Assembly (NCBI RefSeq): GCF_029953285.1
Contig: NZ_JASAOI010000005.1
Location: 1-64,000 of the forward strand
Reading direction: 5' to 3'
Length of the DNA stretch: 64,000 nt
From: Yinghuangia seranimata
GTDB taxonomy: Bacteria > Actinomycetota > Actinomycetes > Streptomycetales > Streptomycetaceae
Shown here one piece after another: positions 1 to 64,000 of the stretch; positions within the stretch are counted from its first letter, which is position 1, and each line of letters starts with the position of its first letter. The position numbers and the translations under genes were made by a program. The notes beneath the pieces are model-generated. The model was given only the letters and a program-made list of their open reading frames with translations, made no database searches and was not told where the DNA came from.

Positions 1-18
1 CGGGGTTGCGGGGGGGGG

Positions 19-112
<94 letters not shown>

Positions 113-113
113 T

Positions 114-971
114 TCAGGACTGCGGCGCGGCCTCGGCGGCCGGCTGCTGCGCGGCGGCCGGGGCGGGCTTCGCCTTCGGCTTGTGGAACAGGAACACCGC
201 CATGACCGGCACGAGGTAGAGCGCCCAGACGGCGACCTGCATGACCGTGGGGTCGGGCTGGAAGTTGAAGATGCCCTTCAGCAGCGTGCCGTACCAGCTG
301 GTCGGCTCGATGGTGTCGGAGATGTCGAACGCCTTGTTCTGGATGCCGGGCAGCCAGTCGGCTTCCTGCAGGTCGTGCACGCCGTACGCGAGCACGCCCG
401 CGGCGACCACGACGAGCGCGCCGCCGGTCCACGTGAAGAACTTCGCCAGGTTGATCTTCACGGCGCCCTTGTAGAAGAAGTACGCCAGCACGACCGCGGT
501 CGCCAGGCCGAGCGCGACGCCCGTGAGCGGGTCGGTGTTCTCGCCCGTGGCGCGGACCGTCGTCCACACGAACAGCGCGGTCTCCAGGCCCTCGCGGCCG
601 ACGGACAGGAACGCGGTGAGCACGACGGCGCCGGTGCCCATCGCGACGGCGGCGTCGAGCTTGCCGTGCAGGTCGGTCTTCAGGTGCCGCGCGGTGCGGC
701 GCATCCAGAAGATCATCCAGGTGACCAGACCCACCGCGATGATCGACAGCGAGCCGCCGAAGGCCTCCTGCTGCTCGAACGTCATCTCCGCCGACCCGAA
801 CTCGAGCATCGCCCCGAAGCCGAAGCTGAGGGCGACCGCGGCGCCGACGCCGACCCAGACGGGCGGCAGCTTCTCGCCGCGGCCGGTCTTGACCAGGTAG
901 GCGACGAGGATGCTGACCACCAGGGCGGCTTCGAGCCCTTCGCGCAGGCCTATCAGGTAGTTGGCGAACAC
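114..971 (-). CDS. efeU: EfeU-type ferrous iron permease (FTR1 family)
   Basis: Inner-membrane iron permease of the EfeUOB (FTR1) system, 285 aa, close to the usual length. The two family REGLE motifs are at residues 10-14 and 126-130; in FTR1 proteins their glutamates line the iron path. About seven hydrophobic segments are visible, and the tail after residue 260 is Ala/Pro/Lys-rich and probably cytoplasmic. The ATG at 971 places the first REGLE in the first membrane helix, as expected. An iron box lies about 90 bp upstream, so DmdR/IdeR repression is likely. The partners EfeO and EfeB would follow at lower coordinates, outside the window. Family assignment is firm; ferrous rather than ferric preference is inferred. 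Confidence 0.93.
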   Translation of the reverse strand: MFANYLIGLREGLEAALVVSILVAYLVKTGRGEKLPPVWVGVGAAVALSFGFGAMLEFGSAEMTFEQQEAFGGSLSIIAVGLVTWMIFWMRRTARHLKTDLHGKLDAAVAMGTGAVVLTAFLSVGREGLETALFVWTTVRATGENTDPLTGVALGLATAVVLAYFFYKGAVKINLAKFFTWTGGALVVVAAGVLAYGVHDLQEADWLPGIQNKAFDISDTIEPTSWYGTLLKGIFNFQPDPTVMQVAVWALYLVPVMAVFLFHKPKAKPAPAAAQQPAAEAAPQS

Positions 972-1057
972 CGCGTTCTCCTCGGGGGGCGTCGGCGTGG
1001 TGCACGGCGACGGAGAAATGGTCAGTAGGCAGTCAGTAGGCAGCCACTAGGCATGAA

Positions 1058-1076
1058 TTAGGCAAGCCTTACCAAA
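1058..1076 (-). promoter_or_regulatory. Iron box (DtxR/IdeR/DmdR operator)
   Basis: The 19 bases at 1058-1076 match the DtxR-family consensus (TTAGGTTAGSCTAACCTAA) at about 15 positions, with the dyad AGGCAAGCCTT at its heart. It lies about 90 bp upstream of the iron permease start, where a repressor would block transcription under iron-replete conditions. Just before it (1021-1050) are short direct repeats of the type CAGTAGGC. Confidence 0.75.
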
Positions 1077-1150
1077 TCACCTGTCGTGAGGCCACGTCAA
1101 TGTGCGGGACCTCACGAGGGGACGGCGACCCGTCAGCCGGTACCGGACGC

Positions 1151-1186
1151 GACGACGGACGGGTCGCGGGGGACCCGTCCGTCGTC
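1151..1186 (-). terminator. Intrinsic-type hairpin after rnd
   Basis: A perfect 15-bp stem (1151-1165 with 1172-1186) and a 6-nt loop lie 30-65 bp past the RNase D stop codon, between it and the iron permease promoter. There is no U tract, as is usual in actinobacteria. Confidence 0.8.
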
Positions 1187-1215
1187 GGTGCTTCGGTGCT
1201 TCGGTGCTCGGTGTG

Positions 1216-2487
1216 TCAGGCGGTCTGGCCGCCGTTGGCCGTCGGGCCGTGGGCCGCGATCCGCAGGAACGCGCCGGACAACGCCGGGGCGGTCAAGCGG
1301 ATCTGCCACTCGCGGGCGTGCTGGGCGCGCAGCGCGGTGGCGACGGCGTCGACCGAGGGGGCGGACGGCGGGGTCCACGCGAGGCGCCGGACCGCGTCCG
1401 GGGCCAGCAGGTTCTCGGTCGGCAGGCCGTGCTCGTCGGCGATCGCGGCGACCGCGGTCTTCGCGGCGGTGAGCCGCTCCGCCGCGGCCGGGTCCTTGTC
1501 GCCCCAGGCGCGCGCGGGCGGCGGGCCCTCGTGCGGCAGCGTGGACGGCGGCAGCGCGTCGTCCGGCACCGCGCGGCCCGCCTCGATCGCGGCCAGCCAG
1601 GCGGCCGACTGGCGGCGGCTCTCGCGTCCCGTGAAGCCCGGCAGCGCGAGCAGCGCCGACATCGACGCGGGACCGGCGAGCGCGGCCTCGACGATCGCCG
1701 AGTCCGGGATCACCCGGCCGGGCGAGACGTCCTTGCCGCGCGCGATCTTGTCGCGGGCCTCCCACAGCGCCCGGACGATCGCCAGCTGGCGGCGGCGCCG
1801 CACCCGGTGCAGGCCCGAGGTGCGCCGCCACGGGTCGACGCGCGGGGTGGGCGGCGGGGCCGCGGCGATGGCCGCGAACTCCTCCAGCGCCCAGTCGAGC
1901 TTGCCCTGGCCGGCGAGCACCTCTTCGAGGCGGTCGCGCAGTTCGACGAGCACCTCGACGTCCAGCGCGGCGTAGCGCAGCCACGGCTCGGGCAGCGGAC
2001 GGGTCGACCAGTCGACCGCCGAGTGGCCCTTCTCCAGCGAGAACCCGAGCACCGTCTCGACCATCGCGCCGAGGCCTACGCGCGGGTACGCGGCGAGCCG
2101 ACCGGCCAGCTCGGTGTCGAAGATGCGGGTCGGCGTCATGCCGACCTCGGCGAGGCACGGCAGGTCCTGCGACGCGGCGTGCAGCACCCACTCGGCGTCG
2201 GCGATCGCGGCCCCCAGCTCGGACAGGTCGGGGCAGGCGATCGGGTCGATCAGCGCTGTGCCCGCTCCCGCGCGGCGCAGCTGGATCAGGTAGGCGCGCT
2301 GGCCGTACCGGTAGCCCGACGCCCGCTCGGCGTCCACGGCCACGGGCCCGTCGCCCGAGGCGAAGGCCGCAACCGTCCCGGCGAGGGAGTCGGGGTCCGC
2401 CACAACCGGCGGGACGCCCTCGCGGGGTGCCAGCAAAGGGACCGGCGCCGGCTGTTCGGAAACGGTTTGTTCGAAAGCGTCGGTCAC
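1216..2487 (-). CDS. rnd: Ribonuclease D-like 3'-5' exonuclease with HRDC domain
   Basis: DEDD-superfamily 3'-to-5' exoribonuclease expected to trim structured RNA ends such as tRNA precursors. With the GTG start at 2487 the product is 423 aa. The exonuclease domain (about 40-190) shows the four acidic ligands and the tyrosine: D52 and E54 (VAVDAE), D108 (SQDLPCL), and Y172 with D176 (YAALD). An HRDC nucleic-acid-binding domain follows at roughly 230-305. The frame stays open upstream to 2652, but that part is basic and low-complexity; the GTG sits just upstream of the conserved N-terminus and has AAAGG next to it. It lies downstream of whiI with a hairpin between them, and a strong hairpin follows it. 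Confidence 0.9.
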   Translation of the reverse strand: MTDAFEQTVSEQPAPVPLLAPREGVPPVVADPDSLAGTVAAFASGDGPVAVDAERASGYRYGQRAYLIQLRRAGAGTALIDPIACPDLSELGAAIADAEWVLHAASQDLPCLAEVGMTPTRIFDTELAGRLAAYPRVGLGAMVETVLGFSLEKGHSAVDWSTRPLPEPWLRYAALDVEVLVELRDRLEEVLAGQGKLDWALEEFAAIAAAPPPTPRVDPWRRTSGLHRVRRRRQLAIVRALWEARDKIARGKDVSPGRVIPDSAIVEAALAGPASMSALLALPGFTGRESRRQSAAWLAAIEAGRAVPDDALPPSTLPHEGPPPARAWGDKDPAAAERLTAAKTAVAAIADEHGLPTENLLAPDAVRRLAWTPPSAPSVDAVATALRAQHAREWQIRLTAPALSGAFLRIAAHGPTANGGQTA

Positions 2488-2507
2488 CTTTACAAAATAC
2501 GCCGAAA

Positions 2508-2538
2508 CCCCGGCAGGCGATGACGCTGCCTGCCGGGG
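2508..2538 (-). terminator. Hairpin between whiI and rnd
   Basis: An 11-bp perfect stem (2508-2518 with 2528-2538) and a 9-nt loop lie about 120 bp beyond the whiI stop and just upstream of the RNase D start, so the two genes are probably separate transcripts or the hairpin attenuates read-through. Confidence 0.65.
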
Positions 2539-2655
2539 ACCCGGCGTGTACGCCCGGTTTGCACCGGTACGGCCGCCCGTGCGCGCCGACGATTTCCGGC
2601 GCGTCGCGGTAGGAGACGGTCGGGCGGCCCTGCGGCCGGCCGCCCAACCCAACGG

Positions 2656-3327
2656 TCAGCTGATGATGCCCGCCCGCAGCGCCAGGGCGACCATGCCCGC
2701 CCGGTCGCCCGTACCCATCTTGCGCGCGATGCGCGCGAGGTGGCTCTTGACGGTCAGCGCGGACAGGCCCATCGCCTGCCCGATCGCCTTGTTGGAACGG
2801 CCCTCGGCGACCAGTCGGAGCACCTCGATCTCCCGTGCGGAGAGTTCGCGGCAGCCCGAGGTCGGGTCCGTTCCGTTGTGGTCGGGGCGGAGCCGCCCCG
2901 CGGCGGACATGCCCGCCATGCCCGTCATACCCGCCTGCCGTGCGTGTCCCGGTGTCAATCCCGCCCGCGCGCCTGTGACGACGTAGCCCCTGACCCCCGC
3001 GGCGAGCGCGGAGCGGACGGCGCCGATGTCGTCGGCGGCGGACAGCGCCAGACCGTTCGGCCAGCCGCAGGCCCGCATCTCAGTGAGCAGGGCCAAGCCG
3101 GAACCGTCGGGCAGGTGCACGTCGGCGATGCACAGATCGCGCGGCGTGCCGGCACGGGATCGAGCCTCGGCGATGGTGGACGTCCCGACGACGTCGCGCA
3201 CTCCGAGGGCCCACAGGTGGCGGATGACGGCGTCACGGACCCTGGGGTCCGCGACGACGACCATCGCCGTGGGCTTGGACGAACGGTAGGCGAGCAGGTT
3301 TGCGGGGTGATCGAGAAGTACCGACAC
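2656..3327 (-). CDS. whiI: WhiI-like atypical response regulator of sporulation
   Basis: NarL/FixJ-type orphan response regulator, 223 aa, close to the length of Streptomyces WhiI. An N-terminal receiver (about 20-118) precedes a LuxR-type helix-turn-helix (about 161-216, with ELSAREIEVLRLVAEGRSNK). The receiver keeps a phosphorylation-site-like D69 and S96, but has a single acidic residue (D27) where a pair is normal and V117 instead of the conserved lysine after GVRGYV. A degenerate pocket of this kind is described for WhiI, which works with BldM in late sporulation. The neighbourhood (rnd, DUF3000, hemE) is the one I recall for whiI in Streptomyces. Without an alignment, a close paralogue cannot be ruled out. 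Confidence 0.82.
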   Translation of the reverse strand: MSVLLDHPANLLAYRSSKPTAMVVVADPRVRDAVIRHLWALGVRDVVGTSTIAEARSRAGTPRDLCIADVHLPDGSGLALLTEMRACGWPNGLALSAADDIGAVRSALAAGVRGYVVTGARAGLTPGHARQAGMTGMAGMSAAGRLRPDHNGTDPTSGCRELSAREIEVLRLVAEGRSNKAIGQAMGLSALTVKSHLARIARKMGTGDRAGMVALALRAGIIS

Positions 3328-3545
3328 CGGGCCTCCTGCACAGTGATCGCGATTCCCGAGAAGCGGCCGGTGCTTGCTCCATCGGGGTGGTCACTGTGTC
3401 CTTCGGCAGATCCGCGCTCGGCCTTTAGAAGAAGATCGAAATCAATGATCGGATGCTTGCTGCCGGTTTTTCCGGGATCGGGGGACCCGGTGGGGTTCAC
3501 GGCGTTTCGCCACCCCGACGAAGCCGGGCGAACGGTACGCTCCGC

Positions 3546-4163
3546 TCAGCGCTCGCGCAGCGCGGACCGCGACGGCATGGGAACCACGCGGTCACCGCCC
3601 TCCTCGCCGGGCGTCGGCTCGGGCGGCACCGGCGGCAGCCCCGCGCATGTGCACAGCAGGTCGACCCATGCGCGCAGATGCTCCGCGAGGTCGTCCCCGA
3701 CCGGCGTCCACGACGCGCGGATCTCGATCTCCGTCCGCGCGATCTGGCCTTCCAGACCGCCGAAGCCCTGCGAGGTCGCGCGGCTGACCGTGCCGCTCGG
3801 CGCGACGTACCGCGCGCCGTGCGTGTGCAACGCCTCCGTCAGCCACGTCCACCCGACCTCGGGCAGCAGCGGATCGGTCGCCATCTCCGGCTCCAGCTCG
3901 GCGCGCGCGAGCGTGACGAAGCGGAACCTGCCCTCCCACGCCTCGTGGCCGTCCGGGGCGTACAGCAGCACGATGCGCCCGCTGCCCAGGTCCTCGTCGT
4001 CGACCACCACGTCCGCGGACCACGCCGCGGAGAACGGCGCGAGGTTCCGCGGACGCGGCATGTCCTCCAGCACGACCTCCGGACGCGGCGCCGCCGCCCG
4101 CATCTTCTCCACCGCGCGGCGGAACTCCGCGGGCTCCTCGGTTTCGCCGACTGCTGGTGCCAT
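3546..4163 (-). CDS. DUF3000 family protein
   Basis: Conserved actinobacterial protein of 205 aa, function unknown to me. It is recognisable as DUF3000 by PRPEVVLEDMPRPRNLAP near the N-terminus and by its place beside hemE. It is soluble, acidic and rich in Trp/Glu, with no signal peptide or membrane segment. The ATG at 4163 gives the usual N-terminus (MAPAVGE); the longer frame upstream overlaps the hemE promoter and is low-complexity. It is divergent from hemE with 68 bp between the starts, so the two promoters share this gap. Confidence 0.85.
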   Translation of the reverse strand: MAPAVGETEEPAEFRRAVEKMRAAAPRPEVVLEDMPRPRNLAPFSAAWSADVVVDDEDLGSGRIVLLYAPDGHEAWEGRFRFVTLARAELEPEMATDPLLPEVGWTWLTEALHTHGARYVAPSGTVSRATSQGFGGLEGQIARTEIEIRASWTPVGDDLAEHLRAWVDLLCTCAGLPPVPPEPTPGEEGGDRVVPMPSRSALRER

Positions 4164-4231
4164 GACCGGCAGCGTATGTGCGGCGCCGTGGCCAGCCGAG
4201 GAGGCGCGCGGGCCGTGCGAGGATGGGCCAT

Positions 4232-5359
4232 GTGACTGACCCGCGCACTTCCGGACCGACGCCGTCCGACGCAACGCCCGCCGCACCGACCGTCAGCTCC
4301 TCGGCGGCCACCTCCAGCGCCGTCCCGGACGCCGTCCGCGACTCGGCCTTCCTGCGCGCCTGCCGCCGCGAACCCGTGCCGCACACGCCGGTGTGGTTCA
4401 TGCGCCAGGCCGGGCGCTCGCTGCCGGAGTACCGCAAGGTCCGCGAGGGCACCGCGATGCTCGAGTCCTGCATGCTGCCGGACCTCGTCACCGAGATCAC
4501 GCTGCAGCCGGTGCGACGGCACAACGTCGACGCGGCGATCTTCTTCAGCGACATCGTGGTGCCGCTCAAGGCGATCGGCGTCGACCTCGACATCAAGCCC
4601 GGCGTCGGGCCGGTCGTCGCGCACCCGATCCGGTCGCGGGAGGACCTCGCGCAGCTGCGCGACCTGACGCCCGAGGACGTCCCGTACATCACCGAGGCGG
4701 TCGGCCAGCTCACCCGCGAGCTCGGCGGCACCCCGCTGATCGGCTTCGCGGGCGCGCCGTTCACGCTGGCCAGCTACCTCGTCGAGGGCGGCCCGTCGAA
4801 GAACCACGAGTTCACCAAGGCGATGATGTACGGCGCCCCCGACCTGTGGGCCGAACTCCTCGACCGGTTGGCCGAGATCACCTCGCAGTTCCTCACCGTG
4901 CAGATCGAGGCGGGCGTCGCCGCCGTGCAGTTGTTCGACTCGTGGGCCGGTGCGCTGTCCGCGGCCGACTACCGGGCGTCGGTCATGCCGGCCAGCGCCA
5001 AGGTGCTGTCCGCCGTCGAGGGCTACGGCGTGCCGCGCATCCACTTCGGCGTCGGCACCGGCGAACTCCTCGGCCTCATGGGTGAGGCGGGCGCGGACGT
5101 CGTCGGCGTCGACTGGCGCATCCCGCTCGACGAGGCCGTGCGCCGCATCGGCCCCGGCAAGGCGGTCCAGGGCAACCTCGACCCGGCCGTGCTGTTCACG
5201 CCGGAGGCCGCGATGCGGGCCAAGGCCGACGAGGTGCTGGCCGCGGGGCGCGCGGCGGAGGGACACGTGTTCAACCTCGGCCACGGCGTCCTGCCGAACA
5301 CCGACCCGGAGCGGCTGACCGCGCTGGTCGAGTACGTGCACGAGGCTTCCGCGCGGTAG
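4232..5359 (+). CDS. hemE: Uroporphyrinogen decarboxylase
   Basis: Converts uroporphyrinogen III to coproporphyrinogen III by four decarboxylations, in the cytoplasm. The product is 375 aa, of which about 37 N-terminal residues are a Ser/Thr/Ala-rich extension. The family signature [16 protein letters not shown] is at 53-68, the active-site aspartate is D107 (FFSDIVVP), and the second signature [17 protein letters not shown] is present. The GTG at 4232 follows a GAGGA motif. Its product feeds the coproporphyrinogen oxidase encoded 2 kb downstream. A strong hairpin follows the stop. Confidence 0.96.
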
Positions 5360-5381
5360 TCCCTCACGACGTGTGGACGCG

Positions 5382-5416
5382 CCGCCGGGCCCGGGCCGAC
5401 CGTCCGGGCCCGGCGG
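5382..5416. terminator. Bidirectional hairpin between hemE and the DUF4349 gene
   Basis: A perfect 13-bp stem (5382-5394 with 5404-5416, GGGCCCGG core) and 9-nt loop lie between the convergent genes. Much of the same sequence recurs at 5465-5488, giving a second, imperfect hairpin. A run of ten G (5419-5428) lies between them. Confidence 0.75.
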
Positions 5417-5497
5417 GCGGGGGGGGGGTCCACCCGCCGGCGGGGCCGCCGCGCCGGGGCCCGCGGGCCGACCGTCCGGGCCCGGCGGCGCGTCCGG

Positions 5498-6670
5498 TCA
5501 GTCGTCCTCGGGTTCGACGCCCGGGGACTTGCTTGCGGACGGGGGCTCGGACGGCGGGGCGGGAGCGGCCGACGCGGCGGGAGCTGCGGACGGCGCGGCG
5601 GCGGGCTGCGCCGCGGGACGGGCCGCCGGGACCGGGCCCCACCGGTAGACCGGATCCGCCTCGACCTTCGCGGCCGCCGCGGCACGCGTCGTGCGCCACG
5701 CCGCGACCACCCGCGCCAGCGGCCTGCCGAGCCTCCGGTGCAGGAACCACAACGCGAACGCCAGCAGTCCGAACGGCAGTACGGCCGCCACCACGACGAG
5801 CAGCACCTCGACGGTGACCACGAGCCCGTGCCAGCCGGCCTTCAACGCACCGAGCACACTGTCGCCGAAGCCGTCGTCGTCGGACTCCTTCGCCTTCGCG
5901 GGCGCGGCCGGGGCGGGCCTCGGGTCGACGCGCAACGTGATCGTCGACAGGTCGGACTGCGCGCTCAGCGACTCCTGACGCTTCAGCAGCGCCTCCAGGT
6001 CGGACTCGCGCTTCGTCAGCTCGCTTTCCAACGACACGATCTCGCCGAGACTGGTCGCCTTCGCGAGCAGGTCGCGGACCCGCTCCACACTGCGCCGCTG
6101 CGTCTCGACGCGGCTGGCGACGTCCACGACCTGGTCGGTGATGTCGGTGGCACCGCGGTTCCGGGCGGTGACCGTGCCAAGGGCGCTCAGTCCGTCAAGG
6201 ACCTTGTCGAACTGGCCCGGCGGCACCTTGAGCGTGAGCGTCGTAGACGTGCTCCACTCCGCATCGCCCGCACCGCCACTCGGCTCCGCCGTCGCGGACT
6301 TGCCATCGCGCTTGGCCGTGACCGGAACCCGGGTCGTCTGCTCGCCCGCGATGAGCCCGTTCACCCCCGCGACGAGCGACCGCGCACTGGCCGCCGCCTG
6401 CTCCGGACTGTCCGCCTCGATCCGCAGATCGGCCGTCAGCACGAGCTTCCGCTGCGCGGGAGCCGGCTCCCCGGCCTTGTTCCCGACGGCCGCCCCGCCA
6501 CCGGCCCCCGTAGCCGGAGCCCCAAGCTGCGGAGCCGCCGAAGGCGCGGCGACGGCAGGCCCTCTTGCCGCCGACGTGTCACTGGCCTTGTCGTCGGCCC
6601 CGCCGGAACACCCGGCCACCAACACCACGACCCCGACAACCGCAACGAGCCCCGGCACGCGTCTGGACAT
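5498..6670 (-). CDS. DUF4349 lipoprotein with coiled coil and C-terminal membrane helix
   Basis: Predicted membrane-anchored protein of 390 aa. The N-terminus (MSRRVPGL...VLVAGC) is a lipoprotein signal with a lipobox cysteine at residue 21, followed by an Ala/Gly/Pro-rich linker. The DUF4349 domain (roughly 90-290) holds the paired strands and a central coiled coil (RVRDLLAKATSLGEIVSLES region), and one strong hydrophobic segment follows near residues 310-335 (VEVLLVVVAAVLPFGLLAF). The C-terminus is Pro/Ala/Ser-rich. DUF4349 proteins are widespread but of unclear function. The start at 6670 has a GGGGGG ribosome site; the frame stays open far upstream, but only this start yields a lipobox. 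Confidence 0.86.
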   Translation of the reverse strand: MSRRVPGLVAVVGVVVLVAGCSGGADDKASDTSAARGPAVAAPSAAPQLGAPATGAGGGAAVGNKAGEPAPAQRKLVLTADLRIEADSPEQAAASARSLVAGVNGLIAGEQTTRVPVTAKRDGKSATAEPSGGAGDAEWSTSTTLTLKVPPGQFDKVLDGLSALGTVTARNRGATDITDQVVDVASRVETQRRSVERVRDLLAKATSLGEIVSLESELTKRESDLEALLKRQESLSAQSDLSTITLRVDPRPAPAAPAKAKESDDDGFGDSVLGALKAGWHGLVVTVEVLLVVVAAVLPFGLLAFALWFLHRRLGRPLARVVAAWRTTRAAAAAKVEADPVYRWGPVPAARPAAQPAAAPSAAPAASAAPAPPSEPPSASKSPGVEPEDD

Positions 6671-6848
6671 GATCCCCCCAAGAAGTCCCGAAAATCCGAC
6701 ACCCAGTCCGCAGTCTGACGGCCGCCCCCACCAACGGGTTCCGCCCGAAGCCCCGAAGCAACACAACCGAGTCCCGCCCGAATGCCCCCTGTGACCAGCG
6801 TGTTCACAGGGAAACCACCCCGTGGCCACCCCGTAACCGACAACGGCG

Positions 6849-7325
6849 GTGACGCGAGTGTGACGCGAACACCCCCTAATGAGGGAGTTCTGGTGATTCG
6901 CATACGTGACGGCAAAGTGATGGGGGGTCGAGGCCGTGCCCCCGCCCGAGTCAGCAGGCGCGGCCCCACGCTGGAACGACCCCCGGCAGCGCAACAAACC
7001 CCAGCAACAAAACCCGCCCGGAACCCCAAGCGAAACCGCAGCCCGGCAGCGCAGCGCCAGGAGCGGTGAAGCAGAACCGCAAAACGAAGCAACACCGCAG
7101 CCCGGCGGGGAAACGAAACAAGCGCATCCACACCCCGCGCCCCTCCCGCCAGGTGCGAGATGGTTCAGCGCGGACGGCCCGCGGGTCAAGCCGCAACAGG
7201 ACAAGGCCCCATGACCAAGCGCTGGCAGGAACGGCTTGAGGCGCGGGCCGTCCGCGCGGAAAATCAAAAAGCGGGAGGGGCGTCAGGCCACCACCGAAAA
7301 CCAGGTCAGGAACGGTGCAGCCAAG
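6849..7325 (+). repeat. Palindromic intergenic repeat, copy A (long form)
   Basis: Fills most of the 690-bp gap between the DUF4349 gene and hemG. The core (7138-7282, 145 bp) runs from CGCCCCTCCCGC to GCGGGAGGGGCG and has an inner arm pair (GCGGACGGCCCGCGGGTCAAG facing a CTTGA...GCGGGCCGTCC arm). Upstream is a conserved leader with CACGCTGGAACG and CCGCAGCCCGGCAGCGC, and a tail (6849-6920) with GTGATTCGCATACGTGAC. The whole 470 bp recurs inverted at 54195-54606. Six cores of this family occur in the window. No protein-like frame is present. Confidence 0.85.
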
Positions 7326-7362
7326 AACCAGCCCCGTTCCGGCCACATGAGACAGTGGGCTT

Positions 7363-8874
7363 ATGCGTACCACTGACGGTGCATCCGTTGCACCGGTGCA
7401 TCACGTTGTCGTCATCGGGGGCGGGATCGCCGGGTTGGCCGCAGCGCATGCGTTGTGCCGCGACGGTGGGGCCGGTGTGCGTGTGACCGTCCTCGAGGGG
7501 GCACGTCGGGTCGGGGGCAAACTGTCGGCGGTCGAAATCGCCGGCGTCCCCGTCGACGAGGGGGCCGAGTCGATGCTGGCGCGGCGGCCGGAGGCCGTTG
7601 GGCTGGCGCGTGAGGTCGGCCTCGGCGGGGATCTGCTCTCGCCCGCGACGGCGAAGGCCGCGTTCTGGACGCGTGGGGCGCTGCGGCCGATGCCCAGCGG
7701 GCACATTCTCGGGGTGCCCGGGGACCTGACGTCGTTGGCGGCCAGCGGGGTGTTGTCGGCAGCCGGGCTCGCGCGGATTCCGATGGACCACGCGTTGCCG
7801 CCGCATCCGTACGAAGACGACGTGACCGTCGGAGACTTCGTCTCGTCGAGACTCGGGCACGAGGTGGTGGACCGGCTCGTCGAGCCGCTGCTGGGCGGGG
7901 TGTACGCGGGGGACGCGTACAAGATCTCGCTGGAGGCGGCCGTGCCGCAGCTGGTGCCGATCGCGCGGGGCGGCGGGTCGTTGTTGGCCGGGGTGCGGGA
8001 GTTGCTGGACAAGGCGCCGGATCCGGAGACGGCCGGGCCGGTGTTCGCCGGTATCCGTGGTGGTGTCGGGCGGCTGCCGGGGGCAGTCGCGGCGGCGGTC
8101 GAGGCGCGTGGTGGCGTGGTGCGGACCGGGGCGACGGTGCGTGCGCTCCGGCGTACGCCGGAGGGGTGGCAGCTCGTCGTCGGCGAGACGAGGTCCGCCG
8201 AGACGGTCGACGCCGATGCTGTGGTCATCGCGGTGCCGGCGGCACCCGCGGCCCGGTTGTTGGCGCCGCACTCGCACGTCGCGGCGGTGGAGCTCGGGGC
8301 GATCGAGTACGCGGGCATGGCGATCGTGACGATGGCGTTCCGGCGGAGTGAGCTGCCGGAGGACATGCCCGGCAGCGGTTTCCTCGTGCCGCCGGTGGAC
8401 GAGCGCCGGATCAAGGCGAGCACGTTCGCGAGCAACAAGTGGTCGTGGATCGCCGCCGCCGACCCGGACGTGTTCGTGCTGCGCACGTCCTTGGGCCGCG
8501 CGGGCGAGTCGGCCGCGCTGCAGAAGGACGACGCGGACCTGGTGGCGGACTCGTTGGCCGACCTGCACGAGGCGGTCGGCCTGACCGCGCTGCCCGTCGA
8601 CACGCGCGTCACCCGGTGGGGCGGCGGTCTGCCGCAGTACGCGCTGGGCCACCGCGGCCGGGTGGTCTGCGTGGAGGACGCCGTGGAGCGGCTGCCCGGG
8701 CTCGAGGTGTGCGGGGCGGCGTACGACGGTGTGGGCATTCCGGCGTGTGTGGCGAGCGGGGAGCGGGCGGCGGCAGCGGTGCTCGCGGAGCTGGCCTCGC
8801 CGCGTCGGCGGGCCGGGCAGGCCGCGGGGCAGCCGTACACCGGTACGGGTGACGGCTACGACGACCCGGTCTGA
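7363..8874 (+). CDS. hemG: Coproporphyrinogen/protoporphyrinogen oxidase (CgoX/HemY type)
   Basis: FAD-dependent oxidase of 503 aa. In Gram-positive bacteria this family oxidises coproporphyrinogen III to coproporphyrin III with O2. The Rossmann motif GGGIAGLAAAHAL is at 19-31 and the second FAD segment (VLEGARRVGGKLSAVE) follows. GHRGRV and the final GVGIPACVASGERAA close the FAD site. I prefer the coproporphyrinogen role because the coproheme decarboxylase gene follows at once (64 bp). Older annotation would call it protoporphyrinogen oxidase. The ATG at 7363 lies 38 bp after repeat copy A, so any promoter must lie in or next to the repeat. Confidence 0.93.
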   Translation: MRTTDGASVAPVHHVVVIGGGIAGLAAAHALCRDGGAGVRVTVLEGARRVGGKLSAVEIAGVPVDEGAESMLARRPEAVGLAREVGLGGDLLSPATAKAAFWTRGALRPMPSGHILGVPGDLTSLAASGVLSAAGLARIPMDHALPPHPYEDDVTVGDFVSSRLGHEVVDRLVEPLLGGVYAGDAYKISLEAAVPQLVPIARGGGSLLAGVRELLDKAPDPETAGPVFAGIRGGVGRLPGAVAAAVEARGGVVRTGATVRALRRTPEGWQLVVGETRSAETVDADAVVIAVPAAPAARLLAPHSHVAAVELGAIEYAGMAIVTMAFRRSELPEDMPGSGFLVPPVDERRIKASTFASNKWSWIAAADPDVFVLRTSLGRAGESAALQKDDADLVADSLADLHEAVGLTALPVDTRVTRWGGGLPQYALGHRGRVVCVEDAVERLPGLEVCGAAYDGVGIPACVASGERAAAAVLAELASPRRRAGQAAGQPYTGTGDGYDDPV

Positions 8875-8938
8875 CCGCGCCGGGGGACACGCGGGGCCCT
8901 GGTAAGGGCGACCTGACCCGGAGGGGGACAATCGGAGC

Positions 8939-9685
8939 ATGACTGACGCGACCACGCAGGACCCCGACATCCCCCAGACCACCCCCGAGCGGGTTCCGCC
9001 GCGCCGCAAGGCACGCGACCTCAACGAGGTCATCCGCTACACCATGTGGTCGGTCTTCCGGCTGCGCGGCCCCCTCCCCGACGACCGGCTCGCGATGGCG
9101 ACCGAGGTCGACGCGCTGTTCGAGCGGCTGCTCGACAAGGACGTGGTGGTCCGCGGCACGTACGACGTGTCGGGCCTGCGCGCGGACGCGGACGTCATGG
9201 TCTGGTGGCACGCGGAGTCGTCGGACGAGCTCCAGGAGGCGTACAACCTCTTCCGCCGCACCGCGCTGGGCCGGCTGCTGGAGCCGGTGTGGTCGAACAT
9301 GGCGCTGCACCGCCCGGCGGAGTTCAACAAGAGCCACATCCCGGCGTTCCTGGCCGAGGAGACGCCGCGCAACTACGTCGCGGTGTACCCGTTCGTGCGC
9401 TCGTACGAGTGGTACCTGCTGGACGACGGCGAGCGGCGCCGCCTGCTGGCCGAGCACGGCCAGATGGCGCGCGGCTACCCGGACGTGCGCGCCAACACGG
9501 TGCCGTCGTTCGCGCTGGGCGACTACGAGTGGATTCTGGCGTTCGAGGCCGACGAGCTGTACCGGATCGTCGACCTGATGCGCCACCTGCGCGGCTCGGA
9601 GACGCGCCGGCACGTGCGCGAGGAGGTCCCGTTCTACACGGGCCGCCGCCGCGCGGTCCTGGAGCTGCTGACCGGTCTGGCGTAG
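8939..9685 (+). CDS. hemQ: Coproheme decarboxylase (HemQ/ChdC)
   Basis: Last enzyme of coproporphyrin-dependent heme synthesis: it decarboxylates coproheme twice to heme b using peroxide. It is 248 aa, a chlorite-dismutase-fold protein. The catalytic tyrosine is expected at Y150 ([15 protein letters not shown]) and the proximal heme histidine at H173 ([15 protein letters not shown]). The C-terminal [18 protein letters not shown] is typical. Residues 1-27 are a disordered Asp/Pro/Arg-rich lead. The ATG at 8939 is preceded by CGGAGGGGG. It follows the oxidase gene on the same strand, so co-transcription is likely. Residue roles are taken from family knowledge. Confidence 0.95.
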
Positions 9686-9799
9686 CGCACCGCGAGGTCC
9701 GAAAACCGCCGGTCCCGGCCCGCGCGGGGCGGCAGCATGGTCGGTGTGGAAGACCCCACCAGCTCAGAAGGCACCGCCGGTACCGGAAGGAACCACGCC

Positions 9800-10396
9800 A
9801 TGCACACGGACACCCTCATCCAGGACGTTCTGCCGCTCACGGTCGAGGGTGCCGTCGCGGCCGCGCCCGTGGCGGCGCTCGGGCCGGCCGAGTTCGCGGC
9901 GCCGCTCGACGTGGCGCCGTACTACACGGTGGTCGGCTCGCCGGTCGGCGAGCTGCTGTTGGTCGGCGACGGGGCGTCGCTCACCGGGCTGTTCATGCTT
10001 CCGGACGCCAAGTACGTGCCGGAGGTCGGCGCGGAATGGCGGCGTGACGCGGCGCCGTTCGCCGAGGTGGAGCGGCAGCTGGAGGCGTACTTCGCGGGCG
10101 AGCTGCGGGTCTTCGACCTGCAGCTCGCGCCGCGGGGCACAAGTTTTCAAAAGGCGGTGTGGCGCGAGCTGACGACGATTCCGTTCGGCGCCACCACGTC
10201 GTACGGCGCGCTCGCCACCTCGCTGGGCTCGCCCACCGCGTCCCGCGCGGTCGGCGCGGCCAACGGCCGCAACCCGGTCTCGATCATCGTGCCGTGCCAC
10301 CGCGTGATCGCCTCCAACGGCGCGCTCACCGGCTACGCGGGCGGCCTCGACAAGAAGCAGCGGCTGCTGGCCCTGGAGCGCGGGCAGCGCGGCTGA
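9800..10396 (+). CDS. Methylated-DNA--protein-cysteine methyltransferase
   Basis: Suicide DNA-repair protein that moves the methyl group from O6-methylguanine to its own cysteine, 198 aa. The active-site motif PCHRV is at 165-169 (acceptor C166), preceded by the helix-turn-helix start FQKAVW (116-121) and GRNP (about 157-160). I chose the ATG at 9800 because GGAAGG lies nine bases upstream; an in-frame ATG at 9737 has no such site. It shares the strand with hemQ 114 bp upstream. Its stop faces the stop of the DUF4291 gene, 27 bp away. Confidence 0.92.
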   Translation: MHTDTLIQDVLPLTVEGAVAAAPVAALGPAEFAAPLDVAPYYTVVGSPVGELLLVGDGASLTGLFMLPDAKYVPEVGAEWRRDAAPFAEVERQLEAYFAGELRVFDLQLAPRGTSFQKAVWRELTTIPFGATTSYGALATSLGSPTASRAVGAANGRNPVSIIVPCHRVIASNGALTGYAGGLDKKQRLLALERGQRG

Positions 10397-10423
10397 ACTC
10401 CCGCGCGGGCGGCCGGGCGTGGC

Positions 10424-10987
10424 CTAGTCCATGCCCAGCCGCCGCGCGGTCGCCTTCGGCACCGGGTAGTCGCGTTCCGGCGGCATCAGCGGACGCGCCT
10501 GCGCGGCCCGGCCGCCGCGCACCAGGTCGGCGACGCGCCGTACGGTCGGCGTCATGTCGGTGATGCCGACCACCCACTCCTCGGCGAACTCCCGCACCAG
10601 CGTGCGCCCGACGCCGATCTGGATGCTGTAGTGGTTCAGCGCGGCGCCGCGCAGCGACCGCTCCGGGTCCCACTGCACGTGCACCTCGGCGGCGGCCAGC
10701 CGGTCCGGGTCGGACGTCGTCGGCACGGCGCGCGCGAGCACGCCGTCCCACGCGTGCCGTGAGATCCGCACGGCGAGGATCCGCTCCTGCCCGGGCTTGC
10801 GCGCCCAGTTGCTGCGGTGCATCAGCCACAGGAACGACGGCTTGATCCACGTCATGCGCCCGAACGAGAACGGCGCGACGAACCGCTGTGCGGCGAGCGC
10901 CGGTTCGGCGATCGAGGCCGAATAGGCCTGGTACACGACGATCGAGGCACTGTCGAAATCGGCCCGGACCGCCCGCTGTTCGGTCAT
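10424..10987 (-). CDS. DUF4291 family protein
   Basis: Protein of 187 aa with the family core FSFGRMTWIKPSFLWLMHRS and RNWARKPGQERIL-like text. DUF4291 members are soluble, widespread in bacteria and fungi, and have no established function that I know. No signal peptide or membrane segment is seen. The start at 10987 (MTEQRAVRAD) is at the conserved N-terminus; the frame continues upstream only into repeat copy B. It is convergent with the methyltransferase gene. Confidence 0.88.
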   Translation of the reverse strand: MTEQRAVRADFDSASIVVYQAYSASIAEPALAAQRFVAPFSFGRMTWIKPSFLWLMHRSNWARKPGQERILAVRISRHAWDGVLARAVPTTSDPDRLAAAEVHVQWDPERSLRGAALNHYSIQIGVGRTLVREFAEEWVVGITDMTPTVRRVADLVRGGRAAQARPLMPPERDYPVPKATARRLGMD

Positions 10988-11099
10988 GACCGGCACGATG
11001 GCAGGCGTGTTGCGGTTGCGGCGAGGGGATTTCGCTGGCGCTTCGCCGCGGTGGCGGGGACTGCGCCTGCCTGCACCGTCGTGGCGGGGACTGCGCCTG

Positions 11100-11440
11100 T
11101 CTGCACCGTCCCTGACCTGCACCGCGGTTGGCGGCCTCCCGCCCCTCCCGCTTTTGGATTTTCGCGCGGCCGTCCCGCGCGTCAAGCCGCGGTGGACCTG
11201 CCGCGGTTCAGGTGGCCTGGGACGGGGTTGTGGGGGCGGCTTGACCCGCGGGCCGTCCGCGCTAACGACCTTGGCAACTAGCGGGAGGGGCGGGGGGTGT
11301 GGCGCCGCGTCATTTCGCTTCGCGCTGCCCGCCTGCGGTTCACGTGGGGTGGCGGGCGCGGGGCCTGGAGCGTGGGGTGCGCGGCCTGCCCGGTGCCCGG
11401 GCCCGCCCCGCGCCACCAGGCCACCAGGCCATCGGCCCCA
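11100..11440 (-). repeat. Palindromic intergenic repeat, copy B
   Basis: Core at 11140-11292 (153 bp) between CGCCCCTCCCGC and GCGGGAGGGGCG, with the inner arms GCGTCAAGCCGC and GCGGCTTGACCCGCGGGCCG. It is oriented opposite to copy C, with which it forms an inverted pair of about 250 bp arms around a 160-bp centre. Flanks include GGTGTGGCGCCGCGTCA, matched in copy C. No coding potential is evident. Confidence 0.85.
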
Positions 11441-11455
11441 TATTGAAAACAATGT

Positions 11456-11500
11456 TCAAAAGAACCAAATGGCCACCTGGTGGCCATTTGGTTCTTTTGA
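11456..11500. repeat. Perfect 45-bp palindrome at the centre of the B/C pair
   Basis: Arms of 22 bp (11456-11477 and 11479-11500) are exact reverse complements around one central T. The arm reads AAAAGAACCAAATGGCCACC in part, AT-rich compared with everything around it. It is the strongest hairpin or cruciform candidate in the window. It could be a terminator, a protein-binding palindrome or a recombination end; nothing adjacent identifies which. Confidence 0.9.
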
Positions 11501-11599
11501 CGCGAAGTCAATAGGGGCTAAGGCGCCCTTATGCCCGAATGTGAACCGATATGCACCTCGCGAAGCCCGGCTGTTCCGGGTTGCGACTCGTCAAAATCG

Positions 11600-11850
11600 G
11601 CGCGGGCACCACGCTGGGACCGCAGGCGAGCAGCGCGAAGTGACGTGACGCGGCGCCACACTCCCCGCCCCTCCCGCTAGGTGCGAGGTGTTCAGCGCGG
11701 ACGGCCCGCGGGTCAAGCCGCCCCCTTGACCTCACGCCAGGCCACCTGAACCGCGGCAGGTCCACCGCGGCTTGACGCGCGGGACGGCCGCGCGAAAATC
11801 AAAGAGCGGGAGGGGCGGGAGGCCGCCAACAGCGGGACAGGCCAGGGACG
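11600..11850 (+). repeat. Palindromic intergenic repeat, copy C
   Basis: Core at 11666-11817 (152 bp), opposite in orientation to copy B. The outer edge (GGAGGCCGCCAACAG...GGGACGGTGCAGG) is the reverse complement of the outer edge of B. It ends about 30 bp before the stop of the small partner gene of the DUF692 operon, which reads toward it. Confidence 0.85.
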
Positions 11851-11882
11851 GTGCAGGCACCGGAAGTCCACAGGGCGACGGG

Positions 11883-12380
11883 TCAGGTCCAGCGGGGCCT
11901 GTCGGTGTGGTCCGGGCGGGGGCCGGGCAAGACGGCGCGCAGCCGCCTGAGCAGGCCCGGGCGGTGGGCGTGCTCGGTGGGCTGGTGCGTGTGCGGCTCG
12001 AGGAGCGTGGCGGCGGCCTCGGGCAGTCGGCCCTCGGTGCGCAGGTGCTCCGCGAAGGCGGCGGCGTCCGCCCGGCTGCCCCCCTCGGCGGGCTTGGGGT
12101 GGGTACTCGCCCAGACCGTGAACTCCTTGGGCCACAGCTCGGCTTCGGTGAGTTCGGCGACAAGGTCGGGGGAGGAGCGGGCGACGGACTCGCGGCGTTT
12201 GGCGGCCAGCGAGAGGACCTGGATCCCGACCCGGTCGGCGTCGAAGCCGTCCGGCACGGGCCCGCCCGCGACGAGGGCGGTGAGGAGTTCGGTCTGCCGG
12301 CGCGCGAGTTCGGCGCGCAGGTCGTCGACAGCGGAATCCGCCGCCTCGACCCGGGGCGCCGGAACCGCGTCCGCGCTCAT
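11883..12380 (-). CDS. Small partner protein of the DUF692 operon (SCO6045-like)
   Basis: Soluble protein of 165 aa, third gene of the TIGR04222-DUF692 operon. Its ATG (12380) overlaps the DUF692 stop by four bases (ATGA), so translation is coupled. Residues 20-125 look alpha-helical ([21 protein letters not shown], then [20 protein letters not shown]), and [17 protein letters not shown] matches what I remember of the 'SCO6045-like' C-terminal domain; the tail is His/Pro/Arg-rich. Many MNIO enzymes need a small partner that binds the leader of their substrate. A comparable role here is inference. Confidence 0.8.
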
Positions 12381-13294
12381 GCCGCGCTCTCCACTCGGCT
12401 CGCCGCCGAGTCCCCCACCCGCTGCGCCACCCGTGTCCGCGTCTCCGCCCGGTCGACCACGTCGCGGATGGCGGCCAGTTCGGCCTCCAGCTCGTCGGTC
12501 GGCGGGTAGTTGGCGTCGCGTTCCAGGAGGATCGCGGGCGGGACGTGGCGCTCGCACAGCAGCGCCAGCACGTCCAGGACCTCGGCCGTCACCGGGTGCG
12601 CGTGCGTGTCGTGCCATACGCCGTCCCGCATCAGGCCGCCGGCGACGTGGACGTACGCCACGGCCTCCAGCGGCAGCGCGTTCAGCGTCGCCGCCAGGTC
12701 GATGCGGTGGTTGACCCGCTCGGTGTGCAGGTTCGCCACGTCCACGAGCAGCGCCACGCCGGTGCGTTCGACGAGTTCGGCGAGGAACTCGCCTTCGGTG
12801 AGCTCGTTGTCCGGCCACGTGATCAGCGTCGCGGGGTTCTCCAGGGCGAGCGGCACCGGCAGCAGGTCCTGCGCGACGCGGATGTTCTCCGCGACGACCC
12901 GCAGCGCGTCGCGGGTGCGCGGCACCGGCAGCAGGTGGCCGGCCTCCATGCCGCCCGCGCGGACGAACGCCAGGTGCTCGCTCACCAGCGGTGCGCCCAG
13001 CCCTTCCGCGACCTCGGCGAGCCGGGCGAGGCGCGCCGGGTCGGGGCGGTCCGCGCCGCCGAGGCCGAGCGAGACGCCGTGCGGCACCACGGTGGTGCCG
13101 CGCTCGCGCAGCGCGCGGAGCGACTCGGGCAGGTGCCCCGCGCACACGTTCTCGGCGATGACCTCGACGAAGTCCACGCCGGCGAGGCGTTCGACGGTCA
13201 GGTCGATCTCGGGGCGCCAGCCGATCCCGACCGCGGCCGGCGTCCCCCCGCCGAACGCCGCCGCGGTCACCGGGGCCGCCTTCGCCGCACTCAT
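12377..13294 (-). CDS. DUF692 / MNIO-type multinuclear iron enzyme
   Basis: TIM-barrel metalloenzyme of the DUF692 (MNIO) family, 305 aa. Characterised relatives (MbnB, TglH, ChrH) use two or three irons and O2 to modify cysteines in peptide substrates. Likely ligands are H72 (VPHGVSL), E106-H107 (VSEHLAF), E152-N153 (LALENP), D185 and N188 (LLVDVANLH), H216 (YVHVAGG), D229-H231-H233 (HDTHAHPV) and E258 (ILLERD). The start ATG (13294) shares its A with the stop of the upstream membrane-protein gene (TGATG), and its stop overlaps the next start. The Cys-rich tail of the upstream product is the obvious candidate substrate. Confidence 0.93.
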
Positions 13295-14400
13295 CACGAC
13301 GACCCGCAGGACGAACCGCAGGAGGAGCCGCACGAGGACGACGAACACGACGAGGACGAGCACGAGGAGGAGGAGCAGGACGACGACGAGCAGCTCGACG
13401 ACGACCCGCACGACGACGAGGAGGAGCAGCTCGACGCCCCGCACCCGCCGCCCTTGAAGCCGTCCGAGCACGACGCCGACCCGCACCACGACGCCGATCC
13501 GGAGTCGGAGCCGCTGTCGGACGACGCGCACGACGGACCGGAGTCGCCCCCGCCGCAGCCGTCGCCGCCGCCCCCGTCGCCCGCCCCGGCGATCGCGCGC
13601 ACCCGCTGCTCGCGGAAGACGTCGCGCAGGTCGGGGTCGGTCAGCCGGGACAGCCCGTAGACCGCGAGCAGTCCGAGCCCGGTGGCGCCCGCCGCGGTGC
13701 GGCCGAGTCCGGTCTGCAGGTTCACGTCGGTGCGCAGCCGCCGCACATGGGTCAGGCCCTGTCCGGTGACGCGGCTGTTGGGCCGCAGCGCGGTGACGAC
13801 GGTGAGGATGATGCTGTAGGCCAGCCCGAAGATGTGGGTGAACAGCGCGAGGAGGAACGTGCCGACGTGGGCGTCGGCCGGGTCGTCGTGGCTCGAGAAC
13901 ATCAGGATCTGCGTGAGCAGCGAGGCCACCGTGATCGGGATGCTGACGCGCGCCAGGATCTTCGCGACGCGCTTCGCGCCGCCGTCGTTGGGGCGGCGGA
14001 TCAGCCCGGCGGCCAGCAGCCGGTCGCCGATCGCCTGGACGCCCGCGCTGCGGGCGCCCAGCAGGCGTACGGTCGACAGCCGCGCGGTGCCGCCGCTGCG
14101 GGTGACCGCGAGGAGGACGCCGTGCGTGACGGCGTCGGCGGGGCCGCGGCCGGTCGCGGTGACCGTGCCGTCGCGGCCGATGTGGATCGCGCCGCTGGTG
14201 CGCAGCGCGAGGATCGCGAGGTCGGCGACGCGCGGCGGGCCGCCGCACAGGAAGGCCGCCTCGTAGACGTCGAGGCGGTCGACCCTCGGTACGGGTCCTG
14301 ACCGCCTGCCACGCGCGCGTCGGACGCCCGTGACGACGAAGAACAGCGTCACGAACACCATCCACGCGACATACGCGCCAAGTGCGATGCTCGGGTTCAT
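13294..14400 (-). CDS. TIGR04222 membrane protein with Cys/Ser/Gly-rich tail (candidate MNIO substrate)
   Basis: Membrane protein of 368 aa. An N-terminal hydrophobic segment (residues 5-25) is followed by a conserved domain (about 40-270) with more hydrophobic stretches near 150-170 and 185-205. After residue 275 the sequence is almost only Gly, Ser, Asp and Cys, with 14 cysteines; near the end they fall every fifth residue (C-SSSS-C units) and then every fourth ([12 protein letters not shown]). TIGR04222 proteins with low-complexity Cys tails next to DUF692 genes are a recurring pairing. I infer the tail is modified by the enzyme encoded next and may bind metal. Start at 14400 ([13 protein letters not shown]) opens the first helix. 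Confidence 0.9.
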
Positions 14401-14470
14401 ATTCGTTGTGTACCGCGCCGACGGGCGATCCCGTCACTCGGGGGGCGGATTCGATGGGTATCCCTCGAAA

Positions 14471-14499
14471 CGGGCCCGCGCGCAACCGCGCGGGGCCCG
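14471..14499 (-). terminator. Hairpin after msrB
   Basis: CGGGCCCGCGCG (14471-14482) pairs with CGCGCGGGGCCCG (14487-14499), with one bulged base and a four-base loop, about 50 bp past the msrB stop and just upstream of the TIGR04222 gene. Confidence 0.7.
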
Positions 14500-14552
14500 T
14501 CCAGGCGTCCGTGATCGGACGCCGAACCGCTCCCGTGGGAGCTACCGGACCG

Positions 14553-14984
14553 TCAGGCCTCGGCGTCGTCCGCCGGCTCCAGGCGCATGCTGATCGAGTT
14601 GATGCAGTAGCGCTGGTTGCGCGGCGTGTAGCCCTCGCCGTCGAAGACGTGGCCCAGGTGCGAGCCGCAGTTGGCGCAGCGCACCTCGGTGCGGACCATG
14701 CCGTACCCGCGGTCCTCGCGCAGCTCGACCTTCTCCGGGTCGGCGTAGTCGAAGGACGGCCAGCCGCAGTGCGAGTCGAACTTGTCCTGCGAGCGGAAGA
14801 GCTCGGCGCCGCACGCGCGACAGCTGTACACGCCGACGGTCTTGGTGTCGGTGTACTCGCCGGTGAACGCGCGCTCGGTGCCGGCCTCGCGCAGCACGTG
14901 GTACTCCTCGGGGGAGAGCACCGACAGCCACTCGTCGACGCTCTTGACCACGTTGTACTTCGGGGTGCCGGGTGTGGTTGTCAT
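14553..14984 (-). CDS. msrB: Peptide-methionine (R)-S-oxide reductase
   Basis: Repairs the R-sulfoxide of methionine in oxidised proteins, 143 aa. Zinc cysteines are C55/C58 (SCRACG) and C103/C106 (RCANCG), the catalytic cysteine is C127 (RYCINS), and GHVFDGEG precedes it. The second redox cysteine may be C73 (SHCGWPSF). The ATG at 14984 is preferred to one five codons upstream because [12 protein letters not shown] matches the usual N-terminus. It lies downstream of murC on the same strand, with a strong hairpin between. Confidence 0.96.
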
Positions 14985-15004
14985 GTCCACATCCAACACC
15001 GGGA

Positions 15005-15032
15005 GACCCGGCCGCGTTCCCGCGGCCGGGTC
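15005..15032 (-). terminator. Hairpin between murC and msrB
   Basis: A perfect 12-bp stem (15005-15016 with 15021-15032) and a TTCC loop, in the 110-bp gap after the murC stop. Confidence 0.8.
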
Positions 15033-15094
15033 CCTGGGTGGTTACGGAGTGCGAACGTGCGCCGGGCCCCGGCGAGGGGCCGGGCCGGCCGCGG

Positions 15095-16516
15095 TCAGCG
15101 CTGGTTGATCGCCTCGAGGATCTCGGGGCCGAGCAGCGTGACGTCGCCCGCGCCCATGGTGAGCACGAGGTCCATCGGCCGGGCGATCCGGGCCACGACG
15201 TCGGCGACCTCGGACCAGCTGTGCTCCATGCGCACCAGGCCGCCGTGGTCGAGCGCGCTGTGCGCGACGATGTGGCTGGTGATGCCGGGCTGCGGGTCCT
15301 CGCGGGCCGCGTAGATGTCCATGATCAGCGCGATGTCGGCGGCGGCGAGCGCGCGGCCCATGTCGGTGCCGAGCTGCTGCGTGCGGCTGAACAGGTGGGG
15401 CTGGAACACCGCGATGACGCGGCCCGCGCCGACCGCGCCGCGCGCGGTCTCCAGGTCGGCGGCGATCTCGGTGGGGTGGTGCGCGTAGCTGTCGACGACG
15501 CGCACGCCGCCCGCCTCGCCCTTGAGCTGGAAGCGGCGGCGCACGCCCTGGTAGTTGCCGAGCGCGGTGCCCATGGCGTCGGTCTCGAGGCCGAGCGCGC
15601 GGCCGACGGCGAGCGCCATCACGGCGTTCGAAGCGTTGACCCTGCCCGGCACCGACACGGTGAAGACGTGCTCCCCGCCGGCCTTCCCCACCCGCACGGT
15701 GACCTTGCTCGCCAGCCCCTGCGGCTCGATCTTGACCAGCTGGAGGTCCGCCTCGTCGCGCTCGCCCACGGTGACCACGGTGAGCTGGGGCGCCGACACC
15801 GCGAGGCGGTCGCGCAGCGCGAGCGCGCCGGAGTCGTCGGCGGACAGCACGAGCGTGCCGCCGGGGACGATGCGGTGCGCGAACGTCTCGAACGAGTCGA
15901 GCACCTCGTCGAGCGAGGCGTAGTTGGCGTGGTGGTCGAGCTCGACGTTGAGCACCACCGCGACCTCGGGCGCGTACTTGTGGAAGCTGCGGTCGCTCTC
16001 GTCGGCCTCGGCGACGAAGATCTCGCCCTCGCCGTGGTGCGCGTTGCTGCCCGCCTCGTTCAGGTCGGCGCCGATCGCGAACGACGGGTCCAGGCCGAGC
16101 GAGGTCAGGCTGACCGCGAGCATGCTCGTGGTGGTGGTCTTGCCGTGCGTTCCGGCCACCGCGACCGCGCGCCGGTTGTCCATCAGGCGGGCGAGCGCGT
16201 CGGCGCGGTGCACCACGGGGATGCCGCGCTCCTGCGCCGCGACCAGCTCGGGGTTGTCGGCGCGGATGGCGCTGGAGACCACGACGCAGCTGGCGTCGCC
16301 GAGGTTGGCGGCGGCGTGCCCGACGTGCACCTGGCAGCCGAGCGCCCGCAGGGCGAGCAGCGCGGTGGACTCCTTGGCGTCGCTGCCGGCCACCTTGGCG
16401 CCGCGGATCGCGAGGATCTTGGCGAGGCCCGACATGCCGGCGCCGCCGATGCCGATGAAGTGCGGGCTGCCCAGGTCGATCGCGGGGTCGCTCACGGGGG
16501 CGTCGGGGGCGGCCAT
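15095..16516 (-). CDS. murC: UDP-N-acetylmuramate--L-alanine ligase
   Basis: Cytoplasmic ATP-dependent ligase adding the first amino acid of the peptidoglycan stem to UDP-MurNAc, 473 aa. It shows the N-terminal GIGGAGMSG nucleotide loop (22-30), the ATP loop GTHGKTTTT (122-130), the middle-domain EADESD motif and the late DSYAHHPTEI. It sits alone here beside msrB rather than in the division cell-wall cluster. Streptomyces carries a murC in this position, as I recall; whether a second copy lies in the dcw cluster cannot be seen. The start at 16516 leaves a short lead before the conserved core. Confidence 0.95.
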   Translation of the reverse strand: MAAPDAPVSDPAIDLGSPHFIGIGGAGMSGLAKILAIRGAKVAGSDAKESTALLALRALGCQVHVGHAAANLGDASCVVVSSAIRADNPELVAAQERGIPVVHRADALARLMDNRRAVAVAGTHGKTTTTSMLAVSLTSLGLDPSFAIGADLNEAGSNAHHGEGEIFVAEADESDRSFHKYAPEVAVVLNVELDHHANYASLDEVLDSFETFAHRIVPGGTLVLSADDSGALALRDRLAVSAPQLTVVTVGERDEADLQLVKIEPQGLASKVTVRVGKAGGEHVFTVSVPGRVNASNAVMALAVGRALGLETDAMGTALGNYQGVRRRFQLKGEAGGVRVVDSYAHHPTEIAADLETARGAVGAGRVIAVFQPHLFSRTQQLGTDMGRALAAADIALIMDIYAAREDPQPGITSHIVAHSALDHGGLVRMEHSWSEVADVVARIARPMDLVLTMGAGDVTLLGPEILEAINQR

Positions 16517-16628
16517 CTGGGCTCCTTGGTACGGCGGTCGGGGTGTGCGGTGGTACGGCCCGCCAGGGGCCGGGCGCGCGCCGCGGGCGGACGCGGGCCG
16601 GTTTCGGGGACGATTCTGCCCTAGTCGG

Positions 16629-17111
16629 CTACTCCGGCGTGCTGTGCGCGAACAGCTTGAGGACCGGGACGCCGACCTTGTGCCGGGCCCGCGAGGCCCA
16701 GTCGCGGTGGAAGAACTCCTCGATGAGGTGCGGGTCGGTCAGCACGATGACCTCGTCGGCGGAGTGCCGGTCGACGACGTCCGCGAGGATCTTGAGCGGG
16801 TCCTCGCCGGGCGCGGTCTCGCCGACCGCCTGGGCGCCGGCGGCGCGCAGCGCGGCGACGCTGCCGTCGAGGGTGCGGCGCAGGACGTCGGGGCCGCCGT
16901 CGGCCGGGTCGTGCTCGCGCTCCAGCTCCTCGGCGGCCTCGTCGAGGCGGACGAGGGCGACGTCGTCGAGGGCGCGTACCAGCCGGTGGTGGTCGGCCTT
17001 TCCGGGGAGCACGACGACGAACGAGACCGGTGTGTCCTCGTGGAGGGTGGTGACCAGGCGGACGTCCGCCTCGTCCATGACCTTCTCGATGAGCAGGACG
17101 ACTGTGTACAC
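16629..17111 (-). CDS. Conserved actinobacterial protein (often mislabelled indole-3-glycerol-phosphate synthase)
   Basis: Protein of 160 aa beginning MYTVVLLIEKVMDEADVR at a GTG start (17111) with GGAG upstream. The pattern of beta strands and the end VIVLTDPHLIEEFFHRDWASRA...VGVPVLKLFAHS resemble a universal-stress-protein fold. Streptomyces orthologues next to murC/msrB are often annotated as indole-3-glycerol phosphate synthase, but the TIM-barrel length and catalytic residues of that enzyme are absent. Function unknown. Confidence 0.85.
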   Translation of the reverse strand: MYTVVLLIEKVMDEADVRLVTTLHEDTPVSFVVVLPGKADHHRLVRALDDVALVRLDEAAEELEREHDPADGGPDVLRRTLDGSVAALRAAGAQAVGETAPGEDPLKILADVVDRHSADEVIVLTDPHLIEEFFHRDWASRARHKVGVPVLKLFAHSTPE

Positions 17112-17219
17112 GCCAACTCTCCTCGGTTGCTCGGGGCCGTGCACCGGTGGCTCGGCCGGTCGGGCCGGTGCCGCCGCCACCACGATGCCAGCCGGAAGGG
17201 CGGTTGGTGTTGATTGCCG

Positions 17220-18101
17220 CTAACTATTGATGTTGCGGACGTATCGGGCGAAAAGGAACCCGTCCTCTTCCAGAAGTGTGTGCAGTTCCATCGACTGTGG
17301 AAGCTTCCCGTCGGAACCGATCGGCGAAACGGTCGGCGTGCCGACGGGCGCACCCGCGGGCGTACCGGCAGGTGTACCGCCGCCCGCGGCCGGTACGGCC
17401 GGGCTCGCCACGGTCATGCGGGTCGCCGTACCCCCGGCCAGCTGCGGGCTCAGTGCCAGGCACAGCTCGTCGAGCCGCCCCGACTCCAGGAGCTGGCCGA
17501 GCAGGTGCGGCCCGCCCTCGGTCAGCATGCGCGTCCAGCCGCGCGCCGCGAGCGCGTCCACCGCGGCGCCGGGGTCGACGCCCGACGTGCCGGGCGCACC
17601 CGCGATGATCACGTCGGCCGCCTTGCGGGCCGCCGCCAGCCGCTCGGGATCCGCGTCGGGCCCGGTCAGCACGACCGTCGGCACCACGGCCTCGGTGAAC
17701 AGCGGAGCCGTCAGGTCCAGCGCCAGGCTGCGGCTGACGATCGCGATCACCGGCACGGGGTTGCGCCCTGCGGCGACGCGTGCGGGCGCGTACGCGGGCT
17801 TCGGCTGAGGCGGCCGGTACCCCTCGGCGCGCACCGTCGAGGCGCCGACGATCACCACGTCGGCGAGCCCCCGCAGCACGCCGAAGATCCGCTTGTCGGC
17901 GGGGGAGGAGAGCCCCGCGGAGAGCCCGTCGCCGGCCTGCGCGGCGCCGTCCAGGCTGGTCACCATGTTGGCGCGCAGCCACGGCCGGCCGGCCGCGACG
18001 ATGTGCGCCGGGTACGCGTACGCCTCCTCCAGATCGATGTCCGACTCGGTCTCCGGGCCGCCGTCGGCGGGGCCCTCGGGCACGGGAAGCAGGCGTCGCA
18101 T
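17220..18101 (-). CDS. RibD C-terminal-type pyrimidine reductase family protein
   Basis: NADPH-dependent reductase-fold protein of 293 aa, related to the reductase half of RibD and to dihydrofolate reductase. Visible signs are RPWLRANMVTSLDGA near residue 40, then DKRIFGVLRGLADVVIVGASTVRAE (cofactor region) and RMLTEGGPHLLGQLL (late motif). There is no deaminase domain, so it is a stand-alone reductase. The C-terminal part has an Ala/Gly/Pro-Thr linker (about 238-264). The ATG at 18101 begins the conserved region. Its start is 31 bp from the divergent zapE start, so promoters overlap. The true substrate is unknown. Confidence 0.86.
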   Translation of the reverse strand: MRRLLPVPEGPADGGPETESDIDLEEAYAYPAHIVAAGRPWLRANMVTSLDGAAQAGDGLSAGLSSPADKRIFGVLRGLADVVIVGASTVRAEGYRPPQPKPAYAPARVAAGRNPVPVIAIVSRSLALDLTAPLFTEAVVPTVVLTGPDADPERLAAARKAADVIIAGAPGTSGVDPGAAVDALAARGWTRMLTEGGPHLLGQLLESGRLDELCLALSPQLAGGTATRMTVASPAVPAAGGGTPAGTPAGAPVGTPTVSPIGSDGKLPQSMELHTLLEEDGFLFARYVRNINS

Positions 18102-18132
18102 GCGGTCGAGTTTCGCACGCCCCGTAGGCTTG

Positions 18133-19263
18133 ATGACCGTGTCCAACGTGTCTCCGGCGAGTCCGGTCTCCCCGTCGACGTCCGCGGCCGCCGTCGCGGT
18201 GAGCGAGCCGGTCTCCCTCGTCGAACGCCTCCCCGTCGTGCCCGCCGAGCGGATGGTGGCCGAAATGGTCCCCCCGCCGCGCTTCGACGGCGTGCGCTTC
18301 GGCACCTACATACCCGATCCGACGCAGCCCAGCCAGGCCGCCGCGGTCACCCGGCTCGAGGCGTTCGGCGTCGCGCTCAACGCCGCGAACGGCTCCGGTG
18401 AGCCGGCCCGCAAGCGGTGGTTCCGGCGCGGCCCGCAGACGCCGGCCGCGCCCGCGTACAGCGGCGTGTACCTCGACGGCGGCTACGGCGTCGGCAAGAC
18501 GCACCTGCTGGCCTCGCTGTGGCACGCCGCGCCGGCGCCCAAGTCGCTGTGCACGTTCGTCGAGCTGACCAACCTGGTCGGCGCGCTGGGCTTCCAGGAG
18601 ACGGTGCGGGCGCTGTCCGGGCACCGGCTGCTGTGCATCGACGAGTTCGAGCTCGACGACCCGGGCGACACCGTGCTGGTGTCGACGCTGCTGGGCAAGC
18701 TGGTCGACGCCGGGGTGAAGCTGGCCGCGACCTCGAACACGCTGCCGGACAAGCTCGGCGAGGGCCGCTTCGCGGCGGTCGACTTCATGCGGGAGATCCA
18801 GGGCCTCTCGGCGCACTTCGAGTCGCTGCGGATCGACGGCGACGACTACCGGCACCGCGGCCTGCCGCAGGCGCCCGCGCCGGTCGCCGACGACGACGCC
18901 GTCACCGCGGCCGCGCACGGCTCGGCGATCGGCGGGGCCGCGCTCGACGACTTCCCGGCGCTGCTCGGGCACCTGGCGCGCGTCCACCCGAGCCGCTACG
19001 GCACGCTCCTCGAGGGCGTCCACGCGGTCTTCTGGCGGGGCGTCACCCCGGTCACCGACCAGTCGACGGCGCTGCGGCTCGTCGTGCTCGCCGACCGCAT
19101 GTACGACCGCGAGATCCCGATCGTCGCCTCGGGTGTGCCCTTCGACGCGCTGTTCTCCGAGGAGATGCTGCACGGCGGGTACAAGAAGAAGTACCTGCGC
19201 GCCATATCGCGACTGGTGGCGATGGCGCGGGACGGCGCCGAGCGCGTCCCCGCGGCGGGCTGA
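18133..19263 (+). CDS. zapE: ZapE/AFG1-like ATPase
   Basis: AAA-type ATPase of 376 aa. It shows Walker A GGYGVGKTH (116-124), Walker B LLCIDEFELDD (166-176), a sensor-like KLAATSNTLPD and RYGTLLEGVHAVFW late in the protein. In Escherichia coli ZapE binds the division ring; the eukaryotic relative AFG1/LACE1 is mitochondrial. The first 45 residues are Ser/Val/Pro-rich and not conserved, so the exact start is uncertain: ATG 18133 is used, GTG 18139 is possible. A strong hairpin follows. Confidence 0.92.
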   Translation: MTVSNVSPASPVSPSTSAAAVAVSEPVSLVERLPVVPAERMVAEMVPPPRFDGVRFGTYIPDPTQPSQAAAVTRLEAFGVALNAANGSGEPARKRWFRRGPQTPAAPAYSGVYLDGGYGVGKTHLLASLWHAAPAPKSLCTFVELTNLVGALGFQETVRALSGHRLLCIDEFELDDPGDTVLVSTLLGKLVDAGVKLAATSNTLPDKLGEGRFAAVDFMREIQGLSAHFESLRIDGDDYRHRGLPQAPAPVADDDAVTAAAHGSAIGGAALDDFPALLGHLARVHPSRYGTLLEGVHAVFWRGVTPVTDQSTALRLVVLADRMYDREIPIVASGVPFDALFSEEMLHGGYKKKYLRAISRLVAMARDGAERVPAAG

Positions 19264-19276
19264 CCGTCCGTTCGTC

Positions 19277-19320
19277 CCCCGATCGGCGCGCCCGACCTGC
19301 GGAAGCAGCGCCGATCGGGG
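19277..19320 (+). terminator. Hairpin after zapE
   Basis: Perfect 13-bp stem CCCCGATCGGCGC (19277-19289) with GCGCCGATCGGGG (19308-19320), 18-nt loop, 14 bp past the zapE stop. Confidence 0.85.
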
Positions 19321-19368
19321 AGGATCGCAAGGACGTTCGCGATCCGTCTGCCGGTGGAGGGCCGAAGC

Positions 19369-20325
19369 GTGGGCAAGAAGTCGGGTGCCAAGAAGGCCGG
19401 CAAGGCGTCCGAGAAGGCCGCGCACCGGCCGGCGTCCCCGCTGCTTCGGGTGGTGCACGGCAGTGTCCCGCCGGCTCCCGCGCACGTCGGCTCGGTGCGG
19501 GACGTGCTGCGCCTGCACGGCGGCGCGATCGACCTCGCCAAGGCCGACGCACGGGCCACGCCGCACGCGCCCGGCGGCAAGCAGGAGGCGCTGGCGGACA
19601 TCGCCGCCATGGAGCCGCGGCTGGCCGAGCTGCAGGAGCGGCTGTACGCGCAGGCCGTCGCGGGCGGTTCGCGCAAGCGGCTGCTGTTGGTGCTCCAGGG
19701 CATGGACACCTCGGGCAAGGGCGGCGTCGTCAAGCACGTCATCGGCCAGTTCAACCCGTCCGGCTGCCAGATCCACGCGTTCAAGGCGCCGACCCGTGAG
19801 GAGCTGGCGCACCCGTTCCTGTGGCGGGTCCGGCAGCAGGTTCCGGCGCCCGGCATGATCGGCATCTTCGACCGGTCGCACTACGAGGACGTCCTGATCG
19901 TCCGGGTGCGCGAGCTCGTCTCGCGCGGCGTGTGGTCGCGGCGGTACGCGACGATCAACAAGTTCGAGGAGGCGCTGCACGACGACGAGGTCACCGTCGT
20001 CAAGGTGTTCCTCCACATCTCGTACGAGGAGCAGCGCGAGCGCCTGCTCGAACGCCTCGACAACCCGGACAAGCACTGGAAGTTCAACCCGGGCGACATC
20101 GACGAGCGCGCGGTGTGGCCGGCGTACGAGGAGGCCTACGAGGCGGTCCTGCAGAAGTGCACGACCGACATCGCGCCGTGGTACGTCGTGCCCGCCGACC
20201 GCAAGTGGTACCGCAACTGGGCGATCAGCCGGCTGCTGCTCGAGCACCTCGAGGAGCTCGACCCGCAGTACCCGCAAGGGCACTTCGACGTCGCGGGGGA
20301 GCGGCGCCGGCTGCTGGAGACCTGA
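19369..20325 (+). CDS. PPK2 family polyphosphate kinase / polyphosphate-nucleotide phosphotransferase
   Basis: Moves phosphate between polyphosphate and nucleotides, 318 aa. Walker A GMDTSGKGG is at 111-119 and the lid/Walker B region IFDRSHYEDVL at 166-176; WKFNPGDIDER and PWYVVPADRKWYRNW are typical PPK2 signatures. The first 22 residues are Lys/Ala-rich. GTG 19369 has GGAGG eight bases upstream and is preferred to the in-frame GTG at 19354. Which nucleotide it serves (AMP, ADP or GDP) cannot be told by reading. It follows zapE after a terminator, so it has its own promoter. Confidence 0.94.
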   Translation: MGKKSGAKKAGKASEKAAHRPASPLLRVVHGSVPPAPAHVGSVRDVLRLHGGAIDLAKADARATPHAPGGKQEALADIAAMEPRLAELQERLYAQAVAGGSRKRLLLVLQGMDTSGKGGVVKHVIGQFNPSGCQIHAFKAPTREELAHPFLWRVRQQVPAPGMIGIFDRSHYEDVLIVRVRELVSRGVWSRRYATINKFEEALHDDEVTVVKVFLHISYEEQRERLLERLDNPDKHWKFNPGDIDERAVWPAYEEAYEAVLQKCTTDIAPWYVVPADRKWYRNWAISRLLLEHLEELDPQYPQGHFDVAGERRRLLET

Positions 20326-20369
20326 ACTCCCGCCGTTCATAAGGCGCGTCAGGCCTCGGCCGAAAAACT

Positions 20370-20381
20370 TGACACGTGTCA
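20370..20381. promoter_or_regulatory. Candidate operator palindrome upstream of the cholesterol-oxidase-like gene
   Basis: In the 326-bp gap before the gene, TGACACGTGTCA is a perfect 12-bp palindrome overlapping a TTGACA-like hexamer at 20369-20374. Such a dyad could bind a TetR- or LysR-class regulator. No clear -10 follows at 17 bp. The rest of the gap shows nothing recognisable. Confidence 0.35.
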
Positions 20382-20651
20382 CCAGATTTTCCCGGTGCCG
20401 CCCCGTTGACTTGTCCTGGGCCCGGTCCCACCCTGGCGAACCGGAGCACGCGGTTCCGAAAGAGATCTTCCCGCGGCTCCGCGCACCGCCGCACTCCCGT
20501 TCCTGCACCGCCCGCTCCCACGTCCGTGGAGCGGTCCGTCAGCGGCACGAACCGGAACTGGATCTTGTACTTCCGTTTGATCGCCCGGCGGCGGCGACCG
20601 CCCCGCGACGCGGTGATCCGGCCCGGTCAGAACAGGGGAGGGGGAACATCC

Positions 20652-22412
20652 ATGTCCGAAGACACCAGGACGCCGGAGACCGAAGGCGAGGGACTCTCAC
20701 CGGGTCGTCGCGCGGTCCTCGGCGGTCTGGCGGGCGCCGCGGCGCTCACCGCCCTGCAGTGGACGCCGGCCTTCAGGGTCGGTACGGCGGACGCCGCCGT
20801 CCCGGCGCCGCCGAGTCTGCCGTCCGGCATCACCGCCTACCTGCAGGCCTACCGCAACTGGTCGGGCGGCATCCGCGTCGACGACGTGTGGACGTGCGCG
20901 CCGAACACCCCGGCCGACGTCGTCGCGCTCGCCAACTGGGCCAAGGCCCAAGGCTGGACGCTGCGTGCGAAGGGCTTCAGCCACAACTGGTCGCCGCTCA
21001 TGATCCAGCCCGGCACGCCCACCAACATCCTGCTCGTCGACACCACGCAGCACCTGACCGCGGTGACCGTCAACGCCGGGTCGCCGGCCAGCGTCACCGC
21101 GCAGACCGGCGTCTCCATGGAGTCGCTGCTCGGCACCCTGGAAGCGTCGGGGTACGGCGTCACCGCGACGCCGGCGCCCGGCGACATCACCCTCGGCGGC
21201 GCGCTGGCCATCGACGGCCACGGCACCGCCGTCCCGAAGACCGGCGAAACCCTCACCGCGGGCCACACGTTCGGCAGCCTGAGCAACCTGGTGGTGTCGC
21301 TCACCGCCGTCGTGTGGGACAGCGGCAGCAGCCAGTACGCGCTGCGCACCTTCCAGCGCAACGACCCGGCGATCGCCCCGCTGCTGGTCGGCCTCGGGAG
21401 AACCTTCGTCACCGAGGTCACCCTCAGAGTCGGCGCGAACAAGCGGCTGAGATGCCAGAGTTACATCCACATCAGCGCCGACGCGATGTTCGCCTCGCCG
21501 GCGACGGCGGGCAGCGACTCGTTCGCGTCCTGGGTCGACCAGGCGGGCCGCGTCGAGGCGATCTGGTTCCCGTACACGAGCGTGCCGTGGCTGAAGGTCT
21601 GGTCGGTCGCGCCCAGCAAGCCGTTCTTCGCCAAGCAGGTCAACGCGCCGTACAACTACCCGTTCAGCGACTTCCTGTCGCAGGACGCCGCCGACATCCT
21701 CGGGCAGATCACCGCGGGCTCCTACGGGCTGACCCCGACGTTCTGCAACACCCAGATGGGCGTGGTCGGTTCGGGCCTCATCGTGACCGGGTCCTGGGAC
21801 ATCTGGGGCTGGTCGAAGAACCTGATGCTCTACATCAAGCCGACCACCTACCGGGTGACCGCCAACGGATACGCGATCCTCACCAAGCGCGCCAACATCC
21901 AGAAGGTCGTCAACGAGTTCTACACCTACTACAAGAACGCCCTCGACACCTATGCGGCACAAGGCCGTTACCCGATGAACGGCCCCCTGGAGATCCGGGT
22001 GACCGGGCTCGACAACCCGGCGGACGCGCAGGTCGCCGGGGCCGTCACCCCGACCCTCTCGGCGATCCGCGGCCGGTCCGACCACCCCGAGTGGGACGTC
22101 GCGGTGTGGCTGGACATCCTCACCGTGCCCGGCACCCCCTACAACGAGCAGTTCTACCGCGAGACCGAGCAGTTCGTGCTCGGCAACTACTCCGGCACGT
22201 ACGCCATGGTGCGGCCCGAGTGGTCGAAGGGCTGGGGCTACAGCGGCACCGCGGCGTGGTCCGACCCGACCATCCTCGGCACCACCGTGCCGAACATGTA
22301 CCGCACGGGCGTCCCGGCCGGGAGCAACTGGGACAGCGCCGTGTCCGCCTTCAACCAGTACGACCCGTACAAGGTGTTCTCCAACGGGTTCCTGAACGGG
22401 CTCCTCGTCTGA
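20652..22412 (+). CDS. Tat-exported cholesterol-oxidase-like (VAO-type) flavoprotein
   Basis: Secreted FAD oxidase of 586 aa resembling class II (covalent-FAD) cholesterol oxidase. The N-terminus has a Tat signal (SPGRRAVLGGLAG at 16-28, then hydrophobic to A48-A49). The FAD domain includes RAKGFSHNWSPL (106-117); H111 aligns by motif with the histidine that holds FAD covalently in the Brevibacterium class II enzyme. GDITLGGALAIDGHGTAVP (177-195) and a long cholesterol-oxidase substrate domain follow. ATG 20652 has a GGGGAGGGGG ribosome site. It is convergent with treZ, 30 bp apart. The real substrate is unproven. Confidence 0.88.
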   Translation: MSEDTRTPETEGEGLSPGRRAVLGGLAGAAALTALQWTPAFRVGTADAAVPAPPSLPSGITAYLQAYRNWSGGIRVDDVWTCAPNTPADVVALANWAKAQGWTLRAKGFSHNWSPLMIQPGTPTNILLVDTTQHLTAVTVNAGSPASVTAQTGVSMESLLGTLEASGYGVTATPAPGDITLGGALAIDGHGTAVPKTGETLTAGHTFGSLSNLVVSLTAVVWDSGSSQYALRTFQRNDPAIAPLLVGLGRTFVTEVTLRVGANKRLRCQSYIHISADAMFASPATAGSDSFASWVDQAGRVEAIWFPYTSVPWLKVWSVAPSKPFFAKQVNAPYNYPFSDFLSQDAADILGQITAGSYGLTPTFCNTQMGVVGSGLIVTGSWDIWGWSKNLMLYIKPTTYRVTANGYAILTKRANIQKVVNEFYTYYKNALDTYAAQGRYPMNGPLEIRVTGLDNPADAQVAGAVTPTLSAIRGRSDHPEWDVAVWLDILTVPGTPYNEQFYRETEQFVLGNYSGTYAMVRPEWSKGWGYSGTAAWSDPTILGTTVPNMYRTGVPAGSNWDSAVSAFNQYDPYKVFSNGFLNGLLV

Positions 22413-22444
22413 CGACGGGCCCCCTCGTCCGCCGGCGGGTGTTG

Positions 22445-24212
22445 TCAGCACGGGGGGGGACGCCCCCCGGCGGACCACCCCCCCGGAGCGCGGCGCGAGG
22501 GTCAACGTGGTGCCGGCCAGCCCGCGTTCGACCTTCGCGCCGTCCCAGGCGGCGACGACCTCGGCGCCGCCGGTGCCCATGGGCAGCGTCGCCGTCTCGT
22601 CGGCGAGGTTCACCGCGGTACGGAAGCGGCCCCGGTGCACCATCAGCCAGCCCGCCGCCTCGTCGTACCCGACGTCCACCGACGGCAGGTGCGGATCGGA
22701 CAGCTCCGGGTGCTCCTTGCGGAGCCGGATCAACTCCCGGTACCAGGAAAGCAGTTCCCGGTGCGGCGACTGCAGGGCCTCGGTCCAGTCCAGGCGCGAG
22801 GCGCGCACCGTGTCGACGGACTGCGGGTCGGGCACCTGCCCGGCGTCCCAGCCGTGCTCGGCGAACTCGGCCCGCCGGCCGCGCCGCACCGCCTCGGCGA
22901 GCGCAGGATCGGTGTGGTCCGTGAAGTACTGCCACGGCGTGGAGGCACCCCATTCCTCGCCCATGAACAGCATCGGCGTGAACGGGGAGGTCAGCACGAG
23001 CGCGGCCGTCGCGGCCAGCATCCCCGGCTCCAGCAGCGCGGAGATCCGGTCGCCGGCCGCGCGGTTGCCGACCTGGTCGTGGTCCTGCGCGTACGCCAGG
23101 AAGCGGTGCCCGGGCATCCGCGACGGGTCCAGCGGGCGGCCGTGCCCGCGGCCGCGGAACGCCGACCAGCCGCCGTCGTGCAGCCACACCTGCGTGAGCG
23201 TCTTGCCGAGCGTCGCCATCGACCCGAAGTCGCCGTAGTACCCCTGGCGTTCGCCGGTCAGCAGGGCGTGCAGCGCGTGGTGGAAGTCGTCGCTCCACTG
23301 CGCGTGGACGCCGTGCCCGCCGTTCTCGCGCGGGGTGACGGTGCGCGGGTCGTTCAGGTCCGACTCGGCGACCAGGAACAGCGGTTTGCCCAGCGCCGCC
23401 CCCAGCCGGTCGACGGCGTCGGACAGTTCCTCCAGGAAGTGCACCGCGCGCCGGTCCTCCAGCTCGTGCACGGCGTCCAGGCGCAGCCCGTCGAGGTGGA
23501 AGTCGCGCAGCCAGGCCAGCGCGCTGCCGGTCAGGAACGCCCGCACCTCGTCCGAGCCGGGGCCGTCCAGGTTGACCGCGCTGCCCCACGGGGTGTGGTA
23601 GCGGTCGGTGAAGTAAGGCCCGAACAGAGGGAGTTGGTTACCGGACGGGCCCAGGTGGTTGTGCACCACGTCGAGGACCACCGCCAGCCCGTGCGCGTGG
23701 CACGCGTCGACGAAACGCTTCAGCCCGTCGGGGCCGCCGTACGGCTCGTGCACCGCCCACAGGCACACCCCGTCGTAGCCCCACCCGTGCGTGCCGGGGA
23801 ACGACGCGACCGGCATCACCTCGACGTGCGTGACGCCGAGCGCGACCAGGTGGTCGAGCCGTTCGACCGCGGCGTCGAAGGTGCCCGCGTCGGTGAACGT
23901 GCCGATGTGCAGCTCGTACACGACCCCGCCCGGCAGGGCGCGGCCGTGCCAGGAGCCGTCCGTCCAGGCGAACGCGTCGTGGTCGTACACCCGCGAGGCC
24001 CGCTCTGGCCCGTACGGCTGCCACACCGCACGCGGATCGGCCAGCGGCGGACCGCCGTTCAGCGAGAAGGAGTAGTCGGTGCCGGCCCCCAGGGCCGGGG
24101 CGTCCAGCCGCCACCAGCCGGGTCCGTCGCCGGGGCGCAGGGCGCGGCGGGCGCCCGCCGCGACCAGTTCGACGGTGTCGGCGTCGGGGGCCCACACGGA
24201 GAAGACGGTCAC
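22445..24212 (-). CDS. treZ: Malto-oligosyltrehalose trehalohydrolase (stop codon lost in a G8 tract)
   Basis: Releases trehalose from maltooligosyl trehalose; GH13 family. GTG 24212 has GGAG upstream and lies 14 bp after treY. The GH13 nucleophile is D246 (DGLRLDAVHEL) and the acid E283 (LVAESDLND); a further motif is AQDHDQVGN. About 589 residues make the normal length and end near 22445. As printed, there is no in-frame stop there: the frame runs on through the antisense strand of the oxidase gene to 20697. Removing one base from the G8 run at 22452-22459 gives an immediate TGA at 22447-22445. I therefore end the gene there and suspect an indel. Confidence 0.85.
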
Positions 24213-24226
24213 AGGGCGGTCTCCGT

Positions 24227-26710
24227 TCAGTGCGCGCTGTCTTCGAGCAGGGCCACGGGCAGGCGGGCGAAGACCTCGACGAGCGGCGCGTCCGCGGCGA
24301 TGCGCCGGCCGGTCAGCAGGTCGTTCCAGGGCCGCCGGTTCCGCGCCCGGCCGGGCCGGGCCGCGCCGAAGTCCGGCAGGTCGAGGCGGGTTCCGCCCCA
24401 GCCGCCGCCGGCCGCGAGGCCCACCGGCAGGCGCGTCGCGAGCGCGATCGTGAATCCGCGCCGGACGCCGATCAGATGCGCGGACGCCGGCCCGCGCGCG
24501 TGCACCGGCGCGTACCCGCCGCGCGCCCCGAACCCCGCCGGGTCGCGGCGGCGCCAGCGCAGGACCGCCGACGTCACCAGCGCCTTCTCGTCGTCCAGGT
24601 CGCGGCACACCCCGCCCGCGTCCAGGTACGCCAGCCGCGCGGCGGCGTCCGTGAAGTCGACCGGAGCGCGGTTGTCGGGGTCCACCAGTGTGCGCAGCAC
24701 CCCCTCACCCCCCTGGTAGACGTCGGGCACGCCGGGCATGGCCAGTTGAACCAGTTTGGCGCCGAGCGCAACCGCGCGCGCCGGTTCCGCGATTCGTGTC
24801 ACGAACTCGTCGACGGAAGCGTGCAGTTCGCGGTCGTTCAGGACGGCGCGCAGGTAGTCCTCGGTGGCCTGCTCGTACGCCGCGTCCGGCGCGGTCCACG
24901 ACGTCGAGCGCGCCGCCTCGCGCATCGCCTTGCGCAGGTACGCCGTCATCCGGTCCGCGTCGACCGGCCACGCGCCCACCAGGGTCTGCCACAGCAGGTA
25001 GCCGTCGTACCGGTCGGGGCCGGGGCCCGTGCGGTGCCGCGCCGCGGCCTTGTCCCAGCCGCGCACGGCGGCCGCCCACTCCGCCGGGATCTCGGCGAGT
25101 ACGGCGAGCCGGGCGCGCACGTCCTCGCTGCGCTTGGTGTCGTGCGTGGACAGCGCGGTCATCGCGTCGGGCCGGGACTCGGCCATCGCGCGGCAGTAGC
25201 GGTGGAAGGCCTCGGGCGACAGGCCGGGATCGTCCGGCTCGCCGCCCACCTCGTTGCGCGAACTCAGGACGTACCAGCGGTAGAACGCGCGGTCCTCGAC
25301 GCCCTTGGCGGCGACCGCGGAGGTGACCTGCGCGAACCGCACGGCGAACTCGGCGCACGGCCGGGCGCCGGGGTGGCCGTCGGGATGGCCGTCGGACGGG
25401 GTGTCCGGTCGGGCGTCCGGCGCCGCGTCGGCCTGGCCGCCCGCGGGTTCCGCCTCGTGGCCGAGCGCGACGTCCGCGATCCGCCGCGCGGTGCGCGCCA
25501 GCCGGCCCGGCACGCCGGTCAGCGCCTGCGCCATCAGGTCGACGGCGTCCGCGGGGGCCGGCTCGCCGGGCACCACGTACGGCCGGTACACCGGCACCGC
25601 GGCCAGCAGCTCGCGCAGCGCGTCGCCGCGGTCGGCCTCGGTGACGCCCGCCTTGTCGAGCACCCGCTCCAGGCGGGCCACCTCGGCGCCGAGGCCCGCG
25701 GCCAGCACCTCGCGCTTGCCGTCCAGAGCGACCGGGCCGAAGCCGGCGGTGGCGGCACCGGTCACCTCGCGGTGCAGGGCCCGTAGCGGGTCGGCGCCTG
25801 CCGGGTCGGTGAACACCGCGTCGACCCGGCGCAGCGCGTCGTAGCCCGTCGTCCCGGCGCAGTCCCAGTCGGCGGGCAGCCGCTCGTCGCCGGTCAGGAT
25901 CTTCTCGACGACGATCCACGTGTCGTGCGAGGTCGCCGCGCGCAGCCGGCGCAGGTACCCGCGCGGATCGGCCAGCCCGTCCGGGTGGTCGACCCGCAGG
26001 CCCTGGATCAGGCCCTCCCGCACCAGCCGCAGGATCACCGCGTGCGTGGCGGCGAACACCGCCTCGTCCTCCTGGCGCAGCCCGATCAGCGACGTGACGG
26101 TGAAGAACCGCCGGTAGTTGCCGCGCAGGTCGCCCTCGTGCCAGTCCGCCAGCCGGTAGTGCTGCGCGTCCAGCGCCTCGTCCAGCGGCAGGTCCGCCGT
26201 GCCGTGCCGCAACGGGAAGACGTGCTCGTGGTAGCGCAGCATGCCGTCCTCGACCCGCAGCTGGTCGCCCACCTGGTCGACGGGCGCGCCGAGCACCGGC
26301 AGCAGCACGCGGCCGCCCCACGCGTCCCACTCGATGTCGAACCAGCGCGCGTACGGCGACCCGGGCCCCTCCGCCAGCACCGACCAGAACTGCCGGTTGA
26401 GCGACGCGGGCGTCGGCAGCGCCATGTGGTTCGGCACGATGTCCACGACGATCCCCAGCCCCGCGTCCGCGGCCTCCGCCGCGAGCACCCGGAACCCGGT
26501 CTCGCCGCCGAGCTCCGGCGAGACCAGGCTGTGGTCGATCACGTCGTACCCGTGCGTCGACCCGGGCACCGCCCGCAGGATGGGCGACAGGTACAGGTGG
26601 CTGACCCCGAGCGAGGCCAGGTACGGCACGGCGTCCGCCGCCTCGGCGAACCCGAATCCGGGCTGGAGCTGAAGCCGGTACGTGCCGGACGGTACGGCGG
26701 GAGGCGTCAT
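24227..26710 (-). CDS. treY: Malto-oligosyltrehalose synthase
   Basis: GH13 enzyme that converts the reducing end of a maltodextrin to a trehalose unit, 827 aa. TYRLQLQPGFGF at 10-21 and YLSPILRAVPGSTHGYDV (40-57) are characteristic. The nucleophile is D241 (QGLRVDHPDGLADP) and the acid E269 (WIVVEKIL). KLVQLAMPGVPDVYQG is near the C-terminus. An Asp/Pro/His-rich insertion (about 440-465) is specific to this protein. ATG 26710 begins the conserved text. It lies between treX (222 bp upstream, with an inserted element) and treZ (14 bp downstream). Confidence 0.96.
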   Translation of the reverse strand: MTPPAVPSGTYRLQLQPGFGFAEAADAVPYLASLGVSHLYLSPILRAVPGSTHGYDVIDHSLVSPELGGETGFRVLAAEAADAGLGIVVDIVPNHMALPTPASLNRQFWSVLAEGPGSPYARWFDIEWDAWGGRVLLPVLGAPVDQVGDQLRVEDGMLRYHEHVFPLRHGTADLPLDEALDAQHYRLADWHEGDLRGNYRRFFTVTSLIGLRQEDEAVFAATHAVILRLVREGLIQGLRVDHPDGLADPRGYLRRLRAATSHDTWIVVEKILTGDERLPADWDCAGTTGYDALRRVDAVFTDPAGADPLRALHREVTGAATAGFGPVALDGKREVLAAGLGAEVARLERVLDKAGVTEADRGDALRELLAAVPVYRPYVVPGEPAPADAVDLMAQALTGVPGRLARTARRIADVALGHEAEPAGGQADAAPDARPDTPSDGHPDGHPGARPCAEFAVRFAQVTSAVAAKGVEDRAFYRWYVLSSRNEVGGEPDDPGLSPEAFHRYCRAMAESRPDAMTALSTHDTKRSEDVRARLAVLAEIPAEWAAAVRGWDKAAARHRTGPGPDRYDGYLLWQTLVGAWPVDADRMTAYLRKAMREAARSTSWTAPDAAYEQATEDYLRAVLNDRELHASVDEFVTRIAEPARAVALGAKLVQLAMPGVPDVYQGGEGVLRTLVDPDNRAPVDFTDAAARLAYLDAGGVCRDLDDEKALVTSAVLRWRRRDPAGFGARGGYAPVHARGPASAHLIGVRRGFTIALATRLPVGLAAGGGWGGTRLDLPDFGAARPGRARNRRPWNDLLTGRRIAADAPLVEVFARLPVALLEDSAH

Positions 26711-26819
26711 GTCCGACGACTGCCCGCCCGGGCCACCCGACACGCCGCATTGGGCCATCCGGATGGCTATGCCCGCCGGATCACCCACGTGGACCAGCCC
26801 GGGCGACGTGCACCCGGCG

Positions 26820-26935
26820 CTAGGGCGTGTCTGGGGGATCTTGCCACCACTCACGCCGCCTGGCACCGCACGCCGGGCCTTGTCCCGGGCCTGGCGCAAC
26901 GTGAGCGGCACCAAGATCCACCAGATACGCCCTAG
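26820..26935. mobile_element. Miniature inverted-repeat element between treX and treY (IS427/IS5-like ends, CTAG duplication)
   Basis: A 108-bp element (26824-26931) with long imperfect inverted ends: GGCGTGTCTGGGGGATCTTG at the left and the complement of GGCGTATCTGGTGGATCTTG at the right. It is flanked by CTAG at 26820-26823 and 26932-26935, the target duplication typical of the IS427 group of IS5. Almost the whole element folds back on itself, and there is no room for a transposase. The right CTAG supplies the treX stop codon TAG. Confidence 0.8.
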
Positions 26936-29058
26936 GCGCGGGGGCGGCGCAGGAGGGCCATCGCGCGGGCCGGGACGTGCCAGGGTTCGCCGGCCTGGAC
27001 GACGGGGCGGTCCTTCGGGTCGCGGGTCGCGCAGCCGGCGTCGGCGGTGTCGATCAGGACGGTCCACTGGGCGCCGTGGTTGAGGGGGATGTGGAACGCC
27101 AGGTCCTCGTGCGACGCGTTGAACAGCAGCAGGAAGGAGTCGTCCGCGATCGGCTGGCCGCGGTGGTCGGGCTCGCTGATCGCGTTGCCGTTGAGGAAGA
27201 CCGCCAGCGACTTGGCGGTCGCCTCCCGCCAGTCGGCGTCGGTCATCTCGTCGCCGGACGGCGTGAACCACGCGATGTCGGACAGGTCGTCGTGGGTGCC
27301 CTGCACCGGCCGCCCGTGGAAGAACCGGCGGCGCCGGAAGACCGGGTGCTTGTGCCGCAGCCGGGTGAGCATGCGGGTGAACGCGTGCAGCTCGCCGGGC
27401 GGGGCGTCCTTGTCGGGCCAGTGCACCCAGGCCAGTTCGCTGTCCTGGCAGTACGCGTTGTTGTTGCCGCCCTGGGTGCGGCCGAACTCGTCGCCGTGCG
27501 CGATCATCGGCACGCCCTGCGACAGCAGCAGGGTGGCCATCATGTTGCGCTGCTGCCGGGCGCGCAGGGTGAGCACCGCCGGGTCCTCGGTGGTGCCCTC
27601 GGTGCCGCAGTTCCAGGACCGGTTGTAGCTCTCGCCGTCCCGGTTGTCCTCGCCGTTGGCCTCGTTGTGCTTGTCGTTGTAGGAGACGAGGTCGCGCATC
27701 GTGAAGCCGTCGTGGCAGGTCACGAAGTTGATGGAGGCGAGGGGCCGGCGCCCGTCGTCCTGGTACAGGTCGGAGGAGCCGGTCAGCCGGGAGCCGAGCT
27801 CGGCCAGCGTGCGCTCCTCGCCGCGCCAGAAGTCGCGGACGGTGTCGCGGTACTTGCCGTTCCACTCGGTCCACAGCGGCGGGAAGTTGCCCACCTGGTA
27901 GCCGCCCTCGCCGACGTCCCACGGTTCGGCGATGAGCTTGACCTGTGAGACGACGGGGTCCTGCTGGACGACGTCGAAGAACGAGGACAGCCGGTCGACC
28001 TCGTGGAACTGCCGTGCCAGGGTGGCCGCGAGGTCGAAGCGGAAGCCGTCGACGTGCATGTCGGTCACCCAGTACCGCAGCGAGTCCATGATCAGCTGCA
28101 GCACGTGCGGGCTGCGCATCAGCAGCGAGTTCCCGGTGCCGGTGGTGTCGAGGTAGTACCGCTTGTCGTCGGCGAGCCGGTAGTACGACTGGTTGTCCAG
28201 GCCGCGGAACGACAGCGTGGGCCCGAGGTGGTTGCCCTCGGCGGTGTGGTTGTAGACGACGTCGAGGATGACCTCGATGCCGGCCGCGTGCAGCGACTTG
28301 ACCATCGACCGGAACTCCTGCACCTGCTGGCCGCGCTCCCCGGTCGAGGAGTACGCGTTGTGCGGCGCGAAGAACCCGATGGTGTTGTAGCCCCAGTAGT
28401 TGCGCATGCCGAGCCGGGTGAGCCGGTGGTCGTGCACGAACTGGTGCACCGGCATCAGCTCGATCGCCGTGACGCCCAGGTCGACGAGGTGGTCGATGAC
28501 GACGGGGTGGCCGAGCGCCGCGTAGGTGCCGCGGATCTCCTCGGGCAGGCCCGGGTGCATCTGGGTCAGGCCCTTGACGTGCGCCTCGTAGATGACGGTG
28601 TCGTGGTACTCGATCCGCGGCGGGCGGTCGTTGCCCCAGTCGAAGTAGGGGTTCACCACGACCGAGGTGCTCATGTACGGGCCCGAGTCGCCCTCGCCCG
28701 GCAGGTCCGGGTGGTCGAACGAGTAGCCGTACACGGACTCGTGCCAGCGCACCTCGCCCGACATCGCCTTGGCGTACGGGTCGAGCAGGAACTTGTGCGG
28801 GTTGCAGCGGTTGCCCGAGGCCGGGTCGAAGGGACCCTGGACGCGGTAGCCGTACCGCTGCCCTGGCTGGATGCCGGGCAGGTACGCGTGCCGCACGAAG
28901 GCGTCGGTCTCGCGCAGCTCCACCCGGGTCTCGCCGCCGTCGTCGTCGACGAGGCAGAGCCAGACGCGCTGCGCGGCCTCGGAGAACACGGCGAAGTTCG
29001 TGCCGGCGCCGTCATAGGTGGCGCCCAGGGGGTACGGGCGTCCGGGCCAGACCTGCAT
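26932..29058 (-). CDS. glgX: Glycogen debranching enzyme (GlgX/TreX)
   Basis: GH13 isoamylase-type debranching enzyme, 708 aa, expected to release linear maltodextrins for TreY. The N-terminal CBM48-like domain begins WPGRPYPLGATYDGAGTNFA. The nucleophile is D342 (HVDGFRFDLA), the acid E378 (LIAEPWDVG), and NFVTCHDGFTM carries the third acidic residue. ATG 29058 is chosen because MQVWPGRPYPLG is the normal start; the frame upstream is basic filler. Its stop TAG sits in the CTAG duplication of the inserted element. treX, treY and treZ form the trehalose-from-glycogen route. Confidence 0.95.
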   Translation of the reverse strand: MQVWPGRPYPLGATYDGAGTNFAVFSEAAQRVWLCLVDDDGGETRVELRETDAFVRHAYLPGIQPGQRYGYRVQGPFDPASGNRCNPHKFLLDPYAKAMSGEVRWHESVYGYSFDHPDLPGEGDSGPYMSTSVVVNPYFDWGNDRPPRIEYHDTVIYEAHVKGLTQMHPGLPEEIRGTYAALGHPVVIDHLVDLGVTAIELMPVHQFVHDHRLTRLGMRNYWGYNTIGFFAPHNAYSSTGERGQQVQEFRSMVKSLHAAGIEVILDVVYNHTAEGNHLGPTLSFRGLDNQSYYRLADDKRYYLDTTGTGNSLLMRSPHVLQLIMDSLRYWVTDMHVDGFRFDLAATLARQFHEVDRLSSFFDVVQQDPVVSQVKLIAEPWDVGEGGYQVGNFPPLWTEWNGKYRDTVRDFWRGEERTLAELGSRLTGSSDLYQDDGRRPLASINFVTCHDGFTMRDLVSYNDKHNEANGEDNRDGESYNRSWNCGTEGTTEDPAVLTLRARQQRNMMATLLLSQGVPMIAHGDEFGRTQGGNNNAYCQDSELAWVHWPDKDAPPGELHAFTRMLTRLRHKHPVFRRRRFFHGRPVQGTHDDLSDIAWFTPSGDEMTDADWREATAKSLAVFLNGNAISEPDHRGQPIADDSFLLLFNASHEDLAFHIPLNHGAQWTVLIDTADAGCATRDPKDRPVVQAGEPWHVPARAMALLRRPRA

Positions 29059-29299
29059 GGGGAACCTGTCGTGTGTCGGTCGTCGGGCCCGCGCCGCCGT
29101 GGTCGACGCGCGGACGCGAGCGTGGGCCAGGCCATCCTCGCCTACCACGCCCGCGGTATGCGCGCGTTCCGCGCCGCCTTCCCCCGGATGGGTGGATCCC
29201 GTTTCGCGCGGAGGCGTCTTGGGATCCGACGGATCCGGCCGCGGTCGGCCCGCGGTCAGGTCGCGAGCAGACGGCGAGCAGGACGCGAGCAGGCCGCGG

Positions 29300-29503
29300 T
29301 CAGATCCAGTCGAGCAGTTCGGCGGCGAGCAGCTCCTGCCGGCACGGCCACTCCGCCCCGCAGGCGCAGGCGGCGCGGCCGCCGGCGTCGGGGCCGCGGT
29401 GGTGCCGTTCGAAGATCTCGGCGACGACGTGCCGGTAGCGGTCGAACTCGTCGTCGACGCCCGTCGCGCGGGCGGTGGTCTCGGTGCTGGGCGTGGCGAT
29501 CAT
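29300..29503 (-). CDS. Small conserved actinobacterial protein with Cys motif
   Basis: Protein of 67 aa, acidic at the N-terminus and ending CACGAEWPCRQELLAAELLDWI (C44, C46 and C52 region). AGGAGG lies seven bases before the ATG at 29503, an unusually strong site. I recall similar 60-75-residue hypothetical proteins in Streptomyces, with no known function. The cysteines could bind zinc. It lies alone between glgX (241 bp downstream, nothing recognised in that gap) and the divergent HEPN gene; the 400-bp gap on that side (29504-29908) also shows nothing recognisable. Confidence 0.7.
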   Translation of the reverse strand: MIATPSTETTARATGVDDEFDRYRHVVAEIFERHHRGPDAGGRAACACGAEWPCRQELLAAELLDWI

Positions 29504-29908
29504 GGCGACCTCCTGGTGCCACCGATTTGTCTGTCCGTATACACGGGCGGGGGTCGCGCGCGGTTTCATCCGGGCAGGCTTCGGCCGCGACTTGAGGGAG
29601 CACCCTCACCGGTCATGCATCGGTCCGTGGACTGCTGGCAATGATTGCCCAGAGAGGCCGAGAAACATCATGATGAAGTGCTCTGGAGGCGACGTGTCGC
29701 GGCGATTAAGCCCACCGGACCAAGCCCCGTGCCGGGTCGGATTTCCTTAACTGCGCGTACCGTTGACGCGCGTATACGGCGGGTCGCGCCATCCGACTGA
29801 AGTACGCTCAACCGGTTCCGAACCGCGACGGGCGGGGTGCCGACGGAACGACCACGGGGCGACCGGGACACCATCGACGATGCGATCATGCGATTGGGGA
29901 CGCTGATG

Positions 29909-31330
29909 ACCGACCTGGGCCCGATCCCTCCCACACCGGAGCCGGACGACCTGCCCGACTCCTCGCGTGTGGGACCGGACGGGGCGACCGGGCCGGGGGA
30001 GGACGTACCGGACCCCACCGCGCCCGAGGAGCCCGTCCGCGGCCCGGACCCGGCCAACACCCGTGCCGGATACGGCAACCCGCCCCGGGTGCCGCTGCCC
30101 GGCCCGCGCAGCGCCGTCGACGACGGCACCCTGCCCCGGCTCGACGGAGGCGGCCCGCCCCCGCCCGGCGGCCCCGGCCCCCTGATGCCCGACCCGTCGG
30201 AGCCCGGCGACCTGTCGTGGGCCGAGCACGACTGGGAGGACGCGCTGCTGCGGGCCCGCCGCGCCGGCCGCGCGTACGTCTACCTCAACCTCGTCGAGCA
30301 GCGCCTGCGCGCCGTGGTCCGCCAGGTGCTCCAACCGGTCTACGGCACCGCCGACCCGCACTCCGTGCACCTCGGCCACGACGACGGCGCGTGGGTCGTC
30401 GCGGCGGCCGGCCCCACCCAGAGCGAGTGGGTCGAACGCGCCGAGGCGGTACGGGAGATGAGCCGCCGCCGCGGCTACATCGTGGACCCCGCCGACGACG
30501 ACCTGGTGGCCTTTCTGACGTTGCCCCAGCTGCGCGAGCTGGTGGTGCGCAACTGGTGGTGCTTCGCGCCGTACCTGACCGACCGGCGCGCCCTCGAGCG
30601 CGCGCTGGAGGAGGTCGAGATCGGCCGGCACATCGTGGCGCGCAACCGTGTGCTGTCGCCGGACGTGCTGCGCCAGGTCGAGCGGGCCTGCACGCGCGTG
30701 CTCGCCGAGCTCGACGGGCGGCTCGGCCGGCACGCCGGCGAGCGGCTCGCGCTGGACGCCGTCGAGGAGCTGTTCGCGGGCCGCTACGCCGACCTGGTCG
30801 CGGTCTTCCCCGACCGCTCGGCGCTGCAGCGCAAGCTGCCCGTGGCCGACCTGGTCGGCGAGGCGCACACCATCGACGCGATGGGCGTGTCCCTGAACCT
30901 GCTGTGCCAGAACTACTCGGGCCGCGAACTGCACCGGCTCACCGCGGCCGGCTGCCGGGTGCGCATGCTGTTCCTCAACCCCGCGGGCGACGCGATGCGC
31001 ACGCGCGAGAAGGAGGAGGGCGTCAAGCGGGGCATACTGTCGCGCTTGACCACACTCAACATCCTCCACGCCCGCAAGATCCGCGCGAAGCTGGCCGAGC
31101 CGAACCGCATCGAGATCCGGGTGTACGAGGAGACGCCGCGGTTCAACGCCTACCTCGTGGACGGCGACGTCGCGGTCGTGCAGCCGTACCTGCGGCGTTC
31201 GCGCGGTGTCGAGTCGCCGTCGTTCGTGCTGCGCGCCGAGGCGGACCCGGCGGCTCCGCAGCGCGGCCTGTTCGCCTTGTTCCAGGAGGAGTTCGACCAG
31301 TTGTGGGCGGCCGGCAAGCGCACCGCGTGA
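29909..31330 (+). CDS. SAV2148-family HEPN domain protein
   Basis: Protein of about 473 aa. A Pro/Gly/Asp-rich lead (to about residue 95) precedes a conserved helical domain: RAYVYLNLVEQRLRAVVRQV, then FLTLPQLRELVVRNWW and later CRVRMLFLNPAG and RFNAYLVDGDVAVVQPYLRR. These match the streptomycete SAV2148 family, described as carrying a HEPN fold. HEPN domains are often RNases, but the RX4-6H signature is not obvious here, so a non-catalytic role is possible. The frame is open from GTG 29837; I favour ATG 29909, which has GGGGA upstream. Convergent with the small regulator gene 37 bp away. Confidence 0.87.
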   Translation, partial: TDLGPIPPTPEPDDLPDSSRVGPDGATGPGEDVPDPTAPEEPVRGPDPANTRAGYGNPPRVPLPGPRSAVDDGTLPRLDGGGPPPPGGPGPLMPDPSEPGDLSWAEHDWEDALLRARRAGRAYVYLNLVEQRLRAVVRQVLQPVYGTADPHSVHLGHDDGAWVVAAAGPTQSEWVERAEAVREMSRRRGYIVDPADDDLVAFLTLPQLRELVVRNWWCFAPYLTDRRALERALEEVEIGRHIVARNRVLSPDVLRQVERACTRVLAELDGRLGRHAGERLALDAVEELFAGRYADLVAVFPDRSALQRKLPVADLVGEAHTIDAMGVSLNLLCQNYSGRELHRLTAAGCRVRMLFLNPAGDAMRTREKEEGVKRGILSRLTTLNILHARKIRAKLAEPNRIEIRVYEETPRFNAYLVDGDVAVVQPYLRRSRGVESPSFVLRAEADPAAPQRGLFALFQEEFDQLWAAGKRTA

Positions 31331-31367
31331 CGGGTGCGCCCGCCGGTTCCGCGCAACGGTCAGACCA

Positions 31368-31727
31368 TCAGGCGGCGGTGGGCAGGTACTTGTAGCCGAC
31401 CCGGTGGACCGTCGACAGTCGGCGCTTGTGCCGCGTGCCGACCTTGCGGCGCAGCCGAGCGACGTGCACGTCGACCGTGCGGCCCTCGCCGGAGTCCGGG
31501 TAGCCCCACACGGCGTCCATCAGTTGGCGGCGCGTGAAGACCCGGCGCGGGTTGCCCAACAGGTGGGCGAGCAGCCCGAATTCGAGGAACGTGAGCTGCA
31601 GCGTGCGGCCGTCGACGGTCGCGGTGCGGCCGGCCAGGTCGAGCATCAGACCGTCGTCCTCGAGGACGATGTCGAAGTCGGTCAGCGCGGTCGTGGGCGT
31701 GGGCAGGTGCAGAGTGGCGAACGCCAT
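31368..31727 (-). CDS. Stand-alone OmpR/PhoB-type winged-helix DNA-binding protein
   Basis: Protein of 119 aa consisting of an OmpR-type winged helix (about 25-116) without a receiver domain. Typical text is LTFLEFGLLAHLLGNPRRVFTRRQLMDAVWG followed by RTVDVHVARLRRKVG and HRVGYKYLP. Such orphan domains occur in streptomycetes and must be controlled by level, ligand or partner rather than phosphorylation. ATG 31727 is in a normal position. A nested dyad lies about 140 bp upstream and may be its own operator. Confidence 0.9.
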   Translation of the reverse strand: MAFATLHLPTPTTALTDFDIVLEDDGLMLDLAGRTATVDGRTLQLTFLEFGLLAHLLGNPRRVFTRRQLMDAVWGYPDSGEGRTVDVHVARLRRKVGTRHKRRLSTVHRVGYKYLPTAA

Positions 31728-31863
31728 GGCGCGGCGGGTCCCTTCAGGGCGTGCCGCAGGAGCCGATCCGCGGCGGGCGCGCGAAAGCGCGCCCGGCGAT
31801 CAGGCGTCCGGCGGCGGAAAGTGAACGTGGAAGAGAACGGTCGAAAAGACCAAGGAATCAGAC

Positions 31864-31893
31864 GGCTTGAAGGTGACGAATCGTCAGCAAGCC
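31864..31893. promoter_or_regulatory. Nested dyad upstream of the winged-helix gene
   Basis: In the 309-bp gap between the regulator and the LysE gene, TGACGA-A-TCGTCA (31874-31886) is a perfect 13-bp dyad set inside GGCTTG (31864-31869) and CAAGCC (31888-31893). The surrounding DNA is less GC-rich than the genes. It could be an autoregulatory site; OmpR-type proteins more often use direct repeats, so this is tentative. Nothing else stands out in the gap. Confidence 0.35.
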
Positions 31894-32036
31894 GGACACA
31901 CGCAGCTGCACACGCGGCAGTAGTCAACCGCGAGGCGCCGGGTCAGCATCCTCCGTGTCATGACCGTTATCGTACGCGAAACCCCCGCAGGTATGAACCA
32001 CCGGCCCGTTGCCGTCTCACATCGTGGAGGCAAATC

Positions 32037-32666
32037 TCAGCTTTCGACCGCCATACGCACGCCCAGTAGCAACAGCACGCCGCCCGAGACCTGTTCGAGG
32101 CGCTTGCGGACGTTTCGGCGCGAGATGATCCCGCGCATCCGGCCCACGAACCACACGTACATGCCGTAGTAGCCGATCTCGAACACCGCCCAGACGCCTG
32201 CCAGTAGCACCATCGTCGGCAGTTGCGGCGCGCCGGACGGCACGAACTGCGGCAGGAACGACATCGCGAAGACCGCCGCCTTCGGGTTGGCGAGGTTCAG
32301 CAACAGCCCGCCGCGGTACGCGGCCCACCCCGTCTTGCCCTCGGCCTCGTCCGACTCGGCCTCGTGCGCCTCGCCCTTGCGGGCCGCGCGCAGTGTCTGG
32401 ACGCCGAACCACAGCAGCACGACCGCGCCGACGATCCGCATCACGTCGTACGCCACCTGCGACGCCGCGAGCAGCGCGGTCAGCCCGAACGCCGCGCAGA
32501 CACCCCACACGAACACGCCGGTCTCGTTGCCCAGCACCGTCAGGAAGCCGGCCCGCCTGCTGCGCAGCGACTGCTTGATGATCAGCATCGTGCTCGGGCC
32601 GGGAGCGGCCGCGACGATCAGGCAGGCACCGAGGAAGGCGAGCAGCGTGGTCAGCATGGCGCCCAT
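32037..32666 (-). CDS. LysE/RhtB family amino-acid exporter
   Basis: Inner-membrane translocator of 209 aa with about six hydrophobic segments. The family motif is seen as IVAAAPGPSTMLIIKQSLRS near residues 17-36, then GNETGVFVWG and LLLNLANPKAAVFAMSFLPQF. LysE/RhtB proteins export amino acids or related compounds; the substrate cannot be told. ATG 32666 or 32657 would both work. It is next to the phosphotransferase gene upstream (63 bp), probably a separate unit. Confidence 0.93.
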   Translation of the reverse strand: MGAMLTTLLAFLGACLIVAAAPGPSTMLIIKQSLRSRRAGFLTVLGNETGVFVWGVCAAFGLTALLAASQVAYDVMRIVGAVVLLWFGVQTLRAARKGEAHEAESDEAEGKTGWAAYRGGLLLNLANPKAAVFAMSFLPQFVPSGAPQLPTMVLLAGVWAVFEIGYYGMYVWFVGRMRGIISRRNVRKRLEQVSGGVLLLLGVRMAVES

Positions 32667-32729
32667 GGTCGGCCGCCTCCGCGGTGCTGTCCACCCAATT
32701 GCGCGTCCGGATATGTGCTCACAGCGGGC

Positions 32730-33626
32730 TCAGAACGCGTGCCAGCGGGCCTCGGTGTCGCCTTCGCGCAGACAGCGCACCCGGTGCTCGAACTCCTCCT
32801 CGGCGGCCGGATTGCCCGGCACGTGCTGCGCGACCCAGGCCGTGGCGGCCAGTTCGCGCACGGCGCGGAGCACCGGGTAGCCGTCCCACGCCGTCACGTC
32901 GAAGCCGTACTTGTCGGTGAAGCGCTTGACGGAGCCGTCGGGCAGGCCGTAGCGGACCGCCGCCATCGGGGTCAGGATCAGGTCCAGCTCGCGCAGGTCC
33001 GACGAGACGTTCTCCAGGTCCAGCAGGTACGCCCGGCCGCCGTGCACGCCGACGTTGCGCAGCAGCGCGTCGCCGTGGATGACGCCCGGCGGGAGCACCG
33101 GCACGACCGCGGCGAACGCGGCCTCCAGCGCCTTCTTCCGGTCGAGCAGGAACCGGCGGTCGTCGAGGTGCACCGCGGCGTCCGCCGAGTCCAGCCAGGT
33201 CTCGACGAGCCCGAGCGGCTCCCGCGGCGGCAGCGCGAACGGCGGCTCGGGCAGCGCGTGCAGCCGCTTGAGCAGCCGTGCCAGGTCCTTGACGTCGGGC
33301 TCCCGCTCGGGCGGCGGCAGCAGCTCCCAGAACGTGACGGGCCGTTCGGCGACCTCTATCGGCTGCTCCGCGACCGCCTCGGCCGGACGCACGGTGGGGA
33401 AGCCCAGCCCGGTGAGCCACCGCGCGACCTCGACCTCCCGCGCGGCCCGCGCCATCAGGTGCGCGCCGCGCGCGATCCGGACGACCAGCCCGCCCCGCCG
33501 CAACGCGAACACCGCGTTCTCGCCGTAGGCCAGGAGCTCCGCGTCATCCGCCAGCGCGGGGTCGACCCCCGCGCTCAGACAGGCCCGCGCGAGGATGGCG
33601 CGCTCGGCCGCGGCAGTATCGATCAC
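32730..33626 (-). CDS. Aminoglycoside-phosphotransferase-fold kinase
   Basis: Small-molecule kinase of the APH/choline-kinase fold, 298 aa. The catalytic loop VIHGDALLRNVG (HGDxxxxN) and the metal-binding LLDLENV follow in order. The ATP lobe (GENAVFALRRGGLVVRIARG) is intact. Related proteins include fructosamine and homoserine kinases and antibiotic kinases; nothing here identifies the substrate. ATG 33626 starts the conserved region. Confidence 0.88.
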   Translation of the reverse strand: MIDTAAAERAILARACLSAGVDPALADDAELLAYGENAVFALRRGGLVVRIARGAHLMARAAREVEVARWLTGLGFPTVRPAEAVAEQPIEVAERPVTFWELLPPPEREPDVKDLARLLKRLHALPEPPFALPPREPLGLVETWLDSADAAVHLDDRRFLLDRKKALEAAFAAVVPVLPPGVIHGDALLRNVGVHGGRAYLLDLENVSSDLRELDLILTPMAAVRYGLPDGSVKRFTDKYGFDVTAWDGYPVLRAVRELAATAWVAQHVPGNPAAEEEFEHRVRCLREGDTEARWHAF

Positions 33627-33734
33627 GCCAGGGATCCTAACGGCGGTCGGCCGACGACTCGCCGCGGTCCGGCGTCAGCGATCCGTCAAAGGGCTGAAGG
33701 GGTAGGCGCGGCACGGCAGTCGGGGTGGTGCCGG

Positions 33735-34478
33735 TCACGCGGAGAGCGGGTGGCGCAGCCGGGTGGCCTCGTCGAACCGGTGGAGGGCCAGCGCGGCCAG
33801 TTCCGGGGTGTCGCCCAGCGGGGCGGTGACGACGTCGGCGCCGGCGGCCGCGGCCTGGGCGGCGATGCGGTCGGGGAGGAGGCCCGGGGCGAGCATGTAG
33901 GTGGCCACGGCGACGCGTTCGGCGCCGGTGTCGCGGAGCGCCCGGACGGCGTCGCCGACGGCGGGGGTCAGGGCCGAGGCGTAGGCCGTGACGACGGAGG
34001 ACCAGCCGGTGCGGCGCCACGCGCGGGCGACGTCCGTGAGGGCGGCGTTGGCGGCGGGGTCGGTGGAGCCCGCGGAGGCGAGGACGACACCGTACGCGTC
34101 GTCGCCGGGCCACACGCCGGCCGCGCGCAGCCGGCGTTCCATGGCCTCGACCAGCAGCGGGTGCGGCCCCAGCGGGGCGGCTTGGCCCACCGTCAGGCGC
34201 AGTTGGCGTCCGGCGTCGAGCATCGCCGGGACGTCGTGTTTGGCGTGGTACGCGGCGGACAGCAGCAGCGGCACCGCGACCGCCTCGCGGACGCCGTCGG
34301 CGGCCAGCGCGGCGAGCGCGTCCGGCACCCGCGGCCCGCAGTGGTCCAGGTAGGCCACCTCGACCCGCAGCCCCGGGCGGGCGTGCCGCACCCGCGCCGC
34401 GAGCGACGCGACGGTCGCCTCGTGGCGCGGGTCCCTGCTGCCGTGCGCGACGGCGAGCAGTGCGGGTGCGGTGGACAA
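33735..34478 (-). CDS. CbiX-type sirohydrochlorin chelatase
   Basis: Inserts metal into sirohydrochlorin, 247 aa, two CbiX-like halves. The N-terminal metal-site text LLAVAHGSRDPRHEATV carries the family HGS motif, with YHAKHDVPAML (H87 region) completing the first site. As the last gene of the sulfate-reduction operon it most likely inserts Fe2+ to give siroheme for the sulfite reductase at the other end. The gap to ssuC is 25 bp. Confidence 0.9.
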   Translation of the reverse strand: MSTAPALLAVAHGSRDPRHEATVASLAARVRHARPGLRVEVAYLDHCGPRVPDALAALAADGVREAVAVPLLLSAAYHAKHDVPAMLDAGRQLRLTVGQAAPLGPHPLLVEAMERRLRAAGVWPGDDAYGVVLASAGSTDPAANAALTDVARAWRRTGWSSVVTAYASALTPAVGDAVRALRDTGAERVAVATYMLAPGLLPDRIAAQAAAAGADVVTAPLGDTPELAALALHRFDEATRLRHPLSA

Positions 34479-34503
34479 CGATCGGTTCCTTGCCTGGTGG
34501 TGC

Positions 34504-35418
34504 CTACTTGTTGACGAGCAGTCCGCGCTGGCGGAGCACGAGCTTCTCCAGCGGGGAGAAGAGCAGCAGGTCGATGCCGATGCCGACGATCAGGATCATG
34601 AAGACGGCACTGAGCATCATGGGCATGTCGCCGAGGTCGCGGCCCTGGTTGAGGTACTGGCCGAGACCGTACCCGAGGTCGGGCGACGCGGCGATCAGCT
34701 CGGCGGCCATCAGCGAGCGCCAGGTGAACGCCCAGCCCTGCTTGAGCCCGGCGAGGTAGCCCGGCAGCGACGCGGGCAGCAGCACGTGCCACACGCCCAG
34801 CAGGCCGGTCGCGCCCAGCACCCGGCCGGCCCGGATGAACAGCGGCGGGACCTGGTCGACGCCCGAGATGATGCCCTGCGCGATCGACGGCACGGCGCCC
34901 AGCAGCACGACCGCGTAGATGGCGCTGTTGTTGAGGCCGAACCAGATGACGGCCGGCGGCACCCAGGCGACGGACGGAAGCGACTGCAGCCCGGACAGCA
35001 GCGGGCCGATCGCCGCGCGGATCCACTTCACCCGCGCGACGACGAGGCCGAGCGGCGTGGCGATGGCGATCGCCATGACGAAGCCGATCGCGGCGCGTTC
35101 GAGGCTGACCCAGAGGATGTCGAGGGTCTCGCCCTCGCGCCAGGTCTTCATGAACGCGTCCCACACGTCCAGCGGACGCGGCAGCGCGTAGTCGGGCTTG
35201 ATCTCGGCCCAGTAGGCGATCTGCCATACGAGCAGCAGGAACGCGATCGCGAGGGCGGGCGGGAGGACCTTGGAGACCAGGGTCCGCCAGATAGGCGTGC
35301 GCTCGGACTCGTAGGTCTCCAGCGCGTCGAGGCCGGCCTCCAGGCCCGCGACGTCCTCGCGGGCACCGGGGGCGTGGTCCTCCGCCTCGGCCGGCTTCGT
35401 CAGGTCAGTGCTTGCCAT
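34504..35418 (-). CDS. ssuC: Sulfonate ABC transporter permease
   Basis: Membrane permease of 304 aa for aliphatic sulfonates or taurine-like compounds. It has about six hydrophobic segments and a binding-protein-dependent transport signature (LMAAELIAASPDLGYGLGQYL) near residues 235-256. The N-terminal 45 residues are charged and cytoplasmic. Its start overlaps the ssuB stop by 14 bp. Substrate is inferred from the sulfur operon and from its SsuA partner. Confidence 0.93.
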   Translation of the reverse strand: MASTDLTKPAEAEDHAPGAREDVAGLEAGLDALETYESERTPIWRTLVSKVLPPALAIAFLLLVWQIAYWAEIKPDYALPRPLDVWDAFMKTWREGETLDILWVSLERAAIGFVMAIAIATPLGLVVARVKWIRAAIGPLLSGLQSLPSVAWVPPAVIWFGLNNSAIYAVVLLGAVPSIAQGIISGVDQVPPLFIRAGRVLGATGLLGVWHVLLPASLPGYLAGLKQGWAFTWRSLMAAELIAASPDLGYGLGQYLNQGRDLGDMPMMLSAVFMILIVGIGIDLLLFSPLEKLVLRQRGLLVNK

Positions 35419-36238
35419 GGCGGCGGATCTCCCCTCGCAGGTGGTCGGTGATCTCGATGGACAGCGCGGACACGTCGGGCGATTCGATGCGGCGCGGCTG
35501 CGGGATGTCGATGGTCCACTCGCGCGCGATACGGCCCGGTCGGGAGGACAGCAGCACGACGCGCTGCGCCAGCCGCACCGCCTCGCGCACGTTGTGCGTC
35601 ACGAACACGACCGAGCGGCCGGTGTCGGCCCAGATGCGGGTGAGTTCGTCGTGGAGGACGTCGCGGGTGATGGCGTCGAGCGCGGCGAACGGCTCGTCCA
35701 TCAGCAGCACGTCGCCCGACTGCGCGAGCGCGCGGGCGAGCGCGACGCGCTGCCGCATACCGCCGGACAGCTCGTGCACGCGCTTGTCGTACGCGGTGTC
35801 CAGGCGCACCAGCGCGAGCAGCTTCTCCGCCTCGGCGCGGCGCTGGTCGCGCGGCACGCCGCGCAGCTTGAGCGCGAGTTCGATGTTCTTGCCGGCCTTG
35901 AGCCACGGGAACAGCGCGTGGTCCTGGAACATCAGCGCGGGGCGGCCGCTCTTGAGGTCGATGGTGCCGGCGCTGGGCTTGTCGAGGTTCGCGATGAGGT
36001 TGAGGAGCGTGGACTTGCCGCACCCGGACGCGCCGAGCAGGCAGACGAACTCGCCCGGCTTCACGGTGAGGTCGATGCCGTCGAGGACCGGCGCGCCGCC
36101 GCGGCCGAAGCTCTTGCTCACGTTGGACAGGCGGACGGCGTAGGCGTCGTCGTTCCCGCGCGCGGTGCGTGCGGCGTCGACCGCCGTGGCGGCCGCCGTC
36201 ACCGGCTGCTCGTGCACTGTCTGGGACATCGCGTCCAC
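35405..36238 (-). CDS. ssuB: Sulfonate ABC transporter ATP-binding protein
   Basis: ATPase of the sulfonate importer, 277 aa. Walker A GASGCGKSTLL is at 69-79; the signature LSGGMRQRVALARAL and Walker B VLLMDEPFAALD follow, and the switch histidine lies in VVFVTHNVREAVRL. Residues 1-34 are an Ala/Thr-rich lead. Located between ssuA and ssuC in the same direction. Confidence 0.95.
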   Translation of the reverse strand: MDAMSQTVHEQPVTAAATAVDAARTARGNDDAYAVRLSNVSKSFGRGGAPVLDGIDLTVKPGEFVCLLGASGCGKSTLLNLIANLDKPSAGTIDLKSGRPALMFQDHALFPWLKAGKNIELALKLRGVPRDQRRAEAEKLLALVRLDTAYDKRVHELSGGMRQRVALARALAQSGDVLLMDEPFAALDAITRDVLHDELTRIWADTGRSVVFVTHNVREAVRLAQRVVLLSSRPGRIAREWTIDIPQPRRIESPDVSALSIEITDHLRGEIRRHGKH

Positions 36239-36292
36239 CCTTCCCGGTGGTCGTCCTTGCTGGAACTGCGCTGGTCGTCGTGTGGACGACGC

Positions 36293-36321
36293 CGGGGCGG
36301 GGCCTTTTGGGCCCCGCCCCG
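36293..36321 (-). terminator. Hairpin between ssuA and ssuB
   Basis: Perfect 12-bp stem CGGGGCGGGGCC (36293-36304) with its complement (36310-36321) and a TTTTG loop, just after the ssuA stop. A partial terminator or mRNA-end stabiliser here would let the binding protein be made in excess over the permease and ATPase. Confidence 0.75.
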
Positions 36322-36329
36322 AGCCGTGT

Positions 36330-37469
36330 CTACTTCTTGCCGAGCCCCGCGTCGTTCACGGCCGGCTTGCCGCCCGCGGCGAGGAGCTTGTTGAGGATCG
36401 TCAGGTCGTAGATGCCCTTGATGTCCGCGTCCTTGGTGACGCCGACCTTGACACCGTCGTCCTTGAGCTTGAGCAGCGAGGCGGCCAGCGGGTCGTTGGT
36501 GACCTCGATGTTCTTCCACGCGGCGTCGATGACCGCGGGCGGAAGACCCTTCTGGGTGAAGGCCGTCAGCTGGTCGTTGACGTCGGCCTTCGCCTTGTCC
36601 GGGTTGGCGTTGATCCAGTCCGTCGTGGCGAGCTGGCCCTTGACGAGCGCCTCGACGGTGTCCGGGTGGTCCTCGAGGAACTTCTTGCGGACGACCAGGT
36701 TCGTGGTGACGAACTTGCCCTCGGGCCACAGCGTGCGCTCGTCGACCAGCACCTTGGCGCCGGCCTCCTGGACGAGCCGGGTCGCCCACGGCTCGGGCAG
36801 CCAGCCGCCGTCCAGCTCACCGGTCTTGAACAGCGCCAGCGTCTGCGCGTTGTCGGTCGGGACGATGCTGACGTCGCCGCCGCCCTTGGTGTCCGTGCTC
36901 AGGCCCTGGGCCTTGAGCCAGGCGCGGACCGCGACGTCCTGCGTGCCGCCGAGCTGCGGCGACGCGATCTTCTTGCCCTTGAGGTCGGCCGCCGAGTTGA
37001 TGCCCGGCTTGACGACGAGCGAGGCGCCGCCGGACGTCGTGCCCGCGACGATGCGCAGCAGGTCGCCGTTCGTCGACGTGAAGCCGGAGATCGACGGGTT
37101 GGGGCCGATGTAGGTCGCGTCGATCGAACCGCCCTTGAGCGCCTCGATCGCGGCCGGGCCGGCGTTGAAGACCTGCGTGCTGATCTTCGTGCCGCCGAGC
37201 TCCTTGGCGTAGAAGCCCTCCTTGAGGCCGACCAGCGGAGTCGCGTGCGTGACGTTCGCGAAGAAGCCGAGCCGGAGCTCGGAGGCCGAGGTGCCCTTGG
37301 CCGAGGACGAGGCCGCGCCGGGGCTCTGGGCACCGGCGGCGGGCTGCGTCTTGTCGTCCTTCTTGTCGCTGCCGTAGCCGCACGCGGTGGCGAGCGCGAG
37401 CAGCGGAACGATCGCGAGGGATATGACGGTTTGTGCGGATCTGCGGCGCGAAAAACGGGCAGCGGGCAT
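36330..37469 (-). CDS. ssuA: Sulfonate ABC transporter substrate-binding lipoprotein
   Basis: Extracytoplasmic binding protein of 379 aa, anchored as a lipoprotein: lipobox LATAC with C30 after a basic-hydrophobic signal. The mature NMT1/SsuA-like domain starts LRLGFFANVTHATPLVGL; TYIGPNPSISGF and KIASPQLGGTQDVAVRAWL are typical of sulfonate/nitrate/taurine binding proteins. It lies 92 bp downstream of cysN. Confidence 0.94.
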   Translation of the reverse strand: MPAARFSRRRSAQTVISLAIVPLLALATACGYGSDKKDDKTQPAAGAQSPGAASSSAKGTSASELRLGFFANVTHATPLVGLKEGFYAKELGGTKISTQVFNAGPAAIEALKGGSIDATYIGPNPSISGFTSTNGDLLRIVAGTTSGGASLVVKPGINSAADLKGKKIASPQLGGTQDVAVRAWLKAQGLSTDTKGGGDVSIVPTDNAQTLALFKTGELDGGWLPEPWATRLVQEAGAKVLVDERTLWPEGKFVTTNLVVRKKFLEDHPDTVEALVKGQLATTDWINANPDKAKADVNDQLTAFTQKGLPPAVIDAAWKNIEVTNDPLAASLLKLKDDGVKVGVTKDADIKGIYDLTILNKLLAAGGKPAVNDAGLGKK

Positions 37470-37561
37470 GAGGGACCTTCCCTGGGAAGCCGTGCAGGGG
37501 CACGGAGTTCGGCGTACAGCGGACGGGCTGTGCTACGGATGGCAGCCGGAGCCGGGTTCGG

Positions 37562-38920
37562 CTACAGACATCGCTCCGTAGCGGAGTCCGTCTCACCGCC
37601 TCGCCGTCCCTGGTCGACGAACGCCGGACCGGCCATGCCCGCGGTGAGCGTGGAGCCGTCGGCCTCGTCGATGAGGAGGAAGGACCCGGTGCGGCGTCCG
37701 GCCGCGTACGGGTCGAGCGCCAGCGGCTGCGCGGTCCGCAGCACGACGTGCGCGATGTCGTTGGGGTGCAGCTCGCCCGGCGAGGACTGCCGCTCCAGCG
37801 ACTGGATGTCGACGCGGTAGGGGATCTCCTTCACGATCGCCTTCACCGTGCGGGTGGTGTGCTTGAGCAGCACCCGGTCGCCGGGCCGCAGCGGCTTGTC
37901 GGCGACGTGGCACACGGTGGCCTCGATGTCCTGCGTCGCGACCGGTGCGGCCTCGGCGGGCGCGATCAGGTCGCCGCGCGAGACGTCGACGTCCGACGAC
38001 AGCCGGATCGTGACCGACTCGCCGGCCTGCGCACGGTCCACGGTGGTGCCGAGCCGGTCGATGCCCTCGATGGTCGAGTGCGCGCCGGAGGGCAGCACCA
38101 CGACCGGGTCGCCGGTGCGGAACACGCCCGACGCGACCTGGCCCGCGTAGCCGCGGTAGTCGCGGAACTCGTCGTCGCTCTGCGGGCGCAGCACGTACTG
38201 CACCGGGAATCGCCCGTCGGCGTGCTCGTCCTGGCCGCCGGTCTCGACGGTCTCCAGGAACTCCAGGAGCGTCGGGCCGCCGTACCAGTCCATGTGCGCG
38301 GACGGGTCCACCACGTTGTCGCCGCGCAGTGCGGAGACCGGGATGGTGGTGACGTCCGGGACGCCCAACTCGCGGGCGAACGCGGTGAACTCGTCGGCGA
38401 CCGCGGCGAACACGCTCTCGTCGTAGTCGACCAGGTCCATCTTGTTGACCGCGAGCACGACGTGCGGCACGCGCAGCAGCGCCGCGACGGCGGCGTGCCG
38501 GCGGGTCTGCTCGACGACGCCGTTGCGCGCGTCCACCAGCACGACCGCGAGCTCGGCGGTCGACGCGCCGGTCACCATGTTCCGGGTGTACTGCACGTGC
38601 CCGGGGGTGTCGGCGAGGATGAACCGGCGCTTGGCGGTGGCGAAGTAGCGGTACGCCACGTCGATGGTGATGCCCTGCTCGCGCTCGGCGCGCAGGCCGT
38701 CGGTCAGCAGCGCGAGGTCGGCCTCCTCCATGCCGCGGTCGCGGCTGACCCGCTCGACGGCCTCGAGCTGGTCGGAGAGCACCGACTTCGAGTCGTGGAG
38801 CAGGCGGCCGACCAGCGTGGACTTGCCGTCGTCGACCGAGCCCGCGGTCGCCAGGCGCAGCAGGCCGACAGAAGCGTCCGCCTCCGCGTGCTCGGCGGAC
38901 CCGTTGATCTGACTGGTCAT
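37562..38920 (-). CDS. cysN: Sulfate adenylyltransferase subunit 1 (GTPase)
   Basis: GTPase subunit of ATP sulfurylase, 452 aa; GTP hydrolysis drives formation of APS by CysD. It shows G1 GSVDDGKST (27-35), G3 DTPGHVQY, G4 NKMDLVDY and an EF-Tu-like beta-barrel region. There is no fused APS kinase domain. The start is 2 bp after the cysD stop, so the subunits are translated together. Confidence 0.96.
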   Translation of the reverse strand: MTSQINGSAEHAEADASVGLLRLATAGSVDDGKSTLVGRLLHDSKSVLSDQLEAVERVSRDRGMEEADLALLTDGLRAEREQGITIDVAYRYFATAKRRFILADTPGHVQYTRNMVTGASTAELAVVLVDARNGVVEQTRRHAAVAALLRVPHVVLAVNKMDLVDYDESVFAAVADEFTAFARELGVPDVTTIPVSALRGDNVVDPSAHMDWYGGPTLLEFLETVETGGQDEHADGRFPVQYVLRPQSDDEFRDYRGYAGQVASGVFRTGDPVVVLPSGAHSTIEGIDRLGTTVDRAQAGESVTIRLSSDVDVSRGDLIAPAEAAPVATQDIEATVCHVADKPLRPGDRVLLKHTTRTVKAIVKEIPYRVDIQSLERQSSPGELHPNDIAHVVLRTAQPLALDPYAAGRRTGSFLLIDEADGSTLTAGMAGPAFVDQGRRGGETDSATERCL

Positions 38921-38922
38921 CT

Positions 38923-39846
38923 CTAGAAATATCCCTCGCGCTTGCGGTCCTCCATCGCGGCCTCGGACAGCTTGTCGTCCGCGCGCGTGGCACCCCGTTC
39001 GGTCAGTCGGCTCACCGCGATCTCGGCGATCACCTCGGCCACCGTGGCGGCCGGGGACTCCACCGCCCCCGTACAGCTCATGTCGCCGACGGTGCGGTAG
39101 CGGACGACGCGGCGCTCGAGCTTCTCGTCGCCCTTCGGGCCGCCCCAGTCGCCGGGGGCCAGCCACATGCCGCTGCGCTGGAACACCTCGCGCTCGTGCG
39201 AGAAGTAGATCTCCGGGAGGGGGATCTCCTCGCGCTCGATGTACTGCCACACGTCCAGCTCGGTCCAGTTGGACAGCGGGAACACGCGCACGTGCTCGCC
39301 GACCCGGTGCCGGCCGTTGTACAGGTTCCACAGCTCGGGGCGCTGGCGGCGCGGGTCCCACTGGCCGAACTCGTCGCGGAGCGAGAAGACGCGCTCCTTG
39401 GCGCGGGCCTTCTCCTCGTCGCGGCGGCCGCCGCCGAACACCGCGTCGAAGCGGTTCTTCTCGATCGCGTCGAGCAGCGGCACGGTCTGCAGCGGGTTGC
39501 GCGTCCCGTCGGGGCGCTCCTGCAGGCGGCCGTTGTCGATGAACTCCTGCACGTGGCCGACGAACAGCCGCAGCCCGTGCTCGGCGACCGTGCGGTCGCG
39601 GTACTCGATGACCTCGGGGAAGTTGTGCCCGGTGTCGACGTGCAGCAGCGCGAACGGGATCTGCGCCGGCCAGAACGCCTTGCGCGCCAGGTGCAGCATG
39701 ACGATCGAGTCCTTGCCGCCGGAGAACAGGATCACCGGCCGCTCGAACTCGCCCGCGACCTCGCGGAAGATGTGCACGGCCTCGGCCTCGAGCGCGTCGA
39801 GGTGGCTGAGCGCGCCGGGCGCGGAAAGCTCTACCGCGGTTGTCAC
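38923..39846 (-). CDS. cysD: Sulfate adenylyltransferase subunit 2
   Basis: Catalytic subunit of ATP sulfurylase, 307 aa, of the PP-loop ATP-pyrophosphatase family. The PP-loop is SGGKDS at 42-47; HVDTGHNFPEVIEYRD and FGGGRRDEEKARAKER are conserved, and the end DRKREGYF is the normal C-terminus. It lies 61 bp after cysH and 2 bp before cysN. An APS kinase gene (cysC), often found in this gap in related clusters, is absent. Confidence 0.97.
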   Translation of the reverse strand: MTTAVELSAPGALSHLDALEAEAVHIFREVAGEFERPVILFSGGKDSIVMLHLARKAFWPAQIPFALLHVDTGHNFPEVIEYRDRTVAEHGLRLFVGHVQEFIDNGRLQERPDGTRNPLQTVPLLDAIEKNRFDAVFGGGRRDEEKARAKERVFSLRDEFGQWDPRRQRPELWNLYNGRHRVGEHVRVFPLSNWTELDVWQYIEREEIPLPEIYFSHEREVFQRSGMWLAPGDWGGPKGDEKLERRVVRYRTVGDMSCTGAVESPAATVAEVIAEIAVSRLTERGATRADDKLSEAAMEDRKREGYF

Positions 39847-39907
39847 TTCCGCCTCCTGGGTGCCGTCGGGGTCGATCCGGTCTGTGCCGCGCGGGTTCGT
39901 GGTGCCA

Positions 39908-40606
39908 TCAGTGGATCCCGCACTCGGTCTTGTTGCGTCCGGCCCAGCGGCCGGCGCGGGCGTCCTCGCCGGGGGCGACCCGGCGGGTGCACGGCTCGCA
40001 GCCGATCGAGCCGTAGCCGTCCATCAGCAGCGGGTTGGTCAGCACGCCGTGCTCGAGGACGTAGGCGTCGACCTGGTCCTGGTCCCAGCGCGCGATCGGG
40101 GAGATCTTGACCTTGCGCTTCTTGGCGTCCCAGCCGACGACCGGGGTGTCCGCGCGCTCGGGGGAGTCGTCGCGGCGCAGGCCGGTCGCCCACGCGTCGT
40201 AGCCGTCCAGCGCGGTGGCCAGCGGCGCGACCTTGCGGAGCGCGCAGCACAGGTCGGGGTCGCGGTCGTGGAGCTTGGGGCCGTACTCGGCGTCCTGCTC
40301 GGCGACCGTCTGGCGCGGGGTGAGCGTGATCAGGTTGACCGGGTAGACGGCGGCGACCGCGTCGCGGGTGCCGATCGTCTCGGCGAAGTGGTAGCCGGTG
40401 TCGAGGAACACGACGTCGATGCCCGGCTGGACGCGCGAGGCGAGGTGCGCCACGACGGCGTCCTCCATCGACGAGGTGACGCACCAGCGGGAGCCGAAGT
40501 GCTCGGACGCCCAGCGCAGGATCTCCTGCGCGGTCGCGTCCTCGAGCTCGCGTCCGGCGTTCAGGGCGAGCTGCTCCAGCGCCTCGGCGGTGTAGGTCGC
40601 GGTCAT
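39908..40606 (-). CDS. cysH: Adenylyl-sulfate (APS) reductase
   Basis: Reduces activated sulfate to sulfite with thioredoxin, 232 aa. The cysteine pairs C120-C121 (DLCCALRKV) and C203/C206 (GCEPCTRR) bind the [4Fe-4S] cluster that marks APS rather than PAPS reductases; catalytic C229 lies in the terminal ECGIH. ATG 40606 has GAGGAGG upstream. A 223-bp gap before it, with nothing recognisable, may hold a secondary promoter. Use of APS fits the absence of cysC. Confidence 0.95.
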   Translation of the reverse strand: MTATYTAEALEQLALNAGRELEDATAQEILRWASEHFGSRWCVTSSMEDAVVAHLASRVQPGIDVVFLDTGYHFAETIGTRDAVAAVYPVNLITLTPRQTVAEQDAEYGPKLHDRDPDLCCALRKVAPLATALDGYDAWATGLRRDDSPERADTPVVGWDAKKRKVKISPIARWDQDQVDAYVLEHGVLTNPLLMDGYGSIGCEPCTRRVAPGEDARAGRWAGRNKTECGIH

Positions 40607-40829
40607 CTCGTCCTCCTCTCGTGGTCCGAACGGGTGAACATGCGGCCGAGTTGGCACCTTGGCGACTCGACCGGGCTAGCGTCGTGTGTGGCCGCCGGGC
40701 TGGCGGTGGCGGCCTGTGGAGCTGATGTAAGACCGCGGCGAGGGGTCCTCTCGACCGGGGCTGTCGGCGTCGAAGCAGGAAGGCCGACGGGCGACCGTCG
40801 GGCTCGTCGGCTCCGTGCCGGCGAGGAGG

Positions 40830-41021
40830 TCAATGCCCCTCCTTCGCGGTCGGCTGCGAGGGCGAAAGGACCAGACCGACGAACCTCAGGCCGAACACTC
40901 GGCGGCAGGCACCGCACAACCAGGTGCCATGCCCGTCTTCGTGCGGCCTGAGGTCTTCGTCGCCGCAGTAGGGGCAGTAGAACGGCACCGCCCGCTGCGT
41001 CCCTTCGCCGACATTGCTCAT
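40830..41021 (-). CDS. Zinc-ribbon protein of the sulfite reductase operon
   Basis: Protein of 63 aa with two CxxC pairs, C16/C19 (FYCPYCGDEDL) and C36/C39 (WLCGACRRVF), the pattern of a zinc ribbon or rubredoxin-like site. Its ATG overlaps the sulfite reductase stop by four bases, so it is translated with that gene. Streptomycete cys clusters, as I recall, carry a similar small protein here. It may pass electrons or help assemble the reductase; this is inference. Confidence 0.85.
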   Translation of the reverse strand: MSNVGEGTQRAVPFYCPYCGDEDLRPHEDGHGTWLCGACRRVFGLRFVGLVLSPSQPTAKEGH

Positions 41022-42703
41022 GAGAGATCGGCCTCCGTGGCACGCGCCGCCCACTGCGCGAAACGCTCGCCGTCGGTGCGCTGCTCCTCGAAGTTGCGGA
41101 CGACGCGCTCGACGTAGTCCGGCAGTCCGGCGGCGGTGACCTTCAGGCCGCGGACCTTGCGGCCGAAGCCCGGGTCGAAGCCGAGGCTGCCGCCCAGGTG
41201 GACCTGGTAGCCCTCGACCTGGTTGCCCTCGTCGTCCAGGACCAGCTGGCCCTTGAGGCCGATGTCGGCGACCTGGATGCGGGCGCAGGCGTTCGGGCAG
41301 CCGTTGATGTTGATGGTGAGCGGCTGGTCGAAGTCCGGGAGGCGCTGCTCCAGTTCCTCGATCAGCGTCTGGCCGCGGCCCTTGGTCTCGACGATCGCGA
41401 GCTTGCAGAACTCGATGCCGGTGCAGGCCATCGTGCCGCGCCGGAACGGACTCGGGTTGACCCGCAGGCCGAGCGCCTCCAGGCCCTCGGTCAGCGACTG
41501 CACCTGGTCCTCGGCCACGTCGAGGATGAGCATCTTCTGCTCGACGGTGGTGCGGACCCGGTCCGAGCCGTGCGCCTCGGCGAGGTCGGCGATCTTGCCG
41601 AGCGTCGCGCCGTCCACACGGCCCACGCGCGGCGCGAAGCCGACGTAGAACTTGCCGTCGTTCTGCGGGTGGACGCCGACGTGGTCGCGCCAGATGCCGC
41701 TGGGCTGCTCGGGCGCGGGGCCGTCGACCAGCTTGCGCTTGAGGTACTCGTCCTCGAGGACCTGGCGGAACTTCTCGGGGCCCCAGTCGGCGACGAGGAA
41801 CTTCAGGCGCGCGCGGTTGCGCAGCCGGCGGTAGCCGTAGTCGCGGAAGATGCTGATGACGCCTTCCCAGACGTCGGGCACCTCCTCGAGCGGCACCCAG
41901 GTGCCGAGCCGGACCGCGAGCTTCGGGTTGGTGGACAGGCCGCCGCCGACCCACACGTCGAAGCCGGGACCGTGCTCGGGGTGGTTGACGCCGACGAACG
42001 AGATGTCGTTGATCTCGTGGGCGACGTCGAGCAGCGGCGAGCCGGAGATCGCCGACTTGAACTTGCGGGGCAGGTTCGAGTACTCGGGCTTGCCGATGTA
42101 GCGGCGGTTGATCTCGTCGACCGCCCACGTGCCGTCGATGATCTCCTCGGCGGAGATGCCGGCGACCGGCGAGCCGAGCACGACGCGCGGCGTGTCGCCG
42201 CACGCCTCGGTGGTGGAGAGGCCGACGCCCTCGAGGATCTTCCAGATCGCGGGGACGTCCTCGATGCGGATCCAGTGGTACTGGACGTTCTGCCGGTCGG
42301 TGACGTCGGCGGTGCCGCGGGCGTACCGCTCGGAGACCTCGGCGACCGCGCGCAGCTGCGCGAGGTTCAGCCGGCCGCCGTCGACGCGGACGCGGAGCAT
42401 GAAGTACTCGTCGTCGAGCTCGTGCGGCTCGAGGACACCGGTCTTGCCGCCGTCGATCCCCGGCTTACGCTGGGTGTACAGACCCCACCAGCGCATCCGG
42501 CCGCGCAGGTCGCTGCCGTCGATCGAGTCGAAGCCTCGGTGCGCGTAGATGTTCTCGATACGCGCGCGGACGTTGAGGCCGTCGTCGTCCTTCTTGAACT
42601 GCTCATTGGCGTTGAGCGGCTCGCGGTGGCCGAGCGCCCACTGCCCCTCGCCGCGATGGCGTGAGGTCTTGCGGGGTCCGGCGGCCGAGGAGGAGGTGGC
42701 CAT
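41018..42703 (-). CDS. cysI: Ferredoxin-dependent sulfite reductase
   Basis: Siroheme/[4Fe-4S] enzyme reducing sulfite to sulfide with six electrons, 561 aa. Cluster and siroheme cysteines are C427, C433 (ACTGIEFCKLA), C469 and C473 (NGCPNACAR). Y76 (WGLYTQR) and C168 (TEACGD) correspond by motif to the Tyr-Cys crosslink of mycobacterial SirA, which favours sulfite over nitrite reduction. It is first in the sulfur operon, with a leader peptide 134 bp upstream, and overlaps the zinc-ribbon gene. Confidence 0.95.
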   Translation of the reverse strand: MATSSSAAGPRKTSRHRGEGQWALGHREPLNANEQFKKDDDGLNVRARIENIYAHRGFDSIDGSDLRGRMRWWGLYTQRKPGIDGGKTGVLEPHELDDEYFMLRVRVDGGRLNLAQLRAVAEVSERYARGTADVTDRQNVQYHWIRIEDVPAIWKILEGVGLSTTEACGDTPRVVLGSPVAGISAEEIIDGTWAVDEINRRYIGKPEYSNLPRKFKSAISGSPLLDVAHEINDISFVGVNHPEHGPGFDVWVGGGLSTNPKLAVRLGTWVPLEEVPDVWEGVISIFRDYGYRRLRNRARLKFLVADWGPEKFRQVLEDEYLKRKLVDGPAPEQPSGIWRDHVGVHPQNDGKFYVGFAPRVGRVDGATLGKIADLAEAHGSDRVRTTVEQKMLILDVAEDQVQSLTEGLEALGLRVNPSPFRRGTMACTGIEFCKLAIVETKGRGQTLIEELEQRLPDFDQPLTININGCPNACARIQVADIGLKGQLVLDDEGNQVEGYQVHLGGSLGFDPGFGRKVRGLKVTAAGLPDYVERVVRNFEEQRTDGERFAQWAARATEADLS

Positions 42704-42837
42704 GGGGCGTCCTTTGACGGGGTGTCAGGTGGACGCGCGCCGCACGTGGCGGTCCCGCTCCGCGCCGGATGAGGGCGCAAGGACGCAGGCTGCCGGTACG
42801 ACCGCGCGCCCGGCAGCGAATGGTGCGGGCGGGGGTC

Positions 42838-42921
42838 TCAGACCGGCATACAGAAGGCGCTGGACATACGTCCGAGGTCGACATGCAGTCGACCAACGAG
42901 GGCGATTCCGGCGCGAGACAT
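42838..42921 (-). CDS. 27-residue leader peptide of the sulfur operon
   Basis: A short frame starting MSRAGIALVG and ending HVDLGRMSSAFCMPV. The HVDLxRxxSAxC pattern with the late cysteine is the one found in 'putative leader peptide' families upstream of streptomycete sulfur genes. It lies 134 bp before the sulfite reductase start. Stalling at the cysteine codon when cysteine is scarce could control read-through, but I did not find a clear alternative hairpin pair. The rest of the 400-bp gap to the MarR gene has no other recognised feature. Confidence 0.8.
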   Translation of the reverse strand: MSRAGIALVGRLHVDLGRMSSAFCMPV

Positions 42922-43101
42922 GCCGAAAGTTTGGCGGAGAGTCGCCAAAGCGTCCATCTTCGTCCGCGATACGAACGCGGATCTCAGAATGTGGGCAGCG
43001 AGTCTTGCCATGTGGGATGGATGCCCATGAACGGGTGCCCGGAGTTGCGGATGCGGTGCGTTTGGTTACCGTACGGAAGGCCTGCGAGTGGTGAGGAGCT
43101 G

Positions 43102-43620
43102 ATGGACGTGTCCGGAGACCTGCTGGACCGGCCGCCGTGCCGGCCTGACGTCGAGGTGTCTGGCGCCGAGGCGACCCCCGCCGAGCGCGAGGCGTCGGTC
43201 GAAACCCTGCGCTATGCCATCAACGGGTTCCTGGCCGCGGTCCGCGCCGACCGGGCCGCGCGCACGGCGGGCGCCGACTCGCCACAGGTGCAGCGGCACC
43301 GCGTGCTGATGACGCTCGCCGACGAGCTCGACCTGGACGCCGCGACCCTGGCCACCGTGGTGGGCATGCCGCTCTCCCAGGTGAGCGGGCTGCTGACCGT
43401 CATGGGGCGCGAGGGCCTCGTGGAAGGCGTGCGCCCGGGCCGCGGGCGCGGCGCGACGGTGACCCGGCTCACCCCGGCCGGACTGCGCGCGCTCGACGAG
43501 CTGGACACCGGCTTCCGGCGGCACTGGGAGGCGGTCGTCGAGGACCTGCCGGCCGAGGACCTGCGCACGGCCGCGCGGGTGATCAGCCGGCTGACCGGGG
43601 TCATCGTCCCGTCGCGGTGA
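43102..43620 (+). CDS. MarR family transcriptional regulator
   Basis: Winged-helix regulator of 172 aa with text LATVVGMPLSQVSGLLTVMGREGLVEGVRPGRGRGATVTRLTPAG for the recognition helix and wing. ATG 43102 follows GAGGAG at a good distance; longer frames upstream run through the sulfur-operon leader. It is divergent from the sulfur operon and convergent with the acyl-CoA dehydrogenase gene, so it may regulate either or neither. Confidence 0.85.
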   Translation: MDVSGDLLDRPPCRPDVEVSGAEATPAEREASVETLRYAINGFLAAVRADRAARTAGADSPQVQRHRVLMTLADELDLDAATLATVVGMPLSQVSGLLTVMGREGLVEGVRPGRGRGATVTRLTPAGLRALDELDTGFRRHWEAVVEDLPAEDLRTAARVISRLTGVIVPSR

Positions 43621-43675
43621 GCCGTGCGCCGGCTCCCGGTGCTGCTGGTGCTTCTGGTGCTTGCGCTGCTGCGGC

Positions 43676-45331
43676 TCATCCCGTCGCGAGCCGGGGCCGG
43701 GCCCGGTCCACGATGGAGCGCGCGGCAACGCCCTTGGGGAGCGTGCCGAACATCAGGCCGCCCTCGCCGCCGAGCCGGGACGCGCAGAACGCGTCCGCGA
43801 CCTCGGGCGGCGCCCAGCGCAGCAGCAGCGAGCCGGACAGCAGCAGCGCCATCCGCTCGGTCAGCCGCCGGGCCCTGACCTCGACGCCGTCCAGGTCCGC
43901 CAGCTCGACCAGGAAGTCCTTGACCGCCGCGTCGAACCGGTGGTCGGCGCCGCGCGCCACGCCGATCTCGCGCAGGAACGCGTCCAGGCAGGCCGGCTCG
44001 CGGCGCAGCGCACGCAGCACGTCGAGGGCCTGGACGTTGCCCGAGCCCTCCCAGATCGCGTTGACGGGGGCTTCCTTATATATGCGCGGCATGCCGCTGT
44101 CCTCGACATAGCCGTTACCGCCGAGGCACTCCATCGCCTCCGCGGCGACCGCGATACCGCGCTTCGTCGTCCAGTACTTGGACACGGCGACCGCAATGCG
44201 GAACAGCGCCTGCTCGCCCGGGTCCTCCGAGCGGTACGCCGCGGCCAGCCGCAGCGCCAGCAGCGTCGTCGCCTCCGACTCGACCGCCAGGTCGGCCAGC
44301 ACGTTCGTCATCAGCGGCAGGTCGACCAGGAGCTGCCCGCCGACCCGCCGGTGCGCGGCGTGGTGGGTGGCCTCGGCCACTGCCTTCCGCATCAGCGCGG
44401 CGGAGCCGATCGTACAGTCGAGCCGGGTGGCCGCGACCATGTCGATGATCGTCCGGACGCCCCGGCCCTCGTCGCCGAGCCGCCGCGCCCACGTGCCGTC
44501 GAACTCGACCTCCGACGACGCGTTCGAGCGGTTGCCCAGCTTGTCCTTGAGCCGCTGCAGCTGGAAGACGTTCCGCGAGCCGTCCGGCAGCACCCGCGGC
44601 ACCAGGAAGCACGTCAGCCCCCCGGGCGCCTGCGCGAGCACCAGGAACACGTCGCACATCGGTGCCGAGCAGAACCACTTGTGCCCGGTCAGCAGGTACT
44701 CGCCGTCGGCGGCCAGCGGCACCGCCTCGGTGGTGTTGGCGCGCACGTCCGTGCCGCCCTGCTTCTCCGTCATGCCCATGCCGGCCAGGCAGCCGGGCTT
44801 GTCGCCCGGCGGGACCAGGAGCTGGTCGCCGTACACCGTCGAGGTCAGCCGCGGCTCCCACTCGGCGGCCAGCGCCGGGTCGGTGCGCAGCGCCGGGACG
44901 GCGGCGTACGTCATGGAGACCGGGCAGCCGTGGCCGCCCTCGGCCTGGCTCCAGGTCAGGAAGCCCGCCGCGCGGAGCACGTGCGCGGCCGGCTGCGTGC
45001 CGGGCTCCTTGGCCGCCCACGGGGTGCCGGCCAGTCCGTACGACAGCGCCGTGCGCATCAACTGGTGCCAGGCCGGGTGGAAGTCGACCTCGTCGGCGCG
45101 GTTGCCGTAGCGGTCGTGGGTTCTCAGGACCGGCGTGTGGGTGTTGGCCTCGCGGGCCCACTCCTGCGCGGTCGCGGAGCCGGCCAGCGCGCCCAGCTCG
45201 TGCAGCCGTTCGAGGTCCGCCCCGGGGGCGTGCCGGCGGACGGCTTCGACAAGTGCCACATCTGTACCGAAGACGTCGTAGTCGGTCAGCGGCGGAGGCT
45301 GGTTGAGGACGACGTGGGTAGGACGGCCCAT
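43676..45331 (-). CDS. AidB-like acyl-CoA dehydrogenase
   Basis: Flavoprotein of 551 aa of the acyl-CoA dehydrogenase superfamily, AidB/isovaleryl-like branch. It begins with the AidB-type lead (THVVLNQPPPLTDYD), has GMGMTEKQGGTDVRANTT (flavin site), DKLGNRSNASSEVEF and CLGGNGYVEDSGMPRIYKE, and EGSGNVQALDVLRAL near the end. AidB of E. coli binds DNA and is induced by alkylation stress; whether this protein is an enzyme or protective is open. ATG 45331 is 18 bp from the divergent YihY start. Confidence 0.9.
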   Translation of the reverse strand: MGRPTHVVLNQPPPLTDYDVFGTDVALVEAVRRHAPGADLERLHELGALAGSATAQEWAREANTHTPVLRTHDRYGNRADEVDFHPAWHQLMRTALSYGLAGTPWAAKEPGTQPAAHVLRAAGFLTWSQAEGGHGCPVSMTYAAVPALRTDPALAAEWEPRLTSTVYGDQLLVPPGDKPGCLAGMGMTEKQGGTDVRANTTEAVPLAADGEYLLTGHKWFCSAPMCDVFLVLAQAPGGLTCFLVPRVLPDGSRNVFQLQRLKDKLGNRSNASSEVEFDGTWARRLGDEGRGVRTIIDMVAATRLDCTIGSAALMRKAVAEATHHAAHRRVGGQLLVDLPLMTNVLADLAVESEATTLLALRLAAAYRSEDPGEQALFRIAVAVSKYWTTKRGIAVAAEAMECLGGNGYVEDSGMPRIYKEAPVNAIWEGSGNVQALDVLRALRREPACLDAFLREIGVARGADHRFDAAVKDFLVELADLDGVEVRARRLTERMALLLSGSLLLRWAPPEVADAFCASRLGGEGGLMFGTLPKGVAARSIVDRARPRLATG

Positions 45332-45337
45332 TCCCGA

Positions 45338-45344
45338 TACTTTA
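45338..45344. promoter_or_regulatory. Face-to-face -10 elements for two leaderless genes
   Basis: Only 18 bp separate the ATG at 45331 (minus) and the GTG at 45350 (plus). TACTTT (45338-45343) reads as a -10 box for the plus gene with its predicted start at the GTG itself; TAAAGT on the minus strand (45344-45339) does the same for the ATG. The two boxes share five bases, so polymerase should be able to serve only one gene at a time. Neither gene has a Shine-Dalgarno site. Confidence 0.55.
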
Positions 45345-45349
45345 GAACC

Positions 45350-46639
45350 GTGGCAGCGGACAAGAAAGAACGGTCGCCGGTCCGCGGTCCCGGCCGCATC
45401 CGGTTGCGCAGCGCGCTCTGGCGGATAGTCCGCGAGACGTTCATCTCGTGCTTCAACCACCGGGTGACCGGCCTGGCCGCCGAAGCCGGCTTCTTCATGC
45501 TGCTCTCACTGCCGCCACTGCTGCTCGGCCTCGCCGGCACCATCGGATACCTGTCGGGCCCGCTCGGCCAGGACACCGTCTCCGGCTTCAAGCAGGACAT
45601 CATCGACGCGAGCGGCAGCGTCCTGTCGCAGAAGAGCGTCAACCAAGTCGTGGTGCCGCTGGTCAACGACGTCTTCGCGTCGGGCCGCGCGGACATCATC
45701 TCGGTCGGCTTCGTGATCGCCCTGTGGTCCGGGTCACGCGCGCTCAACGTCTACGTCGACACGATCACGATCATGTACGGGCTGTCGGGCAAGCGCGGCA
45801 TCATCCGCACCCGCATGCTGTCCTTCACGCTGTACGTCGTCGGCCTGCTGCTCGGCATGTTCCTCATCCCGCTGCTGCTGGCCGGCCCCGAACTCGTGGT
45901 CAAGGCGTTCCCGCACTTCGCCGGGACCGTGCACATCCTGTACTGGCCGGTGCTGGTCATCCTCTCGGTGTGCTTCCTCACGACGCTGTACCACGTGTCC
46001 GTGCCCGTGCGGACGCCGTGGCGCGAGGACATCCCGGGCGCGCTCGTCGCGCTGCTGCTGTGCATCCTCGGCAGCTTCCTGCTGCGCGTGTACCTCGCCA
46101 CCACCATCGACGGCGCCACCGTCTACGGCTCCCTCGCGGCACCCGTCGCGGTCCTGGTGTGGATGTACTTCGCCGCCATGGCCATCCTCATCGGGGCGGC
46201 CATCAACGCCGCCATCGACCAGGTGTGGCCCAGCCAGGAGACCGCGCAGGCCCGCGCCGAGGTCGAGAAGGAGCGGGTGGCCGCGGAGATCGCGTCCGCG
46301 ATGGAGTCCATCCGGCGCGCCGGACGGCACCGCGGCCTGCCCGGCGACTGGATCGAGGGCGACCACACCGACGACACCGTCGACCTCATCGCCCCCGGCG
46401 GCGGCGACCCCGACGAGCCGCCGGCCGAGTTCCCCGAGCGGTGGGCCAACTACGCGCCGCAGCGCGGTGCCGGGCGCACCGAGCCGCGCAACGGCAGCCA
46501 CCGGCACGACCCGGGCTCGCCGCCGGTCCAGCTGCCCACCGGCACGACGCCGCCGGGACTTTCCCTCGACGAGCAGCTGTGGCCTCCGGTCGGACGACCG
46601 GGCGGGCCCGACGAGCACGCACGGAACGAAAACCGCTAG
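45350..46639 (+). CDS. YihY/BrkB family membrane protein
   Basis: Integral membrane protein of 429 aa. About six hydrophobic segments occupy residues 35-275, with GLAAEAGFFMLLSLPPLLLGLAG and YGSLAAPVAVLVWMYFAAMAILIGAAINA characteristic of the family (formerly misnamed RNase BN). The cytoplasmic tail (after about 285) is acidic and Pro/Gly-rich. The GTG start at 45350 appears leaderless. Confidence 0.92.
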   Translation: MAADKKERSPVRGPGRIRLRSALWRIVRETFISCFNHRVTGLAAEAGFFMLLSLPPLLLGLAGTIGYLSGPLGQDTVSGFKQDIIDASGSVLSQKSVNQVVVPLVNDVFASGRADIISVGFVIALWSGSRALNVYVDTITIMYGLSGKRGIIRTRMLSFTLYVVGLLLGMFLIPLLLAGPELVVKAFPHFAGTVHILYWPVLVILSVCFLTTLYHVSVPVRTPWREDIPGALVALLLCILGSFLLRVYLATTIDGATVYGSLAAPVAVLVWMYFAAMAILIGAAINAAIDQVWPSQETAQARAEVEKERVAAEIASAMESIRRAGRHRGLPGDWIEGDHTDDTVDLIAPGGGDPDEPPAEFPERWANYAPQRGAGRTEPRNGSHRHDPGSPPVQLPTGTTPPGLSLDEQLWPPVGRPGGPDEHARNENR

Positions 46640-46768
46640 AGCGGGCCGCGGCGGGTCCCGTAGGCTGTGCGACGACGCGCGTGGTGATCGTGGACCGCGC
46701 GCCCGTGGGAAGTAGCGCGACGAACGCCCGAGCCGTGCGCCGGGCCCGAGGAGGAGGTGGAGACCGTG

Positions 46769-46858
46769 ATGGCCAACGTCACCTGGACTGTGGCAGCCGC
46801 CCGTGTCGGCCGCCCCGCATCCGCGTCCGCATTCCTCCGGGTCCCGGCCGCCTGCTGA
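46769..46858 (+). CDS. Possible 29-residue peptide upstream of rsgA
   Basis: A short frame beginning MANVTWTVAA and ending VPAAC, preceded by GAGGAGGAGGTGG, the strongest ribosome-binding stretch in the area. It sits in the 291-bp gap between the YihY and RsgA genes and ends 72 bp before the TTG start of rsgA. I recognise no homologue. It may be a real leader or small protein, or chance; codon choice is unremarkable. Confidence 0.35.
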   Translation: MANVTWTVAAARVGRPASASAFLRVPAAC

Positions 46859-46930
46859 TCGGCTCGTCTTCGACCGCCTGATCCAGGCCTGGCTTTCGCG
46901 GGACCCGCACCCGAAGGGTCTCCACCAACC

Positions 46931-48037
46931 TTGAACACCGAAAGCACTTTCGGTTCCGCTTTTCCGTTTTCCAACGTTTCCACCGCTTCCACCGCTTCCA
47001 CCGTTTTCGCTGGCCTCACCGCGCTGGGCTGGGACGCCGACCGCGACGCGGAGTTCGCGCCGTACGCCGAACGCGGCCTGACCGTCGGGCGGGTGTCGCG
47101 GGTCGACCGCGCCACTTGCGACGTCGTGACCGGCGCCGGCGTCCTGCGCGCCGCGTACGGGCCCGGCGAACCGCCGTGCACCGGGGACTGGGCCGTCGTC
47201 GACCCCGCGCGTGAGCCCGTTGCGGTCCACGCGCTGCTCGACCGGCGTACCGCTTTGACCCGGTCGTTCGCCTCCGGCGCGTCGCTCGGACAGGTGCTGG
47301 CGGCCAACGTCGACACCGTGCTGATCGTCGTACCGCTCGACGTCGAACCGAACCTGGGACGCGTCGAACGACTGCTCACCGTGGCGTGGGACTCGGGCGC
47401 GCAGCCCGTCGTCGTGCTCACCAAGGCCGACACGGTCGACGACGCCGACGAGGTCCGGGCCGACGTCGAAACCGCCGCGCCGGGCGCCGACGTGGTCGTC
47501 GTCAGCGCGGTCACCGGTGAGGGCGTCGACGTCCTGAGCGCGATCGCCGGCGGGGGCCGCACGCTGGCCCTCATCGGCACCTCGGGCGCCGGCAAGTCGA
47601 CCCTGGCCAACGCCCTGACCGGCGCCGACCTCGCGACCAACGAGACCCGCCAGGACGGCAAGGGCCGCCACACCACCACGTGGCGCGAACTCCTGCCGCT
47701 GCCGGGCGGCGGCGTCCTCGTCGACACCCCGGGGCTGCGCGGCATCGGCCTGTTCGACGTCAACGACGGCCTCGAACTCGCCTTCGCCGACGTCGAAGCC
47801 CTGGCCGAACACTGCCGCTTCACCGACTGCGGCCACGACACCGAACCGGGCTGCGCGGTCCAGACCGCGGTCGAAACCGGCGAACTCCCGTACCGCCGCC
47901 TGGAGAGCTACCGCAAGCTCCGACGCGAGGCCGACTGGATCGCCTCCCGGACGGACTACCGGCTGCGCGCCGAACGGTCGCGGCAGTGGAAGGTGATCCA
48001 CAAGGAGATGCGGCGTAACCCGTCGCCGAAGAAGTAG
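46931..48037 (+). CDS. rsgA: Ribosome small-subunit-dependent GTPase A
   Basis: Circularly permuted GTPase that acts in late 30S assembly, 368 aa. The order G4 (TKAD, 164-167), G1 (GTSGAGKST, 216-224), G3 (DTPG, 265-268) is diagnostic. The C-terminal zinc site is C295, C300, H302 and C308. The start is a TTG (46931) with only a weak AAGGG upstream; no better start lies before the OB-fold domain. The first 25 residues are Ser/Thr/Phe-rich. Confidence 0.94.
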   Translation: MNTESTFGSAFPFSNVSTASTASTVFAGLTALGWDADRDAEFAPYAERGLTVGRVSRVDRATCDVVTGAGVLRAAYGPGEPPCTGDWAVVDPAREPVAVHALLDRRTALTRSFASGASLGQVLAANVDTVLIVVPLDVEPNLGRVERLLTVAWDSGAQPVVVLTKADTVDDADEVRADVETAAPGADVVVVSAVTGEGVDVLSAIAGGGRTLALIGTSGAGKSTLANALTGADLATNETRQDGKGRHTTTWRELLPLPGGGVLVDTPGLRGIGLFDVNDGLELAFADVEALAEHCRFTDCGHDTEPGCAVQTAVETGELPYRRLESYRKLRREADWIASRTDYRLRAERSRQWKVIHKEMRRNPSPKK

Positions 48038-48099
48038 CCGACGGGGGCGCAGGGCTGATGAGCCGCTGACAGGCCAGTGCGGTTGCGGCGTGGAGACCT

Positions 48100-48360
48100 C
48101 CTGCCATGCACGGTCCCCTGGCCTGTCTGCCGGCGGCGGCCATCTCCCCCTCCCGATTCTTGATGGTCCGCGCGGCCGAACGGCTGTCAAGGCGCGGTGG
48201 GGCCAGACCTGTTCATGCGGCCTCGACCCGGTTCGAGGGGGCGCCTTGACAGCCGCCCGGCCGCGCTAAGAACCTCGGCAACTATCGGGAGGGGGAGGCG
48301 GTGTGGAGGCGCATCGGGTGCCTTGCGTTGCCGCCCTGCGGTCCCAGCGTGGTGCCCGCG
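48100..48360 (-). repeat. Palindromic intergenic repeat, copy D
   Basis: Core at 48144-48297 bounded by CTCCCCCTCCCGA and TCGGGAGGGGGAG. The inner arm is GGTCCGCGCGGCCGAACGGC-TGTCAAG, a subtype shared only with copy E. It begins about 60 bp after the rsgA stop and is oriented opposite to E. No coding potential. Confidence 0.82.
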
Positions 48361-48574
48361 ACCGGTCTTGACGACCCATGACCCACCCTCACCAGGCCCA
48401 TATCGGACCAAATGCGGGCATTGTTTCGCTGATTCCCTATTGGCTTTCCGTCAAGAGGCGGATGTGGCAACACATTGCCCGATCCGTCACACGAAAAAGG
48501 TTTTCAGTAAGCCTCGGTGGCCGCAGCCCCTCGACCGACCCGCCGGCACGGCCCCGCGTCCGACCGGCACCGCC
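48361..48574. other. Spacer between repeat copies D and E
   Basis: About 210 bp, less GC-rich than its flanks. It holds TCTTGACG (48365-48372) and CGTCAAGA (48449-48456) facing each other, and no convincing reading frame. The equivalent spacer of the B/C pair holds a 45-bp palindrome; this one does not. Confidence 0.6.
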
Positions 48575-48835
48575 CGCCCCACCACGCTGGGACCGCAGCC
48601 CGGCAGCGCGAACCCGGACACGCGCGCCTTCACACCCCGCGCCCCTCCCGATAGCTGCCGGGTTGTCTGCGCGGACGGGCGGCTGTCAAGCCGCCCCCAC
48701 CAGCACGTGACAGGCCACCTTTTGATGACCGGTTCATCGCGGCTTGACAGTCGTTCGGCCGCGCGGACCATCAAAAGTCGGGAGGGGCGCCAGGACACCG
48801 CCGGCAGCCAGGTCAGGAACGGTGCATGGCAAGCG
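48575..48835 (+). repeat. Palindromic intergenic repeat, copy E
   Basis: Core at 48640-48789 (150 bp), inverted relative to D. It carries the family leader CACGCTGGGACCGCAGCCCG and the outer end CAGGTCAGGAACGGTGCATGG. It lies about 110 bp before the YidD start, so that gene's promoter must lie at its edge. Confidence 0.82.
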
Positions 48836-48944
48836 ACTTCCACGCCGCAACGGCACGGGTGGGAACCGGGCGGGGCGATCGCGGGCTCTCTGTGCGTACC
48901 GGGTTGGATGGTGCCTTGGGGACAGGGCGACTGGAGGGGCGAGC

Positions 48945-49835
48945 ATGGCGCAGGGGAATCCGTTTGCGGCGGGTGGCGGGCAGGGGGATCAGGGGCCGCC
49001 GCCTGGGCATAGGCGGGATTGTCGGGCGCCTTATCGGAACCCCTGTGAGCGGCCGTGCAATCGCGACGACGATGACGACGACGGTGTGCTCGACGCGGTG
49101 ATGGACAGCGTCGGTGACGGCGGTGGCGGGTCGGACGGCGGCGGGTTCGGGGGCGGCTCCGGCGGCGGGTCCGGCGGTGGGCGTGGGGGGCGTGACGGTC
49201 GGGACGGTGATGGCTGGCCTGGCGGTGGTGGGGGGAACTCCGGGTCGGACGGGATCGGCGGCTCCGGCGGGTCCGGGCGTGGGTCCGGCGGTGGGGACAA
49301 GGACGGCTGCGGCTGCATGCCCGGTGGCAAGGGCGGCGGTTCGGGGCGGGGTGGTGGGGACAAGGACGGGTGTATGCCCGGCGGCGGCGGCGGTGGTGGC
49401 CGCGGTGGCGGTGGCGGTGGGGGCGACGGGTGTGGGCGCGGTGGTGGCGGTGGGGGTGGAGGCGGCGACGGTTGTGGGGGGTGTGACGTTTGTCTGCTCC
49501 GCATCGTGCTGGTCCTGCCGGTCGTGGTTCTCTGGTCGGCGCTGCGCGCGCTGGTCGGGCGGCCGGGGCGTAGGCCCGTCGCGACGCTGTCGGCGGTCGA
49601 CCGGGCGGAGCCCGAAGGCCGGGCAGCCCGCACGTTGTTCCGGGCGGTGCGCTGGTACCGGCTGTCGGTCAGCCCCCGCACGGAGCCGGTGTGCCGCTAC
49701 ACGCCGACCTGTTCGACGTACGCCGCCACCGCCCTGACCCGGCACGGCGCGTTGCGCGGCAGCCGGCTCGCGGCGCGCCGGTTGTCCCGGTGCAACCGCC
49801 ACCACCCCGGCGGCCACGACCCGGTGCCCTCGTAG
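48945..49835 (+). CDS. yidD: YidD-like protein with long Gly/Cys-rich N-terminal extension
   Basis: Protein of 296 aa in three parts. Residues 55-180 are mostly Gly with Ser/Asp and isolated cysteines (C26, C34, C38, C122, C124, C143, C163, C177, C180, C183), including two DKDGC units. A hydrophobic helix follows at about 184-204. The YidD domain (231-295) has YRLSVSPRTEPVCRYTPTCS, RHGALRGSRLAARRLSRC and GGHDPVP. Ordinary YidD is 70-110 aa and helps membrane-protein insertion near YidC. Here it is far from the rnpA-yidC locus type of context and carries extra metal-binding-like sequence. ATG 48945 has GGAGGGG upstream. Confidence 0.85.
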   Translation: MAQGNPFAAGGGQGDQGPPPGHRRDCRAPYRNPCERPCNRDDDDDDGVLDAVMDSVGDGGGGSDGGGFGGGSGGGSGGGRGGRDGRDGDGWPGGGGGNSGSDGIGGSGGSGRGSGGGDKDGCGCMPGGKGGGSGRGGGDKDGCMPGGGGGGGRGGGGGGGDGCGRGGGGGGGGGDGCGGCDVCLLRIVLVLPVVVLWSALRALVGRPGRRPVATLSAVDRAEPEGRAARTLFRAVRWYRLSVSPRTEPVCRYTPTCSTYAATALTRHGALRGSRLAARRLSRCNRHHPGGHDPVPS

Positions 49836-49993
49836 GGCCGGGGGCGGGTCGCGGGTGTGGTCCGCCCCAGTGCGTTCGCGCCGGGGCAGACAGCGGCCTG
49901 TACCGAGTGGTAGCAAAGGGGGCGACAGGGTCGTTCTGGTGCGGCCCGTTCCGTTCCGCCGGACGACGGCGGCCGACCGGGAGGCAGACTGGC

Positions 49994-51172
49994 ATGGCCC
50001 TCGCGCCGATCGACCCGAAGGACCCGCTGGGCATCGACGACCTGTTCGACGCCGAGGAGCTGGCGGTGCGCGACACCGTTCGGCGCTTCTGCGCCGAGCG
50101 GGTCACACCGCATGTCGCCGGCTGGTTCGAGCGCGGCGAGCTGCCGACGGTGCGCGAGCTGGCCGTCGAGCTGGGCCGCATCGGTGTGTTCGGCATGCAC
50201 CTGGAGGGCTACGGCTGCGCGGGCGCGAGCGCCGTGCAGTACGGGCTCGCGTGCCTGGAGCTGGAGGCGTGCGACTCCGGCCTGCGTTCGCTGGTGTCGG
50301 TACAGGGTTCGCTGGCGATGTACGCGATCCACCGGTTCGGCTCCGAGGAGCAGAAGCAGGCGTGGCTGCCCCGCATGGCAGCCGGTGAGGCGCTGGGCTG
50401 CTTCGGCCTGACCGAGCCCGACGTCGGCTCGGACCCGGCGTCGATGCGCACGCACGCGAAGCGCGACGGGTCGGACTGGATCCTCAACGGCCGCAAGATG
50501 TGGATCACCAACGGCTCGGTGGCGTCCGTCGCCGTGGTGTGGGCGCGCACGGACGAGGGCGTGCGCGGCTTCGTCGTGCCGACGGACACGCCGGGCTTCG
50601 CGGCGCACGACATCCACCACAAGATGTCGCTGCGCGCGTCGGTCACCAGCGAGCTGGTCCTGGACGACGTACGGCTGCCCGACAGCGCCGTCCTGCCCGA
50701 GGTCGTCGGCATGCGCGGCCCGCTGACCTGCCTGAACGAGGCCCGCTACGGCATCGTGTGGGGCTCCCTCGGTGCGGCCCGCACCTGCCTGCAGGCCGCG
50801 CTCGACTACGCCGCGACGCGCGAGCAGTTCGGCAGGCCGATCGCCGGGTTCCAGCTCACCCAGGCGAAGTTCGCCGACATGGCCGTCGAACTGCACAAGG
50901 GCCTGCTGCTCGCGCTGCACCTGGGGCGGCGCAAGGACGCCGGGACGCTGCGTCCCGAGCAGGTCAGCTTCGGCAAGCTCAACAACGTGCGCGAGGCGAT
51001 CGAGATCTGCCGCACCGCGCGCACGATCCTGGGCGCGAACGGCATTTCGCTGGAGTACCCGGTCATGCGGCACGCCGCGAACCTGGAGTCGGTGCTGACG
51101 TACGAGGGCACGTCCGAGATGCACACGCTGGTGATCGGGAAGGCGCTGACGGGGCTCGACGCGTTCCGCTGA
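49994..51172 (+). CDS. Glutaryl-CoA dehydrogenase-like acyl-CoA dehydrogenase
   Basis: FAD enzyme of 392 aa. CFGLTEPDVGSDPASMRTHA is the flavin loop, NGRKMWITNGSVA follows, and the catalytic base is E371 in TYEGTSEMH. The start DPLGIDDLF and the overall text fit glutaryl-CoA dehydrogenase, which oxidises and decarboxylates glutaryl-CoA in lysine and tryptophan breakdown. No other lysine-catabolic gene is nearby. ATG 49994 lies shortly after GGGAGGCAG. Confidence 0.9.
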   Translation: MALAPIDPKDPLGIDDLFDAEELAVRDTVRRFCAERVTPHVAGWFERGELPTVRELAVELGRIGVFGMHLEGYGCAGASAVQYGLACLELEACDSGLRSLVSVQGSLAMYAIHRFGSEEQKQAWLPRMAAGEALGCFGLTEPDVGSDPASMRTHAKRDGSDWILNGRKMWITNGSVASVAVVWARTDEGVRGFVVPTDTPGFAAHDIHHKMSLRASVTSELVLDDVRLPDSAVLPEVVGMRGPLTCLNEARYGIVWGSLGAARTCLQAALDYAATREQFGRPIAGFQLTQAKFADMAVELHKGLLLALHLGRRKDAGTLRPEQVSFGKLNNVREAIEICRTARTILGANGISLEYPVMRHAANLESVLTYEGTSEMHTLVIGKALTGLDAFR

Positions 51173-51329
51173 GCCGGGGGGCCGGGGCGGGCGCGCGCCA
51201 CGCGTGTTGACGCTGCGCGCCCAAACTGTTTTTCCGTAGATGTGGTCTTCTGGCCGTCGGCAAATGCCATTACCTTGCTTCCCTGCGTTGAGCTCGGGCA
51301 GATCACCCCGGCCCAGGAAGAAGGTTCAC

Positions 51330-52544
51330 GTGAGTGCGCATCCGCCGACCGTCCCGGCGAGCGCTGCAGGTGCGCTGCTCGATCCGGCGTTCGATCCGTT
51401 CGACGACGCCGTGCTGGCCGACCCGTATCCGGCGTGGGCGCGGGTGCGCGACGCCGGCCCCGCGGTGCACCTGCCGGTGCACGACGTGTGGGCGATCGGC
51501 CGGTACGCGGACGTCCGCGACGCGCTGCGGGACGCTGAAACGTTCTCGTCGCACGGCGGGATCGGGCTGCGGGTCGTCGAGGACCCGGTCGAGGCCGGCC
51601 TGCCGAGCAGCGTCGACCCGCCCGACCACGACCGCTATCGGCGGCTGATGGGCGCGCAGCTGGGGCCGCGGTTCCTGCCGCGGCTCGGCGACATGGTGAA
51701 GACGCGCGCCGAGGACCTCGTCGACGAGCTGCTGGCGCGCGGCGAGTTCGACGCGGTCGCGGACTGGGGCCGGACGTTCCCGGTGGAGATCCTCGGCGAC
51801 CTGGTCGGGCTGCCGCTGCAGGGCCGCGGGTCGCTGACCCGGTGGGCGGCCGCGGTGTTCGACAACTTCGGCCCGGACAACGCGCGTTCGAAGGCCGCCG
51901 CGCCGCTGCTCGAGGAACTCGTCACGTACGTCTCCGAGGTGATCACCCGGGAGAACCTCGACCCCGAGGGCATGGGCGCCAAGGTGTTCGAGGCCGCGGA
52001 CCGGGGCGAGGTCAACGACGTCGAGGCGATGTCGGTGATCATGACGTTCCTGGTCTCCGGCATGGGCACGACGTCGGACGCGCTGGCGCAGCTGCTGCTC
52101 CTGCTCGCCGAGCACCCCGACCAGTGGGCCGCGCTGCGCGCCAACCCCGCGCTGATTTCCGGGGTGTTCGAGGAGGTGCTCCGCTACGACGCGCCGGTGC
52201 AGGCGTTCTTCCGCACGGTGACGCGGGACACCGACGTCGACGGGGTGAAGGTGCCGGCCGGGGCGCGCGCGATGCTGCTGTTCGGGTCGGCGAACCGGGA
52301 CGGCCGCAAATGGGCCGACCCCGACCGGTTCGACGTCGGCCGCAACCCGGTCGACCACCTCGCCTTCGGGTCCGGGACGCACAGCTGCGCGGGCCAGGCG
52401 CTCGCCCGGCTCGAAGCGCGGGCGCTGCTGGTGGCGTTGGTGCGGAACGTGGAGCGGATCGAGCTCGCGGGGGAGCCCCGGCGGCGGCTCGGCCACGTCT
52501 CGCGGGCGCTGGAGAGCGCGCCGGTGCGGGTGGTGCGGGGCTGA
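51330..52544 (+). CDS. Cytochrome P450
   Basis: Soluble bacterial P450 of 404 aa. The heme-ligand motif FGSGTHSCAGQALAR places the cysteine at 353; ExxR is E282-R285; the I-helix SGMGTTSD (243-250) departs from the common AGxET with a Gly-Thr-Thr. SSVDPPDHDRYRRL is typical. It somewhat resembles CYP199-type (4-methoxybenzoate) enzymes, but the substrate is unproven, and no ferredoxin gene is adjacent. GTG 51330 has GAAGAAGG upstream. Its stop lies in a 32-bp tandem duplication. Confidence 0.92.
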   Translation: MSAHPPTVPASAAGALLDPAFDPFDDAVLADPYPAWARVRDAGPAVHLPVHDVWAIGRYADVRDALRDAETFSSHGGIGLRVVEDPVEAGLPSSVDPPDHDRYRRLMGAQLGPRFLPRLGDMVKTRAEDLVDELLARGEFDAVADWGRTFPVEILGDLVGLPLQGRGSLTRWAAAVFDNFGPDNARSKAAAPLLEELVTYVSEVITRENLDPEGMGAKVFEAADRGEVNDVEAMSVIMTFLVSGMGTTSDALAQLLLLLAEHPDQWAALRANPALISGVFEEVLRYDAPVQAFFRTVTRDTDVDGVKVPAGARAMLLFGSANRDGRKWADPDRFDVGRNPVDHLAFGSGTHSCAGQALARLEARALLVALVRNVERIELAGEPRRRLGHVSRALESAPVRVVRG

Positions 52545-52583
52545 CCCTCAGGCCGGTGCGGGTGGTGCGTGGCTGACCCTCAG
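52520..52583. repeat. 32-bp tandem duplication at the 3' ends of two convergent genes
   Basis: Units 52520-52551 and 52552-52583 differ at one base (GGGGCTGACC versus GTGGCTGACC). The P450 stop lies in the first, the stop of the ATPase gene in the second. The duplication keeps both reading frames intact. Confidence 0.85.
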
Positions 52584-53137
52584 GCGCGCGGGGTGGCCGG
52601 TACGCGCACCCTTATCGTCTTGCCGTTGTCCGACGACAGCACGTCGATGACGCCCTGCGCCTCGGCGACGATCAGTTTGACGATCAGCAGGCCGCGGCCG
52701 TCCTCGGACTCCTCGTCGGTGTCCATCAGCGCGCGCGGCCGAAACGGGTGGTCGTCGGAGACGTCGAGGCGGACCCGGCCCTGCGCCAACGCCAGCGTCA
52801 CCCGGACACGTTCGGTCAGAAGCGCGGCGTGCCGAACGGAGTTGGACACCAACTCCGTTGCGACCAGCAGCAGGGTGTCCTCGAGCTCGTCGGCGATCCG
52901 CCAGCCGCGCAGGACGTCGCGCAGCCGGTGCCGCACCTCGGGGACGGCCGCGACCACGGGCGGCAGCGTCCAGCGCACCAGCACGGGGCCGGGGGAGGCG
53001 TGCGTGCCGCGGCCCGGCGGGGTGGCGGTGCCGTCGGAGTACAACTGCGCGGGGATCTCCTGGCTGCGCCGCAGGCGCGCGTCGGCGCTCTCGCGGTGCG
53101 CGGCCCGGCGCGAACCCGGGCGGCCTGGCACGTTCAT
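52580..53137 (-). CDS. Anti-sigma-type HATPase domain protein
   Basis: Protein of 185 aa with a GHKL/RsbW-like ATPase domain. The N-box is ELVSNSVRHA (E95, N99); SDDHPF and EDGRGLLIVKLIV stand for the later ATP-binding boxes. Streptomycetes have many such orphan kinases, which bind anti-sigma antagonists or act alone. Residues 1-50 are Arg/Pro-rich. ATG 53137 gives a usual N-terminus; upstream frame is low-complexity. Confidence 0.85.
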   Translation of the reverse strand: MNVPGRPGSRRAAHRESADARLRRSQEIPAQLYSDGTATPPGRGTHASPGPVLVRWTLPPVVAAVPEVRHRLRDVLRGWRIADELEDTLLLVATELVSNSVRHAALLTERVRVTLALAQGRVRLDVSDDHPFRPRALMDTDEESEDGRGLLIVKLIVAEAQGVIDVLSSDNGKTIRVRVPATPRA

Positions 53138-53688
53138 GAGCGGCCTCGCGGCAGCGCGTCGGCAATGCCGGCGGCGGCCGGTGCGGGGGTGCGGGGGGCG
53201 CGGGGAGCGCGGGGGGTGCGGGGGGTGCGGGCGGGTACGGGGGCGTGTACGGGCGGGGCGGGGAAGCGGTGCGAGCTGATGCCGGCCTGGCGCTGCGTCG
53301 AAGCCGGGGCGCGGCACGCGGCCGCTAAGGGATGGCGCATCCCTGGATCCTCAAATGTGCGGAACGGCTTGGATGGCCAGTGTGGAGCGCCCCGTGATGA
53401 AGCATCCATGGTTTTCCGCCTGTGATCCGGAATGACATCGGTCATGATGTTTTGCCGGTCAGGTTTGCCCGTATGTGCATATTGCTGCTCGGCACCACGT
53501 GGTGTCCAGGCGTCAACGGATAGTGACGAGCGGGGCGGGGCCTGGGCGGGCCGGTTCGAGGTGCGTGTGGGGACCCGGGGCGGGTCGGCGCGCGGTGCGG
53601 ATGGTGCCCGCGGGGCGGGTCGGTACGAGGTGCGGACGGGGCTTGCGGGGCAGGTCGGTACGAGGTGCGGACGGGGCTTGCGGGGCGG
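53138..53688. other. Gene-free stretch with G-rich low-complexity and a 34-bp tandem repeat
   Basis: The first 120 bp are GGGGTGCG-like strings. At 53617-53686 two nearly identical 34-35-bp units (GGTCGGTACGAGGTGCGGAC...) stand in tandem, with degenerate relatives just before (from 53540). No frame with protein-like composition is present. Confidence 0.7.
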
Positions 53689-54111
53689 CTACGCGTCCGG
53701 CGCGCGCCGTAGTTTCTTGACCTCGCCGCGGCGGGCCTTGTCCGCGAGCCGGCGCTCCTTCACCCCGCGGCTGGGCCGGGTCGGGCGGCGCGGGGGAGGC
53801 GGCGGCGCGGTCGCTTCGACGAGCAGCTCGGCGAGCCTGCGTCGGGCCGCCTGCCTGTTCATCAGCTGGGAGCGTTGCTCGGACGCGGCGACGGTCAGCA
53901 CGCCGTCGACCAGCTTGTCGGCGAGGTTGCGCAGCGCGCGTGCCTTGAGCGGTTCGGGCAGCGCGGACGTCGCGGCCAGGTCGAAGGACACCTCGGCACG
54001 GCTGTCCGTGGTGTTCACCGACTGCCCGCCGGGGCCCGAGGAACGCGAGAAACGCCAGGACAGCTCGGCCGCGGGCACCACCGAGCCGCGGATGTCGAGA
54101 TCTGTCGGCAT
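53689..54111 (-). CDS. arfB: Peptidyl-tRNA hydrolase ArfB (ribosome rescue)
   Basis: Stalled-ribosome rescue factor of 140 aa. The GGQ motif is at 28-30 in SSGPGGQSVNTTDSRAE, and the basic tail (PSRGVKERRLADKARRGEVKK) is the part that occupies the mRNA channel in E. coli ArfB. MPTDLDIRGS at 54111 is the usual start. Repeat copy F begins about 80 bp upstream. Confidence 0.93.
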   Translation of the reverse strand: MPTDLDIRGSVVPAAELSWRFSRSSGPGGQSVNTTDSRAEVSFDLAATSALPEPLKARALRNLADKLVDGVLTVAASEQRSQLMNRQAARRRLAELLVEATAPPPPPRRPTRPSRGVKERRLADKARRGEVKKLRRAPDA

Positions 54112-54194
54112 GCCTCCATCATCCGGCCCGGACCGGGTCGCGGTCGACCGGGTTTCCAGCGGGGTTTCGGATCCGGGGTGGGTGGGGCCTGCTT

Positions 54195-54606
54195 TGGGGG
54201 CTGCACCGTTCCGGGGCTGGCTTTTAGTGGTGGCCTGACGCCCCTCCCGCTTTTTTGATTTTCGCTTGGACGGCCCGCGCGTCAAGGCGCGGTGGGGTCT
54301 TCTTCGTGCTGTTGGCCTGTCCCGGGGTTCGGGAGGCGCCTTGACCCGCGGGCCGTCCGCGCTGACTACCTCGCACCTAGCGGGAGGGGCGCGGGGTGTG
54401 AAGGCGCTTTTATGCTCTGTGCTGCCGGGCTGCGGTTTGCGTGTGGTGCGGCAGGTTTTGTTGCTGGGGTTCGTTGCGCTGCCGGGGTGGCGTTCCAGCG
54501 TGGGGCGCGCCGGGCTCCTCTCCCTGGTCACTGTGTCGTCACGTATGCGAATCACCGAAACTCCCTCATCGGGGGGTCTCGGCGTCACACTCGCGTCACA
54601 CGCCAC
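54195..54606 (-). repeat. Palindromic intergenic repeat, copy F (long form)
   Basis: Core at 54239-54391 (153 bp). Together with the leader and the GTCACGTATGCGAATCAC tail (54528-54600), it matches copy A over its full length in inverted orientation. It fills the space between arfB and the AhpD-like gene. Confidence 0.85.
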
Positions 54607-54641
54607 CCCGGCGCGCCACCCCCGTCATCCGCGCTGCGGCG

Positions 54642-55115
54642 TCAACTCCACTGGCCCGGCTGGTAGTCGCCCGCGGGCTGACGGGTGATCACGTTCATGC
54701 GGTTGTAGGCGTTGATCAGCGCGATGAGTGAGACCAGCGCCGCGAGTTGGTCCTCGTCGTAGTGCTTCGCGGCCTCGGCCCAGGCCTCGTCGGTCACGCC
54801 GGCCGGGTTGTCGGCGATGCGGGTGGCCTGCTCGGTCAGTTCGAGCGCGGCGCGTTCGGCCTCGGTGAAGACCGTGGCCTCACGCCACGCGGCGAGCAGG
54901 TTGAGGCGGGTCGAGGTCTCGCCGGCGTGGGCGGCGTCCTTGGTGTGCATGTCGAGGCACACCGCGCAGCCGTTGATCTGGCTGGCGCGGGTCATCACCA
55001 GGAACCCCACGCCTTCCGGCAGGGCCGAGTCGGCGACGACCTTGCCCGCCGAGTTGATGTACCGCTGGAACTTCTGCGCGACCGGGTTGGCGTAGTAGCT
55101 GAACCGGGCTTCCAT
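54642..55115 (-). CDS. AhpD-like carboxymuconolactone decarboxylase family protein
   Basis: Protein of 157 aa with the redox motif C50-x-x-C53-x3-H57 (NGCAVCLDMHTKD), as in AhpD alkylhydroperoxidase. MTRASQINGC is the usual lead-in. It is the last gene of the DGPF-sigma unit, 86 bp after the sigma gene; such proteins are common targets or neighbours of ECF sigma factors. Role in peroxide defence is inferred. Confidence 0.92.
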   Translation of the reverse strand: MEARFSYYANPVAQKFQRYINSAGKVVADSALPEGVGFLVMTRASQINGCAVCLDMHTKDAAHAGETSTRLNLLAAWREATVFTEAERAALELTEQATRIADNPAGVTDEAWAEAAKHYDEDQLAALVSLIALINAYNRMNVITRQPAGDYQPGQWS

Positions 55116-55201
55116 GTCTCTTCTCCCTTGCCGTGTGGGCGTTACACCTCACTGACGGAGGGGCCCGGCGGGATGTGACAGGTCGCAATGTGACGCCGGT
55201 C

Positions 55202-56416
55202 TCACGGTCGTACGCGTGCTGCCCGCGACTCCAGGTAGCGCCGCTCCGCGATGCTCGCGGTGGCCTTCGCCGCGCGCCGGTAGTGCTCGTACGCTCCGGC
55301 CGTGTCGCCGGTCTTCTCCAGCAGGTGTGCCCGGACGGAGAGCAGCCGGTGGTGCCGGGCCATCCGTTCGTCGGCGTCGAGCGTGGCGAGCAACGCCAGC
55401 CCGGCCTCCGGCCCTTGTGCCTCGGCGAGGGCGACCGCCCGGTTGAGTGTGACCATCGGGTTCGGCGCGATGCGCTCCAGGATGAGGTAAAGGGCGTGCA
55501 CCTGCGGCCAGTTGGTGGTGTCGGCGGTGGCCGCGTCGGCGTGCGTCGCGGCGATGGCGGCCTGCAGTTGGTAGGGGCCCAGTTCCGTGCCGGACAACGA
55601 CATCTTGGCCAACCTGGTTCCCTCGTCGAGGAGTTCGCGGTCCCAGGTGGTGCGGTCCTGCTCGTCGAGCGGTACCAGGTCGCCGGACGCCGTCGTCCGC
55701 GCGTCCCGGCGGGCGTGCGTCAGCAGCATGAGTGCGAGGAGCCCGGTGACCTCGCTGTCGTCCGGCAGTTGGGCGTGCACCATGCGGGTCAGCCGGATCG
55801 CCTCGCGGGCGAGGTCGGCGCGGTGCAGCTCGCGGCCCGACGACGCGGTGTAGCCCTCGTTGAATATCAGGTAGAGCACGTGCAGCACGACCCGCAGCCG
55901 CTCCTCGCGCTCGGCGCCCTCCGGCAGGCTGAACGCACTGCCGGCCGCCTTGATGCGCTGCTTCGCGCGGCTGATGCGGGCCGCCATCGTGCCCTCCGGC
56001 ACCATGAACGCGTGGGCGATCTCGGCGGTGGTCAGGCCGCCGACCGCGCGCAGGGTCAGCGCCGTCTGCGACGCCGGGGTCAGCGTCGGATGGCAGCACA
56101 GGAACAGCAGGACCAGCGTGTCGTCGGTGTCGGGCACGTCGGCGGGCGTCACCTCGGCGGCCAGCGCCGTCTCGCGTTCGCGGCGGGCGTGGTCGCTGCG
56201 CATCTGGTCGATGAGCCGCCGGGACGCGACGGTGGTGAGCCAGCCGCGCGGGTTGTCGGGCACGCCTTCGTCCGGCCACTGCACGGTCGCGGCGAGGACG
56301 GCCTCCTGGACGGCGTCCTCGCACCCCTCGAACTGTCCGTACCGTCGCATCAACGTGCCGAGGACCTGCGGCGCCAGCTCGCGCAGCAGGTCCTCGGCGG
56401 CAGGCGTAGCTGTCAC
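55202..56416 (-). CDS. ECF sigma factor with long C-terminal extension (ECF42-like)
   Basis: Sigma factor of 404 aa. Region 2 spans about 8-75 (GCEDAVQEAVLAA, DNPRGWLTTVASRRLIDQMR), region 4 about 105-155 (LTLRAVGGLTTAEIAHAFMVPEGTMAARISRAKQ), and the remainder is a DUF6596/TPR-like helical extension (VLYLIFNEGY, GPYQLQAAIAA, NRAVALAE). This architecture with a DGPF gene is that of ECF42; these lack a classical anti-sigma factor and the extension is thought to control activity. GTG 56416 overlaps the DGPF stop (GTGA). Confidence 0.93.
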   Translation of the reverse strand: MTATPAAEDLLRELAPQVLGTLMRRYGQFEGCEDAVQEAVLAATVQWPDEGVPDNPRGWLTTVASRRLIDQMRSDHARRERETALAAEVTPADVPDTDDTLVLLFLCCHPTLTPASQTALTLRAVGGLTTAEIAHAFMVPEGTMAARISRAKQRIKAAGSAFSLPEGAEREERLRVVLHVLYLIFNEGYTASSGRELHRADLAREAIRLTRMVHAQLPDDSEVTGLLALMLLTHARRDARTTASGDLVPLDEQDRTTWDRELLDEGTRLAKMSLSGTELGPYQLQAAIAATHADAATADTTNWPQVHALYLILERIAPNPMVTLNRAVALAEAQGPEAGLALLATLDADERMARHHRLLSVRAHLLEKTGDTAGAYEHYRRAAKATASIAERRYLESRAARVRP

Positions 56417-56784
56417 GCCTCCAATTGTCCGTCGGCGAACATCACCTGGCGCACCTCGACACCCAGGCCGTCGATCGCGGCGTCCGGAATCATCGCCGCC
56501 AGCTCGATCGCGCGCGCCTTGTCCTCGCAGTCGACGAGGTAGAAGCCGCCGAGGAACTCCTTGGCCTCCAGGAACGGGCCGTCGGTGACGACCGGCTGGC
56601 CGTTGCGCACCTTGACGACGACGGCCTGCGACGGGTCGACGAGCGCCTGCGTGGTGATCAGCTCGCCGGACTCCTTCAGGGCCTGCATGAACGCGCCGTG
56701 GCCCTCGCCGATCGCGGCCTTCTCCTCGTCGGTCAGCGCGTCCAGCACGGCCGGGTTGATGTTGAGGCTGATCAGGAACTGCAT
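56413..56784 (-). CDS. DGPF (YCII-related) domain protein
   Basis: Small protein of 123 aa with the namesake DGPF in VVTDGPFLEAKEFLGGFYLV (about 84-103). DGPF proteins accompany ECF42 sigma factors and are often their targets; their chemistry is unknown. ATG 56784 has GAGGAG nine bases upstream. First gene of the unit with the sigma factor and AhpD-like gene. Confidence 0.93.
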   Translation of the reverse strand: MQFLISLNINPAVLDALTDEEKAAIGEGHGAFMQALKESGELITTQALVDPSQAVVVKVRNGQPVVTDGPFLEAKEFLGGFYLVDCEDKARAIELAAMIPDAAIDGLGVEVRQVMFADGQLEA

Positions 56785-56832
56785 CGCGTGCTCCTCGTGC
56801 TCCGCGGGCCCCGGCGGGGTCCGTTCACCAGG

Positions 56833-56942
56833 TGGTCGGAGCCGCCTCCGCCGCCTTGACATCCTGCGCCGGAATATCCTCCGCGATCTTCTCGCCGCGC
56901 CGGGCCGCGGCGATGTCAAGAACCGCGCGGCGGCTCCGACCA
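56833..56942. promoter_or_regulatory. Symmetrical nested inverted repeat in a divergent promoter region
   Basis: Between the DGPF gene (minus) and the MFS gene (plus), TGGTCGGAGCCGCC (56833-56846) pairs exactly with 56929-56942, and inside it CTTGACATC (56855-56863) pairs exactly with 56912-56920. Each inner arm carries a TTGACA-like hexamer facing inward. I see no well-placed -10, and the known ECF42 -35 (TGTCGA) is not obvious. Confidence 0.6.
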
Positions 56943-56996
56943 GAGGGCGAAACACCGACGCGGCGTCGGTGCGATGCCGGGAGAGGAGCCTCGGAG

Positions 56997-58499
56997 ATGC
57001 GGTTCGACAGGGCGTGGCTGGGGCTGGCCGTCCTCATGCTGCCGACACTGCTGGTCGCGATGGACATGACGGCGCTGCTGCTGGCGCTGCCGCAGCTGAG
57101 CGCCGACCTGGGGGCCGACGGGGTCGAGCAGCTGTGGATCAGCGACAGCTACGGGTTCATGGTGGCCGGCATGGTCATCACGATGGGGACGCTCGGTGAC
57201 CGGATCGGCCGGCGGAGACTGCTGATGATCGGCGCGGCGGCGTTCGCCGTGCTGTCGGTGGTGGCGGCGTTCGCGGTCAACCCGCTCATGCTGATCGTGG
57301 TGCGGGCGCTGCTGGGGATCGCGGGGGCGACGTTGGCGCCGTCCACGCTGGCGCTGATCACCAACATGTTCCGCGACGCGCGGCAGCGCGGGCAGGCCGT
57401 CGCCGTCTGGGCCGCCTGCCAGTTCACCGGCGGCGCGCTCGGGCCGGTGCTGGCCGGGGTCCTGCTCCAGCACTTCTGGTGGGGGTCGGTGTTCCTGGTC
57501 GCGGTGCCGGCGATGGCGGCACTCCTCATCGCGGGACCCGTCCTGCTGCCGGAGTTCCGCGACGAACGGGCCGGGCGGCTGGACCCGCTCAGCGTGGGGC
57601 TGTCGCTCGCGGCGGTGCTGTCGACCGTGTACGGCATCAAGCGGCTGGCCCTCGACGGCGTGTCGGCGGTGCCGGTGGTGGCCGTGCTGGCGGGGGCGGC
57701 GGTCGGGGTGGTGTTCGTACGACGGCAGCTGCGACTGGACGAGCCCCTGCTGGACTTCCGACTGATGCGCAACGGCCCGTTCACGGCGGTCATCGTCGGG
57801 CTCGTTTGTGCGGGAGTGGCGATGGCCGGCACGGGCCTCCTGGTCACCCAGTACCTGCAGAACGTGCTGGACTACTCGCCGGCCACCTCGGCGCTGCTGT
57901 TCGCCCCGATGGGCCTGGGCGTCGCGGCGGGCACCATGGCCTCGCCCGCGCTGGCCCGACGCGTCAAGCAGACCACAGCGATCGTGGGCGGCCTCGCGGT
58001 CTCGACCCTGGGCGGCCTCCTGCTCGCCGTCGTCGACGACGGCCCGGGCGCCCTGCCCCTCGTCATGACCGGCATCACCGTCCTGGCTCTCGGCACAGGC
58101 CCGCTCTTCGCCCTCGGCACCGGCCTCGTGATCGGCTCCGTCCCCCCGGAACGCGCCGGCTCCGCGGCCTCGATGTCCGAAACCGCCAACTACCTGGGCG
58201 GCTCCCTGGGCTTCGCCCTCCTCGGCGTCCTGGCCACGGCTGTCTACCGAGACCACGCCGCCGGCACCTCGGACTCCCTGGCAAGCGCGGTCACAGCAGC
58301 TGAGAACCTCCCCGCGGACCAGAGCGAGCCCCTCCTCCACACCGCCCGCGAAGCCTTCACCTCAAGCCTGCACGTGACAGGCCTGGTAGCCGCAACCCTC
58401 TTCGCCGCACTGGCGATCCTGGTGGCCTGCGCGATGCGCCCGCTCCCGACCGCTCCCGAGGCCCCCACCCCCACGGACTACGAGGAGGCCCGGCTGTAG
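56997..58499 (+). CDS. MFS exporter, DHA2 (14-TMS) family
   Basis: Drug/proton antiporter-like protein of 500 aa with about 14 hydrophobic segments. MDMTALLLALPQLSADLG (family motif D1) and GTLGDRIGRRRLLMIG (motif A) are clear; the arrangement resembles QacA/SmvA. ATG 56997 has GAGAGGAG upstream. It is divergent from the DGPF-sigma unit and may share its control. Confidence 0.93.
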   Translation: MRFDRAWLGLAVLMLPTLLVAMDMTALLLALPQLSADLGADGVEQLWISDSYGFMVAGMVITMGTLGDRIGRRRLLMIGAAAFAVLSVVAAFAVNPLMLIVVRALLGIAGATLAPSTLALITNMFRDARQRGQAVAVWAACQFTGGALGPVLAGVLLQHFWWGSVFLVAVPAMAALLIAGPVLLPEFRDERAGRLDPLSVGLSLAAVLSTVYGIKRLALDGVSAVPVVAVLAGAAVGVVFVRRQLRLDEPLLDFRLMRNGPFTAVIVGLVCAGVAMAGTGLLVTQYLQNVLDYSPATSALLFAPMGLGVAAGTMASPALARRVKQTTAIVGGLAVSTLGGLLLAVVDDGPGALPLVMTGITVLALGTGPLFALGTGLVIGSVPPERAGSAASMSETANYLGGSLGFALLGVLATAVYRDHAAGTSDSLASAVTAAENLPADQSEPLLHTAREAFTSSLHVTGLVAATLFAALAILVACAMRPLPTAPEAPTPTDYEEARL

Positions 58500-58905
58500 G
58501 CGGGCGTGCTTGTCGCGTACGGGGACGCGCGAGGCTGTGCGGAGCGCAGCGACCGCACGGGGCGTCCGCCCAGGACGGCGACGGGTCTACCCGGGTGACG
58601 CCGAACAGGTGAAGTGTGCGGTGCCCGGCACGGTAGCGGGGCGCGGCTACCGAACCCGGGCTGACCAGGGCGGACGCGGCCCCGGCGGGTGGCAGCCCGC
58701 GGGTCGGGGCGCCGTCGCCGCGGCCGATTCTCCGGTTGAGGCGTCTCTTCCGGGCCGCGGACACTGAGCGGGCGGGCACCTGCCCGCCGGGATCGCCGTC
58801 GTCAGCCGGGTCCGATGGGCTTTGGCTCCGACCCGACCGCGTTCGGATGCACCCGCCTGACGGCTTCGGGCCGTTGGTACGCGGTCGGTGGAAGGAGCCG
58901 GACGC
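58500..58905. other. Gene-free stretch with one hairpin
   Basis: The 406 bp between the MFS and DUF6777 genes hold no protein-like frame. GGCGGGCA (58771-58778) and TGCCCGCC (58781-58788) form an 8-bp stem with a 2-nt loop. Nothing else is recognised. Confidence 0.6.
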
Positions 58906-60525
58906 ATGTCGTCGCAGCCCCCTGAGTACCCGACCGGCCCCGCGTCAGGGCCGGGGTCAGGGCCCGCACCGGGGCCGCCGTTCGGGCCGCACCCGGGTGC
59001 GGCACCGCCGCCGGGCGGAGGGTCGCCGTACGGGGGAGCGACGGGTCCGCCTCCCGGGCCGCCGACGGGTCCTCCGTCCGGGCCGCCACCCGGTCCGCCC
59101 TCGGGGCCGCCTCCCGGCCCGCCCCCACCCGACTCCGGCGGGCCGTCGCAACCGTGGTGGCGCAGGCCCCGCATCATCGTGCCGGTGCTCGTCGGCGTCG
59201 TGGCGATCGCCGTCGTGGTCGCGCTGGTGGTCGGCAACAGCGGCGGTGGCGGCGGCAACAAGCAGGCGTCGGGCGAAGTCCTCCTCGAGAACGCCGCCGC
59301 GGACGGACCCGACCCCTTCACGTCGAGCGTGGCGAGCCCCGTCCCGACGATCTCCGCACCACCCCCGTCGTTCGCGTCGGTGCCGGTCCCCACAGCGCCC
59401 GGCGCACCCGCGCCGCTCCGCGTCGAGAACGGCGGCACGGTCGGCCTGTACGGCGGCACCGAGAACAACAGCACGTGCGACGTGGCCCAGATGACCCGGT
59501 ACCTCGGCGAGAACCCGTCGAAGGCACAGGCCTGGGTGACCGGCATCAACACCGACAGCAACCTGCGCTGGAGCGGCGGCACCAGCGTCAGCACGGCCCA
59601 GATCCCGGACTACATGCGCCAGTTGACGCCCGTCGTCCTCCGGGCGGACACCCGCGTCACGAACAACGGCTTCGTCAACGGCCGTCCGACCCCGAGGCAG
59701 TCGATCCTGCAGACGGGGTCGGCCGTGCTGGTCGACACGTACGGCGTGCCGCGCGCCCGGTGCAAGTGCGGCAACCCGCTCGCGCCGCCGCACGCCGCGG
59801 CGGGCAAGGTGACGTACCAGGGCACGCCGTGGCCGGGCTTCTCGCCGACCACGGTGGTCGTGGTCAATCAGTCGACCACCGTGATCAACAACTTCACGCT
59901 GGTCAACATCAACACGGGCACGACCTACACCCAACCGCCCGGCCCACCGCCGCCGACGTCGGCGGGGCCGACGCAGACCGAGACCAGGACGGTCACGGCG
60001 ACCGCCACCGGGGCGCCGCCGACCGCCCCGCCGACCGCCCCGTCCACCGCCGCGCCGACCTCGAACGCGCCCAGCACCTCCCAAGGGGCCGCGCCACCCA
60101 CCGGAGCCGCCCCGACCGGGCCGCTGAGCGTCCCGCCCACCGTGTCGCTCGGCTCGGGCGACATCCAGGTGACCCTGCTCTGGAACGGCGACTCGGACAT
60201 CGACCTCCACGTCATCGACCCGGCCGGCGAAGAGATCTACTTCAACCACAAGACCTCCGCCAGCCGCGGCACCCTCGACCACGACGACATCCCCGGCTGC
60301 GGCTCCTTGCCCACAACCCACGTCGAGAACGTCTTCTGGCCCTCAGGCGCCGCCCCGAGCGGCACGTACAAGGCCTTCGTCCTCAACTTCGGCGCCTGTC
60401 CCGGCAAACCGCCGGCAGCCTACGAACTCCGCATCCGCGTAGGCGGCAACGTCGTCTCCGACACCACCGGAACCCTCCCCCAGACCAACGGGGCGAAGTC
60501 CACCCCGGTCACCTTCACGAAGTAA
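58906..60525 (+). CDS. DUF6777 and YfaP/DUF2135-like surface protein
   Basis: Membrane-anchored surface protein of 539 aa. The cytoplasmic N-terminus (1-83) is nearly all Pro/Gly repeats; one helix follows (RIIVPVLVGVVAIAVVVALV, about 88-107). The extracellular DUF6777-like domain (about 165-345) includes GGTENNSTCDVAQM and ARCKCGNPLAPP. A Thr/Pro/Ala linker leads to a C-terminal YfaP-type beta domain (from about 418) with LLWNGDSDIDLHVIDPAGEE, where Asp residues could bind calcium. ATG 58906 has GGAAGGAG upstream. Function unknown. Confidence 0.86.
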   Translation: MSSQPPEYPTGPASGPGSGPAPGPPFGPHPGAAPPPGGGSPYGGATGPPPGPPTGPPSGPPPGPPSGPPPGPPPPDSGGPSQPWWRRPRIIVPVLVGVVAIAVVVALVVGNSGGGGGNKQASGEVLLENAAADGPDPFTSSVASPVPTISAPPPSFASVPVPTAPGAPAPLRVENGGTVGLYGGTENNSTCDVAQMTRYLGENPSKAQAWVTGINTDSNLRWSGGTSVSTAQIPDYMRQLTPVVLRADTRVTNNGFVNGRPTPRQSILQTGSAVLVDTYGVPRARCKCGNPLAPPHAAAGKVTYQGTPWPGFSPTTVVVVNQSTTVINNFTLVNINTGTTYTQPPGPPPPTSAGPTQTETRTVTATATGAPPTAPPTAPSTAAPTSNAPSTSQGAAPPTGAAPTGPLSVPPTVSLGSGDIQVTLLWNGDSDIDLHVIDPAGEEIYFNHKTSASRGTLDHDDIPGCGSLPTTHVENVFWPSGAAPSGTYKAFVLNFGACPGKPPAAYELRIRVGGNVVSDTTGTLPQTNGAKSTPVTFTK

Positions 60526-60535
60526 CCGGCCGGCT

Positions 60536-60571
60536 CACGACGGCCTCGCCCTACCCGGCGGGGCCGTCGTG
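60536..60571 (+). terminator. Hairpin after the DUF6777 gene
   Basis: CACGACGGCC (60536-60545) pairs perfectly with GGCCGTCGTG (60562-60571), and the inner bases add CGCC/GGCG pairs. It lies 11 bp past the stop. Confidence 0.85.
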
Positions 60572-60614
60572 GTGCACACGACATCAGAGCCCGCGCCCCA
60601 CCCGTCAACGCGCC

Positions 60615-62800
60615 CGATGTACGGGGCGCGAGGCCTCTGGTGTTGTTCGCGGGCCGTCTGCACCGAACTGCGCCGTGGGGCGTTGTACGCGCGCCCCCGT
60701 CTCGCGGGCGCGCGACCTGACCATCAGTCCACACGCCGGCCCAGGTCATGTGCCGTACGTTCGCCACCTCGTCAGCACGCCTGGTGTCGGGGGTGTTCTT
60801 CGCGCTGCGCCAGGGGCGCGGCGCGAAATGTCGGTTGTTGGTTGCCGGCTCCGTCGCGCACGGGGCTACGTGGCGGGTATCTGTGTACGCGCGCCCGCGT
60901 CGCGCCGGGCGCGTGACCCCCCCAGCCGATACACCAGCCCACCACGTGCCCCACGCTTCGCCTCAACGTCAGTGCGCCCGGCGTCAGAGGTCGCTCTCCG
61001 CGCCGCGCCGGTCGGCGCGGCGCGGCGCGGCGCGGAAATGCCTGCTGTTGTCGGCGTCATCGCGTACCGGAGCGCGTGGCGAGTCTGTGTACGCGCGCCC
61101 GCGTCCCGCGGGCGCGCGATCCAGGGGGTGTGCCCGGTTGGAATGTTGCGCGCCCGCCTCCCGCGGGCGCGCCATCCGAGCCCCTCCTCGCGGTCACCCC
61201 ACAACGGGCTTTCGAGCGTCGGGTCGCGATGTGTCTGACGCCCAACGCGGTGGGATGTGTGCCGCGCCGCGCCCGCTGGGCGCGGCGCGGAAAGCCGATG
61301 GTTGTTAGCGGCGCCGTAGTGACTGGACTGCGTGGTGGGTTTGTGCGCGCGCCCGCGAGCCGCGGGCGCGCAACCTCGATCGTCCGTCCATACGCCAGCC
61401 CAGGCTTTGCGCCCGCCTCAACCCGTCGTCAGCGCCCAGTGCCAGGAGGTTGCTTCTCCGCGCCGTGCCCGCTGGGCGCGGCGCAATTCGCTTTGTGGGG
61501 TTACAGTGCCGGGCTAGTTGCGTGGCGAGGTTCGTTGTCGCGCGCCCGCGAACCGCGGGCGCGCATCCGAGGCCGTAGCTGGATCGTGCGCGTAACAGCG
61601 GTCAACCGGCCAGCGCCCTGGTGCGTCTGCACGCGTTCCCTGCTGATCTGCCAGTCGTCGACTAGATCGGCGCCACCCTGCGGGGTGTTTTGCCGCGCCG
61701 CGCCGATCGGCGCGGCGCCGAACGTCTGGTGTTGTTCGCGGGCCGTCTGCACCGAACTGCGCCGTGGGGCGTTGTACGCGCGCCCCCGTCTCGCGGGCGC
61801 GACCATCAGTCCACACGCCGGCCCCGGCCATATGCCGTACGTTCGCCACCTCGTCAGCGCGCCTGGTGCCGGGGGTGTTCTTCGCGCCGCGCCGATGGGC
61901 GCGGCGCGGATCGTGTGCGGTTGCAGGCGTCGTCGCGTACCGCAGTGCGTGGCGAGTCTGTGTACGCGCGCCCGCGTCCCGCGGGCGCGCGATCCAGGGG
62001 GTGTGCCCGGTTGGAATGTTGCGCGCCCGCGAACTGCGGGCGCGCCCCCGGGGGGGGGGGGGGGGTCTCTGTGTACGCGCGCCCGCGTCTCGCGGGCGCG
62101 CCGTCCGAGGCAATCGTTGAGTGCTGCGCGCAAAAGGCTTACGAGCGATGGGGCGCAGCGATGCGTCTGACGACCAATGCGGCGGGACGTTTGCCGCGCC
62201 GCGCCGGTCGGCGCGGCGCGGAATGCCCTCTGTTGTTCGGGGCGTCGTCGTGCACCGGGCTGCGTCCTACGCCCCCCTCTCGTCAGCGCGCCCGCTGTCA
62301 GGGGGGTGTTCTCCGCGCCGTGCCAATGGGCGCGGCGCGGAACGCTGGTTGTTTGCGTCGCCGTCGTGCATCAGGCGGCGTGGTTGTGTACGCGCGCCCG
62401 CGAACTCGACCGCCAGTCCACTCGTCAGTTCAGGCCATGCGCCCCACGTTCCATCTGGCGTCAGCGCACCCGGTGCCAGGCGGTTGTCCGCGCCGCGCCG
62501 GTGGGCGCGGCGCGGAAATGCCTGCCGTTGTTCTCGGGCCCGTTGAGCACAGGGCTGTGTGGCGAGTTGTTGTGTGCGCCCGCGCCTCGCGGGCGCACGA
62601 CCTTGACCGGCTGGCCACACCAGGTCAGTCAGGCCCATGCGCCCCAAGTTCAATCCCTTTCAATGCGCCTGGTGTCAGGGGGCGTTCTCCGCGCCGCGCC
62701 GATGGCGCGGCGCGGGACTCCGGTTGTTGTTCCAGGCTCGCGTTGAGGACTGGGCAGCGTGGCGGGTCTTTGTGCGCGCCCGTGATTTGCGGGCGCGCGG
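60615..62800. repeat. Array of alternating paired GC hairpins, about 200-bp period
   Basis: About ten units each hold hairpin H1 (GCGCCGCGCC...GGCGCGGCGC) and hairpin H2 (GCGCGCCCGCG-TCC-CGCGGGCGCGC). H1 lies near 60801, 61000, 61261, 61459, 61692, 61882, 62193, 62313, 62489 and 62690. H2 lies near 60687, 60888, 61092, 61148, 61345, 61538, 61777, 61963, 62021, 62075, 62386 (half), 62571 and 62773. Linkers are conserved: TGTTGTT...CGTGGCGAG..TGTGTAC between H1 and H2, and CCAGCCCAGGCCATGCGCC...CGTCAGCGCGCCTGGTGTCAG between H2 and H1. All frames are broken or translate as Arg/Ala repeats, so it is not coding. Confidence 0.88.
62050..62065. repeat. G16 homopolymer inside the hairpin array
   Basis: A run of about 16 G follows CCCCC between two H2 hairpins. 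Its length may be unreliable. Confidence 0.75.
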
Positions 62801-62840
62801 CTGTTGGGGGTCTGTGCTGTTGGGTGGGAGGGGCGCGTTG

Positions 62841-62985
62841 CCCTCTTCGTCTCCCTCTCCGTCTCCGTCTCTCCCTCTCCGTCTCTTCGTCTCCGTCTCT
62901 TCGTCTCCCCGTCTCCGTCTCCCCGTCTCGGTCTCTCCGTCTCCCCGTCCCTTTCTCTGCCCGTGGCCCTGTCTCTGTCCGTCTC
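62841..62985. repeat. CCGTCT-type polypyrimidine microsatellite
   Basis: About 145 bp built of CGTCTC, CCGTCT and CTTCGTCTC units, almost purine-free on the plus strand except for regular G. It lies between the hairpin array and the S9 peptidase gene. The strong strand asymmetry is unlike anything else in the window. Confidence 0.85.
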
Positions 62986-63078
62986 GTGCTCGGTTCGTTG
63001 CGCTTTCCGTCCCTCTGGCTGCGTCTTGCGGGGCCTGGTGCTCTTGTTCTGGGTGGGGGGTGGGTCAGAATCGGGGCC

Positions 63079-64000
63079 ATGACTATGCGCAGCGGGCAGG
63101 CATATGGGGCTTGGGCGTCGCCGATCAGTGCTGAGGCGTTGGTGGTGGGGGCTGCTTCGCCTCGGGAGGTTCGGGTGGACGGGGCGGATGTCTGGTGGGG
63201 GGAGCTGCGGCCCAGTGAGGGTGGGCGGGAGCAGTTGGTGCGGCGGACGGCTGACGGGGTGCGGGTCGGGGTGTTGGGGGAGGGGGTTTCGGCGCGGACT
63301 CGGGTGCATGAGTACGGGGGCGGAGCCTGGGCGGTGCGGGGTGGGGTGCTGGTTTATGCGAACTGGGCCGATCAGCGGGTGTACCGGCTCGATGTGAACG
63401 CCGATGGGGAGCCGGTGGCGGTGACGCCCGAGCCTTCGGTGGCGCACGGGTGGCGGTACGCCGATATGGAGATCGTTCCGGCGGGGTTGTGGGGCGAGGC
63501 CGCGTGGGTTGTGGCGGTGCGGGAGAACCACGAGCCGGAGGTGTTGGAGGGGCACGGCGAGGCGGTCAACGAGGTCGTGGCGTTCCCGTTGGCGGGGGCC
63601 GGGTCGGTGGACGACGTGGCCGTTCTGGTCAGTGGGCCGGACTTCGTGTCGTCGCCGCGGGTGGCGCCGGACGGGTCGGCGTTGGCGTGGGTGCAGTGGA
63701 ACCACCCGAACATGCCGTGGGACGCCACCGAGTTGGTGGTGGGCCGGGTCGAGTTCGACAAGGACGGTCCGCGGCTCGGCGGCGACGAGGTGGTGGCGGG
63801 TGGCCCGGGCGAGTCGGTGATGCAGCCGTTGTGGGCGCCCGACGGTGCGTTGTGGTTCACGTCGGACCGCCGGGGCGGGTGGTGGAACCTGCACCGGGTG
63901 GGTGCCGGCGGCCAGGTCGAGGTGGTCGCGCCGGTGGACGCCGAGATCGGCGAGCCGCAGTGGGTGTTCGGCCAGCGTTCGTTTGCGTTCCTGCCGGACG
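63079..64000 (+). CDS. S9 family peptidase (prolyl oligopeptidase type), N-terminal part
   Basis: Open to the window edge: 307 codons of the N-terminal beta-propeller of a dipeptidyl-aminopeptidase/acylaminoacyl-peptidase. It starts MTMRSGQAYGAWASPISAE. Conserved text includes RVHEYGGGAWAVRGG (about 76-90), ANWADQRVYRLD, SPRVAPDGSALAWVQWNHPNMPWD and LWFTSDRRGGWWNLHRV. The catalytic Ser-Asp-His of the hydrolase domain would be beyond 64000. No signal peptide, so cytoplasmic. The ATG at 63079 is a natural start for the family. Confidence 0.92.
   Translation, partial: MTMRSGQAYGAWASPISAEALVVGAASPREVRVDGADVWWGELRPSEGGREQLVRRTADGVRVGVLGEGVSARTRVHEYGGGAWAVRGGVLVYANWADQRVYRLDVNADGEPVAVTPEPSVAHGWRYADMEIVPAGLWGEAAWVVAVRENHEPEVLEGHGEAVNEVVAFPLAGAGSVDDVAVLVSGPDFVSSPRVAPDGSALAWVQWNHPNMPWDATELVVGRVEFDKDGPRLGGDEVVAGGPGESVMQPLWAPDGALWFTSDRRGGWWNLHRVGAGGQVEVVAPVDAEIGEPQWVFGQRSFAFLPD

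Follow-up and report, generated by a model that had tools for sequence, protein, structure and literature searches.

The window analysed here is a stretch of 64,000 nucleotides from Yinghuangia seranimata, and on its minus strand, from position 14400 down to 11883, lies an operon of three overlapping genes. These encode, in order of transcription, a membrane protein of the TIGR04222 family, an iron enzyme of the peptide-oxidising MNIO (DUF692) family and a small protein, here called X. The features of the operon and of its surroundings to which we refer are the following:

13294 to 14400, minus strand: TIGR04222 membrane protein, the proposed substrate (368 aa; domain cut-off, hydropathy and AlphaFold2 model)
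13297 to 13641, minus strand: C-terminal stretch past the TIGR04222 domain match, the proposed modification site (115 aa, 14 Cys)
12377 to 13294, minus strand: MNIO (DUF692) iron enzyme (305 aa; TGATG start/stop overlap with the TIGR04222 gene; nine TglH-type ligands)
11883 to 12380, minus strand: partner protein X (165 aa; ATGA start/stop overlap with the MNIO gene; all-helical model)
14553 to 14999: MsrB, a methionine sulfoxide reductase, immediately upstream of the operon
8939 to 9685: HemQ, beyond the operon (NCBIfam HemQ_actino, 356.9 bits)

The gene coordinates bear out an earlier, sequence-only reading of this DNA, which had described three genes coupled by TGATG and ATGA overlaps. Chance can be set aside as the source of this arrangement, because the linkage with a Cys tail recurs in nine families of the class and the two further TIGR04222 proteins that were found in this genome lie away from its single MNIO gene and are both devoid of tail Cys. 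Judged from its sequence, the operon is a confirmed and well-conserved one, of a kind that has been published as a candidate system.

Neither neighbouring gene was retained as a functional companion. MsrB was found in only 4 of the 135 loci searched (the window, Yinghuangia soli L250, G249 (L106) and Crossiella L244), which is too few to weigh. HemQ stands beside 23 of the 52 named loci among the matches listed, and within 2.5-kb flanks it adjoins 25 of the 36 MNIO loci of the window's own family against none of the 47 loci of other families; since it is confined in this way, the linkage probably reflects shared synteny and was rejected as a functional one. Just downstream of the operon there is also a non-coding element of about 250-280 bp, present as two inverted copies (11070-11351 and 11607-11887, about 86% complementary), and between these two copies stands an inverted repeat whose 22-bp arms match perfectly around a 1-base loop (TCAAAAGAACCAAATGGCCACC, 11456-11500). 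A further copy of the element occupies positions 54201-54400 of the window, at least 40 strong matches to it occur genome-wide (all at or below E 2e-36, with 40 scored out of 225 candidates), and the element matches itself in reverse too.

The first protein of the operon exceeds the NCBIfam TIGR04222 cut-off (87.8 bits vs 43). Its AlphaFold2 model has three long helices (residues 3-31, 141-170 and 178-204, of 27-30 residues each), a globular domain at about 45-130, short helices between 207 and 275 and, from about residue 280, a disordered tail of Ser, Gly and Cys; a comparison of the model with the PDB gave no meaningful match. The sequence-only reading had counted 14 Cys in regular CSSSS and CGSS steps. 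Fourteen Cys do indeed lie within the 115 residues past the domain, but the regular steps are limited to approximately the last 50 residues and the Cys before these are irregularly placed. Antoine et al. (2025; PMC12452194) have described, in the sections of their paper that concern this family, TIGR04222 membrane proteins with Ser/Gly/Cys tails encoded beside MNIO genes, and proposed them as putative large MNIO substrates. The central idea of the sequence-only reading, a large anchored protein as substrate, had thus already been published. The operon resembles the clusters described there in the family of its membrane protein and its tail, in the family of its enzyme, in the position of the partner after the enzyme and in the mostly actinobacterial (Actinomycetota) distribution. 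The TIGR04222 domain is also mentioned in the part of another report that deals with a Pseudonocardia bacteriocin cluster (PMC5183585).

Among 96 Cys-tailed relatives, 99 pairs with domains 60-93% identical were compared by an alignment scheme that does not favour Cys; in these pairs, which are not independent of each other, the tails differed on average by 7 residues in length and by 0.8 in Cys number, and 92.6% of the Cys columns were retained, as against 83.2% for Gly, 76.6% for Ser and 61.2% for the other residues. By this sequence measure the tail Cys are better conserved than tail Gly or Ser. Of 313 tail Cys in the MNIO-linked proteins, 245 are followed by Gly, 49 by Ser, 18 by Ala and a single one by Asp; in the window's own tail Ser is about as frequent in this position as Gly. 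Two side observations concern this family. Its alignment gives weak matches to the winged-helix model HTH_20 (4 of 80 members) and to DUF2207_C (2 of 80), which hints at a winged-helix-like domain; and in Streptomyces sp. WAC08241 (L247, about 5294-6490) the TIGR04222 gene is apparently split over two frames, with the Cys tail off-frame from most of the domain; either an error of sequencing or a damaged gene might account for this.

The second gene product belongs to Pfam PF05114 (DUF692; E 1.1e-82, 277.7 bits vs a cut-off of 25). The full set of DUF692 ligands claimed for it earlier is present: all nine iron ligands of TglH, as given in the published sections on that enzyme, align with H72, H107, E152, D185, N188, H216, D229, H231 and E258. 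Across 84 aligned rows, made up of the window's enzyme and 83 locus sequences that include the window's own once more, eight of these ligands never vary, while E258 occurs in 82 rows and the other two have a gap there. In NCBIfam the enzyme scores best against BufB and HvfB, in both cases below the cut-off. Bufferin membership of the operon was rejected on the score of the BufB equivalog (201.5 bits, cut-off 310) together with the absence of a DUF2063 match in X, and methanobactin membership on that of the MbnB equivalog (40.5 bits, cut-off 325). We take SCO6045 to be the MNIO of Streptomyces coelicolor, an assumption that carries no weight in the argument. That gene figures in a list of genes induced by H2O2, with a 3-fold change, in the portion of PMC4991794 concerned.

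The third gene product was previously described as a small helical protein, and AlphaFold2 models X with confidence (pLDDT 86) as entirely helical. In Pfam nothing matches X at E 1 or below, DUF2063 included, and in NCBIfam there is a sub-threshold match only (E 0.12); partner domains compared with Pfam (X and five relatives) and with NCBIfam (X and two relatives) gave no model above cut-off, and the partner profile produced three matches among PDB sequences (best E 0.076), none of them meaningful. When the AlphaFold2 model of X was searched by Foldseek against 350,542 PDB chains, the first of its 19 matches was 7dz9_C of the MbnABC complex, a chain whose length (180) points to MbnC; this match is weak (E 1.6, probability 0.41, TM 0.39), and neither NGO1945 nor TglI is named among the 19. 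In a profile comparison with DUF2063 (4 sequences) X is colinear but weakly so (hhalign probability 11.5%, E 0.0026). These weak fold and profile matches lead us to read X as a putative minimal DUF2063/MbnC-like partner, presumably without an RRE domain because of its length and its all-helical model. X lies directly after the MNIO gene, with the ATGA overlap, which is the position of a PME-type 2 partner, and it lacks the DUF2063 signature.

X is homologous to a C-terminal extension of about 160-320 aa in Streptomyces-type and other MNIOs, and the possibility that it is an unrelated small protein was rejected, the partner domain being one that recurs with MNIO. The domain was looked for with an iterated profile at 83 of the 107 MNIO rows described below, namely the 69 linked to a TIGR04222 gene and 14 hand-chosen of the 38 unlinked ones (threshold 1e-4, with E-values valid for that small set). 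It was present at all 69 of the linked loci, fused to the MNIO in 38 and encoded by a separate downstream gene in 31, and at 11 of the 14 unlinked loci, the other three being without it. Across the 394 genomes of the survey, in a search that scored up to 13 candidates in each and so could overlook single copies, the domain occurs in 89, of which 88 have an MNIO; six MNIO genomes gave no match, and the one partner-domain genome that lacks an MNIO (G197) owes its place to a marginal match (E 3.4e-4). Of the 52 named relatives in the matches listed, the partner domain was found in 48, and 40 have a TIGR04222 protein with two Cys steps or more; the closest in that list is Yinghuangia soli (81% identity), where the TIGR04222 gene likewise precedes the enzyme and encodes a similar tail. 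The passages of PMC12452194 on such clusters assign PME-type 2 partners to at least 10% of them and leave many apparently partnerless, unlike the loci examined here, and no MNIO-partner fusion is seen in its passages on fusions and chimaeras. We regard the natural fusions as meaningful because an artificial one activates: the fused HvfB-HvfC construct is described in the relevant part of PMC13419390 as giving markedly more product than the co-expressed proteins.

The distribution of the Cys tail was analysed in the same 394 genomes of the window's class. Among the matches listed, 136 TIGR04222 rows above the cut-off occur in 106 of the genomes, a count that leaves out weaker rows and rests on at most seven scored candidates per genome, so that single copies may be missed; these were paired with 107 MNIO rows in 94 genomes, omitting the two weakest fragment rows (G198:C116, 9.9e-5 and 8.3e-4). 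The MNIO gene is within 8 kb of a TIGR04222 gene in 69 of the 107 cases, every time on the same strand, and the linked TIGR04222 rows precede the enzyme in 45 of 79 instances and follow it in 34. If a Cys-stepped tail is defined by at least two Cys-spacer-Cys steps, such tails are found in 58 genomes, 57 of which have an MNIO; in the exception (G079) the downstream side of the gene meets the end of the contig. TIGR04222 genomes without Cys steps have an MNIO in 21 of 48 cases. By genus the figures are 23 of 24 with Cys steps vs 1 of 12 without, and Fisher's test gives p 4e-11 by genome and 2e-7 by genus, although counts over related genomes are not independent. Co-occurrence, on which the earlier reading had staked its proposal, thus holds in 57 of 58 genomes for the tail and at 69 of 69 linked loci for the partner, and a coupled MNIO with a dedicated partner, acting on the Cys tail, is the best reading of the operon.

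A finer comparison bears on whether the tail is a substrate at all. Complete Gly/Ser/Cys-rich tails have at least three Cys in their last 60 residues in 56 of 56 MNIO-linked proteins, in 7 of 12 that are unlinked but in MNIO genomes, and in 2 of 9 from genomes without MNIO, one of these two being G079 at its contig edge. Thirteen genomes have a linked copy as well as an unlinked one; the former has more Cys steps in seven of them, fewer in one (G249) and the same number in five. There are, then, seven Cys-rich Gly/Ser tails in MNIO genomes that are not near the MNIO gene. One could suppose that MNIO and X act elsewhere and that the tail is an unmodified strip of thiols which binds metal or serves in redox reactions, coupled to the enzyme through a shared pathway. 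The presence of X at 11 of the 14 unlinked MNIO loci, and the persistence of MNIO and X beside tail-less TIGR04222 proteins described in the next paragraph, would both suit this explanation; the climb from 2 of 9 to 56 of 56, and the fact that the known MNIO enzymes, as far as the account in PMC12452194 goes, modify a precursor encoded adjacently, speak against it. We consider it rather improbable.

Some loci do not conform to the simple model. A Cys tail is missing at 15 of the 68 MNIO loci whose linked TIGR04222 protein is complete; besides G181 these comprise 14 loci of a Streptomyces type, a genus label inferred from named relatives of the same layout. Their TIGR04222 proteins end 12-25 residues past the domain, but the partner is kept and the MNIO retains all nine ligands. 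Since the ligands are intact though the tail is absent, the MNIO at these 14 loci must either have another job or have lost its substrate, and the sequence-only reading offers no account of them. In four (L089, L091, L078 and L084) of six tail-less loci whose gene order was read, a gene for an extra predicted membrane-anchored protein, presumably a DUF4142-like one, stands between the enzyme and the TIGR04222 gene; no candidate Cys substrate of at least 50 aa was seen near these four. More generally, 32 MNIO loci at which no TIGR04222 protein is Cys-stepped were scanned for ORFs of at least 50 aa on the MNIO strand with third-position G+C above 75% and at least 4 Cys, a scan which misses smaller peptides. 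Another Cys-stepped ORF was found in three, none of them among the 14 tail-less loci. The three ORFs, all Gly-rich and beside the MNIO, are given in MNIO-strand coordinates:

L193, 3631 to 3903: Cys-stepped Gly-rich ORF
L194, 1059 to 2402: Cys-stepped Gly-rich ORF
L196, 1059 to 2447: Cys-stepped Gly-rich ORF

From their sequences these are possible further substrates. The three loci, of the genomes G324, G284 and G355, have no TIGR04222 row above the cut-off, and the Cys-stepped ORF beside the MNIO counts in favour of the reading preferred below. The tail-less loci would be explained if the TIGR04222 protein were a membrane scaffold that recruits MNIO and X to a separate peptide, the true substrate, and the winged-helix-like cytosolic domain hinted at by HTH_20 would agree with such a function. 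The ORF scan nonetheless brought to light no such peptide at a tail-less locus, with the reservation that those below 50 aa would escape it, and the good conservation of the tail Cys also speaks against a scaffold; we think this alternative very improbable.

On which side of the membrane the tail lies was judged from charges, hydropathy and the AlphaFold2 model. Averaged over 65 proteins that clearly have three helices, Lys and Arg together number 0.06 before the first helix and 2.8 after it, 3.1 before the second, 0.7 in the loop of the hairpin and 4.9 after the third. Their frequency per residue is 0.23 beside the helix hairpin vs 0.09 in its loop. In the window protein too the charge and hydropathy counts place the positive charge after rather than before the first helix, as in an N-out anchor. 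When each of the 58 Cys-stepped proteins was assigned by its charges, the tail fell inside in 45, outside in 7, was tied in 1 and fell neither way in 5. A fourth helix of membrane hydropathy is lacking in the window protein (maximum KD19 about 1.1) and by the family median (1.03), and the AlphaFold2 model contains no helix longer than 20 residues after residue 204, where a helix of 14 residues (239-252) is found. The charge distribution and the model therefore favour three membrane helices and a predicted cytosolic tail, contrary to the periplasmic one which Antoine et al., in their passage on predicted topology, put forward (PMC12452194). The notion of an exposed strip in the earlier reading is correspondingly weakened, the tail being more likely at the cytosolic face.

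There is a rival to this topology: modification would take place in the cytosol or as the protein is inserted, after which the tail would come to lie outside as an extracytoplasmic copper chelator, in the manner of the bufferins. Apart from the published periplasmic prediction, it could draw on the content of Lys and Arg in the Cys tail, which at 0.04% is as low as it often is in translocated segments and would equally suit an exported tail, on the seven proteins with reversed charges, and on a hydrophobic stretch preceding the tail (mean KD19 at least 1.6) in 20 of 113 proteins, a possible fourth helix, on account of which the family may be mixed in topology. With the positive-inside charges of 45 of the 58 proteins and the lack of a fourth helix weighing on the other side, we judge export to be unlikely, if the least so of the alternatives considered here.

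The nature of the modification may be approached through the characterised systems. The operon resembles those of the bufferins and captophorins (BufABC, HvfABC and FonABC) in that BufB and HvfB are the best matches of the enzyme and in its repeated Cys sites, often Cys-Gly. It differs from them in the scores of the enzyme, in its proposed substrate, a predicted multi-pass membrane protein rather than a peptide with a Sec signal, and in X, with neither the DUF2063 signature nor, apparently, the RRE domain. With methanobactin MbnB-MbnC it shares little beyond the weak first match of the X model. TglI is, in the published sections on it, an obligatory partner with a helical N-terminal domain, in which it may resemble X, and an added RRE domain, in which it differs; the TglH-TglI substrate is the peptide TglA-Cys, unlike the membrane-protein tail proposed here. 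According to the relevant parts of PMC13097082, BufB/HvfB-like systems make 5-thiooxazole, and FonBC prefers Cys-Gly and does not process variants with a charged follower; the signs of 5-thiooxazole given there are a mass lower by about 4 Da for each Cys and an absorbance near 305 nm. The residues that follow the tail Cys (245 Gly and 1 Asp among 313) fit this preference, by analogy, and do not prove the same product. The thioamide or oxazolone previously suggested is not supported, as the best-matching characterised families, BufB and HvfB, belong to systems that make 5-thiooxazole.

The reading that we prefer, and hold to be probable, is thus of a membrane-anchored protein accompanied by a two-part enzyme which oxidises its cytosolic tail, the Cys becoming most likely 5-thiooxazoles that serve as metal or redox groups at the inner face. 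X would bind the MNIO and complete the active holoenzyme, which in the cytosol would act on the disordered Ser/Gly/Cys tail and convert several of its Cys, most likely to 5-thiooxazoles of the type made by BufB/HvfB-type enzymes. The finished protein would remain in the cytoplasmic membrane, its N-terminus outside, with three helices and with the domain and tail inside, and would line the inner face with soft-metal (copper) or thiol/redox-active groups. In its outline the mechanism of the sequence-only reading is likely to be correct; the partner and the membrane side are seen differently here, and probably the chemistry too. A more specific proposal, which we advance tentatively and consider less likely true than false, is that the protein is never exported but stays permanently integrated in the membrane, and that the MNIO holoenzyme, often a natural fusion with the partner, turns its low-complexity cytosolic tail into a series of heterocycle thiolates along the inner side of the membrane; the result would be an intracellular, tethered metal or redox buffer of the Actinomycetota, unlike MNIO products of the bufferin type, which are exported.

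The literature searched contained neither a mass spectrum nor a knock-out for any system of the TIGR04222-MNIO kind. What is new in the present analysis are the counts that couple the tail to the MNIO, the identity of the partner domain and its fusions, the evidence for a cytosolic tail and the conservation of the tail Cys. The tail-less Streptomyces-type loci raise a new question, that of the role of the MNIO there. With a partner at every linked locus examined, natural fusions and a tail that is likely cytosolic, the question of whether the tail is modified becomes directly testable; if it is, the work of MNIO enzymes as maturases would extend beyond small peptides to large membrane proteins, and this in a widespread actinobacterial operon.
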